Positions 1 to 64,000 of a DNA stretch of 64,000 bases are shown piece by piece (position 1 is the stretch's first letter; every line of letters begins with the position of its first letter). The position numbers and the translations under genes were made by a program. The DNA is from Anthopleura xanthogrammica (taxonomy: Eukaryota > Cnidaria > Anthozoa > Actiniaria > Actiniidae), in assembly GCA_964019055.1 (NCBI GenBank), contig OZ025211.1, forward strand, positions 865,135 through 929,134. The letters run 5' to 3'. The notes beneath the pieces were generated by a model, which was not told the origin of the DNA, made no database searches, and worked only from the letters and a program-made list of their open reading frames with translations.

Positions 1-2302
1 TCTGGTTTACCACTTGTCACTCCACCGAAGGCTCTCTCTACAATGAAGGCTGTTATTTTGTCTTGTTTTTCTCCCTGGGTCAAATAAAAAAATGTCAATC
101 AGAAACACCATTCTCACCCACTTACTATCACAGAATCATTAATTGATAATTGATAAAATCCAAATGCCATACATTCTTGTCTGTCACTTCTGTTCTTGCA
201 AATACGGTCATCACATCAGCCCAGCCACCATTTGAAATCCATATCTACAAACAGAAACAAATTGACGCAAGATTATTTTTTATCAAAAATTTATAAACAG
301 AAAACTTCCATACTGCTTCAAAATTCTCATTCCCTCTGTGAGGAGGTATGGAATGATATTTTCTGGAACAACACAATAAACCCTCCTCAGACCCTCCAAT
401 CAGAAATTCCTGCGAAGGTAATGGATATTTTCTGAAACTTAACATTTCTCAAGTCATTACCACAAATCTGATACAACACTTTCTTATTTCATCCCTATTC
501 CATCCCTACAAACCTTTGCTCCATTCAAAATAAAATGTTTGCCATCAGAGCTGAGTGTTGCTCTACTCTGTATTGATGCTGCATCACTCCCACTAGAACA
601 AGACACAATAAAAATGAATGAATAAATGAATAAATGAATAAATGAACAAAAATGATCAAAGGAATGGAGGGAGTGGAGTAGACTTGCCATGAGTGATCAA
701 CCACACTATTTTTTGGATTTGGGAGAGCTTTGTCCAATGTGCGAGCAACAAGAGATGTGTTACTTAGTGGAGAAGGATAGAATTAGGTTGGAAAAACAGC
801 AACAAAAAAAGTTGAGGTCAAATACCTGGTCGGTTCAGTAAGACAGAAAGCAGCAATATGCTCGCCTGTAGCAAGTCTGGGCAGATATTTCTTCTTCTGT
901 GCTTCAGTACCACAGATCAGGATACCCTTAGAAAATAACATAACATTATCATTGTTGTGATTATCACAATCAACATCATTTTCATCATCATCATCATCAT
1001 CATAAGAAAGTAATCCATTTACGAACAATCCAAAACAATATCTGGTTCACCTTGAGTCCAATAGATTGATGAGCCATTAATGTTACAGCAATACTTGCAT
1101 CAACTGCAAATGCTTCGGCAACACGTGCATAACTTGTGTTCAGTAGGCCAAGCCCACCTGGAATACATGTACAAGCAATACAAGACTTTACTCTTCCTGG
1201 ACACCTTTTGAAGATTTAGGTGCTGTGTGAAAATGACTTGGGATACCTGTGCTTTACACAGGAAGCCCATGAAGTGAAAATGTTAAATGAACTGATAAAT
1301 ATACCATATTCCTCTGGGATCTGAAGACCAAATAGACCCAGTTCCTTAAGTCCAGTCATGACATCTTCTGGTATCTTTGCTTCTTGATCAATTTTTGCAG
1401 AATCAACTGCAGTAAAATAAACAATCAAAATGAGAAATTTTGTTACAACCATCACTCTCCACACCCTCTTCTGTGAGGTTCGCTCCACACTCACACCACC
1501 GCGACATTCACTATTATTTAGAGCAGTTTTCATATACAGGTGTAACTATGATAATTAATTATAGCACGAACCTCACCTTGCCTCGGCCTATTTTTGCCTG
1601 CCGTGTATGAAAACATTAGACATTTGGTGCATGTTCATGTTGTGCTGTAACCATGCCATGACTTTTCACACTCATATGAAATCATGTGTTTATTTTTAAG
1701 GAGGGATAAAATCTAGACCATAATCTTCACCTTTTTCCTCAAAATACTTTGTGACAGGTTCGACTAACATGTTGAGCATATTACGCTGTTCTTGATCCAA
1801 TGCCTCGGGATATGGGAACACTTTCTCCTGTAATGAAAAAATGAAATAATGAATGGGAAATGAAAAATAGGATGATAAAAGAACTTAATTATTAATTATT
1901 TTTCAACTTGATTGACTTTCACTATATATACCTCGAAAATAGAAATATATGGGAGAATTTTAAATATGAAGACTAAAAAATTCTTATTCAAAAACATGGA
2001 AGCTACTGTAGTAATTTAGCAAGCATGAATCTTGAATCAAAGCAATCATACCAAATACAAGAGTTTGTTGTGATTTTGCTATTAAATTTAGCTCAAAGAT
2101 AAGCCATTATCCCTAGTAAAAAAGAGAAAAGAAAGGAAGATTATCTAGTTTCAAATACCTTGTTAAATCGTCCAAGAAACAATTCCTTAGCAAAACCAGC
2201 AGAAAGTATTCTTGAAGTGTGAAGACAGCATCGAACATTAGACGGTCTAAAAATACTACTAGCACGAAGAAAATGTCGTGATACAGTGATAGAAGCTGAC
2301 AT
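1..2302 (-). CDS. ACAD9: ACAD9, acyl-CoA dehydrogenase family member 9 (N-terminal part)
   Basis: Mitochondrial flavoprotein; in vertebrates it acts in complex I assembly and long-chain acyl-CoA oxidation. Hand-spliced coding exons, in transcript order: 2302-2159, 1827-1731, 1406-1305, 1157-1051, 926-826, 592-514, 244-173, and 74 to beyond the left edge. All introns are GT-AG and phases agree, giving about 210 residues. Exon 1 is an arginine-rich mitochondrial presequence that ends in [12 protein letters not shown]. Family landmarks follow: [52 protein letters not shown] then SGSDAAS (FAD/substrate region), and WISNGG. KIDQE and the [12 protein letters not shown] wording fit ACAD9 better than its paralogue ACADVL. 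The catalytic glutamate region lies outside the window. The start is the first ATG before the presequence. Confidence 0.93.
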
Positions 2303-3755
2303 TGTGAGGTTCTGTGGCTAATATTGATATTTTTTTGATTATTTTGAGATAAAATTAAAATACAACAAGTTCAAATGAGTTTGAGACCCGCGCTGTTTGG
2401 ACTTTGGATCATAGACATAAACCTAGTCTACTAGCGACCATTAAGTACACAGGCAACCCAAAAGTACTTCGACACAGACGTCCGTGACGTCCGTCCCCTG
2501 TAGCGTTTTATAGCCAGCGAGGAAAAGTTTATGAACGATGGTTTTTACCTATCGTTTTTGATATAGATGTCATTAAGGCTGAGAATGACATAATAATTAA
2601 CAAATAAAACAGCTTTTTCCGTGCTCCTTCCACTAATACAGCACAGTTTTCACAGGTTGGCACAAGTGGGGAGGGGGGGGGGGGGGGGGGGAGAGTATCG
2701 ACCACGAATCACGGAAAAAAATTTCATAAATTCACGAATCACGAAATACGATTAATGAATAACCTTGATACAAATATTTAGGGTGTAATACCAGTTTTCA
2801 CGAATCACGGTCTTCAAAATAAGCAGAGGGGACTGAAATTCGCGAATCACGGTCCCCAAAAAGGCCAAATCACGCGTCACTTGTTACCCCTGGTCACCCT
2901 GTTTTCGCACCAATGAGAGCCCGGCCGGCGCGCGTGCTTAGATTCATGCTCTTTTTTCTTCCTTTTTTCTTTTAAAAACAAAAGAGTATTCGACTGAGGA
3001 ACACACTGGAATAACCGATTCCTCCAGCCCCGCGAAACTCCCCTATGTAGTTTATCGAGTTTATTCAGTTGTACACAAACCCTGAAATAGCCAATTAATA
3101 AAATACCAAAGAATAAAGGAGAGCTATAACTGAGGTGGGTCTCCAAGCCCCCACAGCTCCGTTACCTACGAAACATGTTTTGTCTACTTGAATGTGTACG
3201 TGCTTCAATATAACGATTGTGAATTCTTTTAATCGTCCCGCCAAAAATCTGCTGTTTTCTCTTGGCGTTCCTGTCATTTTGCTGCCGGCTATTAGATTCG
3301 TTTTTGAGTCCTACTGTTCGTCATCTGGTAATATTGTACACAAATTATTTGCCAGGCGATAAGTCAGTCCAGTTGGCTAACAATCAACCAATCCTATTGA
3401 TTCTCATTAGGTGATATGATGCGCTGTTTGAAGGAAAGCTGAAATTCTTTAGATAAATGAATCATTAATTTAGCGCGTTTCAGTTGAGCTGACAAGAAGT
3501 CTGTTACCTTTGAGAAGCCAAGGTAAATTAGTAATCACTTTTTTATGTGAACCATGATAAAGTCGAAAACGGATTGACTGAACATATATATTTACGTTAT
3601 AAGGTGAACGTTACAACCTCCTATCGTCATAAAAACCGTAAAGTTTGGCACGTATTAAGAAACATTCGTAGTTTACACTTAAAACTCTCAAGATGAAGTT
3701 GATTTTTTGTGTTTTTTTTATATGACAGGTTTACTTGACGTTCAAGATCGACAGC
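2303..3755. other. Intergenic, between ACAD9 and the first PAN gene
   Basis: No coding exon is recognisable. It holds the ACAD9 upstream region, a poly-G run (about 2673-2690) and, at 2700-2870, a cluster of about four short CGAATCACG motifs, probably a degraded dispersed repeat. Confidence 0.6.
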
Positions 3756-3761
3756 TTATAT

Positions 3762-3918
3762 TATATAAACTGATTCACCGGAGTCTCTTCCTCATTTAAC
3801 ATTCATTTGCAGTGCGTACGTCTCTCTCTGCAACTCAGTGAGTCAAGTCTCTTTTGCAAGTCTTTGAAAGACTCTCACGGACAGAAACTACTTTACAACT
3901 GTCAAGAAAAAAAATCAA
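3762..3918 (+). promoter_or_regulatory. TATA box and 5' UTR exon of PAN gene 1
   Basis: A TATATAAA box at 3762-3769 precedes a stretch that ends in a strong donor (AATCAA then GTAAGT at 3919-3924). A matching acceptor (TTATAG) ends at 4856, four bases before the coding ATG at 4861. I infer a non-coding first exon of about 130 bases and a 5' UTR intron of about 0.9 kb; transcription start is not proven. Confidence 0.45.
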
Positions 3919-4860
3919 GTAAGTAACAAGTCCTCAGTAATATTCTTCCAAAAAAGGCCAAATTTATCGTTGTTATGAAGGCAACTTTGTTTCAAAATTA
4001 ACTGTTTTGTATAGAAAACGAATTGTGACAATAGTTTCATAAACTTGCCGCCTAATTGCCTGAAATTTTTCACCAAATGATTATCAATTGCTTGTTATTA
4101 AGCAATAAGGATGTTATCAGGCTGCGTCTTAGACATTTTCGCGTATTTTCGAAAATAAATTACATATATAAATCAGTTAGTTTCGGCGAAGCATGAAGGT
4201 ATAATATTACAGGAAGTCAATAATTAAAAACATTTTTTCTTGTGAAAGGTAAGTTGTTTGAGTTTCGTTCCTTGATTACACTAATTTCAATTGAAGTTTT
4301 AGTTTTCCGGCGTACTTTACTTCTGTTTGAAAGGTTTTTTCTTCATTAAAATTGTTCTTCTATATGCACCGAAAGGTCGTTACCACGAAGCAAAGACTAC
4401 CAAAAAAACCACCTCTCTTCAGTTTTGAAAGGTAATTCATTTTTCTGCATTAGATGAGGGTACGTACAGCTGATTCTGTTGACGGGATCGATGATATTCC
4501 AGATTGAATGGATCCAAGTAATTTAGGCACGATAACTGATTTTAATCAAGGCACATATGTATTTTATTAAAAAAAGGTTCAACAATTTAGCTTCTCTAGC
4601 ATATAAACGGTAAGTATGGAAGTCGGTGGTGACTCATGAGGAAGTTCAAGTTTCGGCAACATTAGGTATATCATCACCATCATTTATATTCATATGTTCA
4701 GAAGCGTACGTTTTGTCAACCTTGATTTGAACGAGCTGATGTCCTACTAAAGCATGACATTCTACTCGACTTGGCAGTATTCCGTCATACTGCGTTATTT
4801 CAAAATACAAAATTCTCTAATAAATTAATGAATCGTATTCAATTATTCTTTTATAGTTCA

Positions 4861-7472
4861 ATGAAGATCCAAGGAATATTTGAAGCACAGTGGGCCTTGC
4901 TTTGTACATTGTTTTTGCTCAGCACGAGCTTCGCCGACTCCCGAGGTAAAAACAGAATTTTTGCAATCAAAAATCATTATAATACTAATCAATAATCATT
5001 ATAATACAGACATGAATATTAAACTTGTTGATAGATACACATTACATGTTCATATTTTTATTGAGCATCCAGAACTTGTTTTTAAAGCCTCAATGAATTA
5101 AACATTTTTGCTTCAGGGAGATATATTTCAAAAAGAAAATATTTAGACGAAACGACTTTATTATGCGGAAGCGTATTCTAAGGTGTATTGAAGCCCGGCT
5201 CCAAAGTTATTTATAACTTAATTACTTCTTTCAAAACGCGCAAAACTAATACTGTTTTGCCCAAAATTAGGTAAAAAAAACGCCGAGAAAAACGCAATAT
5301 CACCTGAAGTCCATATGGCCTATTCTTAATTTGTATTTATTCTCGAGAGAGTCAAACTGTTACTTGCTTTTTATAAAATAAACTTTCCTGGTTCTTATTA
5401 AAGCCCTTGGATATCGTAACTGTGATGTTTTCGACAAAAATTAAAGAAGATTTCCGGCGAAAAGAAAACAGTAATTATCATTTTTTCTCTTCATCGTGAC
5501 ATTTTCAATTTGATTGTATTCTTCCATTAAATTAAAGTCCTTTTGGCTGTACATATTAGGCTTCTGGCGCGTCGGTGAATATTGTTTTAGGTTGCAGAAA
5601 GCGGGGGGGGGGGGGGGGGGGGGGGGGAGGGGGGGGGGGGGGAGAGGAAAGTGAATATTTCTCGATCTTTCTGTGACTGGAAAACCAAATGGCGCGCAGC
5701 CAACTTTTTTTACCATTTTTCTTGTGTGCAATCATTACCTAACACAATCGGAGAAGCAAGGGCTAAAAGAGCTAGCTGCTGTTATCTTGCACTGGTATAC
5801 CCAGGAGTTCCATCCTTGGCCCTCTGAGCAGCGATGCATTTTGATTCTCTTCTCTGTTTCAACAGTTCAAGGGTTTTTCTCCAGGTTTTCTGGTTTTCCT
5901 TCTTTTGTAAAAATCAACTCCTAATTTGATCTTTGGTCTTTCACTTAAGTTTTATCTAATTCCTAGGTTATCCTGATTTGTATTTTTATAGTTAATTTTG
6001 GGAGTTCTTTTTGCGAAATAAAAGTGATTTGCCATGATTCCCAAGAGAATGAAAAAATATAAAGCAACGATGGCAGCCATTATCAAAACCACACACTCGT
6101 ATAGCGACTATGGAAACTAGTAAAAGCCCACTTTATATATACAACCCTTCCTTGCTCATAATGATTTATTTTGACAGGGTTTAAGCCCCGAAAACATAAG
6201 CAACGCAAGCCTGAGAATGTTTATAACTTGGGTGAAATACTGTCTGTCCATCCAGTCGTCAGCCTTCTACAGTGTGAAGATTTATGCCTCCGTCGACAAC
6301 CACAGTGTCTTGGCTACAACTATCACTTCTGTGAGGAGGGGGAGAAATCATGCGAGCTGTTGCAAAGTATTGGCAAAACACAAGACAATGAATGTGTGAA
6401 GTATGTGAAGTTTCGTCATGGACAAGTACAGAAGGTGAGTACCACAGGAAGCCCAACTTCGAATTTATTCATTTTAAAAAGAGAGCGAGAAGAATTACTG
6501 AGGGAAACACGCCAAAGTTTTCAAAAAAAAAAATTAAAACTTCCCGATCATTTCGTGCTCAATGTGTTTTCTTATTCTAGGTTTTTAGTTCGATAAAAAA
6601 CAGCTTCTAATTACTTGAAAATAGGAACCGAAAATTTCATTTACCTAGCACTGATGTTTTGTCATTTTTGATGAGAAGGACTTTGTTTGACATTATTAAC
6701 ACCAGTTGCCTTGACTTACACGTCAATTTTCGCCTTCCTACGCGATAATGAACTGTCTCCTCCTGAATTAAAAAGTTTTTATTCTTAAGGCAGTAGAAAT
6801 GAAAGCGTCAATTCTATAAATCGAGTGGACACAGCTTCCAAATTTAAGTTCTGTTGTATACTTCAGTACGTCTTGGACTCAGTTTTCATTGATAAAGGGA
6901 AAATTTTAAGAAACGTTTTGGCAAAGAAAGCAAAGGAAAGGAGTTATGTTTTGAAATGAGCGCAAACAAATATAAAAAAAGGGTTTTTCTCCAAGTTTTT
7001 TTCTTCAGTAAATGAGCTTTAAACTAGCTAGGTAATTAAAAGTAAATGGGACACAGGAAAATCGACCCAGTATAAAACTGTCAATGATGGACGCTCCTTA
7101 CTTGAAAAATTCAGGATTCCATCTTCAGTTTATCATTTTTGTCAAGAAATGAAAGTAAAGGTTTTGGGAGAATAGATGGTTTCTTGATGTTGGCGATCTG
7201 TGGATTTTGGCGGGAATTTTTGGCGCCAAAACACGCGCGCTCCCCTCCGATCGTCCCCCCACCACAGTTAGTCCACACGCTATGCACAGTAACCTGAAAC
7301 TCGACGCTGTTATAGATTCTAAGCTATTCAACAATGGTTTTAGCGCGATTTATCAGAAAAAGATAGCAAATTAAAATGAAGAGTAGTTGACTTATATAAT
7401 TTTTATCTCTATACTCCACAGAGATTGCTTGAAGGATGTTCCTGTGCTAGACGAACGAGACCTATCAAATAA
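4861..7472 (+). CDS. Secreted PAN/apple-like domain protein 1
   Basis: Exons 4861-4945, 6178-6434 and 7422-7472 splice to a predicted 130-residue protein. Exon 1 is almost exactly a signal peptide: a hydrophobic core LLCTLFLLSTSFA and a likely cut before DSR. Exon 2 carries one PAN-like domain with cysteine pattern CEDLCLRRQPQC, LGYNY and CELL, typical of apple/PAN folds that bind proteins or carbohydrates. Exon 3 adds a short tail, RLLEGCSCARRTRPIK. The exon 1/2 junction is phase 1, as usual for shuffled extracellular domains. The domain is about the expected PAN size and makes up almost the whole mature protein. A related gene follows at 9602. The exact partner is unknown. The third exon is the least certain part. 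Confidence 0.7.
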
Positions 7473-9591
7473 CGACATTCAGCTGTCTGTATTGTCCACA
7501 GCGGAAACCAGAGGAAACCAGAGGAAACAAGACGTAATGGTTTTTATCTATTGAACTGACAGCAATATTTATCTCATTTGTGTTAGTCTGAACAAGAAAC
7601 TGTATTAATTTTGGGCAAAAAGATTGAAAATATTAGAGCAAAGTCCTTGTGGTTTGGCCATGGCCGGGATGATGAAAAACCGCACAGCGCGCAAGATCAC
7701 TTGTGAGCCAATCAGGTGGCCGTGACACCGTCACGACACAAACTTCAAGTGCATGTTGCGTGACATCTTCACTAGCGCCCGTTACCATCGTAGCCATTAG
7801 ATCAACGTTGCGCAATTCGCTGTGCGTAACTCAGGAGTCGACTATAACAGACACGACTGCCTTTAGTGAATGATGAATAATATTCTCCGTCAGTCATTCA
7901 AAGACAGTGACATTTTTTGACATTCTTCTTTATGGCTGACGAAAACACTATGACATGTGACTCCTGTAACGATCAATTACATGATGTAAAAAAATAATTG
8001 TTTTCTTCAAGCTTTTCATTCGAAGAACAGTTTAATAGAATGCGCATGCGTAGATCAGGAGCAATGATGGCAATGAGCAATGAGCAAAGTAATTAAAAAT
8101 TGTGGATGCATCTGCGCATCTGCTTATTAAATGGACAGATTTAAAACTGACGCGCAGAGGGTAAATGATTACTACTAAAGATTAGTAGCAGTGAAGAAGG
8201 TCCTGAGCTAGATTAAACAGGAGCGCAAGGCTATAAAATAGTAGACGCCACTTTGCGCATTTGTTTAGTAAGTGGTCGTAATGAAGAATGTATGTGACAT
8301 GTTGGAATTTTGTAAAGCAATGAATGTTCAGATATTCTTTGATTCCTGCGGCATTAATGTACACAGGGGTAGCCGACTGTGAACTGAAAAAATGCATATA
8401 AAGTTTGTAAACCAATTAAAAATGCACAACAATTATTGTGGAAATGATATTATCTAGATTTATTGTCAAAAACTGTTCCTTTTACTCCACTTTCGCGCGC
8501 ACTCTCGACAGCAACCTCACGATTGCAGATTTGATAATCGAATTGTACTGGAGACAGCAGATGAAGATAAGGGAACAACTGAGGATAGAACCGCTTGATC
8601 AAACAAGAGAATAAGTCAAATAAATAGATATAAAAACTGGATAAGTTTTATTTTCACCATCATTTTCGTACAAACTGTTATACCTAGAGTATACCTCGCT
8701 GCACAGATTCTAAACATTTATTTAAACAAATCATTTTTTCCCCAATTAGTTTTTCTTGATTGCTTGTTGCTAAGACCTGTTGGCATACTTTGTCGATGAA
8801 GTTCATATGATAAGACATGCCGTATCATGGTAGTTTTATCAGCTGCTCTGAAGTGTTCAACAACACAACGGACAATCATCGAAACTACCAATGAACGACA
8901 TGTATTTTCAACACATATTTGGCACTGTTGACTTAACATTGGTCATTTGAGCCCCTTCTATCCAATTTCATTAGAGAATTATAGATAAGAAGAATCTTGT
9001 TGATAAAGAAGGTAAATTTTCCCCTTAAACTTTAAACGTTCCAGTCCCATGTTTGTTCGTTAGATGCTTCAGTTGGTTGAGACGAAAGATCGAATTGAAA
9101 CTGGAACGTATTTGTGCGAATATTCTCAATGATTGGATTATCAGTTTAGCCAACTGTACTATAGCTGATCGAAGAGCTAATCAATCAGTACTGAGGTAAG
9201 AACTTGAATGAAGATGGTTGCCCTCGAGATAAATTAATAATAATAAATGATTTGATCTTTGATGGAACTGCGCGTACAGATATCCACATTTCAATTTGCA
9301 GGATTCAATCATTTACAGTCCAATCCAACTTAGCACAAAAAGCACTTTCCTTGATCAAGCGAATGGTTGAACTGCTATTTATCCTCTGCGCTAATAGCAA
9401 TAAATAGCTATTAATTTTATTCTAATCACTAAATTATAGAATTGTTGTGTTGGTCTTTACTGGTTCTGTTGTTCTAATTTTTGTCCCTCTTTGCTAGCGT
9501 GAATTTAGAATTATTAGCTCAGTGAAAATGCAGTTGAAAACCATCCAAGTCTTCGAAGGAAAGTGATATTGCATGGTTCGTTTCGTTTCAG
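7473..9591. other. Gap between the two PAN genes
   Basis: No convincing exon. AT-rich sequence with short, degenerate inverted and direct repeats (for example around 7650-8150). The 5' UTR exon of PAN gene 2 may lie here: an acceptor (TTTCGTTTCAG) ends at 9591, eleven bases before that gene's ATG. Confidence 0.5.
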
Positions 9592-9601
9592 TGTTGTTAG
9601 A

Positions 9602-12539
9602 ATGTTCCAGATTTGGATCCTGATATCATTTGGTTTAAAGATGGTGTTTGCATCAGCCAGGATGACAGAAGGACTGGGTAAACACTATATTTGATGTTTG
9701 ATTTTTGTAGACGCAAAATATAAATGGCCGGGAAATTAAACGTAAGTGCAATGAAATGGCTTCTGTAACCCAGCACTGTGATTGGGCGACATTTATTTTC
9801 TTGCTTTTTGATTGGCTATTACAAGGAAGCCATTTGATTGTCGCAGTAACGTTTCCCATTTGTAAAGCAAAAAAACAACAAATTAAAAAAAAGAAAGAAT
9901 TGTACACCTTGTAAAAATCATTTGGAAATGTAATTTGAACTTTTCCTGATATAGAATATTATTCCTTGATAATTGTTATCCATGTAGTTCTTACTGATTT
10001 GAACTGTGATTACTAGCTGATTTGAACTGTGAGTTAGCCCACCATCAAGATCATGGCATGCATCCAATGGTTTTTTAGACTTCAATTTTTCGTTTGCACA
10101 TGACGTCATAGCGGTCGTGTTGGAAAAATTTGACAAAAGACTTTTCAATGAATTCTTTCGTTATATCTCCCAAAATGGCGGCGCCTATGACTTTTGTTAA
10201 TAATGGGACGACAGTTTCCACTACAAAATTGCAGAAACTACAAGTTTTATTCATTATAAATGATGTGTTTGAAAACCTGAAACACCTGCGAAAATACAAA
10301 TAAAAGAACAACAAACATATAAAGTAGGGTTTATTTAGCTCGGATGTAGCACAGACGACACAGCGGGGGAAAAATTAGGACAAATAAAATAGGCCTCGCC
10401 TCAAGTTTTCTTATATAGCTATCACGAAACTTGGCACTTCATGTTGTCAGTGAACTTAGTACGGACATCACTAATTAATACTAATTGATTTTAGTAAAAC
10501 TATATGGAAATATTTCGTAGAATGTGAACTTTCTAGTGTGCTGAAAGGAACACCTTGTCAAAGCAATGGAGAAATGGTTAGTGGAGACGCCTGCCAAGCT
10601 ATGGCGCCGAGGTGCTGTTCTCATGCAGTGGGGTTTATGAACTGCTTCGTTAATAAGGATTACAAAGGTAAAATAGTAAGGATTATATTAATAATGGCTA
10701 CGCTATCTCGGCATTTCCATAATATTTAGTCGCTGTTTCTTGTCTCTCGTAAATGCTAAGATATTTTTCTTTCATGTCACTATTTCAGAACATGACGTCT
10801 GCAGCAAGAAAGATGTATCCCTGTTCAAACAATTATCAATTGGCAGTGATGAACATGACGAGCTTTTTGCAGTTGGTCGTGTCTTATCAAATCACCTAGT
10901 AGTGTCAGAGCTACACTGTCTTGATCTCTGCTTAAGAAACCATCTTTGTAATGTTTATAACTATCAATACGGCGCTGAACGATCCAAACTTAAAGTATGT
11001 GAGCTTTTCCTTGAGGCGGAAACTATAGGAACGAGAAGAGATTTCAGGTACAGAATGGTTGACCGTAACCAAAAAAAGGTGAGAACGGATATGGCGATGA
11101 TGATGATGCGCGGTGATGATGGGGATAATAAGCAATTATTGGACGAGGTTGAGCAAAATATCGTGAATTGTTAGTGGCGATGACGAAGGCAGAGGCAAAT
11201 AATTGCTTGCAAGATACTAACAAATCTCGATATTTCACGATAACCGAGTTCAATAATTGTTTTATCATTCAAATTATTTTTTCTAATCTTTGAGGGGCAG
11301 TGCGCACGAGTCAAACAATAACAAAGAAGTCAGTTCATTTTTTCAGGGAAGCGAGCCATTGTCATGAGCAGACCGTTATTTGCAGCAAAATGGCTTTGCA
11401 CCGTAATGCGCATGAGCAGACCGTTATTTGTAGGCAGTTATTTACAGTTCTCTCGGCCAACCAAAATGACGGAAAAAATAATTTGAATGATAATGATGGT
11501 GATGTGCGGTGATGATGATAGCAATGATGATAATGAGGATAACGATAGTGATAGTGATGTGCGGTAATGATGGTGGTGATGATAATCAATGGTGATGGTG
11601 GTCATGATGAAGATGATGATAACTCTTTATCTCGGGCGTAATGTTTTCCAATTTTATACCACGTGTCACTTCCTAGATTATCCTTTCTTTGAGTTTACCG
11701 GTTGCGAACGAGAAGACACATGAATATGAATACAACTCAAACAGAGAATCTAATTCTCTAGGTAACGACACGTGGTCTGAAATGGGAAAATATTGCACCC
11801 TTGGTAAAGGCGCGGAAATACGAGCAACAAAATCGTGCAACTTGTCGCGCAACATTGTTGCGTTGCAAGTAAGTTGCAGAGCGAATGCTGTTCGTATTAC
11901 TACCCAAAGCAACAACAAATTGTTGCGCGACTTTGTTGCAGAAGTAGCTCTTTCTAATTATAATCTCTGCAACAATCTTTTTTTATTGCGCGCGGGGCCG
12001 GTGGTAATACGAGCAACATTCACTCTGCAACTTGCAACACAACAATGTAATACGACAAGTTGCACTCGGATTTTGATGCTCGTATTTCCGCGGATTCAAG
12101 AGGTCTATTCCTTTTACTTCAGCGGAATATTGTCTGTACTAGCTGCTCCATCATCATCCATTTTGAGAGCATACCAAGGCTAAGCTACACTGATCCGATT
12201 AAAGAGAAATCGGGGGGAAAAGATGTGCGCATAAAGCTAAAACAGAGATAGATTTCAGTGAATGCAATTCTGTTGAATGAGCTGAATGAGCTAAATTTGT
12301 CGTTTATAGAAAATAACAGGTATTTAGCCCTTGAGCTTAGCTTTAGGGAATTAAATATTTTGCCCCGAAGTGAAAAAGCACCTTACTGAATGTCTATAAT
12401 CCCTGAAAGTGTTCCTGCTTCTGGCAAAATAAAGTCATATCATTCCTCAAATAACAGTGACTAATTCTGGATTAAAAAAACTGTTTCTTTGTTTTGTTTT
12501 TAGGTTCTTTTTACAAGCAGTGAATGCGAAACAAGTTGA
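9602..12539 (+). CDS. Secreted six-cysteine plus PAN-like protein 2
   Basis: Exons 9602-9677, 10521-10667, 10789-11078 and 12504-12539 splice in phase to 182 residues. Exon 1 is a signal peptide (MFQIWILISFGLKMVFASA). Exon 2 is a symmetric phase 1-1 exon with six cysteines spaced C-X10-C-X11-C-X6-CC-X8-C, a module I do not recognise. Exon 3 is a PAN-like domain (LHCLDLCLRNHLC, VYNYQYG, CELF) clearly related to exon 2 of the neighbouring PAN gene. Exon 4 adds VLFTSSECETS and the stop. It is the tandem paralogue of the gene at 4861 with one extra cassette. Likely extracellular binding role. Exon 1 and the last short exon are inferred from signal-peptide character, phase and splice sites. Confidence 0.66.
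11811..12092. mobile_element. Foldback/MITE-like element in a PAN gene 2 intron
   Basis: The ends are inverted copies: CGCGGAAATACGAGCAACAA on the left and, as reverse complement, CGCGGAAATACGAGCATCAA on the right. Several internal CGCAACA/TTGCAGAGCGAA stretches also repeat in inverted form. No coding capacity. It lies between exons 3 and 4 of the gene. Confidence 0.6.
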
Positions 12540-13528
12540 ATCAAATCAAGGGTTAAAGTCGTCTTGTAGAAGGAAGGTCTGAACCAAGTATGCCAAACAA
12601 GTCACCCGCATCCAGATACTAACTCGGTTTGGCCCGAGGACTAACGGTTTGAATAAATTAGCACAATAGCCTTGAAAACAAGCCACCCGATAGACTAGAG
12701 TATTTTTCTACACAAATCAATGTGCCTAGTACGTTGCAGAGTGCAAGGGATTAGCTGTAGATACGGCCAGGGGGCGGCTAGTCTCTCCCCTGATGTCTTC
12801 GGGCTAGAACACTATCCTGCGTAATATATAATCCGTACACCCAAGGGCAGAAAATACTCCAGTTTCTACTTCTCTTTTGCTCAGTCTCAATTGTGCGTAA
12901 ATTATTCAGCACGGAATTCTAAAATTGTTCATTTGTACACATTCCTCAGCTCATTGACACGGGCTGTTAGTAAAGTAGTAAAGAATATATTACATGCTAT
13001 TGAGGCCAACACAGAGCAATAGCTGGGTTTCACTTGACGTCATTTCCTGTCTCATGCGGAATGTTCATCAGCTGAATCACAAGTTTTCAATAGAATTCTT
13101 TCTGGCTGACAGCACAGGTCAGTATTTGACCACCATTTGGAGCAGAAAATGAGATTCAAAGACTTTTATCAGTTGATTGAAACCCAGCTATAGGGAACTC
13201 GAAATCTAAAACTGGAGTATTGCCTTCAGGTCCGAGGTCCATACGACAAACATTAGTTATACTAAATAGTACAATTTCGAGCAAATTCTATTGTTTTCTA
13301 TTGTTTAATTAGCACTATTTTGTGCTATTTAGTAATTTGTATTTCACGGATATATTGTTTGCACTCTACAGGGTATATTTTGTATTTTGGGAATTAATTA
13401 GTGAATAGACGCGAGTTCGATCTCAGTTCAAGATGACAGACTTTTTTTTTTTTAATTTTAAAGCAAGAAGCAAGCATTTTTAATGTTGAAGATATTTTCA
13501 AATTTTAAATAAATTTCAAAATAATCAA

Positions 13529-13760
13529 GATTCTCTGGCTTACACTACTTTGCGGAACGAAACGAAACGAAACGAAATGGAATGTTGGAGTCTACTTTGC
13601 GGAACGAAACGAAACGAAATGTTTAATTTATAAATATTTCGTTTCGTTCCGCAAAGTAGACTCCAACATTCCATTTCGTTTCGTTCTGCAAAGTAGACTC
13701 CAACATTCCATTTCGTTTCGTTTCGTTCCGCAAAGTAGCGTAAGCCAGATTCTCTGGCTA
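13529..13760. mobile_element. Foldback element rich in GGAACGAAACGAAA
   Basis: Two long inverted arms, each with repeated GAAACGAAACGAAATGG and GGAGTCTACTTTGCGGAACG blocks, face each other across a short AT loop near 13625. A direct repeat AGATTCTCTGGCT sits at both outer ends (13529 and 13748), which looks like a target-site duplication overlapping the arm ends. Confidence 0.65.
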
Positions 13761-13874
13761 TTTTCTTAAATGTAAACACTCCTTTAAAAAAACATAATCA
13801 GTCTTGCATATATATTTAAATTTTTAGTGTATTAGTTGCAGTGTTTATTTGGGGCGGTGCTTATTTGAGGACGG

Positions 13875-14098
13875 CAGTCCCCTTCCCAGTTCCCTGCGCC
13901 ATTGTGAAAGGTAGCCAGGCCTATGTATCAAAGTGAGATGAACGGGGAGTTTGCAATGACACAGAAAAGTGAATCAGTAATTGTCCAAGGTGTTTCAAAA
14001 GGCTTTGATCATTGCAAGCTCACCGTTCATCTCACTTTGACGCATAGGTCCTGCTACCCTTCATGATGGCACAGAGAACTGCATGGGAAGGGGACTAT
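13875..14098. mobile_element. Foldback/MITE-like element
   Basis: Arms of about 85-90 bases are inverted copies with a few mismatches. Both outer ends carry AGTCCCCTTCCC (as reverse complement on the right), and both inner ends carry CAAAGTGAGATGAACGG. No ORF. Confidence 0.6.
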
Positions 14099-15222
14099 TG
14101 TAAAATATCTAAAGCTAAATGGGAACGCAATGATATATGCCCTCTTCAAACTGAAAAACATTGTAATACAGGAGAATAAGTTTCTGAGGCTGGTCTAGAA
14201 TGAGTCTTACCATATTTCTTTCATAGTACTTATGTTTTCTTGAACAATTCAGGCTTGCTTTGATTAAGTGCTGCATTATTGTACATGAATGCGGCACTAT
14301 TTGAGTGCAACACTCTAATATTTTTACTCTCAGATGCGGCGCTTAATTGAGGGCAGCAGTTAAACGAGTGTCAATACTGTAGCTTCCTTCTGTATGGCTT
14401 GCCAAGAGGGACTGCCTTCTATACAGAAGGCTGATACACAGGGTAGGGGGCCACTTTTGAATGTATTATTCAAAAAATAAACTCAAAATTCAAAAGCTTG
14501 ATTTCCCTTGTACTGATAAGTATATTATTTTAATAATTTATTTGATTCATCAAAAATACCAGTGCTATTGAGATTTCAAAATTATTGCCATACCTACTTA
14601 ATCTGACGAATGATGCAAAACACCCAACATACAAATTCATGTACAAGGAAATTTTAGATTTGATATTTAAAAATTTTTAAAAATGTCTTAATCACCCTGG
14701 AGAATGACAGTCCAGAGGTTATTTATCCTTGCTCTAGTATACAAGTTGAAAGGAGAAACAACTTGTTCCATTTGTGGTTTAAAGTGCCTATAAACCCTAA
14801 CTCAATATTTTCAGTATTGATTCTACAAAAAGTTAATAGTTGAATTTGTAAAATATTTTTATATGATGAGTGACATATCTTTGAGATATAAAGGTTTATA
14901 CTTCAATTATGTTAAAAATGTGACGTATCTGGAGGTATTTGAGTTTATTTGTCATCATTTGTAAATTGAAACACTGATTTCTATAATAGTAATAGCTGTT
15001 TTTTACTCTTCTTGGCCAAGTTTTGCAGTGTGCGTGGATGGTATCAGTAACCATGCTCCATTCACTAATAAAGCACAGTTCAGGCCTGCATCCCCCCGCA
15101 TGGTCCACATTTTGGTCCATATTTTGGTTACGCCAAGTCAAATATTGCATACACTGTGGCCCATCTTGACCAAGCTCCCCCCCCCCCCCCCCCCCCTTGC
15201 AAAAAAGCCTGGGTACGGGCCT

Positions 15223-17181
15223 GCAGTTCTTGACCAATCAGCATGCACATACTATCCAAACTACAGTATAAAAAAAAGTTTTATTATTATATAAGTACCT
15301 CAGAATTTAAACACTTTGATTCTGTTATTAGACAATTCTGCAACAGCAATTCTTCCATCCTCTAGTATCGCCACACTCATGGGAAACCAGAAATCTTTCA
15401 AGTCTGAGCCAAAACCTCCAGTCTTCTTCTTGCTTGTTCCATCCAGGGCAAGGATCTCAATGGTATGATCATCTTGGACAGCATAGAAATGCTTATTTTT
15501 ATCATCAAACACTAACTGGATATGCATAATGCCTGAATCAAACTTGGAGAGAAATTCTCCATTGTAGTTGAAAACAACAGTTTCGGTTTTGTTTACACCA
15601 TTATCAAATGCATAGATCTTGCCTCCTTGAGCTGTGGCATAGATAACATTCATGAACTGTCCTTCAGCCCTACCCCATTGTCCAAACTTTGTCTTTAGGG
15701 TACCATCTGGCCCATAAATACAGATGCATGATTTACCCATGTCAGCACAAATCATGTTGCCGTCATCATCAACAAAGACACTTCGGATTACAACTTCGCT
15801 TTCTGGGTTGCTCACCATGTTGACAGTTTTGCCTTCATCATCTACATACACACTTGTGATAGCAGCTTCACTTCCTGTTGGGTCATCTTTACCAACATTA
15901 ATCACCATCAACTGATTGGCATCATAATCAAAGACTTGGATCCGACTCTTGTCATTATCATCTCTATCCACAACAACTAGATTGCCATCTTTATTTAGAT
16001 AGAAATCATCCATGCCATTTACTTTGCCTTCTCCTTTTTTCAAGATTACTTTGATAAATTTTCCCAGAGGATTAAAAAGCTGAATCCTCTGAACATCTTC
16101 CACGTTCACACCAATAGTATCTTGCTCCATTACCAGAAAATTCCCTTCTTTATCAATTCGGATTTTCTCAGGTTGATTGAAGAAACCATCTTCCATGCCG
16201 AGGTCTCCAAACACCCAGATCTCTGGTGGCTTGAACGGGGAAGGTGGGTCAGATGGCAGGCAACTTGGATCAAATTCCAGTTCGACTAGGTCATCGATAG
16301 GCAACTTCATGGTCTGCGCGTATTCCTTGGAACAGTCGAACATGACCTTGACTTCTGCTGCTAATTGAACATCTTTATTCTCGTAGATGGCCTCCACTAC
16401 TGGCTCTACATCGCACAGGTTGGAAAAAACCTTACAAATAACTGAACCAGCAAAGCCTGGCTTGTCAAAGTGAACAATAGTTCCCTCCAGCAAAGCCAGT
16501 TTAGCTGCAAGGACTCTGTGACGAGCAGAATTACTTTCATCTCGCAGTACAAACATCCCAGATTGTCTTTCAAGCCAATGTTGAACACGAAGATACAACT
16601 CATCGTCTAAACAAGGACTACTCAACTTCACCACTTGTTCACGAAGAGTAAATGCTGCATTAGCAACCGGTTTTCCCCATGCTTGTTTTTCTATGTCATG
16701 TAGAGCAGCCATTAGTTGTTCCTTTACCCATCTCCAACACTGGTCGCCATTTTCGACTCTTTCTGATATTACATCCCATTGTTCGCTAACCAGGAGCTTG
16801 AAGGCTAGTTTATACCAGGCATGAAAGTTTCTTACAGACATTTTTGTGGTTAAGAGCCCGTGAGGAGGAAAGATAATTTTCAGCTGTGTTGTGTACCACA
16901 GTGATTGGTCTGTGATGTTTAACCTGCAGGGGGGAGGGGAGGGGCATATTGAATTATTCATATATTGTCAGGTATTCGGTAAATTTTAATTTTTACCTTG
17001 GTTTTTCCTTTTACTAATCTATATGAAGAAAGATTTGGTTTTCAATGAAGAATACTAAGAAATTGCTCCTGTAGGCTGCTCCTGTATAGATTTTGTGGTC
17101 TTTCAATCTTCATCATGCCCCACCCTTGCTTGGTAAAACAGGAAGCCCAACATCTAAATATGGGTGCCTGGGAGAAAGAAA
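15223..17181. repeat. Tandem segmental duplication, unit 1 (NHL gene)
   Basis: The whole block matches 19073-20935 in the same orientation. The shared sequence starts in the 3' flank (CAGTTCTTGACCAATCAGCA), includes the gene, and ends upstream at AGGAAGCCCAACATCTA beside a GAAA-rich tract. Confidence 0.8.
15300..16841 (-). CDS. NHL-type beta-propeller protein, copy 1
   Basis: Single coding exon for 513 residues from MSVRNFHAWYKLAFKLL. I chose this start because the upstream in-frame ATG differs between the two copies, while a polypyrimidine tract and CTGCAG acceptor at about 16924 suggest a 5' UTR intron. Residues 1-205 form an alpha-helical N-terminal region I do not recognise. From about residue 209 to the end there are repeated beta-propeller blades with NHL-like wording (IRIDKEGNFLV, FYLNKDGNLVVVD, IQVFDYDAN, SVFVDDDGNMI, FGQWGRAEGQF, AILEDGRIAVAELSNNRIKVF). 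No signal peptide, so probably intracellular. An AATAAA signal lies about 15 bases past the stop (15285-15280 on the minus strand). NHL propellers bind protein or RNA; no partner is evident. It has 25 more residues than copy 2. Confidence 0.85.
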   Translation of the reverse strand: MSVRNFHAWYKLAFKLLVSEQWDVISERVENGDQCWRWVKEQLMAALHDIEKQAWGKPVANAAFTLREQVVKLSSPCLDDELYLRVQHWLERQSGMFVLRDESNSARHRVLAAKLALLEGTIVHFDKPGFAGSVICKVFSNLCDVEPVVEAIYENKDVQLAAEVKVMFDCSKEYAQTMKLPIDDLVELEFDPSCLPSDPPSPFKPPEIWVFGDLGMEDGFFNQPEKIRIDKEGNFLVMEQDTIGVNVEDVQRIQLFNPLGKFIKVILKKGEGKVNGMDDFYLNKDGNLVVVDRDDNDKSRIQVFDYDANQLMVINVGKDDPTGSEAAITSVYVDDEGKTVNMVSNPESEVVIRSVFVDDDGNMICADMGKSCICIYGPDGTLKTKFGQWGRAEGQFMNVIYATAQGGKIYAFDNGVNKTETVVFNYNGEFLSKFDSGIMHIQLVFDDKNKHFYAVQDDHTIEILALDGTSKKKTGGFGSDLKDFWFPMSVAILEDGRIAVAELSNNRIKVFKF

Positions 17182-17324
17182 GTTAAAACAATTGTAAACA
17201 TTTTAACTTTCTATTAGTTCTTTATATTGTAAGTAATTTCGCAATTCACTTATTAGTGCGACGATTTTATCAATAAACGCCATTATTATTATTATTATTA
17301 TTATTAATATATAAAGAATGGATA

Positions 17325-17385
17325 AAAAAGAAAGAAAGAAAGAAAGAAAGAAAGGAAGGAAGGAAGGAAGGAAGGAAGGAAGAAA
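17325..17385. repeat. GAAA/GGAA microsatellite
   Basis: Tandem GAAA followed by GGAA tetranucleotides, just beyond the upstream edge of NHL duplication unit 1. Confidence 0.9.
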
Positions 17386-17830
17386 TGAAGGAAAGAAAAC
17401 TAATTCTACTCATTTAGACACTAGAAGAGATGAACTGTGCTCGCGCGTGTGAAAAAATATCTGTGATTAAGAATCTCGGTTACATCATCTGCTCCCTCCC
17501 TCATGCACTGACTGCCAGCCTTATAATTCGCGCAATAAACACAACATCAGTTTGCCAAAGTGTCAGACAGAGAGATTTAAGAGAAGTTTTATACCTGCCA
17601 TGTGTTTTAAAATTTCAAGTTTAAATAGTTTTTACTATAGTATTTTTTCTTTCCAAATACGCTTGTAATTTGTATTTCTATAATAATAAGTGTGTACTCC
17701 CAGTCCCTTAGTAGTTAGCATTGTATTATGTAATTAGAGTTTTTATTTATTCTTTTATTGTAAAACGCATTGTAATTCATTTCTGGTGTTATGTGTTCTG
17801 TAATAAACCATTATTATTTTTTGTTTGTTT

Positions 17831-18134
17831 AGCAGTAGCAGTAGCAGTAGCAGTAGCAGTAGCAGTAGCAGTAGCAGTAGCAGTAGCAGTAGCAGTAGCA
17901 GTAGCAGTAGCAGTAGCAGTAGCAGTAGCAGTAGCAGTAGCAGTAGCAGTAGCAGTAGCAGTAGCAGTAGCAGTAGCAGCAGCAGTAATAGTGGAAGTAG
18001 CAGTAGCAGCAACAGCAGTTTCAGTAGTAGCAGCAGCAGAAGTACTTATCTAGCTGTAGAATATTATAGCAGTATTGCAGCAGCAGTACGTAGTACTAAC
18101 AGTAGCATTAGCAACAGTAGTAGTAGCAGTAGCA
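17831..18134. repeat. AGCAGT hexanucleotide array
   Basis: Perfect tandem AGCAGT units up to about 17975, then degenerating AGC/AGT triplets to about 18134. It creates long simple-peptide reading frames (serine, alanine-valine, leucine) that are not genes. Confidence 0.95.
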
Positions 18135-19072
18135 GACATTGAAATGGTGTGTGTGTGAGGTTCAAGGACCCTTTGCAATGTGGTACATAACATTTATTAA
18201 CAAATTTCTCAACATTGATATTTCCAACACAATGTTGAGCTTTACAGATTCTAAAACTGGGCATCATGTGCAAATAATTTACAATTAGTGCATATTTTTT
18301 TTCTAGTAATCATTTTTTTTTTAATTCTACAATGTTAAGGCTTGCCAGATCTTGAAAATACCAGACTCAAGCAAGAAGCTAAGGACCTAAAATAGTAAGA
18401 ATGGCAGACTGACAACGTTTGTAGTATGAAATTTAACTAATAAAACAGCTTTTTCCATGCTCTGTTCAGTAATAAAGCATGCAGGAAGTGTGAAAAGAAG
18501 CATCAGCCATAGGTGAGTGCATGTTTCTCACAGTGCTTCTCTTGAGTGCTTTCAGTGCTTCCTAAGTGCTTTTCTACTGAAATGAGCATGGAAAAAAGCT
18601 GTTTCATTTGTTTTGTTATGTAGAAAGAAAAAATCTGTTACGTAGTAGTTTTCAATGCTGTTTTTTTTACCATTCTTTGCAAAGTTTTCAGCATATGCAG
18701 ATGGTATCACCTGAACCATGCTCTTTTTGCCTTTCTGGAATCAAGGAAAGAACTTGGAATGAGTGTAGAAATATTAATCTAATTAAAAAACAAACCTCAT
18801 CGCTTTAAACAAATCATAAAAATAAGAGAGAATGTATGGTTTTTAGGGATGCTGTCCTCAAACCCCATACTTTCTCTCTTATTTTTGCGACTTTTAAAAG
18901 TTTGTCACTTGGTAAGTATTCATCCAAACACAAATTTCTAATAATTATTATTAGTGAATAGGCCTTTCCGGAATTCATGAGGGGACTGGGCCAAGTTTAA
19001 ATATTAATCTAATCAAGAGATGATCCCCATCACAAAAAAGATCATACTAATATTAGTATTATAAGTATGAGC

Positions 19073-20935
19073 ACAGTTCTTGACCAATCAGCATTCACAT
19101 ACTGTACTGTCCAAACTACATTATAAAAACAAGACTTATTATTATATATAAGTACCTCAGAATTTAAATACTTTGATTCTATTATTCATTCTGTCTGCAA
19201 CTGCAATTCTTCCATCCTCTAGTATCGCCACACTCATGGGAAACCAGAAATCTTTCAAGTCTGAGCCAAGACCTCCAGTCTTCTTCTTGCTTGTTCCATC
19301 CAGGGCAAGGATCTCAATGGTATGATCATCTTGGACGGCATAGAAATGCTTATCTTTATCATCAAACACTAACTGGATATGCATAATGCCTGAATCAAAC
19401 TTGGAGAGAAATTTTCCATCATAGTCTAAAACCACAGTTTCAATTTTGTCTACGCCACTATCAAATGCATAGATCTTGCCTCCTTGAGCTGTGACCTGAC
19501 CAACGTTACGGAACTGTCCTTCAGTCCTACCCCATTGTCCAAACTTTGTCTTTAGGGTACCATCTGGCCCATAAATACGGATGCATGATTTACCCATGTC
19601 AGCAAAAATCATGTTGCCGTCATCATCAACAAAGACACTTGTGATTTTAGCATCACTTTCTGGGTTGTCATTATCAACACTAATCACCATCAACTGATTG
19701 GCATCATAATCAAAGACTTGGATCCGAGTCTTGTCAGTATCATCTTTATCCACGACAACCAGATTGCCATCCTTATTTAGACAGAAATCACTCATGCCAT
19801 TTACTTTGCCTTCTCCTCTTTTCAAGATAACTTTGATAAATTTCCCCAGAGGATTAAAAAGCTGAATCCTCTGAATAGTTTCCACGTTCACGCCAATAGT
19901 ATCTTGCTCCATTACCAGAAAATTCCCTTCTTTATCAATTTGGATTTTCTCAGGTTGGCTGAGGAAACCATCTTCCATGCCGAGGTCTCCAAACACCCAG
20001 ATCTCTGGTGGCTTGAACGGGGAAGGTGGGTCAGATGGCAGGCAACTTGGATCAAATTCCAGTTCGACTAGGTCATCGATAGGCAACTTCATGCTCTGCG
20101 CGTATTCCTTGGAACAGTCGAACATGATCTTGACTTCTGCTGCTAATTGAGCATCTTTATTCTCGTAGATGGCCTCCACTACTGGGTCTATCTGGCACAG
20201 TTCAGTAAAAACACTACAAATGGCTGAACCAGCGTAGTCTGGCTTGTCAAAGTGAACAACAATTCCCTCCAGCAAAGCCAGCTTCGCTCCACGGATTCTA
20301 TGGCAAACAGAAGTACTTTCATCTCGCAGTGCAAACATTCCTCCTCCTTTTTCAAGCCAATATTGAGCATCAATATACTGCTCATTGTTTAAACTAGGAC
20401 TCGAAATCTTCAGCAGCTGTTGACGAAGGGTAGATGCTGCACTACCAAGCGATTTTTGCCATGCTTCTTTTTCCATGTCATGCAGAGCAGCCATTAGTTG
20501 TTCCTTTACCCATCTCCAACACTGGTCGCCATTTTCGACTTTTTCTGATATTACATCCCATTGTTCGCTAACCAGGAGCTTGAAGGCTAGTTTATACCAG
20601 GCATGAAAGTTTCTTACAGACATTTTAGTGGCTAAGAACTTAGGAAAGATAATTTTCAGCTGTGTTGTGTGTACCACAGTGATTGGACTGTGACGTTTAA
20701 CCTGCAGGGGGGAGGGGAGGGGCATATTGAATTATTCATATATTGTCAGGTATTCGGTAAATTTTAATTTTTACCTTGGTTTTTTCTTTTACTAATCTAT
20801 ATGAAGAAAGATTTTGTTTTCAATGAGGAATACTAAGAAATTGCAACTGTATATTTTTTCTGGTCTTTCATCATGCCCCACCCTTGGTAACACAGGAAGC
20901 CCAACATCTAGATATGTGCCTGGGAGAAAGAAAGG
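19073..20935. repeat. Tandem segmental duplication, unit 2 (NHL gene)
   Basis: Counterpart of 15223-17181, same strand and order, including the 3' flank with its AATAAA, the coding exon, the upstream C-rich tract and about 200 bases beyond. It ends directly at a long GAAA array. Confidence 0.8.
19157..20623 (-). CDS. NHL-type beta-propeller protein, copy 2
   Basis: Single coding exon, 488 residues from MSVRNFHAWYKLAFKLL. Same architecture as copy 1: an unrecognised helical N-terminal region followed by an NHL-like propeller (IQIDKEGNFLV, FCLNKDGNLVVVD, SVFVDDDGNMIFAD, FGQWGRTEGQF, AILEDGRIAVADRMNNRIKVF). Its first 50 residues match copy 1 almost exactly, and most of the propeller is nearly identical. 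Residues from about 52 to 150 differ at many positions. It lacks the 25-residue partial blade duplication of copy 1, so it is probably the ancestral form. The same acceptor-like CTGCAG precedes the start, again suggesting a 5' UTR intron. Role unknown; no signal peptide or membrane segment. Confidence 0.85.
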   Translation of the reverse strand: MSVRNFHAWYKLAFKLLVSEQWDVISEKVENGDQCWRWVKEQLMAALHDMEKEAWQKSLGSAASTLRQQLLKISSPSLNNEQYIDAQYWLEKGGGMFALRDESTSVCHRIRGAKLALLEGIVVHFDKPDYAGSAICSVFTELCQIDPVVEAIYENKDAQLAAEVKIMFDCSKEYAQSMKLPIDDLVELEFDPSCLPSDPPSPFKPPEIWVFGDLGMEDGFLSQPEKIQIDKEGNFLVMEQDTIGVNVETIQRIQLFNPLGKFIKVILKRGEGKVNGMSDFCLNKDGNLVVVDKDDTDKTRIQVFDYDANQLMVISVDNDNPESDAKITSVFVDDDGNMIFADMGKSCIRIYGPDGTLKTKFGQWGRTEGQFRNVGQVTAQGGKIYAFDSGVDKIETVVLDYDGKFLSKFDSGIMHIQLVFDDKDKHFYAVQDDHTIEILALDGTSKKKTGGLGSDLKDFWFPMSVAILEDGRIAVADRMNNRIKVFKF

Positions 20936-21155
<220 letters not shown>

Positions 21156-21789
21156 CAGGTGAAGAACAAAAAAAAAAAGATTCCTCTCCAACTTCCAAAG
21201 TCCAACCACCCCCCTCCCCTCCGTAAAAAAGCAGATGAGTACAACACACAAACTTCATCATGTTAGAGTTTTGATTTTTTAATGCCATTTTACTCCCCGT
21301 TACATTCACTTTTCTTTTAACATCTACAATATTTTGCATTTATTTATTAGTCCTATTAAACACCTGTGTTCCAGCCTGCGTATCGTAGGGAATGGAGGGA
21401 CAAAATAGGAAACCAGGCTTGAGGATGGTAAGAAAGGTTAAGAAAGGAGGGGAAAAATCTGTATAAGAAAAACTTGGTCTAAAGACTAAACTGAAGCAAT
21501 TGAAGGAAAAATAATAAATGCTGGCTCACGATGGAAAAATTATTTCAAAGAAAAATGGTGACGGAACCAGGGCTGAGGATTTAGACAAGCATGAAGATGG
21601 GACGGAGATGTGCGTGGCCAATGAATGGGATAGCAAGGAATATGAAACACGGGACTAAAAGGATTAATTGGGCCAGAGGAGACGGAGCAGGTTAGTTGAA
21701 GTGTTTATGGGGACTCCAGATTATCCAAATTAGTGTGAATTACTTCTACTTAGTTCCCTTAACGATTATAGTCCTAAATGCCGTGTATA

Positions 21790-23953
21790 TCAAGAGCCCT
21801 TCTTATCCTCCTTACAGGGCTTATACTTCTCACAAGCGTTTTCCATATAGTTAGCTCGTATGTAGTACCTGCCTATGTCAACACCTACTCCATTGATCCA
21901 GAAGTCTTCATTTAACATCAAATCGGTCATTGCATTCAGGCTTGTCTTAGACTGATCGAAGGCCTCTTGCATGATTTGAGAGAATTCCTTCTTAACTGGG
22001 TCAAAGCTATTCATGGAGTAATCGCCTCGATAAAAGATATCTACTATCAAGTCTTTGACGACTTGTTTCATCTGGTCAAATTTCAGCCCTGTCTTGGAGT
22101 ACTTCTCGACCATTCTCTTGGCCTTGTTCAGTTGTTTGGGGTATTCTAGCTCAAACAGTTTCTTCTGCTGCACTGTGGTTATTGTGAAGTTTTCAAGTTT
22201 GTTGTTCTGGTGAAAAATAAAATATCAAGATACGATTCAATAGCAGCAGCAGCAACATGAACTAGCAGTAGTAGCAGCAGTATAGTAGTAGTAGCAGCAG
22301 TAGCAACAGCAGCAGCAGCACTATAGCAGTAGTGGAAGTTAGGGACCGCGCAGCACCTTAAAAAGTGGTGGTGCGATATAAGAAACTAGTATGGGAAAAG
22401 GGAAAAAGGGATAGCCCTACAAGCCCAGCCCCTCCCCTTCCGTGGTTCGTGGAAGCTGTGGCAGTAGTAGCAGCAGCAGAAGTAGTACTAGCAGTAGCAC
22501 TAGGAACAGTAGTACTAGTAGTAGCATTAGGAACAGTAGTAGTAGCAGACGTTGAAATGGTCTGTGTGTGGGGGGGGCATCACTAGTCACTAAGGTTAGA
22601 CAAACCGGTTCATGTATACACTGAAGTGCTTAAAAAATACATGCATCACTCGATTCAAATTGGGGCTTAGCTTGCGCTTAAATAATGCATTGGGATCAAA
22701 AGGGGGAGGACATGTCCCCCTACTCCCATTAGAACCACCACTTAGGGAGGACTTGTTGCTATATTTGACATACCTTTATCCATAACTTCGCCCTGTCGCC
22801 TTCCAAATGAATTGCATTCATCAGCTTCACAGCAATAGAGTTCTGTATTCCCGCAACAGTAAGGTCACTCTTGATGTGCAATATCATTTTTTCTTTCACG
22901 TCATATCCTCGCCCAACAGTCACCCCTGAGGTGTTACCGAAAACGTGTAGTTTGCGGCTGAAATACGGACTTGAGGAATTGTCGTCTCCTTCAGCTTCAA
23001 AAGTGAATGCTCCTTGCTGTACTACTAGGAATGGATCCTCTGTAAAGGAGAATTAAGAATAATATATTAGCAACTGAAGTGACGGTGAGACTGGAAGCGA
23101 AGCATGGTTAGCATGCATGGCAGCGAGAGCGCTCGAGTTTTCTTCCTACCGCGAAATCTAGCAAAATAAACTTCAACTCCATGATTCAATCTGTAACGGA
23201 TTTTAAGGTAGTACAGATTCAAAAAGTCTTACCTGTAGGGGTTGGCACCTCAGGCCCATCAGTAGGGGGTTGTACCCCAGGTCCAGCAGTTCCTTCCTCT
23301 GGCTCGGGTGGTTCTTTACCTTTCGATGTCAGGCCTTTCAACTTCGACAGCCATTTTTGTAACAATGCTTTGCCGGGTTTAAATGTTCCTTTTACCCAGG
23401 CTTTGATTTTCGACCACAATTTTGGCTTTTTGAGGGGTAAGATTTTCTTGGCTTTCTTTAACAATTTTTTTATTTTTCTGGTTAATTTTTTTATCTTGAA
23501 TTTTTTTAGTATTCTTCGTGTCCGGATGCGAATAAGCCTTCTGGCATTAAAGCGGACACGGCGGAACTTTCGGACAGCACGACGGAGTCTTCGGGTACGG
23601 AAACGGACAGCACGACGGAGTCTTCGGGTACGGAAACGGATAGCACGACGGAGTCTACGGGTACGGAAACGGATAGCACGGCGAAGTCTTCGGGTACGGA
23701 AACGGATAGCACGGCGAAGTCTTCGTGTACGGAAACGGACAGCACGACGAAGTCTTCGGGTACGGAAACGGACAGCACGACGAAGTCTTCGGGTACGGAC
23801 GCGAACAGCACGGCGAAGTCTTCGGGTACGAAATCTAGGCCGCCTAACGACCCTTCTCCATCCACCACCGCGTCGTCGTCCCCATCCTTCGGACTCTTGG
23901 ATAACTAACAAGGTAACGATCACTACCAAAGCTAACAGCACGTACCAACGCAT
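21790..23953 (-). CDS. Secreted Arg-repeat / pesticin-like lysozyme fusion, copy A
   Basis: Exons 23953-23233, 23039-22774 and 22206-21790 splice in phase (1, then 0) to 467 residues. Order: signal peptide (about 1-23, WYVLLALVVIVTLLVI); arginine-rich region with eight 11-residue RTRRLRRAVRF-type repeats (42-129); lysine-rich segment (about 149-209); Pro/Glu/Gly linker (about 213-240); and a C-terminal domain (241 to about 455) resembling the pesticin/phage T4 lysozyme-like fold. That domain shows FEAEG (candidate catalytic Glu257), then VTVGRGYD (Thr281 and Asp287, the T-X5-D spacing of the pesticin active site), later LFELEYP, VDIFYRGDYS and GRYYIRANY. Predicted role: secreted peptidoglycan hydrolase with a cationic, membrane- or wall-binding arm. 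The introns argue against bacterial contamination. The tail carries two cysteines. Muramidase activity is inferred. Confidence 0.8.
22240..22545. repeat. AGC/AGT trinucleotide tracts in lysozyme A intron 2
   Basis: Two degenerate clusters of AGC and AGT triplets (about 22240-22335 and 22460-22545) with unrelated sequence between them. They correspond in position to the tract at 32905-33095 in copy B. Confidence 0.8.
23567..23830 (-). repeat. Coding 33-bp minisatellite, 8 units (11-aa Arg repeat)
   Basis: Eight in-frame units of 33 bases encode RTRRLRRAVRF-like peptides with V/I and F/V exchanges. Each unit begins RTRR, which fits the furin rule R-X-R/K-R. Copy B has five full units and different substitutions. 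Confidence 0.9.
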
Positions 23954-24024
23954 GTTGCCGAGTAGAAAGAGGTTCTTCTCTCACCAACAGCTGAGAAGAA
24001 TGGTTGTGAGGATCATATGGACAG

Positions 24025-24036
24025 CCTATTATAAAC
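24025..24036 (-). promoter_or_regulatory. Candidate TATA box of lysozyme copy A
   Basis: On the minus strand GTTTATAATAGG lies about 75 bases upstream of the ATG in otherwise conserved flank. In copy B the same site reads GTTCATAATAGA. Transcription start is inferred only. Confidence 0.4.
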
Positions 24037-25787
24037 AACTAAACTCCTCCACAATACAAAGTTTCTTGAAATTTTTCTTGTATTTTTTCGCTTAAGGCGA
24101 AAAAAATAAAATAAATGGTTTTGTCCTATTGACATTAAAATGTAAATATCATGATTGAGAAGGGTTTTTTGAACCACGCTCCAAGGTCAGGCCGTGAAAC
24201 TAGTATACTCTGATGATCAATTGGTTTTTATTTGCGCGATGATTTTTGGCAAACTCACCTTGAATAAGGTGATATTGAATAGCGCTTATAGTTCAAGAAA
24301 AGGAGCATTTAATGTTATGCGATAGTTTAGGAAAACGTGGTGTTAATTCTGGATTAAAGTAAAAGTGGTAGTTCTTAGTTGCCATGGTAATCAGAGCATG
24401 AATCCTTCCTTTCAGGGCAGGGACGGTTTATCTTACGAAAATATGTGAGAAAACTCAATGATTATCACCTCATGCATGAAATTACAAGTGAAAACCGCTC
24501 GTTATAAGTAAACGCAAGCTAAGAAAGGAAACTTTCCAATCCTTTCGATTCCCGGAACTATTCCGACACGCTTCCAGCACGCTTCCGACTCCGATTCTGT
24601 CGCAAGAATACTGAAGTGAACTTTGTCCAACCCTAAATTTCTTTTTAATTCCGTTTAGCAAGCCTTCCCGTCCATTCTGTTTCCATTAATGGCTGGGTAG
24701 ATAATCCTGCGTGAGGAAATACGCTCTCATTTCTGGATACTCAGTATTTTCTGGTCAATAAGATGATATATTTATTAAAAAATTATGATTTAAGGATACT
24801 GAAAATTCTGACAATATTTGCCTAGCAAAGATTTGGAACATGCATGACGAAGGAAATGATTAAGCAGATCTAAGCACGTAGATTTGTCAGTTTTCATAAT
24901 TGATAAAACAAGAATAATCCTGTAATTCTTTGGTCAGATGAGAGCTGAGCTCATAAAACTGCCCCAGGGACGGGAAGTTGGAGATCTATTGCTTTTTGAA
25001 TTTCAGATTTGAATTTTGAAAAGCTCAAAAAAATCAATTCAATTCACGGTTTTCATCAAATCTCTACGTGAAAGACAAATTTTCGCTCTAAAGGACAAAT
25101 GTGTTTCAATTCGTTCTAGAATGATAAAAGTCACTCTCATATTTTGTCATTTTCAAGTGCTCTTCCATTTCAATTTTTCAAACTAAACATTCTTCAAAAT
25201 AAAAGTTAAGCTTTGCTTAAACTTTATATACAACTGTTTTTCTCTCTCAGTTGTTAATGTTCCTTCCACCAAACCTATTTCATTGGTTTGGTTATTTCTT
25301 TCCCTCGCCCCTCTTTTTTCTTTGTCTTGAGTTTCCATTCTTTCTTTTTCCTCCCCTCTCTTCCAGGATGTTCGTTTGTTTCAATCATCGATCCATCTAT
25401 GTATTCCTTCTTATTTATTTACATAACTTTATCCATAACATTTATCTAAAATTAATTAAAGTGGTGCTTAAGTTGTCATGGAAGGGGATAGCACAACAGA
25501 GATGGGCTCCAAATTAAGTGCACCTGACCCTAACGAAATATTATGAAAAAAATTGGGGCCTAATAATAAAGTAACTATAGGAAGAGAAAAGGAAAAATTC
25601 CAAATAATGAGGACTTACAGACTTGTATAAATAATCTCTTGTAATTTAAATACAAATGAATGCATATAAAGTTTTGTATTGTGAAGAAAAAAAAGAAAAA
25701 CAAGAGAGTATAATGCATGAGTAATATATCTATGACAATAAGTATAGTAGTTATAAATTTTAGGGAGTTTAAAATAAGAATGTCATA

Positions 25788-26010
25788 TACAGTGAAAATC
25801 GAAAGACCGTGGGCACCCAGAAATATTTCAGAAATCGTGTATCGCTCGTTGAACAATCTGAAACAACTCTCAACAACTGCAAGAAATTCGACTGATTTGT
25901 AGTCAGATAAACTTCTCGTAGTTAGAGAGTCGTTTCATCTTGTTCAACGAGCGATAAACGATTTCTGAAATATTTCTGGGTGCCCACGGTTTTTTCGATT
26001 CGCACTGTAA
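25788..26010. mobile_element. MITE-like element with about 80-bp inverted ends
   Basis: The left arm starts ACAGTGAAAATCGAAAGACC and contains CCGTGGGCACCCAGAAATAT. The right arm is its inverted copy, ending in TTCGATTCGCACTGTA. About 60 bases separate the arms. No coding capacity. Confidence 0.65.
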
Positions 26011-26420
26011 CAGTCCATAGGGTTCATTCAGTGTTATAGTGGCTGTTCTTCAAAGCCGACACAGATTCGTTATGAGATTAAAAGCAACAAAGTTTTTTTT
26101 AGAGAAGATATCACGGTCTTCTCTAACTAAGAACGTCAACCGCGACAGAAGGTTTTCATTCCTAGGATTTTTCAGGTTTTTTAGTTGTTGTAGGAACTAA
26201 GTTTTTCTCGGATCGGCTGGAAAAATCGATCGATTTGATATGTTGGAAATATGTTGGAAGAATAGTTGGAAGACAGTCCTCCAACCTTATGGATATTTCA
26301 ATGCTATATGGGAATACATTGGAAGTCTCCACTTCCAACATATTTTCGTCATTTGGAGCGTGCACGATCATTTCCAGTGGTCGCTAGTTCGAGCCCTGCT
26401 GACGACACGAGAATTGAGCC

Positions 26421-26702
26421 GGGGTGGGGGGGGGGGGGGTATTCCCTATACGGGGATGCTCCGCCCGAAAGGGGTACTTTTTTCAGGCTGCACGTATAGC
26501 AAAGGGGTGGAAATTTGTGAGTTTTGGTATAAAAAGGGGTAGAATTTCTTCAAAGATATATGAAAGGGGTACCTTTTCAGGGAAAAGGGTATATAAAAGG
26601 GGTACTTTTTCGCTGAAATTTGGTATAGAAAAGGGTAAGGGGTCGAGAGTCCGGGCGGAGCATCCCCGTATGAAACGACCCTAAGTACCCCCCCCCCCCG
26701 GA
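26421..26702. mobile_element. Poly-G/poly-C bounded TIR element, copy 1
   Basis: Inverted ends ATACGGGGATGCTCCGCCCG and CGGGCGGAGCATCCCCGTAT lie just inside a poly-G run on the left and a poly-C run on the right. The interior is a series of AAAGGGGTA-type motifs. A second, reverse-oriented relative lies at 53429-53719 in a MEST intron. Confidence 0.7.
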
Positions 26703-26789
26703 ATTGAGTTTGTTTGTTTGATGTATTGTCCTCTCCAACCTCGGATTTCCTCCCTTCATAAAAAATCAACATGTGCTAAAAAAGTAAAC

Positions 26790-28240
26790 GTAGTGGTAGT
26801 GGTAGTGGTAGTGGTAGTGGTAGTGGTAGTGGTAGTGGTAGTGGTAGTGGTAGTGGTAGTGGTAGTGGTAGTGGTAGTGGTAGTGGTAGTGGTAGTGGTA
26901 GTGGTAGTGGTAGTGGTAGTGGTAGTGGTAGTGGTAGTGGTAGTGGTAGTGGTAGTGGTAGTGGTAGTGGTAGTGGTAGTGGTAGTGGTAGTGGTAGTGG
27001 TAGTGGTAGTGGTAGTGGTAGTGGTAGTGGTAGTGGTAGTGGTAGTGGTAGTGGTAGTGGTAGTGGTAGTGGTAGTGGTAGTGGTAGTGGTAGTGGTAGT
27101 GGTAGTGGTAGTGGTAGTGGTAGTGGTAGTGGTAGTGGTAGTGGTAGTGGTAGTGGTAGTGGTAGTGGTAGTGGTAGTGGTAGTGGTAGTGGTAGTGGTA
27201 GTGGTAGTGGTAGTGGTAGTGGTAGTGGTAGTGGTAGTGGTAGTGGTAGTGGTAGTGGTAGTGGTAGTGGTAGTGGTAGTGGTAGTGGTAGTGGTAGTGG
27301 TAGTGGTAGTGGTAGTGGTAGTGGTAGTGGTAGTGGTAGTGGTAGTGGTAGTGGTAGTGGTAGTGGTAGTGGTAGTGGTAGTGGTAGTGGTAGTGGTAGT
27401 GGTAGTGGTAGTGGTAGTGGTAGTGGTAGTGGTAGTGGTAGTGGTAGTGGTAGTGGTAGTGGTAGTGGTAGTGGTAGTGGTAGTGGTAGTGGTAGTGGTA
27501 GTGGTAGTGGTAGTGGTAGTGGTAGTGGTAGTGGTAGTGGTAGTGGTAGTGGTAGTGGTAGTGGTAGTGGTAGTGGTAGTGGTAGTGGTAGTGGTAGTGG
27601 TAGTGGTAGTGGTAGTGGTAGTGGTAGTGGTAGTGGTAGTGGTAGTGGTAGTGGTAGTGGTAGTGGTAGTGGTAGTGGTAGTGGTAGTGGTAGTGGTAGT
27701 GGTAGTGGTAGTGGTAGTGGTAGTGGTAGTGGTAGTGGTAGTGGTAGTGGTAGTGGTAGTGGTAGTGGTAGTGGTAGTGGTAGTGGTAGTGGTAGTGGTA
27801 GTGGTAGTGGTAGTGGTAGTGGTAGTGGTAGTGGTAGTGGTAGTGGTAGTGGTAGTGGTAGTGGTAGTGGTAGTGGTAGTGGTAGTGGTAGTGGTAGTGG
27901 TAGTGGTAGTGGTAGTGGTAGTGGTAGTGGTAGTGGTAGTGGTAGTGGTAGTGGTAGTGGTAGTGGTAGTGGTAGTGGTAGTGGTAGTGGTAGTGGTAGT
28001 GGTAGTGGTAGTGGTAGTGGTAGTGGTAGTGGTAGTGGTAGTGGTAGTGGTAGTGGTAGTGGTAGTGGTAGTGGTAGTGGTAGTGGTAGTGGTAGTGGTA
28101 GTGGTAGTGGTAGTGGTAGTGGTAGTGGTAGTGGTAGTGGTAGTGGTAGTGGTAGTGGTAGTGGTAGTGGTAGTGGTAGTGGTAGTGGTAGTGGTAGTGG
28201 TAGTGGTAGTGGTAGTGGTAGTGGTAGTGGTAGTGGTAGT
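26790..28240. repeat. Perfect GTAGTG hexanucleotide satellite, about 1.45 kb
   Basis: An uninterrupted tandem array of the hexamer GTAGTG (about 242 units), with no visible substitution. It produces poly-valine and Tyr-His reading frames that are not proteins. GG pairs every six bases could form two-tier G-quadruplexes on the plus strand. Its true length may differ from the assembly. Confidence 0.98.
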
Positions 28241-28261
28241 TTAACTGTCGCAAAATGTCAG

Positions 28262-29900
28262 CAGATCTTACATCATAGCCCTGACAGGTTATGATGCGTG
28301 CAGCTCTGCATATAAACGAGGTCTAGTATAGTCGAGACAATAGGAATGTCGTTAATGTATATTATAAACAATAGCGGTCCTAATATTGATCCTTGTGGAA
28401 CACCACAAGATATAGGTTTAGGCTCAGAAATTGAGTTTTCAACTACACAACATTGCATTCTCTCGCGTATATATGATTTAAAAAATTCTAGACTTATTCC
28501 ATTAATTCCATCGTATTGCAGTTTGGAAATTAAGATTTGATGTGATACGGTATCGAATGCTTTAGCTAAGTCCAAAGCAACTACTAGATTAGTCAAGCCT
28601 TTATCCATATTAGCATACCACTCATTAGTATAGCTTCTAGCAAAGCAGTGAGAGTGGAATGCAGAGGACGAAAGCCTGACTGATATTTAGTAAACAAATC
28701 ATGAACAGCAAAATAGTGATATAGTTGGTTAAACACTGCCCTCTCACATAATTTTGATAAAATAGGCAGAATAGAGATAGGCCTATAATTACTTGGATCG
28801 TCTCGATCATTAGCTTTGAAGAGAGGAATAACTTTTGCTGTCTTCCAACCTGATGGAAAAATCCCTAATGAAAGGGATTTATTTACAATATTAGCTAGGG
28901 AGGCAGCAATAACTGGTGCCGCTTCTTTAAGCAGGCGACAAGATATATTATCTAAACCCGTCGCCTTGTCTACCGACATCTTATTCAAGAACTCAACTAC
29001 GAAATCAATAAAAATTGACTGAAAAAAAACAAATTGAAATTTTACTGGTTGTAGGAAAGCGCTGAAATCCATAGAACCGTCCTCAAATTTAGAAGTCATA
29101 TCAGCACCGATGCTAGAAAAATAGCAATTCAGTTTTTCAGCAATTTCAGTAGGGTTTGTAAATGTACTATTTTCAAACTCTCTCCCTTATAGAATTACTT
29201 TTAGTCTTTGTTCGGCCACTGACATTATTTATGGTTCTCCATAAAGCTTTAGGATTATCGCGATTTTTTTCTATATGGGAGTGATAATAGGAAGCTTTAG
29301 CTTTTTTAATTTCGTTATTTACCAAATTTCTAAATTCCTTATATTCACTCCATACCTGTGAACTTTAGTTTTAGTAACTTGGTTTTTCAAATAATCCCTA
29401 TGAGTAATCATTTGTCTAATGTCGCAGGCAAGCCAAGGTAATTGGTTGTTTCGTACCCTACGAGTTTTAGTAGGCGCCTGCTCATCTGCTGTTTCAAGGA
29501 AACGTTTTTCCCTAATAACTAACATTTCGCTTGGATCCTTCAAATTATGTCTGACCAATCGACTGAACTTAAGATTGTTCTAAAATTGTGAGGATTAAAG
29601 TTTTTGAAACACCTATAGGTGACATATTTGTGCTTGTTATTGGATGGAACTGCAAATTTCCTTATAGCATACACAAGACTATGATCACTTATTCCCAAGT
29701 GACAAACACCTGAAGTGACTATTCGACTTGGTTCGTTCGTAAAGATGACATCTATAAGCGTACTTGTAGTTTGTGTTATCCTTGTAGGCTCATTTATGAG
29801 CTGATTGATTTGGTAGGTGTCACAAATCGACTGTATAAGTAGTAAATTAGAATCATGAAGATTAGATAATATATAGATTTAGGCACTGCCTAAAAGCGGA
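28262..29900 (-). mobile_element. Truncated non-LTR retrotransposon (CR1/L2-like LINE)
   Basis: Read on the minus strand, upstream to downstream. First the end of an endonuclease domain (about 29830-29530: NQLINEPTRITQTTSTLIDV, GISDHSLVYA). Then a linker (PWLACDIRQMITHRDYLKNQ), and reverse transcriptase motifs over about 29060-28290 (NKMSVDKATGLDNISCRLLK, ANDRDDPSNYRPISILPILS, ALDLAKAFDTVSH, CGVPQGSILGPLLFIIYIND). Stops and frame changes interrupt it, and it ends before the catalytic FADD box, next to the hexanucleotide satellite. It is a dead fragment. The clade is a judgement from motif style. Confidence 0.88.
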
Positions 29901-31757
29901 GCTCCCATAAATAGTATATTTAGTGCTAAAAACGTGACAATTGTGTGACGCGGCATAACGCTGGTTATAGCGTTACCACTTCGTTTGATTTTACCAGAAT
30001 CCAGGAGGAAAAACTAAAAGAAAAACCATTATTTTAAGCCTTCAAAAGCATTAGAAAACTTTTCAATTCGAACAAAAATAATTATAGATTGTAGAACATA
30101 TGAATACATGTATAGAACAAAGGATTTTATTCAGCAAATCTTAGTAATCAAAGTTGTAAGTTTTTTAGGTAGAAAGTGAACTACACTGAAAATTGTCGAA
30201 AAATATTACTGATAAGCTTAAGCTTACATTCACTTGAACTTCACATGTAAAAAGAGACATATTCATTAATGCAAGATAATAATTTTCTTTGTTAGTAAGT
30301 TGGTCTTTGAAAAGTTTTTTTTTCAGATTTATTCTTAACTTTATTATCGAGCGAAATATCTTACAAAAACATAAGCTTATCCATAAAAAAAAACAAGCTC
30401 ATCATTTTTGCGATTGTGTAATAGTAATAGCTGGAAAAGCCCGATAAATAGCAAATGTTTGGTGTGATATGTATTCCTTTTTCATATTTCATTCAACATT
30501 AAAATAAATTATCTATAAAAATGTCAAAATATTCATATGATTATGAAACTGGAATCTTGTTTTGACTTCGCGTGAGGCTCGCTGGCCGTCAAATATATTT
30601 TTTCAAAGAACCAAGTCTTTTTACTAAGTCTTAGCCTTTTTTCTTGAAATGGGATCAAAAACAAAAAATCAAAGCTTCAAATATCACTTTTTTGGTTCAC
30701 AAGTAATGAAGAAAAAGATGATAAAAATCTAGAATGCAGTAAAAACGACAAACTATCCAAGTTTTTCTGACAATGTTTGCCGAACCAACGTCCTTGGCTT
30801 GTCTGAGAGTTTCTCCAGCTAGTTTACACATTTCTTGTCGATTTTTTACGAAATATTAGTTAAAATTAATGAATTTACCTTCTATGAAGTGTTTTCTACG
30901 GAACTGAAATATCATTCTTGCAGTATAATCAGGTTTTTCTGGTCTACAGGCCACTTTTTCTCTCACTTTTTCAGTCACGAAACTTCATCGTAAGATTAAG
31001 AATCTTCCCTCGCTAAATCTCCTTTAGCAAGTCGCTAAAGTCGAAAATTTGTTTTTGTTCACTTTAAGACAGACATGACTTCGATTAAACGTACTTTTCA
31101 CATTGCAAAAATAAGAAAAAATACTTCTTGATCCATCTTTGACTACATTATTGCAATTTTTCTGTGCATTTGTGAGTAAGCAAAGCGCGCGGGAACCCTG
31201 TGCAAAGTGGTGCACTGACGGACGTATGTATGTATGTACGTACGTATGTATGTATGTATGGACAAGGTGATGACGTAATCAAGCCATGAAAAATCAACTC
31301 GATAGACCGAATCCATAACTCAGGCCCCGTATAAATACTAGTTATACAATGGTTTCGAGTGGCATACCGTGGAATATCCCACGAGTCACTTGTAGTTTCT
31401 AGTATACACACGAGCCTTTAGGCGAGTGTGTGTACAGAGAAAATACAAGTGACGAGTGGGATATCCATGGTATGCCACGAGAAACCATTGTATAACCATT
31501 TTATCCCACACCATAGAAAATACAAATGCGTAAATTCAACACGCATTGCTTGATGGGAAGGAAGAGTGAAATACCGACGAATATACAACTGCTTTCCTGC
31601 TTTCTGATTGGCTGTATTTTCTATGGTGTGGGATAAAATACCATACCATTTTTTCTTAAGTATGGTGCTCCGCTCGCGCGGGCCTTCGGCCCGCGCGGGA
31701 GCTCCGCTAAAAGTTACAATTTAGGTCACCCATCAGAAGTAATTCCTTAGATTCCAA
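29901..31757. other. AT-rich repeat-derived stretch between LINE and block B
   Basis: No gene. Short inverted motifs bound it: AGCGGAGCTCCC near 29895 and GGGAGCTCCGCT near 31696, so it may be one transposon-derived unit of about 1.8 kb. A perfect GC-rich hairpin (GCGCGGGCC, TTC loop, GGCCCGCGC) lies at about 31675-31695, and a GTAT microsatellite at about 31222-31262. Confidence 0.5.
31338..31641. mobile_element. Dispersed inverted-repeat element, copy 1
   Basis: About 300 bases containing an internal hairpin (AATGGTTTC / GAAACCATT arms) and a second inverted pair around TATCCCACACCATAGAAAAT. A close relative lies in opposite orientation at 36326-36600. Confidence 0.7.
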
Positions 31758-32408
31758 GAATGGATAGGAAGGAAAGAAAAAAAGAAAGAAAGAAAGAAAG
31801 AACAAAAAAGAAAAAAAAAGATTCCTCCCCAACCTCCAAAGCCCAACCACCCCCCTCCCCTCCGTAAAAAAGCAGATGAGTACAACACACAAACTTCATC
31901 ATGCTAGAGTTTTGATTTTTTAATGCCATTTTACTCCCCGTTACATTCACTTTTCTTTTAACATCTACGATATTTTGCAGTTATTTATTAGTCCCATTAA
32001 ATACCTGTGTTCCAGCCTGCGTAACGGTAGGGAATGAAGGGATAAAATAGGAAACCAGGCTTGAGGATGGTAAGAAAGGTTAAGAAAGGAGGGGGAAAAT
32101 CTGTATAGGAAAACCTTGGTCTAAAGACTAAACTGAAGCAATTGAAGGAAAAATAATAAATGATGGTTCACGATGGAAAAATTATTTCAAAGAAAGATGG
32201 TGACGGAACCAGGGCTGAGGATTTAGACAAGCATGAAGATGGGACGGAGATGAGCGTGGCCAATGAATGGGATAGCAAGGAATATGAAACACGGGACTAA
32301 AAGGATTGATTAATTGGGCCAGAGGATGGGGACTCCAGATTATCCAAATAAGTGTGAATTACTTCTACTTAGTTCCCTTAACGATTATAGTCTTAAATGC
32401 CGTGTAGA

Positions 32409-34332
<1,924 letters not shown>

Positions 34333-35878
34333 GTTGCTGAGTAGAAAGAGGTTCTTCTCTCACCAACAGCTGAGAAGAATGGTTGTGAGGATCATATGGA
34401 CAGTCTATTATGAACAACTAAACTCCTCCACAATACAAAGTTTCTTGAAATTTTTCCTGTAGTTTTCGCTTAAGGCGTAAGAAATAAGATAAATCTCGAA
34501 TATATAAAAATGTCCCATTGACACTGAAATGTAAATAACATTGAGATGTTTTTTTAACCTCGCTCCCAAGTCAGAATGCCTGCAAAACTCGAGCACTCCG
34601 ATTAATTTGCGTGATAATTTTTGGCAACCCCGCCTTCATTAATATCGAATAGCGTTTAGAGTTAGAAAAAGGAGCATTTCATTTTGTTTAATAATTGAAG
34701 AAAAAGTGATATTAATTCTGGATTAACGTAAAAGTGGTAATTCCCAGTTGCCATGGTAATCAGAGATGCTGAGCATGAATCATTCCTACAGCAGGCCAGA
34801 CACGGTTTATCTTAACAAATATACGTGACAAAGAATATGCAGATTTGTTAGTCCTATTATTAATAAAACGTGAAAAATCCTGTAATTCTCACTGCCAGTT
34901 GAAAGCGGGTTTCTGCCCCCCGGGAAGTTAGAGATCATTGCTTTTTTGAATAAAACGATCTTTTGAATTTAAACAAATTCGAGTTTCGAAAAACTCAAAA
35001 AAATTTATTCCCCCCCCCCCCCCCCCATCAAATCACTACATGACATACGAATACTCAAATATAATCGATCTATAATCGATCTACCAAAATGATGAAAACC
35101 TGTTTATCTTATTTTTTTTTTAATTTTCAACTGCTCTTGCATTTTATTTTCCAAAACACAAGTTAAGCTTTGCTTATATACAACTCTTTGTTCTTCTCTC
35201 TTGTTCATTGTTCCATTGATAAACCAACCCTTTTCATTTGCTTGTTTATTTTTTTTATTTCTTTCGCTCCTCTTTTTTCTTTTCTTCCGAGTTTCCATCC
35301 TTTCTTCTAAATTTTTCTCTCTCTTGTTTGTTTGTTCCAATCATCAGTTCAACAGTTCTATATTTCCACAATTGATTTACAAACATTTATATATTATATA
35401 AATATATAATTAATTGTCTACTAATTAAATGTGTAGAGGATGCAAGAGAATAACCTCAAAAAAAAAAAAAAAAAAAAAAAAACACTACATAAGATGGAGG
35501 GTTGAGTAAGATTTTACTTAATTACTAATTATGTATAAAAGGTGTATAAACAATCAATTTCAGTTAAAGAAATGGGTTAATGATTTGTACCAAGAGGCTA
35601 TAGTGCTGTTATGGTCTCTTGGTTATGAAAACATACAAAAGTTATTGTTGAAAAAAGAATTCATTGAACTAAATTATTGATACATCATTTGTCTCTGTTA
35701 ACCTATTTTTTGTATTTTTTTAAAACCTTAGTTGAACAGCTATTTCTTATCTCAATAGGTATAGACCTTTTTCAAAAACGAGTGAAAAACCAATACCAGC
35801 ACTAGGAAGAGCGCCTTTACTTCAGTAACCCTACGAAGATTCATTATGTCAGATGTAATATCGGCTGAGAAAATTTTG

Positions 35879-35975
35879 TTTTTGAAAATCGACAAATTTA
35901 CAGACGTTTGTATGGTTGGGGTATACGCTACACATCCAGCCATACAAACGTCTGTAAATTTGTCGATTTTCAAAA
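35879..35975. repeat. Near-perfect short hairpin
   Basis: Inverted arms of about 38 bases (TTTGAAAATCGACAAATTTA and its complement) surround a loop of about 20 bases. No ORF. Possibly the remnant of a small foldback element. Confidence 0.7.
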
Positions 35976-36325
35976 AAATCATTGCGAAAGAAGCCGCAGA
36001 TCGTCCTTCACATTAGCGCACAAAAGTTGCCAAAATAAACAGCCTGCTCTAACAAATAAAAAGTTGAATATTTGCTGGAATCGTTCAGATAGTTTGATTC
36101 TTGGCCGAGACAAAAAGGAGTGCGGGCTCAAGAATGCTTGGCGGCTAAATTTCGCTTTGTACTGCACATTACTGCGCATGCACGAACATAAAGTGCAGGC
36201 CTGGAACCTAGTCAAAGTTGGTGCTCGTGTCAAGCTAACTGTGAAGCATTTAAACACCATTTCTTCTAAAATTAAGATTCCATTATTTAGTTTTACTCAT
36301 ACTGTTGAACAGTTAGATAAATTCA

Positions 36326-36600
36326 TTTATCCCACAGCATAGAAAATACAGCCAATCAGAATGCATATGCGAATTTATATCCGTCGGTATTTCACTCTTC
36401 CTTCCCATCATGCACTGCGCGTTAAATCTACGCATTTGTATTTTCTATGGTGTGGGATAAAATGGTTATACAATGGTTTCTCGTGGTATACCATGGATAT
36501 CCCACTCGTCACTTGCCTAAAGGCTCGTGTGTATACTAGAAACTACAAGTGACTTGTGGGAAATTCCACGTTATGCCACTTGAAACCACTGTATAACTAA
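36326..36600. mobile_element. Dispersed inverted-repeat element, copy 2
   Basis: Reverse-oriented relative of 31338-31641, sharing CATAGAAAATACAGCCAATC, the TATGGTGTGGGATAAAATGG end and the hairpin with GAAACCA arms. Confidence 0.7.
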
Positions 36601-36754
36601 GTATGTTTTAGCTAACTATGTATGTGAGTCACCTTACTAGTAAATAGTAAAAACGCACCAAAGTAGCGTAAGTAACCCTACAAACGCTAGGGAAGCTAAT
36701 AATATTTGTAAAGCACACACATAGCTGCACCCCCAGTTCTAAGAAACCCTTTAC

Positions 36755-36994
36755 TACGCTTCTCAGTCGAGCTTGGAACGACCGAAGTTTTGTCGTTGAA
36801 AAGTGCATGTTGTCAGGGGCAACGTCAAAAGTATTCAATAGGAATCAAGCATGATACTGTCGTCACCACGGTGGCAATTAAGCTCGTGATTTTCCCCCAC
36901 ACTATACGGTTCAATACTTTTGACGTTGCCCCTGACAACATGCACTTTTCAACGACAAAACTTCGGTCGTTCCAAGCTCAACTGAGAAGCGTAG
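36755..36994. repeat. Long inverted repeat, about 84-bp arms
   Basis: The left arm (36755-36839) and right arm (36912-36994) are inverted copies with only a few mismatches, sharing GTCGTTGAAAAGTGCATGTT and its complement. The spacer is about 72 bases. A transcript here would form a long double-stranded stem. Confidence 0.75.
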
Positions 36995-38410
36995 CACTTA
37001 TGTTACGTTATCTACATATAGCTTTCCCTACCTTATATATAAGCTTCTCATCAGGCTTAACATTTTTGCTCAATATTTTTCCATATTTCTACTTAGTATA
37101 AATATACCTTTTGTAATTTTCCTTAATTCTGTCGTCAAAAATTGTTAATATAAAAAGGCTGGAGGTCAATTAGAAAACATATTGTTAATTTGACCTCCAG
37201 GCTCAAACAAAAATACTAATTTCTATTATAAGTTATCCTTTCCACTTAGTACTATGTAATATAGATAGAAATTAGTATAACATTTTATTTTTCTTCTTCA
37301 ATGTATTAATTATTATAATGTAAAATTGTTAAAAGATGTTAGAAAAAATATATGAGTAAAATAAAATCAATCAATCAATATAGGTGACGTAACTTATTAA
37401 ACGCGAAAAGAGAGCGACTTCATTCTGTACTAACTAAAGTTGTGGCCACTGTAAACTTCTCTTGCGGAAAATATCACCAACATGATCTGCATAGAATTAC
37501 AAAAATGTTACGTTATACAAAAATGTTACGTTACCTTAATACTAAGAAAAAGAGAGCTGATAAATAGGCAAACCCGGAAAAAACCCTCGAAGCGAAGCAC
37601 AGACTGTCGTTAAATGATAATTAAAATATTTACTGTAATGAGCAACTGAGGTGAAACGAAAAGGCGGGACAGTACAACTGTGCAAGCAAGGTAATTATTT
37701 TCCCAAAAAATACCAAAATTAAAAAATTTATACTTTATGACTAGAGGTGTTACTAGTTTGAGGCTCCGTTGGAATGTTATTTTGAATACAAGTGAATAAG
37801 AAGGAAAAAAAACCGTGTACGTTAGTCCTTTGTCAGAGTAAAAAAATAGCAAAGAAAAAAGGTAAAAAAAGTAAAAATAAAACTTCTATAATCCTACAAT
37901 ACACTACTCTCCCTATTACAAGAACAAACGGTAAGAGCTTTCAAGTGCTTTTATTTTTGTATTACGCTTTTATTTTTTCTTGCATCGCAACGAGAAAGGA
38001 AATACTTGTGAAAAGGAAATGATATCATTGGATAAACTTTAAAATATTCAAAGAACTCTTGGATAATCAAATTGAATAAGCAAGTGTGAAAATCTTACAC
38101 TAATATGACAGCTTCTTGCAGCCTATTGTTTCGTAAAGCCGTTCTAAACCCGCTCGTGTGAACTCTATCGTTTATAGATTTCATTTAAATAATTAGCATA
38201 TGGTAATGATACTTGAAATGATAAACTAGTATCAAAAGCCAGGTAAAAAAACAATTTTCTTTTGTGTAGTATTATTCGCTTTTGTTTGCTACCCGTGAAT
38301 AAAAATGTTAACACTCAAATTTAAAATTCTGATCACGACTTGTGATTGGTCGGTGAAAAATGAAAGTGGTTTTTGATTGGCCATTCTATAATGGGACACA
38401 TGAGTCGCGA

Positions 38411-38575
38411 GGGGTATTTAAATATTCGCGGTTGATGAAAGTGAGATTTAATACGACAACTACGCTCTTGAAATTCGTGTCCTGCCGCTATTTGGCGTTC
38501 ACTATTGCTGTTATCTGTCCTGGATTGTTACAACAACACCGTCATCATACCTAGAAACTACCCAAGTTACAAGAG
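38411..38575 (+). promoter_or_regulatory. Candidate promoter and 5' UTR exon of the F-box gene
   Basis: A TATTTAAATA box near 38415 lies downstream of GATTGGCC (reverse CCAAT). A transcribed-looking stretch ends in the donor AAGAG/GTAAGC (38576). An acceptor (TTCTTGTAG) ends at 40648, 95 bases before the F-box ATG. The link between them is inferred. Confidence 0.3.
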
Positions 38576-40648
38576 GTAAGCAAGAAAGGTCTGATAGAGG
38601 TTTTGCTATGATTTTTCGAGCGATATTTTTGTGTTTTGGCATTAATGTTACGCGTTTAGACTCGCCGGTTGTGCCATCACAGCCAAACAAAAGTGAAAAT
38701 CTCCATCTCTTCACCACATACCGCCAAGGAATTTTATCACTATGAAGATTTCAAGCTCTCATTTAATGCAGGGGAATAAAATTCGGGCTTTTCGTCTGGG
38801 TTTTTCCGTAGGAATAAGTGGAAATCGCGTGACCAAACACGGAACCGAGTTCAGATTCATAGGAAAAGCGCTGGAGTTACGTTAGTGTACTTGCGTTTTG
38901 CTTGTAACTGTTAGAAAAATTCTCTAAATACAGCGACTGTACCTTTTCTCGTGATATTGCTGCTCAATTCTAAGGGATTCTAGATTCATATTGGCTAAGA
39001 ATATTCTGATAATTTGTCATAAGTTTTGTTCTTTGTGGTCTAGCTAATGCATATTCACGGATCACAACTGGTAAACTTATATGGAGCTTTGTCATTACCC
39101 TGGCTCCAAGATCCAACACTAAATTACCCTTCCAACACCAAAAGACCAAACCTACGATTTGGCAACACTTTGGACACAAAATCCTTAAGTTTAAGCTGCG
39201 AAATCGGTAGAAATTTTCAAGTCAGATCTTCCTAATGACCTGAAAATTTAGTAACTAATTGTTATTCTAAATTTCATTCTGTTCAACTTAACAATTCTAA
39301 TCGAGACTTGTGTTTCCTGTTTTGAGGCAGCCGAGATCGCTATCACAATACAAGGCAGTAGAATATCATAATCTCTGTTATTTCTGATTTAAAGCTACAT
39401 TTGTATTGCGCCAAGATTGGTTGGATTTAATCTTTTTTTCGACTGTTGGCCTTCATACATTATTCCATCTTGCCACATGTCAAGCAAAGCAGACATAAAT
39501 TTTTAATTTTATGATTAAAATCGCGTATATATTAGAGCAAAAGTATCGAATAAACCATCAGAAATGTTTTAACAGAAAAAATAGAGATTGGAGATTTGCA
39601 AGCGCGTCGTCACACAATATAATCTCTATCTATCTAAACATATAAGCACAAGTCGTGAGCCTCTTCGAAAAGCATTGAATATTCTATCTCGATGTTGTTT
39701 AACATTTCCTCGCTGATTTCCCTTGCTAATAATGTCTCTAATAATGTTTTAAAAGCATTTATTATTCAAAATTTAAACTCCTGGAGCTGCAGTTGTTTTT
39801 GACGCGAAAGCGTGATTATATTTATCGAAGACTCTTTCAAAACAGAGCACTTTCCAATCTGTTATTCATTTCGGTATCTTTATGAACTAAAAATACTTAA
39901 TGCTAAAGTAACTTAGCGTTTATACATGTTACAATACTATTTTCGTAGTCTTCAGTTAGAATACTTATATATCGGTGGTTAAATAGTATAGCTTGCGGGA
40001 TGGTGTTGTGGTCTATGTCTCGTTTTCTAGTCCAGGTACTGGACTATTTCAAGTGCTGCATGAAGACATGATATGCAAAGAATCCATTTAGCCTGATAAA
40101 AACACAATCCAATGTAAATAACAGAACACTTCAAGTGGTCTTTATGGCGGTTCGCTGAGCAGCCACAAACTTGCAAAGCCTGTTCTGAATTAAACACCCT
40201 CTTTGATTCACTGCTGAGTCATATGGGAAATACTCCAAGTATTGAGCTGCAGATTTTAGAGCCCGTGTACTCCAATCTTTTATCACGCTACAAACGTCTG
40301 CATTGTATAGCTGTCGTATGCAATCTGTTTTTCCCGAGCCCTCAAGTCTAAAACTAGTAACCCACATTTCCTGGGGGAAAGTAGAGGAGGATTTTGGGGG
40401 CGGAGGGGGACTGAAAGATAAAGGAAAGGCTTACAGGGCTTGTTGTTAGGTAAGGTTGCGCAGAGCTCTAAATATAAAGATGTTAGAATAATCAAAGTTG
40501 GGATCGGTTTCAGCCTGTTTATGTTTGATAAAGCATAGAGATTTGCCAGATTCTTGCTTTTACCGTCTTTAAAAACAATGCTTTTCAAAGTCTAATGAAG
40601 AAAAACTTATGTATAACAATTAAAGTTTGACCTTTGATGTTCTTGTAG
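38576..40648. other. Possible 5' UTR intron or intergenic
   Basis: I see no coding exon, element or notable repeat here, only AT-rich unique-looking sequence. If the promoter at 38.4 kb serves the F-box gene, this is its first intron. Confidence 0.5.
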
Positions 40649-40743
40649 GTCGACGTATCTTCTACTCATTTCCTCGTTGTCAATCAGAGGACATTACTCA
40701 AGTCAAGGTGATTGTGTTTCGTACATAAAACACTGAGCTAAAT

Positions 40744-43700
40744 ATGGCTTCGAGAGGGAAGAAAAGAAGAACTTCGTTCTCTGGTGGTACAGAAATCAAA
40801 ACCTCATCTCGTTATTGTACAAGGTCGTTTACTAGAGAGAGAAGAGCTAGTGGAATCGAAAGTATCGGGCCTTTCTTTGGTGGCTTACCGCCAGAAATGA
40901 TTAGGCTGTTAGTGAGTTTTTTAGACGCACCAGCGCTATCGAATTTCGGTTCAACTTGCCGACTACTGTGGTCTTACACGGAAGGAATGTGGCATGAACT
41001 GTGCAAACGTCAAGGGCTACATTTTCCTTTAACCAATCTGTGTGTTGCAAACCCTTTAAACTCTAGATCGGAATATGACTATGACAAAGCTTTAGAGCTG
41101 AGTTCTGGTGAGAAGAAGTGGAAAATAGCAGCCAAGAGGAATTGGTTATATTCTAGATGGAGATGTGTGGTTTGTTATCGGGGATGTTCGCAACGTGTAG
41201 ATGCTCATTTTGATGTCGCGTTGTGTGACACTTGTCACCCCCTATTCTACCGCCGGAAGTGTCACGCAAAGGTAAGTAGCCAAGTCCAAAACCAAAATAT
41301 TCTTACATCCTAAGTGAAACTAATTTTTACTTTTTCTTAATGCAAATATATAGCAAATCATTTATAACATTCAAAATGAATTTGATAAAAAGAAAAAATA
41401 TAAACATTTTTTTTGAGTATTTTGTGACAAGCTTTTACCCAAGGTACAGTGGACCATGACTAGAGGTCACCAGAGCAAATATGTTTTCAAAAATTCACCA
41501 TGTCCAACCTGTTATTTATTAAGCTTAGTAATCTCATTTTCTAGTTGTAAGTTGTTGTGGTCTGTGGACTTGGGAATTGTGTTGACAAACTTGCCCTATC
41601 TACTAATTTATCTCTACATTCCAACACATTAAACCTTATCAGAATATGACAGCTCAGAAGTAATTAGTCTTGGCATACTTACTGGCATACTTTAATAATA
41701 ATGTACACATTAGGTCAAATGAACTAGATTCAAACTTCCCAATGCTTATTCCGGTGACTTATTCTGGCTCTTTTGGGTCGAAATTACTAGTATTCTGGTT
41801 TCAAGTAACATATGTTTTAGATTAGACTAGATTACCTCGACACAGTAACATAATCTTGACACATAAAACAAAATGCTGATTGTAGGATAAATATTCTCTT
41901 GACATCCATAAGAAGGATTTTAGAAATCCTGTAATTTCATTACCAGATGTTTTGTTCATTTTGGCCTGAAGAATTAAGAACAAAACACAACTCCAAAGAA
42001 GTGTATACATAGAAGTTAGTTCACAGAGCTTAGACTATTTAGTGTTTAGATATTTCACTGTGTCATTGGGAATGAATTAAATTATGTAATTATAAAGACT
42101 TCATTTAACACTTGAAACAAAATTAATGACCAAATGTCTATTGGTTGAAAGAGTAATACAACAACAGACAGTCTGCTAATGTTTATTATATTTATTATAT
42201 TATAACTATAATTATTATGTCATGTCTTGTTCTTGGTCTGTGAAAAAATAGTAGGCATAATATTCTAAATTATTGTATTGATTTCTTTTGTTTTACTTTG
42301 ACTGTTAGACACTGGTTATACGACTTTGTTACACAGGTCAAGTAAAATAACTTTACACTATTTAGCTAGCTATAGATTAATGAAGAAGCCATTGCCATCT
42401 TGTGGTTTATAAACCACATTTCTCAAGTTACCCTCAAAAGATATACATGGACACAATAATATTTGTTTCATATTGGTTATAAATAAATTTTCCTTCATGT
42501 TTATTTTGGCATTATTCTTGTGGTGTAATGTGATCTAAAAGAGTAATTCCTTAATGTTAAACCTTCTTGCAATTTTGCTAGCTAGTCTCACTGGGATTTG
42601 TAAAATCTTTGGAGTTGCAAAGTCTATGAGAAAGCTACCCCTTTGTATATATAATAGCTTATAACAAATAGGTTTAATATAAAGTAAACATTTTTCCAAG
42701 GGAATCTAGTCTCAATATTTTTCTCTGTTGCTCAGGGTTAGACTCGTTATTGTGTAGAATATTCATATGCTCCAGTAAATGTCTGTGAAATTTCTGTGAA
42801 GTGTTTGTTTATTGTTTAAGGTGCACATTCTTTACTTCACTGCTGGCATTTGTGAATATTTTGACACTGATGTAGCTAAACCTGAGCAAATGAGTCTGTA
42901 ATCAAGGAATACAGTGGTATTTTATGAATATGAAAAAGTTCTATTCATTGTCATTCATTCAGTTTTCTTCCTTTCATTGCAGGAGCAATTTAGTTTAACA
43001 GAAAAGGACCTAAGGTCACTAGACAATGATTCCTACGAATATATAGTCTCTGATCTCATTAGAATTGCTAGACGAAAATATGGAAGCAAGACAGCTCTTG
43101 AAGAAAGACTGCTGGAGAGACAGAAACAGAGAACAAAGCGAGAAGCAGAAAAGCAATGTGCCTTAGTGCATCGAGAAAGAGATGTTGTTAGAGCACTGGA
43201 GACATTAAACAGCTCATATGAAGATATCATGGAAGTCGACGCAAGGTGCATGCCATATGTTAGTACCCCTGGTAGTTATCAGTATTCACCTCAACAGCTG
43301 CCAGAGGATGCTGCGAAGTGGTTGATAGCATGGAAGGACAGGCAGGAAACAAGAAACAAGTTGTTGCTTGCAGAAATTAGTGCAAGAGCTTCAAGGTGTA
43401 AAGGCTGCAGAGCAAAATATGATCATAGGTAAGGCATCAGAGTCATAAACTTAAAGATTTTTCCATTATCCCTATGTTGTAAGAGATACCTAGCCAAGAG
43501 TTACATACTGCTCCTCGAATGTTTAACAATTTGACTAAGTGTAATAGCCATAAACCTGATTTTCAATATGATGCAAGCACAAGTGCAAGGATAAAACAAT
43601 TTGATACTTGTGCTTGTGTTTGTACTTCCGCTTGGAGGATAGTGAAAACAAAATGTTTTTGCTTGCATTTTTGCTTGCGACTGTGTTTGCGTCGCTAGTG

Positions 43701-46700
43701 AAAACCAGGCTTAAACCTTTGAACACAGTTTTCTACTGTTGCATGCAGGCACTGCTGGTGAGACAAGGTTTTGAGGGATATCTAACTAGCTACTTTTCTT
43801 TCTACGAGAAATATGAATTTCTTGCTACAAAACTATGAATTAAATACTGCTATCCAATTCTAGCCTGCAGTACATGGGGAACTCCATTTTTTTGGTTGAG
43901 AACATCATACCAATTGCCAGCAGTCAGCATTACATATCTATGTCTTCGCAAAATGAAATTTGTAATATGCGCAATGTTGAACTAGACAGTTACAGTGCGG
44001 ACACTCGAACCATGAACACTTCAAGGTTTTTTTTGACATTTTTCATAACTATCCAATCAGCACTCTCCATAGAATAAGGGACCAAAAATTTTTTTAGGGG
44101 GAATAAAGAGTTTCTGTTGTTTATTGTGATGAATGCCTAAAAACGTTTGCTCCCTTTTTCTATGGAGCTTGCTGATTGGATAGTTATGAAAAATGTCAAA
44201 AAACCTTGAAGTGTTCATGGTTCGAGAGTCCCCACTGTAACTGCTGTTTGTTCATGCATTAACTCGATATATGCATGTTGATTGCTGACCATTTCATTTT
44301 AGTCATTGTTGTTACATTTAACATTTTCTGCTGGTCTATGTACCTTAAATAACCTAGTCTTTCTTGGCTGTATTTTTTATTCCTAGGATAGTACAAGTAT
44401 CTAAATGTACGCACGTATCCAAAGAAGAAGCATCGCAACTCATAAAATCAATAAAAGAGCACTTTAACCACGATATAGCACACTACAGTAGACATGGACA
44501 ACTTTCCTTAGAGACAGGAGTATATGACTTAGAGCACAGATCAGCACAAGAACTCTTTCTGAGAAATGAGAGAAGAATGAAGTTGAGAGAGGAGCTTGAA
44601 TCCCAAAAAGATGACTGGCCAGATATTTTAAAAGGTGAGTTGTTACAGTGTACTGTTCAGTACAAACATATTTTCGGAAAATAATATACATTGGTAACTT
44701 TGCTGATAAAAGTTTGCAATGTTTATAATGATGACAGCCAATCCTTTAAAGTTTCATAAAATGTGAAAAAAGAAATTTGAGCGAAATTATGCAAAGTTGT
44801 TACAAGTCAATGTACTCAAACAAACTTAAGTTGTCTCCATTTGGTGAGTGCTAAGACAAATAAATCAATCTCTTATTGCAATGACTCTCGACATCACCAA
44901 AAATATGTACACACACATAAAATTCTCATTATAATATATATATCTCATAAATTGAAAAAAAAGTTAATTATGGAAATCTATGATACAAGAAAAAATGTGA
45001 AAAACATTATGTTAAAACTCAGAGAAAATTCTAATAGTTATAACGACATTTTGGTGCAAATCGTAAAATTTTAGAACTGAATTTGTTTATTAGGAAAAAA
45101 ATATTTTACAGTTGAAATTATTATTTTTTATATCACATGTGCAATTGCAACTCAATAGAATAAGGTTAATGATTAATGGTATTGTTGATAATTGTATATA
45201 TATATATATGCTTGGATAGTAATTTTGTAAAGTACATGCATATAATAAAAACTTGTGAAAGTTTGACGTTAGACTAAGTCTGCCTATGTGATTAAGGGGT
45301 ATCCATTGATCTGAAGGCAGAAAAGGAGATTTTCTTAGAAATTTCTTCTTGAAATTCAATCTTAATCTTAATGGCCAATTCATGACATAATTATGCATTC
45401 AATTGCTTAAGACCTGAATGCAACAGGTTATCGTAGGGTGGCATTATGCTAATAATATATAGTTAAGTACAGGTACATCTCTGGTAGTATGTAGGTTATT
45501 GTTGATGGTCAATGCTCGGAAGCATTACCTGTTTTCATCAACAGTTTCAAGCAGGTTTTTCTGGTGCTATTTTTCTAGTATGAAAGGTGGATGTTTGATC
45601 TGATTTTGGTACTTTATGTAATTTCGCAAGAGAAAAAAGATATTCAAATTTATGCAAGAATATTAAAGTAGCATAACTGGTAGCTTTTTTTTGTCTATCA
45701 AAATCTTCTTGTTTTACCAGTTTTTTTAAGCAAAAAAATTAAAATACTACTAAAAATGCTAAAGAGAAATGCTACTATAGGTAAAATGGATAAATTAACT
45801 TCCAAACTTTAAACTTCATCAAAAGAATGGAATAAAATAAAAATTGGGAAATATTTCAATTTTTTGGTGAAAAATCTTTCCATTATTAAAATTTGACAAA
45901 ACCTCAAAATTTACTCAGTAAAACAGCCTATGACTAAGGATTCTCTATAAGTAGGATAATTTTATAAAGCAGATTTATTTCTTGAATGTCCAAATAAATT
46001 GTTGCAGTTGTTATTGTTGTTGGTGTTGTAAATTATAGATAAATTTCGAATATCTTCAACAATTATCAAATAAAAAAACATTTACAAAGATTGCTACAAA
46101 GGATTAGTGCAATAAAAATAAAAATTTATGATATTTTTTGACTTGCAGGAACAAAGGATCCAATGAACTGTACATTTTCTCAAGACTATATCTACAAAGG
46201 TGTAGCAGTTCTAGATGCCGAAGGTAACAAGTGTAAACTACGGACTGCTAAAGATGTTGCACGCATCATTCTTGCACAAGCTCATGGCTGGAACAGAAGA
46301 TGTAATCAACTGAAGGAAGAGCTTGCAACAAAAGGGTTCACTCCACCATTTACTAGCCTCAAACTAGAGAGTCAATTATTGATTGATGATTACATAGACA
46401 ACATGATCGTTGTAAGTATAAGTGATAGCTACACATGTCTGTAATCTGTACGTAGTACACTCTATCAACAATGGGGCAAAAAAGGGTTGAGCAATATGAG
46501 ATAAACTAAGTTAGCCAGATTTTCATAATCATGCAATCAACACACTGCCCAAGACGTCTGGGTTTTTGACTGTTGTTGATCAAAAATTTACTAGCTCGAA
46601 GAGTTGAAAATTTTATTGAGCCAAAAACCTAAACAATCTGAATCATGGCTAGTTGTTTGGGTCGCGTAATTATGAAAATGGGTGTAAGTATAGGATTGGT

Positions 46701-48610
46701 ACACTTATGCCAATAAGGCATAACATGATCTGAGTAGCAAGGGCGGTGTTATAAGCATGTTTCCTCTCGCTTGTATTTTGATTCCTGGACTTGGAATCAA
46801 ATGTGAGTATAGTTTGTTAGGTCCCTTCTTTGAATCAAAGGTTCTTTTCTAGATTTTTGGGTTTTCCTCCATCCACAAAACCCAACAAAAAATAAAAATA
46901 TCCAATTTCAACATCCAATATTCAATTTTGTTATCATCAGGTTAGAGGTGATCACATAGTAGCATGTACAGCATCAGAGGTTGCCGATAGAATAGCTATC
47001 ATTCAAGGATTAGAGGAGGAACAGAAGTCCTCCGTAGCTGAAAGATGTGCAAGGATATATGCAGAGTGCAACCCCAAGCCAGGTAACTTGCTTTCTTAAT
47101 ATTTTTTCAAACTTCCTGTTACAAATTTTTGGCAACTGTTACATGTGCATGAGAACTGGAGGAATTAGACTAGGACAGCTTATATGCACCGGTTTGTTGG
47201 TTCAAGTCCACCAAATGAATAATACACAATCTATAAATTCTATATTATTCTGGAAGGGGCCTATTATTCATGAAGCATGGATGTACCAGTGGTAATGTGC
47301 ACCTCATAAGAATGGTTTCCATTCAGTGAAAATTTAAAACAAATGTCAATTTTTATTCATTTATTTACTTTAAGCTTAAGAGCTTATTCATTCATTTTTC
47401 TATCTATATTAAAATTTTATTTATATATTTTACTATTACTGGCCATTTCTAAGCACTTTCACGCCAAACATGAAAAAAACCCACAAGAAAAAGCTTCATT
47501 CAGTAAAGCCAGTTGGGTAAATAAGATTATTGCTTCTAATTGTCAATCTTTTTTCTTGCTAACAGATTACAATGGAATGAAACAGAATAGAAGATTATCT
47601 TTAGTGAGAAATATGAATCTCAAGTCAACAGTAGAAGAATTAGTGAAACAGAACCCCTGTTGGTATGCAGCGCAGGAATACATTAACTGGTAAGAATTAA
47701 GTACATTATTACTGACTTTGATCTTTGACTGAATTAATTACTGACTTAGATCAGCCAAGAGGTTGTTTCAGGGTTCGATCTGTAAGATAGCCCTGCTTTG
47801 ACTTAGCTTAGCCAAGAGGTTGTTTCAGGGTTTGCTTGGTGAGTTAGCCATGCCCTGACTTAGATCAGCCCAGAGGTTGTTTCAGGGTTTGCTCGGTGAG
47901 TTAGCCATGCCCTGACTTAGATCAACCCAGAGGTTGTTTCAGGGTTCGATCTGTAAGTTAGCCATGCCCTGACTTAGATCAGCCCAGAGGTTGTTTCAGG
48001 GTTCGATCTGTAAGTTAGCCATGCCCTGACTTAGATCAGCCCAGAGGTTGTTTCAGGGTTCGATCTGTAAGTTAGCCATGCCCTGACTTAGATCAGCCCA
48101 GAGGTTGTTTCAGGGTTTGCTCAGTGAGTTAGCCCTGCTTTGACTTAGATCAGCCCAGAGGTTGTATCAGGGTTTGCTCGGTGAGTTAGCCCTGCTTTGA
48201 CTTAGATCAGCCCAGAGGTTGTTTCAGGGTTTGCTCGGTGAGTTAGCCCTGCTTTGACTTAGATCAGCCCAGAGGTTGTTTCAGGGTTTGCTCGGTGAGT
48301 TAGCCCTGCTTTGACTTAGATCAGCCCAGAGGTTGTTTCAGGGTTTGCTCGGTGAGTTAGCCCTGCTTTGACTTAGATCAGCCCAGAGGTTGTTTCAGGA
48401 AATTAATGTTCTTAGTGTGAACAGGGTCCTTTTAGATTTGTACAGATTATTTATTAATAAAGTCCGTGTGTTTTAACTTCCAGTGGTACCACAACATCAT
48501 TATTTGGATACAAGATTAACACCTTGGATGCCGTCGCAGAGCTGATCAACCTGAAGTCTGTACTCAAAGCTAACAAACACAAAAACAAAATCTTTCATAC
48601 CCAAAAATAA
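40744..48610 (+). CDS. F-box domain protein, 449 aa
   Basis: Seven coding exons with consistent GT-AG sites and phases: 40744-41271, 42983-43428, 44387-44634, 46149-46411, 46941-47082, 47566-47689 and 48484-48610. A basic N-terminus (GKKRR) precedes an F-box at residues about 48-90 (LPPEMIRLLVSFLDAPALSN, then CRLLW and MWHELCKRQ). Behind it is a cysteine cluster, CVVCYRGC then CDTCH and KC, that could bind zinc. A highly charged helical region follows (ALEERLLERQKQRTKREAEK), then a mixed C-terminal half with no family I know. F-box proteins recruit substrates to SCF ubiquitin ligases, so that is the predicted role; the substrate domain is unassigned. The ATG follows a likely 5' UTR exon. Confidence 0.8.
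43987..44243. mobile_element. MITE-like foldback in F-box intron 2
   Basis: The outer ends begin CAGTTACAGTG and its inverse. Arms of about 80 bases share CGAACCATGAACACTTCAAG and CATAACTATCCAATCAGCA. The central stretch is about 95 bases. No ORF. Confidence 0.7.
46505..46690. mobile_element. Degenerate foldback in F-box intron 4
   Basis: Inverted ends, TTTTCATAATCATGCAATCA and its diverged complement near 46665, surround sequence related to 57855-58000 in a CEP41 intron (both share GGGTTTTTG and TACTAGCTCG/TACTAGCTCA on opposite sides). Confidence 0.45.
47742..48403. repeat. 57-bp minisatellite in F-box intron 6
   Basis: About 11-12 tandem units of 57 bases (GACTTAGATCAGCCCAGAGG then TTGTTTCAGGG). 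Two interior variants occur, GTTCGATCTGTAAGTTAGCC mainly in the left half and GTTTGCTCGGTGAGTTAGCC mainly in the right half. The array fills most of the intron. Confidence 0.95.
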
Positions 48611-50402
48611 TCATTTTTCATTCATTCTTGAATATAAAAACATAATGTTCAATTTTAAATGCAGATATAACCAAAAAAATATTTTCACTCCTTGAGTTTT
48701 CTAGTATTTGCAATGATGATAGGTATATATATGATCAAATTTATTGTTGAAATGTTTAGGTGAAGTTTTTCAAATAATTAAGACAGTAACAAGCTAAAAA
48801 CCATGACAGTTGGTGTTTCAGACTGTTCAGAAAAATAGCAGTTGAGTTTATATCTTAACATGCTTTCATTTCTTGTTTTGGCAAGCAAGAAAATCCTAGA
48901 CAATAACTGTGTCTAGTAAGTGCTTTATGTGGCCATCTATCAAAATTACGATGGCCTGAGTGGTTATCGATTGGAGCTATACACCTATGCTATGGGTCTT
49001 GAAATTGTTGAGGTATTATCTAATACAAGGGTCCTAAGATAGAGCAAGCTGTTTTCTGCATGTTACTAAATTAAAGCTATTTTCTTATTTTGTTTGGAGT
49101 ATTTGATGATCTACATCATTTCGCAGGTGCAAAAAAATGTTTTATAATGCTTTCTGTAAAATACTATACTATGGTACATAAAATTAGCCTATGAATTTTG
49201 CTCCCCGCATGTTATCTATCACCTTTTGATTACTACAAAACATGAGAAGTTGAGTGTTTGTTTTAAAAGTTATATTTTGAAAACCAAGAAATTAAACTTG
49301 GTACTTGATGAAATAGAACAAATTTACCAATTTTGTGTAAAAAATCTTATAATAAAAAGAAATCATTTTGATAATGTTCTCGAATAATTACTGATAGATT
49401 AATGATAGATGTAAAAAGTTCAAATGTTTCACTAACAAATTAATTATAGACCCAATCACTTTTTACCCATTTCAAACCATGTCATTCCCTTGAGTATTAT
49501 TTTTGTTTCACATTAACATGAATGACATGTGTCTGAATAGCTAACTTTTGATATTCTGGTTGAGTGATCACCCACAAACCAATAGACCCTTTTCAAATAT
49601 GGCGTCTATAACATCAAACAAGGAGTTCTAGAATGTCCCGGATGTTATGAGTGATAATGATTGTGTTTTGAACCGGGGCATTATAGTCCCAGATTCTGCA
49701 AGTGGAAATCATTATGACATCCGGGACATTATCATTCTCCTCGTTCGACATCATAGATGCCATATTCGAAAAGGTTCTATTGGTTTATGGGCAAGGGCCC
49801 TGTATACACCCTGTAATTTTTGTATATATATATTTAAGGTGCAGAATAATTTTTTTGAACCCTTTGTGTTTTTTTTTCTGCACCCCCCAGTACATAGTCA
49901 GATTTGGAAATATAATTTTAATTATTATCTGGGAAAAATAAAAACATTGAAACCTTTAAAGAATATAATTATTAGGATTACTTCATTGTTTCCCTGTGGC
50001 TTCATCTTGAATTGCTGTGTGAGTGATCACTCGACCAGATTATTGAAAGTAGACTATTGGGAAAGCAGTGATTAATATTAGGTCAACATCTTTTCATTGA
50101 AGATAGTATAATAGAGATGTAGAATATTTAAGTTTCAATTTTTCAAAATGATTGTGTGTGTAAATTAAGGTAAGAGTAGAGTACACGAGAGATCTCTTTT
50201 GTACTTTCCTGTCAGCCCCATTTTCAAAAGAGTTTTAAGAGTGATGTTTAACCTCACCAGTTTTGATAATCTTTGGTATAACAGGCTTGTGTTACTGTTT
50301 TTGACCCATACATCCCATTATTGTAAGAAAATATAAAAACAAACTTCTCACATTTGAGAAAACATTATTGAAATAAAGTCAAACTCTATAATATTCAAGC
50401 TG
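48611..50402. other. Convergent intergenic space, F-box / MEST
   Basis: It lies between the 3' ends of two convergent genes. Apart from the MITE at 49571-49792 I see no gene; AT-rich. Confidence 0.6.
49571..49792. mobile_element. MITE with about 45-bp terminal inverted repeats
   Basis: The left end is CCCACAAACCAATAGACCCT; the right end is its inverse, AAGGTTCTATTGGTTTATGG. A second inner inverted pair (ATGTCCCGGATGTTATGA / CATCCGGGACATTATCA) shares the fold. No coding. Confidence 0.75.
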
Positions 50403-50408
50403 TTTATT
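50403..50408 (-). terminator. Poly(A) signal of MEST
   Basis: AATAAA on the minus strand, 19 bases downstream of the MEST stop codon. Confidence 0.6.
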
Positions 50409-50427
50409 GTAATTATCTGTACCTAAT

Positions 50428-54989
<4,562 letters not shown>

Positions 54990-55467
54990 TTGTGTCTTCT
55001 TCCCGCTCTTTTTGCTCAATGCAAGAAAATAGCCAGGCGTTACTGGTGGGGTACGCGCAATGAGTTTTGGGAGAGAGAAAAAAGAGAAAATAATTGATTC
55101 CTGGAAAATCTTATTTCTAATAAGTTCATTCTTATAAGTAATTATCAAATCGTAGCAATTTTTTTCATTTTTAGCTGGGTTTTGAGATAAAGTAAGAATT
55201 TTTTTGTTTTCAGTCGATGGGTTCCCTGTGGTGCACGCAGAAATCTTCCATAAGCCATATTTTTCCTTTAAAATTGAACCTGGAATAAATAGTGATGTTA
55301 AAAACAGTAATATTCATTGCTTTCAAGTCTTGGCTAAAAGAAAAGCCAAATATATCATTATTAATATTTTTAAATTAATTTTTAAAAATGGGTTTCCATG
55401 GCAGCCAAGTGGCCGCGCATTAAACAAGAAGAGTAACCGCGCGATCTTGAACTGACCAAAAGTAAAA
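54990..55467. promoter_or_regulatory. Bidirectional promoter region MEST / CEP41
   Basis: 478 bases separate the two divergent start codons. No clear TATA box stands out on either strand. Short and shared, so the two genes probably have common regulation. Transcription starts are not determined. Confidence 0.6.
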
Positions 55468-58400
55468 ATGTCTTCGACGAGTCGAGCAAAGAAAATCAAT
55501 GTAAGAAAAAACCCTTAAAAATCCACGAAAAAATCATTTAACAATCCATAAAATGGTTTATTTTTCATCAAGGGTCCTTGATCTATGAGCTTTTGATGTT
55601 TGTTTTGTAGGTTCTTGACAAGAAGATCCCTGAAAACCCGAAATACAAACACGTTAAAGCGACCGTTGATACTGGTGAGTGGTCCTCCTTGGAATATCAT
55701 TCAAATTATACTTATTTTCCATCATTTTTTCCTGTTTTTAAGTATTTTTAATCCTATATTTTTCAGGTTCTAGTGTTACTAAGTACATGGAAAGGATCGA
55801 AGACATGAGAAAAAGTATGGTCGCTATACTAAACTGCTTTAAATTCCTCACTCAAATTATCATGTTCGGAGCTCTTTGCTTCAATATTTTAAAATGATCG
55901 CACTTAAGCTTACTTATATTTGCTATCTTTGTTTAAGCCTCTAAAGAAGTTCATTTTAAATCCTGTTTACGGAGATCCTTATATTTATATTTCTTCTCAC
56001 AAAGAATCGTGTTAATAACGTAGTAGAACGGTCTTATGTTTACTAATGAAGTTTTTTTTGCATCATTAACACCTGCAAAGAATCTTAATTCTACTGTTTA
56101 CCAACCCGTCTCAAGTACTCCAACAATCCTATTATTAATCTTTATTCTTGTTTCCCTCCGTTCTTTTTAGACTATAAATTTAAAAAAGATGAAATTTTCA
56201 AGAGAATGAAAGTGTCAACGTTTGCGCAACTAGTAAGTCTTTCATCATGTTATGTCACCAGAATGAATGGAATAATCCCACTTTGAGAAGTTTTCTCTAA
56301 ATTATTCATCTGTAAAAAAATTTGTGATTTAGGTTTTGCAAGTTGCACAAGTGATTCAAGTTGAGGAAGACAGAGAAAATCTGATTTCTGCTGCAGGTAA
56401 GATAGCATTTATTGAATCTATACAGTTATATTTAATCCTTTATTGAAGCTAAGGGTGAGCCAGTAGCATGGTCCTGAAATTTTCTTCTCATATTTTAATA
56501 CCATAAAACAATCTTCCAATCAGTGGACACCCCTTTTCTCAATATTCTGCGAACTCAGTACTTGTGAGCAGCCCTGGGCAGATCCAGGATTTTACATGTA
56601 CAAAGGGGGGTGTAAAATCTTATTCAAAGCTCCTTCAAGCAAGGTATCTACTGTATTCTCCATCCAAGTTCAGAAATGGTAATCATCTAAGCCAGGTGTT
56701 TTTTGACGCCTTAGGATATGTATATATTTTTTAATTAGATACGATATGCAATCAGATTTGTTGTTTTATTTTCTTTAAAATATTCATATTTTTGATTGTT
56801 ATCACCTCAAAATGGGGGGATGGATATCCACCCAATCCACTTCAGTCCTCTGTATCCGCTCCTGATGAGATGACCATTGTAATATGGTTTTTCACTGCCG
56901 CCAGTCAAAAATATAAAAGCTGAATGATTAGTTTTGATTAATGGCTGAGTGAACAACCAATAATATTTAACAACAAGCTTTTGAAATGTCTGAGTTCACA
57001 GAATATATAGAATCACAAGGTTTCTGCTTTATGGAAGTACCACTAGCTGATTATTGCACGCTATGGTGAGAGAATCTCACATAAATCATATTTTCTGTAT
57101 TATAGGTAGTGAAATGTCAGAGACATCGACATTAGTTCTGGATGAGAAAGAAATGGATGAGAATGTTCCACCATTGATACTGGGTGATGAGAATGAAAGA
57201 CCTAATACGTCTGGTACTGAGACATCGAGATCTACTCTTCACAGGTACAGTATATACACTTCATCCCCAAATAAGCATGATTCTTTGGGCTAGGAACTAC
57301 TAGTAGCTCATTTATACTATGTGCCTAATTTTATAGATCTATTGATCAAGTTGATTTTTGTGGAGGGAGGAAAACCAGAGAACCTAGAGAAAAACCCTTG
57401 AAGCACAGGAGAGAACCAATAAACAACTTGACTCACATACGAACTGAGCCCGACAGGACTCAAACCTGGGTTGCCTTGGTGAGAGCTCTCACTGCAACAT
57501 CACCTGTGCCTTCCCTAAATACTAATAAACGTTTATCAATTGTCATAACAGCTTAATTCATGGTGTTGGTGAAATTGATGTCAAGGATAAAGATAACAAT
57601 CCCCAAACACCACAAGTACAAACACCTGCCACATATGCTCCTGATATAGAATCCATGCCATATTTACTACTTGACCTCAGAGAGAAGGATGCATTTGACA
57701 AGTGCCATATTATTGGAGGTAAATAATCAGACATCACTAGTACAGTAGAACTCTCAGTGTTATACAACCACTAGAGAAAATGTCATGATTCCATATTACC
57801 ACTGTTCATATATTGCTACATGTTAATTGAGACATAATTATGGGACCCAGATGACTAGCTATAATTTGAGTCTTCTGGGTTTTTGGCTTCCGTGAATCAA
57901 ATTTTCAACAGTCTGAGCTAGTAAATTTTTTTGATCAATGCGGCAAACAAACCAGGCTTCTTGGGCTGTGTTGGTCACGTAATTGTGAAAATGGGTGTAA
58001 TCAGCACTTGAATGGGTGTAATCAGCACTTGAATGGGTGTAATCATCAATCAAATACATTGTTCCCATTTAACAAATTTCCGATGGTTTAGAGTGGTATG
58101 TCCTCTTATTTACCACGATATGACATCAAAAATTGGTCAAAATGTTATGTACTCACGAAGCAAAGCCGAGTGGGTACATAACTAATTTTGACCAACTTTG
58201 GACGTTATATCATGGTAAATAAGAGGACATACCATGCAAAACTATTGGAAATTTGTTTTTTACCATAACAAAGTCAAATAAGAGATCCAAAAACAAAGAA
58301 AAAACCGTTTGAAGCGCACGCTGGCTACGTCCACGAGCGATTCGTCATTCTATTGGTATGTCCTAATATTTACCACGGCTCTCGACCAATCAGTGCGCGA

Positions 58401-60873
58401 GAAATTTCACGGTTATGGTAAAATACCTTCTGGACCTGTTCCCATATACCTTTATGTACGTTGATGGTAGTTTGTTGTACATTAACTGATCACGAGAGTT
58501 TGTCTTGATCAGTGAGTAGTGATAAAAATAGTGGTAATAGTTAGGATGTATATGTGTCATTTACAGTAGTCGAAGGTAATAAAACTTGAATTACTAATTT
58601 ACTAATTCTTTTTTTCAGCATTAAACTACCCAACAAGCATGTTATCAAGATCTTATAACTACTTTACAAAAGAAATTCTTATGTTTGTATCCTTTAATAA
58701 CATATATGATATATCACATTTTCTATTGTCTAATATTCAATTAGATACATATACAGCAGATTTACATATGGTACATGGCCAAGGAAGGGATTAAGAACAA
58801 GGGACTTTCCCATTTATATGTACCCATTGTCCAATTATCTTTTTCTAGTAAACACCAGAAAGTTGGAAACCTGACTCAGAGGTTCACCTCAGCCCTCCTT
58901 CGCCTGCCTATCAACACATACACATTTATCTAGTATTGTAGGTTTTCCAGAGTACCTGGATAAAAACCCTAGACTGAATTAAGGGTGAGACCTAACAAAC
59001 TCTACTCACTTGTGATGCCGAGTCTGCTGGGAATCAAACCAGAGTCCCCAGTGGTGAAAGGCAAATACACTACCACTACAAGACCCTTGACTCACTCACC
59101 CAGTGCTTATTTTAACATGGTTTGTCTACAGTCTTTTTCTTTGACTCCAAAGTAGAAAAATAAAGTTGGTAAGATAATTATTTTGTATGATGAAGATGAA
59201 CGGTTAACAGGACCTGCTGCAACCACTTTTGTCCAGCGAGAAGTGGACAACTTGTTTGTCCTTTCTGGAGGTATGTGTGATATATATTGTGTTAGTGTGC
59301 ATGCTTTATAACTGTTCTGCACACAGCATGTGGGGATTGGCAGTACACAAGCTAGAAAAGTGTTGAAAAGCTCAGCACGATGCTTATCAGAATGCTTCAC
59401 AAACACTTGTTTAGTGTTGTGCAAATCCCCAAGTGCTTTAAAATTATTGCACACAACACCATATATACGCTCACCAAACATTAGCTACATTAAAAAGCTA
59501 ACCTTTTCTGATGAAAAGAACACAAGACGTGGTCAGCCACTACAGACACTGGAACGATCAATCTACAAACGCTACCCTCTTAAGGACAAATCAGAGATAA
59601 GAAAAGCCTGTTTTAACAAAACTCTCTTTAATATTGAATAAGTCTAGTATACTCAAGTAGAGTAACTCCTATATGTTATTCATAGAATGACGAGGAATAA
59701 ATTGATTGATTGATTGAACACAGCAAACATTTTAATTATTGCTTTTATAAAATACAAATTAGAATAGATACTATTTTGGATAGGAATGAAATAGAAAGTG
59801 CATGTGCATGTTGTGTGCTCTCATAGTGCCAAACAGCCAACCAATCAGGAAACGAAATTTATAACTGTTACAAGTGGTGGTACAGTGTATCAAGGTATAA
59901 TAAGGAAAACAGAAAATTATAGAATGCAAACAAATGCCAAATGGGATGCAAATTATCAGATAAATATTTTTGATTTTCTATTCTACAGGATTGAAAGTCT
60001 TAGCAAAGAAATTTGGTGACTGCATGATAACAGGACGGCTACCAGCATCATGTATCCCTACCCCTCCCCCCTCAAGAAAAGGATCAGGAAAACAAAGATA
60101 CCCACAGCCTACCACTCCTGGTATCCAGCAACATTTTAACTACTACACATATGAACGTATCCTTTGTCAACACCAACAAATAATTTTTTTTAAATGATTT
60201 ATTACACTTTTTAAAAGTCATGCAGAACCAAGGGCTTTTCATCTCTGCTTTGCGCCAAATTTATAGACAGGTTTTTCAGTCAGTGAATAGATAATTTATG
60301 GCAATTAGCCAATCAAAAGTAAACATTTGCGACATTTTTGAAGCCAAACACAAATCCAATTCTTGCAGGTGAAACAAGAAAACCACTTGTGACTGCTTCA
60401 AAATAATTTGTGCTACTCAATATTTTCTTGGTCAACTTTTGAGAGGCTAGCTTAGGATACTTATGATTACCTGACTCTTTTATTTGAGTTTGAACATTGG
60501 AAATATCATTCACAGCTACTAATTATTTCTATACTTGGTTCTTCCTTTTTCATGTCAAATAGCAAAACCTAATTTTTTAAAAACCTTAATAAGAACATAG
60601 AACTTGAAAAAGTCCAAGAAAAACTGGATGATGAATTACTCAGCCAAGACAGCAAGAGTAAGTGCAATGGGCATACGAGAACGGATTGAAATAGAGTAAT
60701 TTTATATCCTCAAAAAATAAATTTATTAGTATGAGTTCTAATAACAAATACATATGACTTTTTCAGGTCGATTGAGTTCCCGTGTCTCAAGCCGGTCAGC
60801 AGTAAGCTCAGCAAGCAGTCGGTTGTCAACAGCTTCTTCAGCATCTTCAAATAAGAAGTCTGTTTGGAAATAA
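55468..60873 (+). CDS. CEP41: CEP41, centrosomal protein of 41 kDa
   Basis: Twelve coding exons: 55468-55500, 55611-55674, 55767-55814, 56171-56232, 56333-56396, 57106-57244, 57552-57718, 58619-58686, 59156-59270, 59989-60156, 60601-60657 and 60767-60873. All phases agree; 363 residues. Landmarks: [40 protein letters not shown], the rhodanese-like domain (about 170-285: [53 protein letters not shown]) and a Ser-rich tail ending SVWK. CEP41 is a centrosome/cilium protein needed for tubulin glutamylation in the axoneme. The rhodanese loop reads YDEDER, without the catalytic cysteine, as expected for this family, so it is probably a binding domain. Exon 11 (short) is the least certain. Confidence 0.93.
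56573..56874. mobile_element. MITE-like element in CEP41 intron 5
   Basis: The ends are GGGCAGATCCAGGATTTTAC and, inverted, CAGGAGCGGATACAGAGGAC, resembling the termini of the element at 62186. About 300 bases, no ORF. Confidence 0.5.
57855..58000. mobile_element. Degenerate foldback in CEP41 intron 7
   Basis: Relative of 46505-46690: shares GGGTTTTTGGCT-like, GAGCTAGTAAATTTTTTTGA and GTCACGTAATTGTGAAAATG segments. A short direct repeat of ATGGGTGTAATCAGCACTTGA follows it. Confidence 0.4.
58070..58258. mobile_element. Foldback/MITE-like element in CEP41 intron 7
   Basis: The arms begin AACAAATTTCC and contain GGTATGTCCTCTTATTTACC. The right arm is the inverted copy, with TTTGACCAA... and GGTACATAAC near the centre. 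No ORF. Confidence 0.65.
59330..59720 (+). mobile_element. Possible 3' end of a retroelement in CEP41 intron 9
   Basis: A 103-codon open frame (59330-59641, containing [20 protein letters not shown]) is followed closely by AATAAA and a TGAT microsatellite tail, as at the 3' ends of some LINEs. I could not assign a domain, so this is a guess from layout. It is not part of CEP41. Confidence 0.3.
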
Positions 60874-62981
60874 ACATTTGTTTATCCAGGAAAAGCATTA
60901 TCATGACGACAGTCAGTAAAGACTGATCAAGCATGTTTGGGCTTATTTTTTTAGAATTTTTTCACCATCTGATATTGTCTATGGCCACAGTAGGCAAAAC
61001 ATGAATGAATTACACTATAAATTAATGAAGTTAAAAACATAAATGTTTGTAAACATTGATACTTCTCATAGGACTTTGAGTCTTGCAGGACAAATGTTTG
61101 TATTCTTTGATTATTTCTAAAGAATAGTGACAAGTGGCATTACAGGGCTTAAAATAACGGCCAGTATTGGAACTTATCTGTCAAATCTTTGCCTTGCTGG
61201 TCATTTTGACCAGTTATGCTGAGCCAGGAATGAGGTATGACTGAGCTAAAACTAATTTGGCCGGTTATCATGGCTGGCTTGACTGTACGGCCGATATTTA
61301 AATTTAGCCCTGATATATTGTCAGGCTTTAAACGGCTTAAAAATATTGAAATTACTGCTAAAGCACAAAACAAAATTTGCAAAGCATTTGTCAAGATGCA
61401 ACTTTTGCCCTGTCAGACTCCAATCATAGTATACCCCACCTGCAAATAACATACATGCTACCACTATAAGTAATTTAATATCTTACATATATGCACAAAG
61501 TATGCTTGATTAATGGTGTGTACAGCATTTAATGACTAACTTTCATGAGCATGTTGTCCCAGAAAATATCCATACTACAGGTATATGATAACACAGAAAA
61601 GATGGGGGTTTTCCATTGGTTTGGGAGGCACTGAGAAGCCTGGTATATGCATTTGCTCTACTTTAGCACTAATTCTACTCCTACTATCTATATTGAGGTA
61701 TAGATATTCTGTGGAACAATCATCAAGTCTATTAATATACTAAAAAAGTGCAATGTTGGTGCATAATTTGCAAGTCAAAGCAAATTTTGCTTATTATTAT
61801 AACTTGTGATTTTGAGCCACCAACATACTAGGTTTATATTGGTGGCTAGGCTGACCTCCCTCCCCCCCCCCCCCCCCCCAATACACTAATAAATGAATGA
61901 CCCCTAACCACTACTGCTGACAATATGAACAGCTGTCATATCGTAATGAGTAAATTATAAGTAAAATCTGAATGAAAATGAATTAATTACTGTATTCTTC
62001 TTTTGCTACTACAAGGGTATGAACCCACAACTACCTCCATGCAACAATTTGGATAAACTTCAACAGTGTGTATAATTGAATAAATGGAATATTAAACATT
62101 TATTTTGAATTACTTGTAAAAAGTCTAAAAACAGTCTTCATGAGCATTGATATTTTAATTAATAGCCCTGTTTGACCTCTTTGTGCAGGGGCGAATCCAG
62201 TTAGGGAGGGGTGCGCACCCCCTCCTAGCAAAATTGTCCCCATATTTTGAAGATACCCAATATGAAATGTTTTCTTTCTTTGATTCTGAGGATTGCACCC
62301 CCTGGGCTGATTTTGTGCCCTGCACCCCTCCCTGAACCAAATCCTGGATCCACCCCTGTTGTGTCTGAAAACTCAATAATCCCTCGATGCTTAATTATGA
62401 AATAACTGAGTTCTCTGATTGGTCGAAAACTATGCTAGTTTAGATGATCAAAACAGTGTCCTATTTTAGTCCAGTAGTGCATATTTGTATAGGCAAGAGC
62501 AACTGAGCAAAGTGAAGGGGACATCTGGGGGGAGTCTTTGTGGAGGGTTGCAAGTTCTGTTCATTAGAGTAGACCCATGCCTTTTTGCCTAGAGGCAACT
62601 ACTCCACTGCAAGTCAGTATCTAAAATGCTCAAGTCATTTCTTTTTCTGCATCTTCTGAATATGCATTTTCATGCAAAGAATGAAATTCTTAATTCAGCT
62701 AGCCGTTTATTGTATACTTTAAATTAGCCTTAAATAATTGGGAAGATAGTGGTCGCTTTAGATTGGTGGTTGGATTAAAGAAGATAAAAGGCCGACCAGG
62801 TGTGACTACAGTATATGATATCCGGCGGTATAATGTGATTAAGTATGCGTGTTCTTAGAACTGCACATAACAGACTTGCCAGGTCATGTTATACGGGTTC
62901 ATACATCGATCGCTATAAAAAAATTGATTTTGAAGACTTTAGATACCGGTGATGGCCTCCTTTTAGGCTTCTTTGTACTTA
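60874..62981. other. Intergenic, CEP41 to MTMR14
   Basis: No gene found. An AATAAA overlaps the CEP41 stop (60869-60874). At 61140-61330 there is a repeat-like stretch with GGCCAGTAT/ACGGCCGATAT inverted motifs. A poly-C run lies at 61863-61879, and the MITE at 62186-62358. Confidence 0.55.
62186..62358. mobile_element. Small MITE with CAGGGG termini and TTGTG target duplication
   Basis: The left end is CAGGGGCGAATCCAG; the right end, inverted, is CAGGGGTGGATCCAG. TTGTG occurs directly outside both ends (62181-62185 and 62359-62363), fitting a 5-bp target-site duplication. Interior non-coding. Confidence 0.75.
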
Positions 62982-63509
62982 ATGAGTTCAGCTGAGGAGC
63001 CCAGTGTCGCAGATTTGCAAGAACTACTGCAATACTTTGCGAAAAACACCTACAAAGCTCGCGGAACAGATCCCAAAGTAAAGCGTACTTTCATTATAAT
63101 TTGCCACGTTTGGACACTCTTCTCTCTTAAACTAATTTAACCTCCTTTAATATACTTGTACTTGATTAATTTTGCAGATTGAACTTATCCAGAAAATATG
63201 CCATAATTTGTTCGCCAAGGATTATAAATTTTCGGTAAGCTCTTGGTTTGCATTTAGTCCGTTCTGCTGTGTTGTCATTTTGGCTGTCTTGAATTTTATT
63301 TTCCTCAAAATCGAATTGCTTTATATAATACTTGTGCTCGAAAATACAAAAATATACTTTATTAAAGCCAGCTTTGTCATTTTTAAGTTGAAGGGTTCTA
63401 AATTCATTGTTTTTCTCCAGACAATTTCAAACGAGAACGGTGAACTATGTGGTCACTACCCGATAAAGTTAGTCATCCTGGAATCGGAAGCCGGCCAAGA
63501 ACGGGACAA
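62982..63509 (+). CDS. MTMR14: MTMR14, myotubularin-related phosphatase 14 (N-terminal part)
   Basis: Three coding exons, 62982-63077, 63178-63234 and 63421-63509 (phase 2 at the end); the rest lies beyond the window. The N-terminus MSSAEEPSVADLQELLQYFA is followed by NTYKARGTDPK, IELIQKICHNLFAKDYKFS and NENGELCGHYPIKLVILESE. The NGxxCGHYP block and its spacing match the start of MTMR14 (Jumpy), a PI3P/PI(3,5)P2 phosphatase acting in autophagy and calcium control. The catalytic CX5R motif is not in the window. The start is the ATG that opens this frame, downstream of an out-of-frame ATG at about 62953. Confidence rests on the last two exons. Confidence 0.85.
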
Positions 63510-64000
63510 GTAAGTCAAAAAACCCTAATTTCTCACATCCTTTTATGAATTCTACTCATGATTTACAACAAATAGAGGTTTTGGGGATATTTTTGATGCA
63601 GTTTCTGGGTTTTGCTCGGGTTTTGTTTATGTTCTACGTGTCACACGGTATTACAACTTCCTCGACACGTGATTGTTCATTGTTTTGATCATCTTATCCT
63701 TCATCAATTTTTTTTTTCCTAATCTTTTTCTTCCACGCAGATTTATAACTGTTAGCTGGATAAACGAACCTTTTCATTGCCTATATTTGTTTTTGTTATA
63801 ATCAGCACTTGTATAAAATTTTGACGTTATTGTTTCGTTGAACAATTGTTGTACATAAATATTGTACATTTACATAATGAAATGAATATGTTTATATATT
63901 AGTGACGATCGATGCTGTATTGTCCTGTGACAGTTTTATCTTGTACATATACTAATAGGGTCTTATTGGATTGTGTCATTTTGTAGAATAAATGATAGCT
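63510..64000. other. MTMR14 intron 3 (partial)
   Basis: Begins with GTAAGT. I see no convincing further exon before the window ends. Confidence 0.6.

Follow-up and report, generated by a model that had tools for sequence, protein, structure and literature searches.

Does a sea anemone encode a lysozyme joined to a polycationic arm and, if so, where did the enzyme come from and what might the arm do? The question is raised by a locus on the minus strand at 21790..23953 of the window, the whole 64-kb stretch of Anthopleura xanthogrammica DNA that was analysed, for which a sequence-only reading had claimed a single spliced gene with three exons. Our rebuilt gene model gives exactly that span. 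Gene A comprises exons 23953–23233, 23039–22774 and 22206–21790, bounded by GT-AG sites with intron phases 1 and 0, ends with a stop at 21790 and encodes 467 residues; the fusion is assigned from the splice model, its translation and a paralog with a like layout. The predicted join of exon 1 to exon 2 is based on the GT-AG sites, the phase and the paralog, whose exons and phases match. The exon 2/3 junction is crossed by an ungapped alignment to a profile built from bacterial homologues. Exon 3 is 72% identical over 95% of its length to the protein P0001, which was translated from an ENA contig of 26 kb, and this similarity starts at most one residue from the junction.

The predicted protein, with all of its features on the minus strand, begins with a putative signal peptide (23885..23953, residues 1–23) that contains the hydrophobic stretch VLLALVVIVTLLVI and has a cleavage site inferred from the sequence. 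If cleavage occurs after residue 23, the mature protein has a net charge of +88. The cationic repeat arm and the lysine-rich segment claimed earlier are borne out by composition. The arginine-repeat arm (23513..23836, residues 40–147) is built from an 11-residue unit, RFRTRRLRRAV/I, and its DNA is a 33-bp tandem array of 7.9 copies with 94% matches, as delineated with TRF; 58 of its 108 residues are arginine, and its net charge is +59. The lysine-rich segment that follows (23315..23512, residues 148–213, net +26) was delimited by composition and by selection on its reading frame, and a Pro/Glu/Gly-rich linker recognized in the sequence (23233..23314, residues 214–240) extends to the end of exon 1. 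The remaining part, residues 241–467 with a net charge of +2, is the candidate lysozyme domain. According to profile matches, exon 2 (22774..23039) encodes its N-terminal half, with E257, T281 and D287, and exon 3 (21790..22206), for which P0001 provides additional evidence, encodes its C-terminal helical half, with D385, R442 and R446.

Gene B, a tandem paralog at 32409..34332 on the minus strand, encodes 409 residues in exons 34332–33786, 33627–33362 and 32825–32409, with the exon layout and phases of gene A. At the DNA level, the duplication extends roughly over 21126–24452 and 31768–34832, and tblastn of the 64-kb window found no copies besides A and B. The two genes are identical over the 72 nucleotides encoding residues 1–24, and their domains share 205 of 227 amino acids (29 of 681 nucleotides differ); the arm of B is shorter than that of A and partly different. 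In the lysine segment, amino acid-changing differences (19.0 over 155.2 sites) are rarer than silent ones (14.0 over 39.8 sites; p 0.0016), an effect that is present in the read frame of two ungapped blocks (p 0.025 and 0.033) and absent when either of the other frames is read (p 0.58 to 1). Changing differences are also the rarer kind in the arginine arm (p 0.0008), where the repeat alignment is unsure. The domain, in which few changes are available, gives no sign of purifying selection between A and B: 25 differences are changing and 4 silent, and the resulting pN/pS of 1.57 is not significantly greater than 1 (p 0.48). Because silent divergence is far lower in the domain exons (4.0 over 136.7 sites) than in the lysine segment of exon 1, the domain exons were either homogenized or have a patchwork copy history, which suggests gene conversion of exons 2–3 or a mosaic duplication. 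Copy B, the selection on the reading frame of the lysine segment and the conservation of exon 3 make the layout more than chance, and the conclusion that gene A is real and joins a pesticin-like muramidase domain to a polycationic repeat arm is well supported at the level of sequence. In both copies, exon 1 read onward meets a stop soon inside intron 1 (A, 23219–23232, a few codons; B, 33736–33785, about 16 codons), so that a cationic product with the arm but no lysozyme domain would arise if the intron were retained.

The nature of the C-terminal domain was addressed with profile searches. The domain alone matches the pesticin family PF16754 with 26.5 bits, above the cut-off of 25.8, and the whole protein scores 24.2 bits, slightly under it. 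The earlier interpretation of the fusion is supported. The T4-type phage lysozyme profile PF00959 gave no match up to E 1 with either the domain or the whole protein, in a search where the HMMER filters drop most matches above approximately 0.1. There was no Pfam match to the classical animal lysozyme families (c-, g- and i-type); the matches of the domain up to E 1 were Pesticin and two sub-threshold unrelated families. NCBIfam and PHROGs yielded nothing of weight for gene A, and a PDB sequence search with the domain alone gave 0 matches. Among 5.8 billion genomic and metagenomic proteins searched, P0001 was the one relative, and exact peptides of B scanned against genome contigs hit 30 stretches, 0 of which were confirmed.

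Relatives were abundant once bacterial genomes were searched with the pattern G[VL]T.G[RS]GYDM, which identified at least 115 loci. Together with six viral loci, these gave an ORF in 119 of 121 cases, and after five odd rows and those with short ends were dropped, 101 rows remained. All 101, among the matches listed, align to A with a BLASTP E of 1e-3 or lower, the best with 33% identity over 216 residues (E 3e-39). A profile built from these rows scores A at 176.0 and B at 174.3 bits; with the motif masked, the scores are 124.8 and 122.2 bits, and the best of 2000 motif-keeping shuffles reaches 29.0. Taken singly, exon 2 with the motif masked scores 53.3 bits and exon 3 scores 58.4 bits. These profile matches give good support to assigning the C-terminal domain to the pesticin-type lysozymes, in a subfamily whose other members found here are bacterial.

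The motifs E255-A-E257-G and T281...D287 (T-X5-D) had been proposed to correspond to the pesticin active site (Glu178, Thr201, Asp207), and E257 (codon at 22990..22992), T281 and D287 (T281-VGRGY-D287, 22900..22920) do align with it. As T281 and D287 lie inside the search patterns, their constancy in the retrieved sets is by construction, and it is the alignments that equate them with pesticin T201 and D207. E257, D385, R442 and R446 lie outside the pattern. In the 101 bacterial rows, among the matches listed, the position of E257 is Glu in 100 and a gap in 1, which makes it the candidate catalytic acid; D385 is Asp in all 101, R446 is Arg in 99 and R442 is Arg in 98. The E255 column is variable in the same rows (D 74, E 9, N 8, R 4); the Lys at that site in B is therefore no loss. 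The placement of the glutamate is qualified by several results: MAFFT put D259 in the catalytic-Glu column in two alignments, a first-helix profile built from phage rows found no fit at 255, 257 or 259, and the fit of E257 to profiles trained on phage sequences was poor or lacking. The predicted structure is consistent with the pesticin-like lysozyme fold expected from the sequence-only reading, in a modest model computed with an intron insert (mean pLDDT 62.8, with the E257 stretch below 50). Its best structural match is the pesticin C-terminal domain (PDB 4aqn, 4epf), with 12–17% identity in the structural alignments and Foldseek E-values of 1 or above.

The bacterial members were compared further with gene A. 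Against 20 chosen rows, the A domain (approximately 200 residues) is 27–38% identical. Ten bacterial ORFs were scanned, of which one lacks a PF16754 match; the others score 20.8 to 31.0 bits, five of them above the cut-off. Some of the ten carry extra parts (LysM, SH3, D-Ala-D-Ala carboxypeptidase or EF-hand). As an observation on the family at large, the bacterial subfamily with EG and SGVT.GRGYDM motifs (L121–L235 and L242) is caught by PF16754 only around threshold. The annotation "pesticin C-terminus-like muramidase" is given to some members encoded on plasmids, and on a 6.2-kb Enterobacter plasmid the muramidase gene is followed by a gene for an LprI-family lysozyme inhibitor. Among chosen neighbour ORFs, seven of eight match PF07007 (LprI). 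A next ORF was obtained at 88 of 115 loci with a domain ORF (L121–L237, at least 115); an LprI profile built from seven seeds matches 56 of these 88, or 49 of 81 without the seeds (among the matches listed), compared with 8 of 471 other mechanically called ORFs of 100–200 residues at the same loci. Judged by gene order, the bacterial subfamily looks like a large set of toxin/immunity pairs of muramidase and inhibitor.

Where, then, did the animal domain come from? A phage origin was considered first. Searches of 50,697 phage records with tblastn gave no convincing match (two rows at chance level), and an exact-peptide scan of viral contigs confirmed 0 of 5 stretches. A motif pattern applied to viral contigs retrieved at least 120 loci, 117 with an ORF, from which phage-type profiles were built; these give A 22.3 to 51.4 bits, among the matches listed, as against 176 for the bacterial subfamily, and with the motif masked the best of them gives 29.1 bits, compared with 28.9 for the best of 2000 motif-keeping shuffles. 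A slightly wider form of the bacterial motif pattern found just six stretches in viral contigs, including three (L238–L240) that represent one unrelated protein and one (L237) that is a clear member.

The sequence-only reading had allowed for a bacterial derivation of the lysozyme part. A quick tree comprised 3 animal, 86 bacterial and 10 phage rows. In it, the animal sequences group together (100), fall to the bacterial side of the root (97) and adjoin L174, of the Myxococcales, and L138 with a support of 88 (not starred). In a careful tree of A, B, the 10 phage rows and 46 bacterial rows, picked from the 86 to cover their diversity, A and B group with the same two at 97/80; in this tree, a topology with the bacteria as one clade was not rejected (p 0.275). 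The simplest interpretation is a transfer from bacteria, given that the family is widespread in bacteria and that the gene has introns, and the domain was probably acquired from bacteria by an animal ancestor. The bacterial members, from at least 115 loci, share with A the whole domain and the candidate catalytic residues and were read as single ORFs without introns, and none of 101 ORFs, among the matches listed, has an A-like arm, whereas A and B have both introns and an arm.

Within 60 residues, A reaches a maximum of 34 arginines and B of 37, compared with 16 across the 101 bacterial ORFs, and the highest net charge in this comparison is +34, +37 and +15, respectively (bacterial values among the matches listed). 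No homologues of the arm were found in a search that was weak, as 7994 low-complexity candidates were scored. In the arm of A, the hydrophobic moment near the helical angle exceeds that of all 2000 shuffles, yet its largest moment is at 130 degrees; in B, the largest moment is at 163 degrees, a beta-like value above all 500 shuffles. With moments at differing angles in the two copies, a single arm conformation is not supported, and charge is the property common to both.

Two known proteins of the Pfam pesticin family share features with the domain. The pesticin C-terminal domain and VgrG3cp both have the T and D residues of A, and pesticin also has the E; their N-terminal delivery parts differ from the arm of A. 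VgrG3cp is reported to be a pesticin-like effector with muramidase activity that needs the Asp equivalent to D207, and T and D are the only two of the three pesticin residues described as conserved in it (PMC9927483). With regard to layout, Artilysins, endolysins engineered with membrane-active or polycationic peptides (PMC12170589), offer a works-like comparison: they combine a cationic peptide with a peptidoglycan hydrolase as gene A would, given a spliced and uncut product. They are engineered and carry short peptides, for example of nine residues (PMC12170589), whereas gene A is natural and its repeat-encoded arm and lysine segment span 174 residues. LysC of Clostridium intestinale is, like A, a natural peptidoglycan hydrolase with a cationic N-terminus, a stretch reported to carry antibacterial activity, and deletion of its residues 2–23 abolishes activity; it differs in being bacterial, a zinc amidase and short in its extension (PMC7404271). 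Animals that have adopted a wall hydrolase from bacteria are already known, and gene A would be a variant of this kind that carries a polycationic repeat arm.

The tick protein Dae2 is of bacterial origin. Like gene A, bivalve phage-type lysozymes (PMC5303276), Dae2 (PMC11347951) and GH25 (PMC4241558) are described as wall-cutting enzymes in animal genomes, of phage type in the first case and of bacterial or phage type in the last, and all belong to other enzyme families. The available sections of these three reports make no mention of a polycationic repeat arm. In the open-access literature on pesticin and lysozyme with cnidarians or coral, no description of such an animal protein was found among the matches listed.

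We consider it likely that gene A encodes a secreted antibacterial muramidase targeted by its arm, a natural counterpart of the engineered Artilysins. The bacterial domain would have been acquired by an animal ancestor, gained introns there and come to lie behind a signal peptide and a polycationic arm encoded by repeats. Once the protein is secreted, its Arg/Lys arm would attach electrostatically to the anionic polymers of bacterial surfaces (LPS, teichoic acid), disordering these surfaces and disturbing the membrane locally; the flexible linker would let the arm bring the lysozyme to murein, which E257, T281 and D287 would hydrolyse. A bolder version, to which we give an even chance, sees a natural artilysin in which a muramidase of interbacterial warfare was captured behind a fast-evolving, repeat-encoded polyarginine arm that diversifies between tandem copies, the enzyme half staying near-identical, possibly via gene conversion. 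If active, the protein would be a natural solution to the problem that Artilysins address, the passage of a lysozyme through the Gram-negative envelope. If the proposal is true, it would add a pesticin-type class to the animal lysozymes, none having been found described in animals among the open-access matches listed. It would also be a further example of an animal adopting an enzyme of bacterial antagonism and equipping it with a new delivery part. Since the arms of the two copies differ, the effect of arm length and composition could be tested directly.

The chief rival, which we consider unlikely, is that the product is a polyprotein whose arm is cut at RXRR sites by proprotein convertases into short cationic peptides and a separate lysozyme, so that the arm would serve to store peptides instead of targeting the enzyme. 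The arm contains 17 RXRR motifs in A and 12 in B, which are part of the repeat unit itself (RTRR and RLRR recur in the 11-residue units); cutting by furin-type proteases in the secretory pathway may happen and would part the arm from the enzyme, and two-step killing by peptide plus enzyme would remain antibacterial. However, full cutting of the unit would leave pieces of 3 and 8 residues, which are probably short for antimicrobial peptides, and the lysine segment has no RXRR motif.

It is improbable that the protein is a digestive or mucus enzyme, held by its arm on host anionic polymers (glycosaminoglycans, mucus, nucleic acid or capsule matrix) where bacteria are digested. The charge density of the arm is very high, and such density binds any polyanion. 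A placozoan lysozyme with a role in digestion provides a precedent (PMC12855814); however, no sequence feature indicates a host ligand, and the arm would probably not survive trypsin-like gut enzymes. Another idea, in our view quite improbable, is that the lysozyme is catalytically inactive and kept for peptidoglycan binding or signalling. The excess of changing over silent differences between the A and B domains, although not significant, would fit this, as would the replacements P274F and W372F, which together with M288V are found in both A and B at otherwise conserved sites; against it, E257, T281, D287, D385, R442 and R446 are all retained in both copies. Finally, it is very improbable that exon 1 is a separate gene for a cationic secreted peptide and exons 2–3 belong to another transcript, as the stop shortly past the donor would permit, since both copies have the GT donor, the AG acceptor and matching phase, and the exon 1 frame is under selection as far as the end of the lysine segment.

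Between A and B, reverse-transcriptase-like mobile-element ORFs lie on the minus strand at 28273–29186; the one scanned matches RVT_1 with 26.8 bits, slightly under the cut-off. At 26790–28240, the hexanucleotide GTAGTG is repeated without error 242 times (1451 bp), in an array that is open in several frames, and a 57-bp tandem repeat of 11.5 copies with 94% matches occupies 47742–48399. The neighbourhood of gene A also contains a sub-threshold PAN match and a second local duplication on the minus strand (15300–16967 and 19157–20731), which consists of two long ORFs for an NHL-repeat protein with approximately 88–90% identical DNA.
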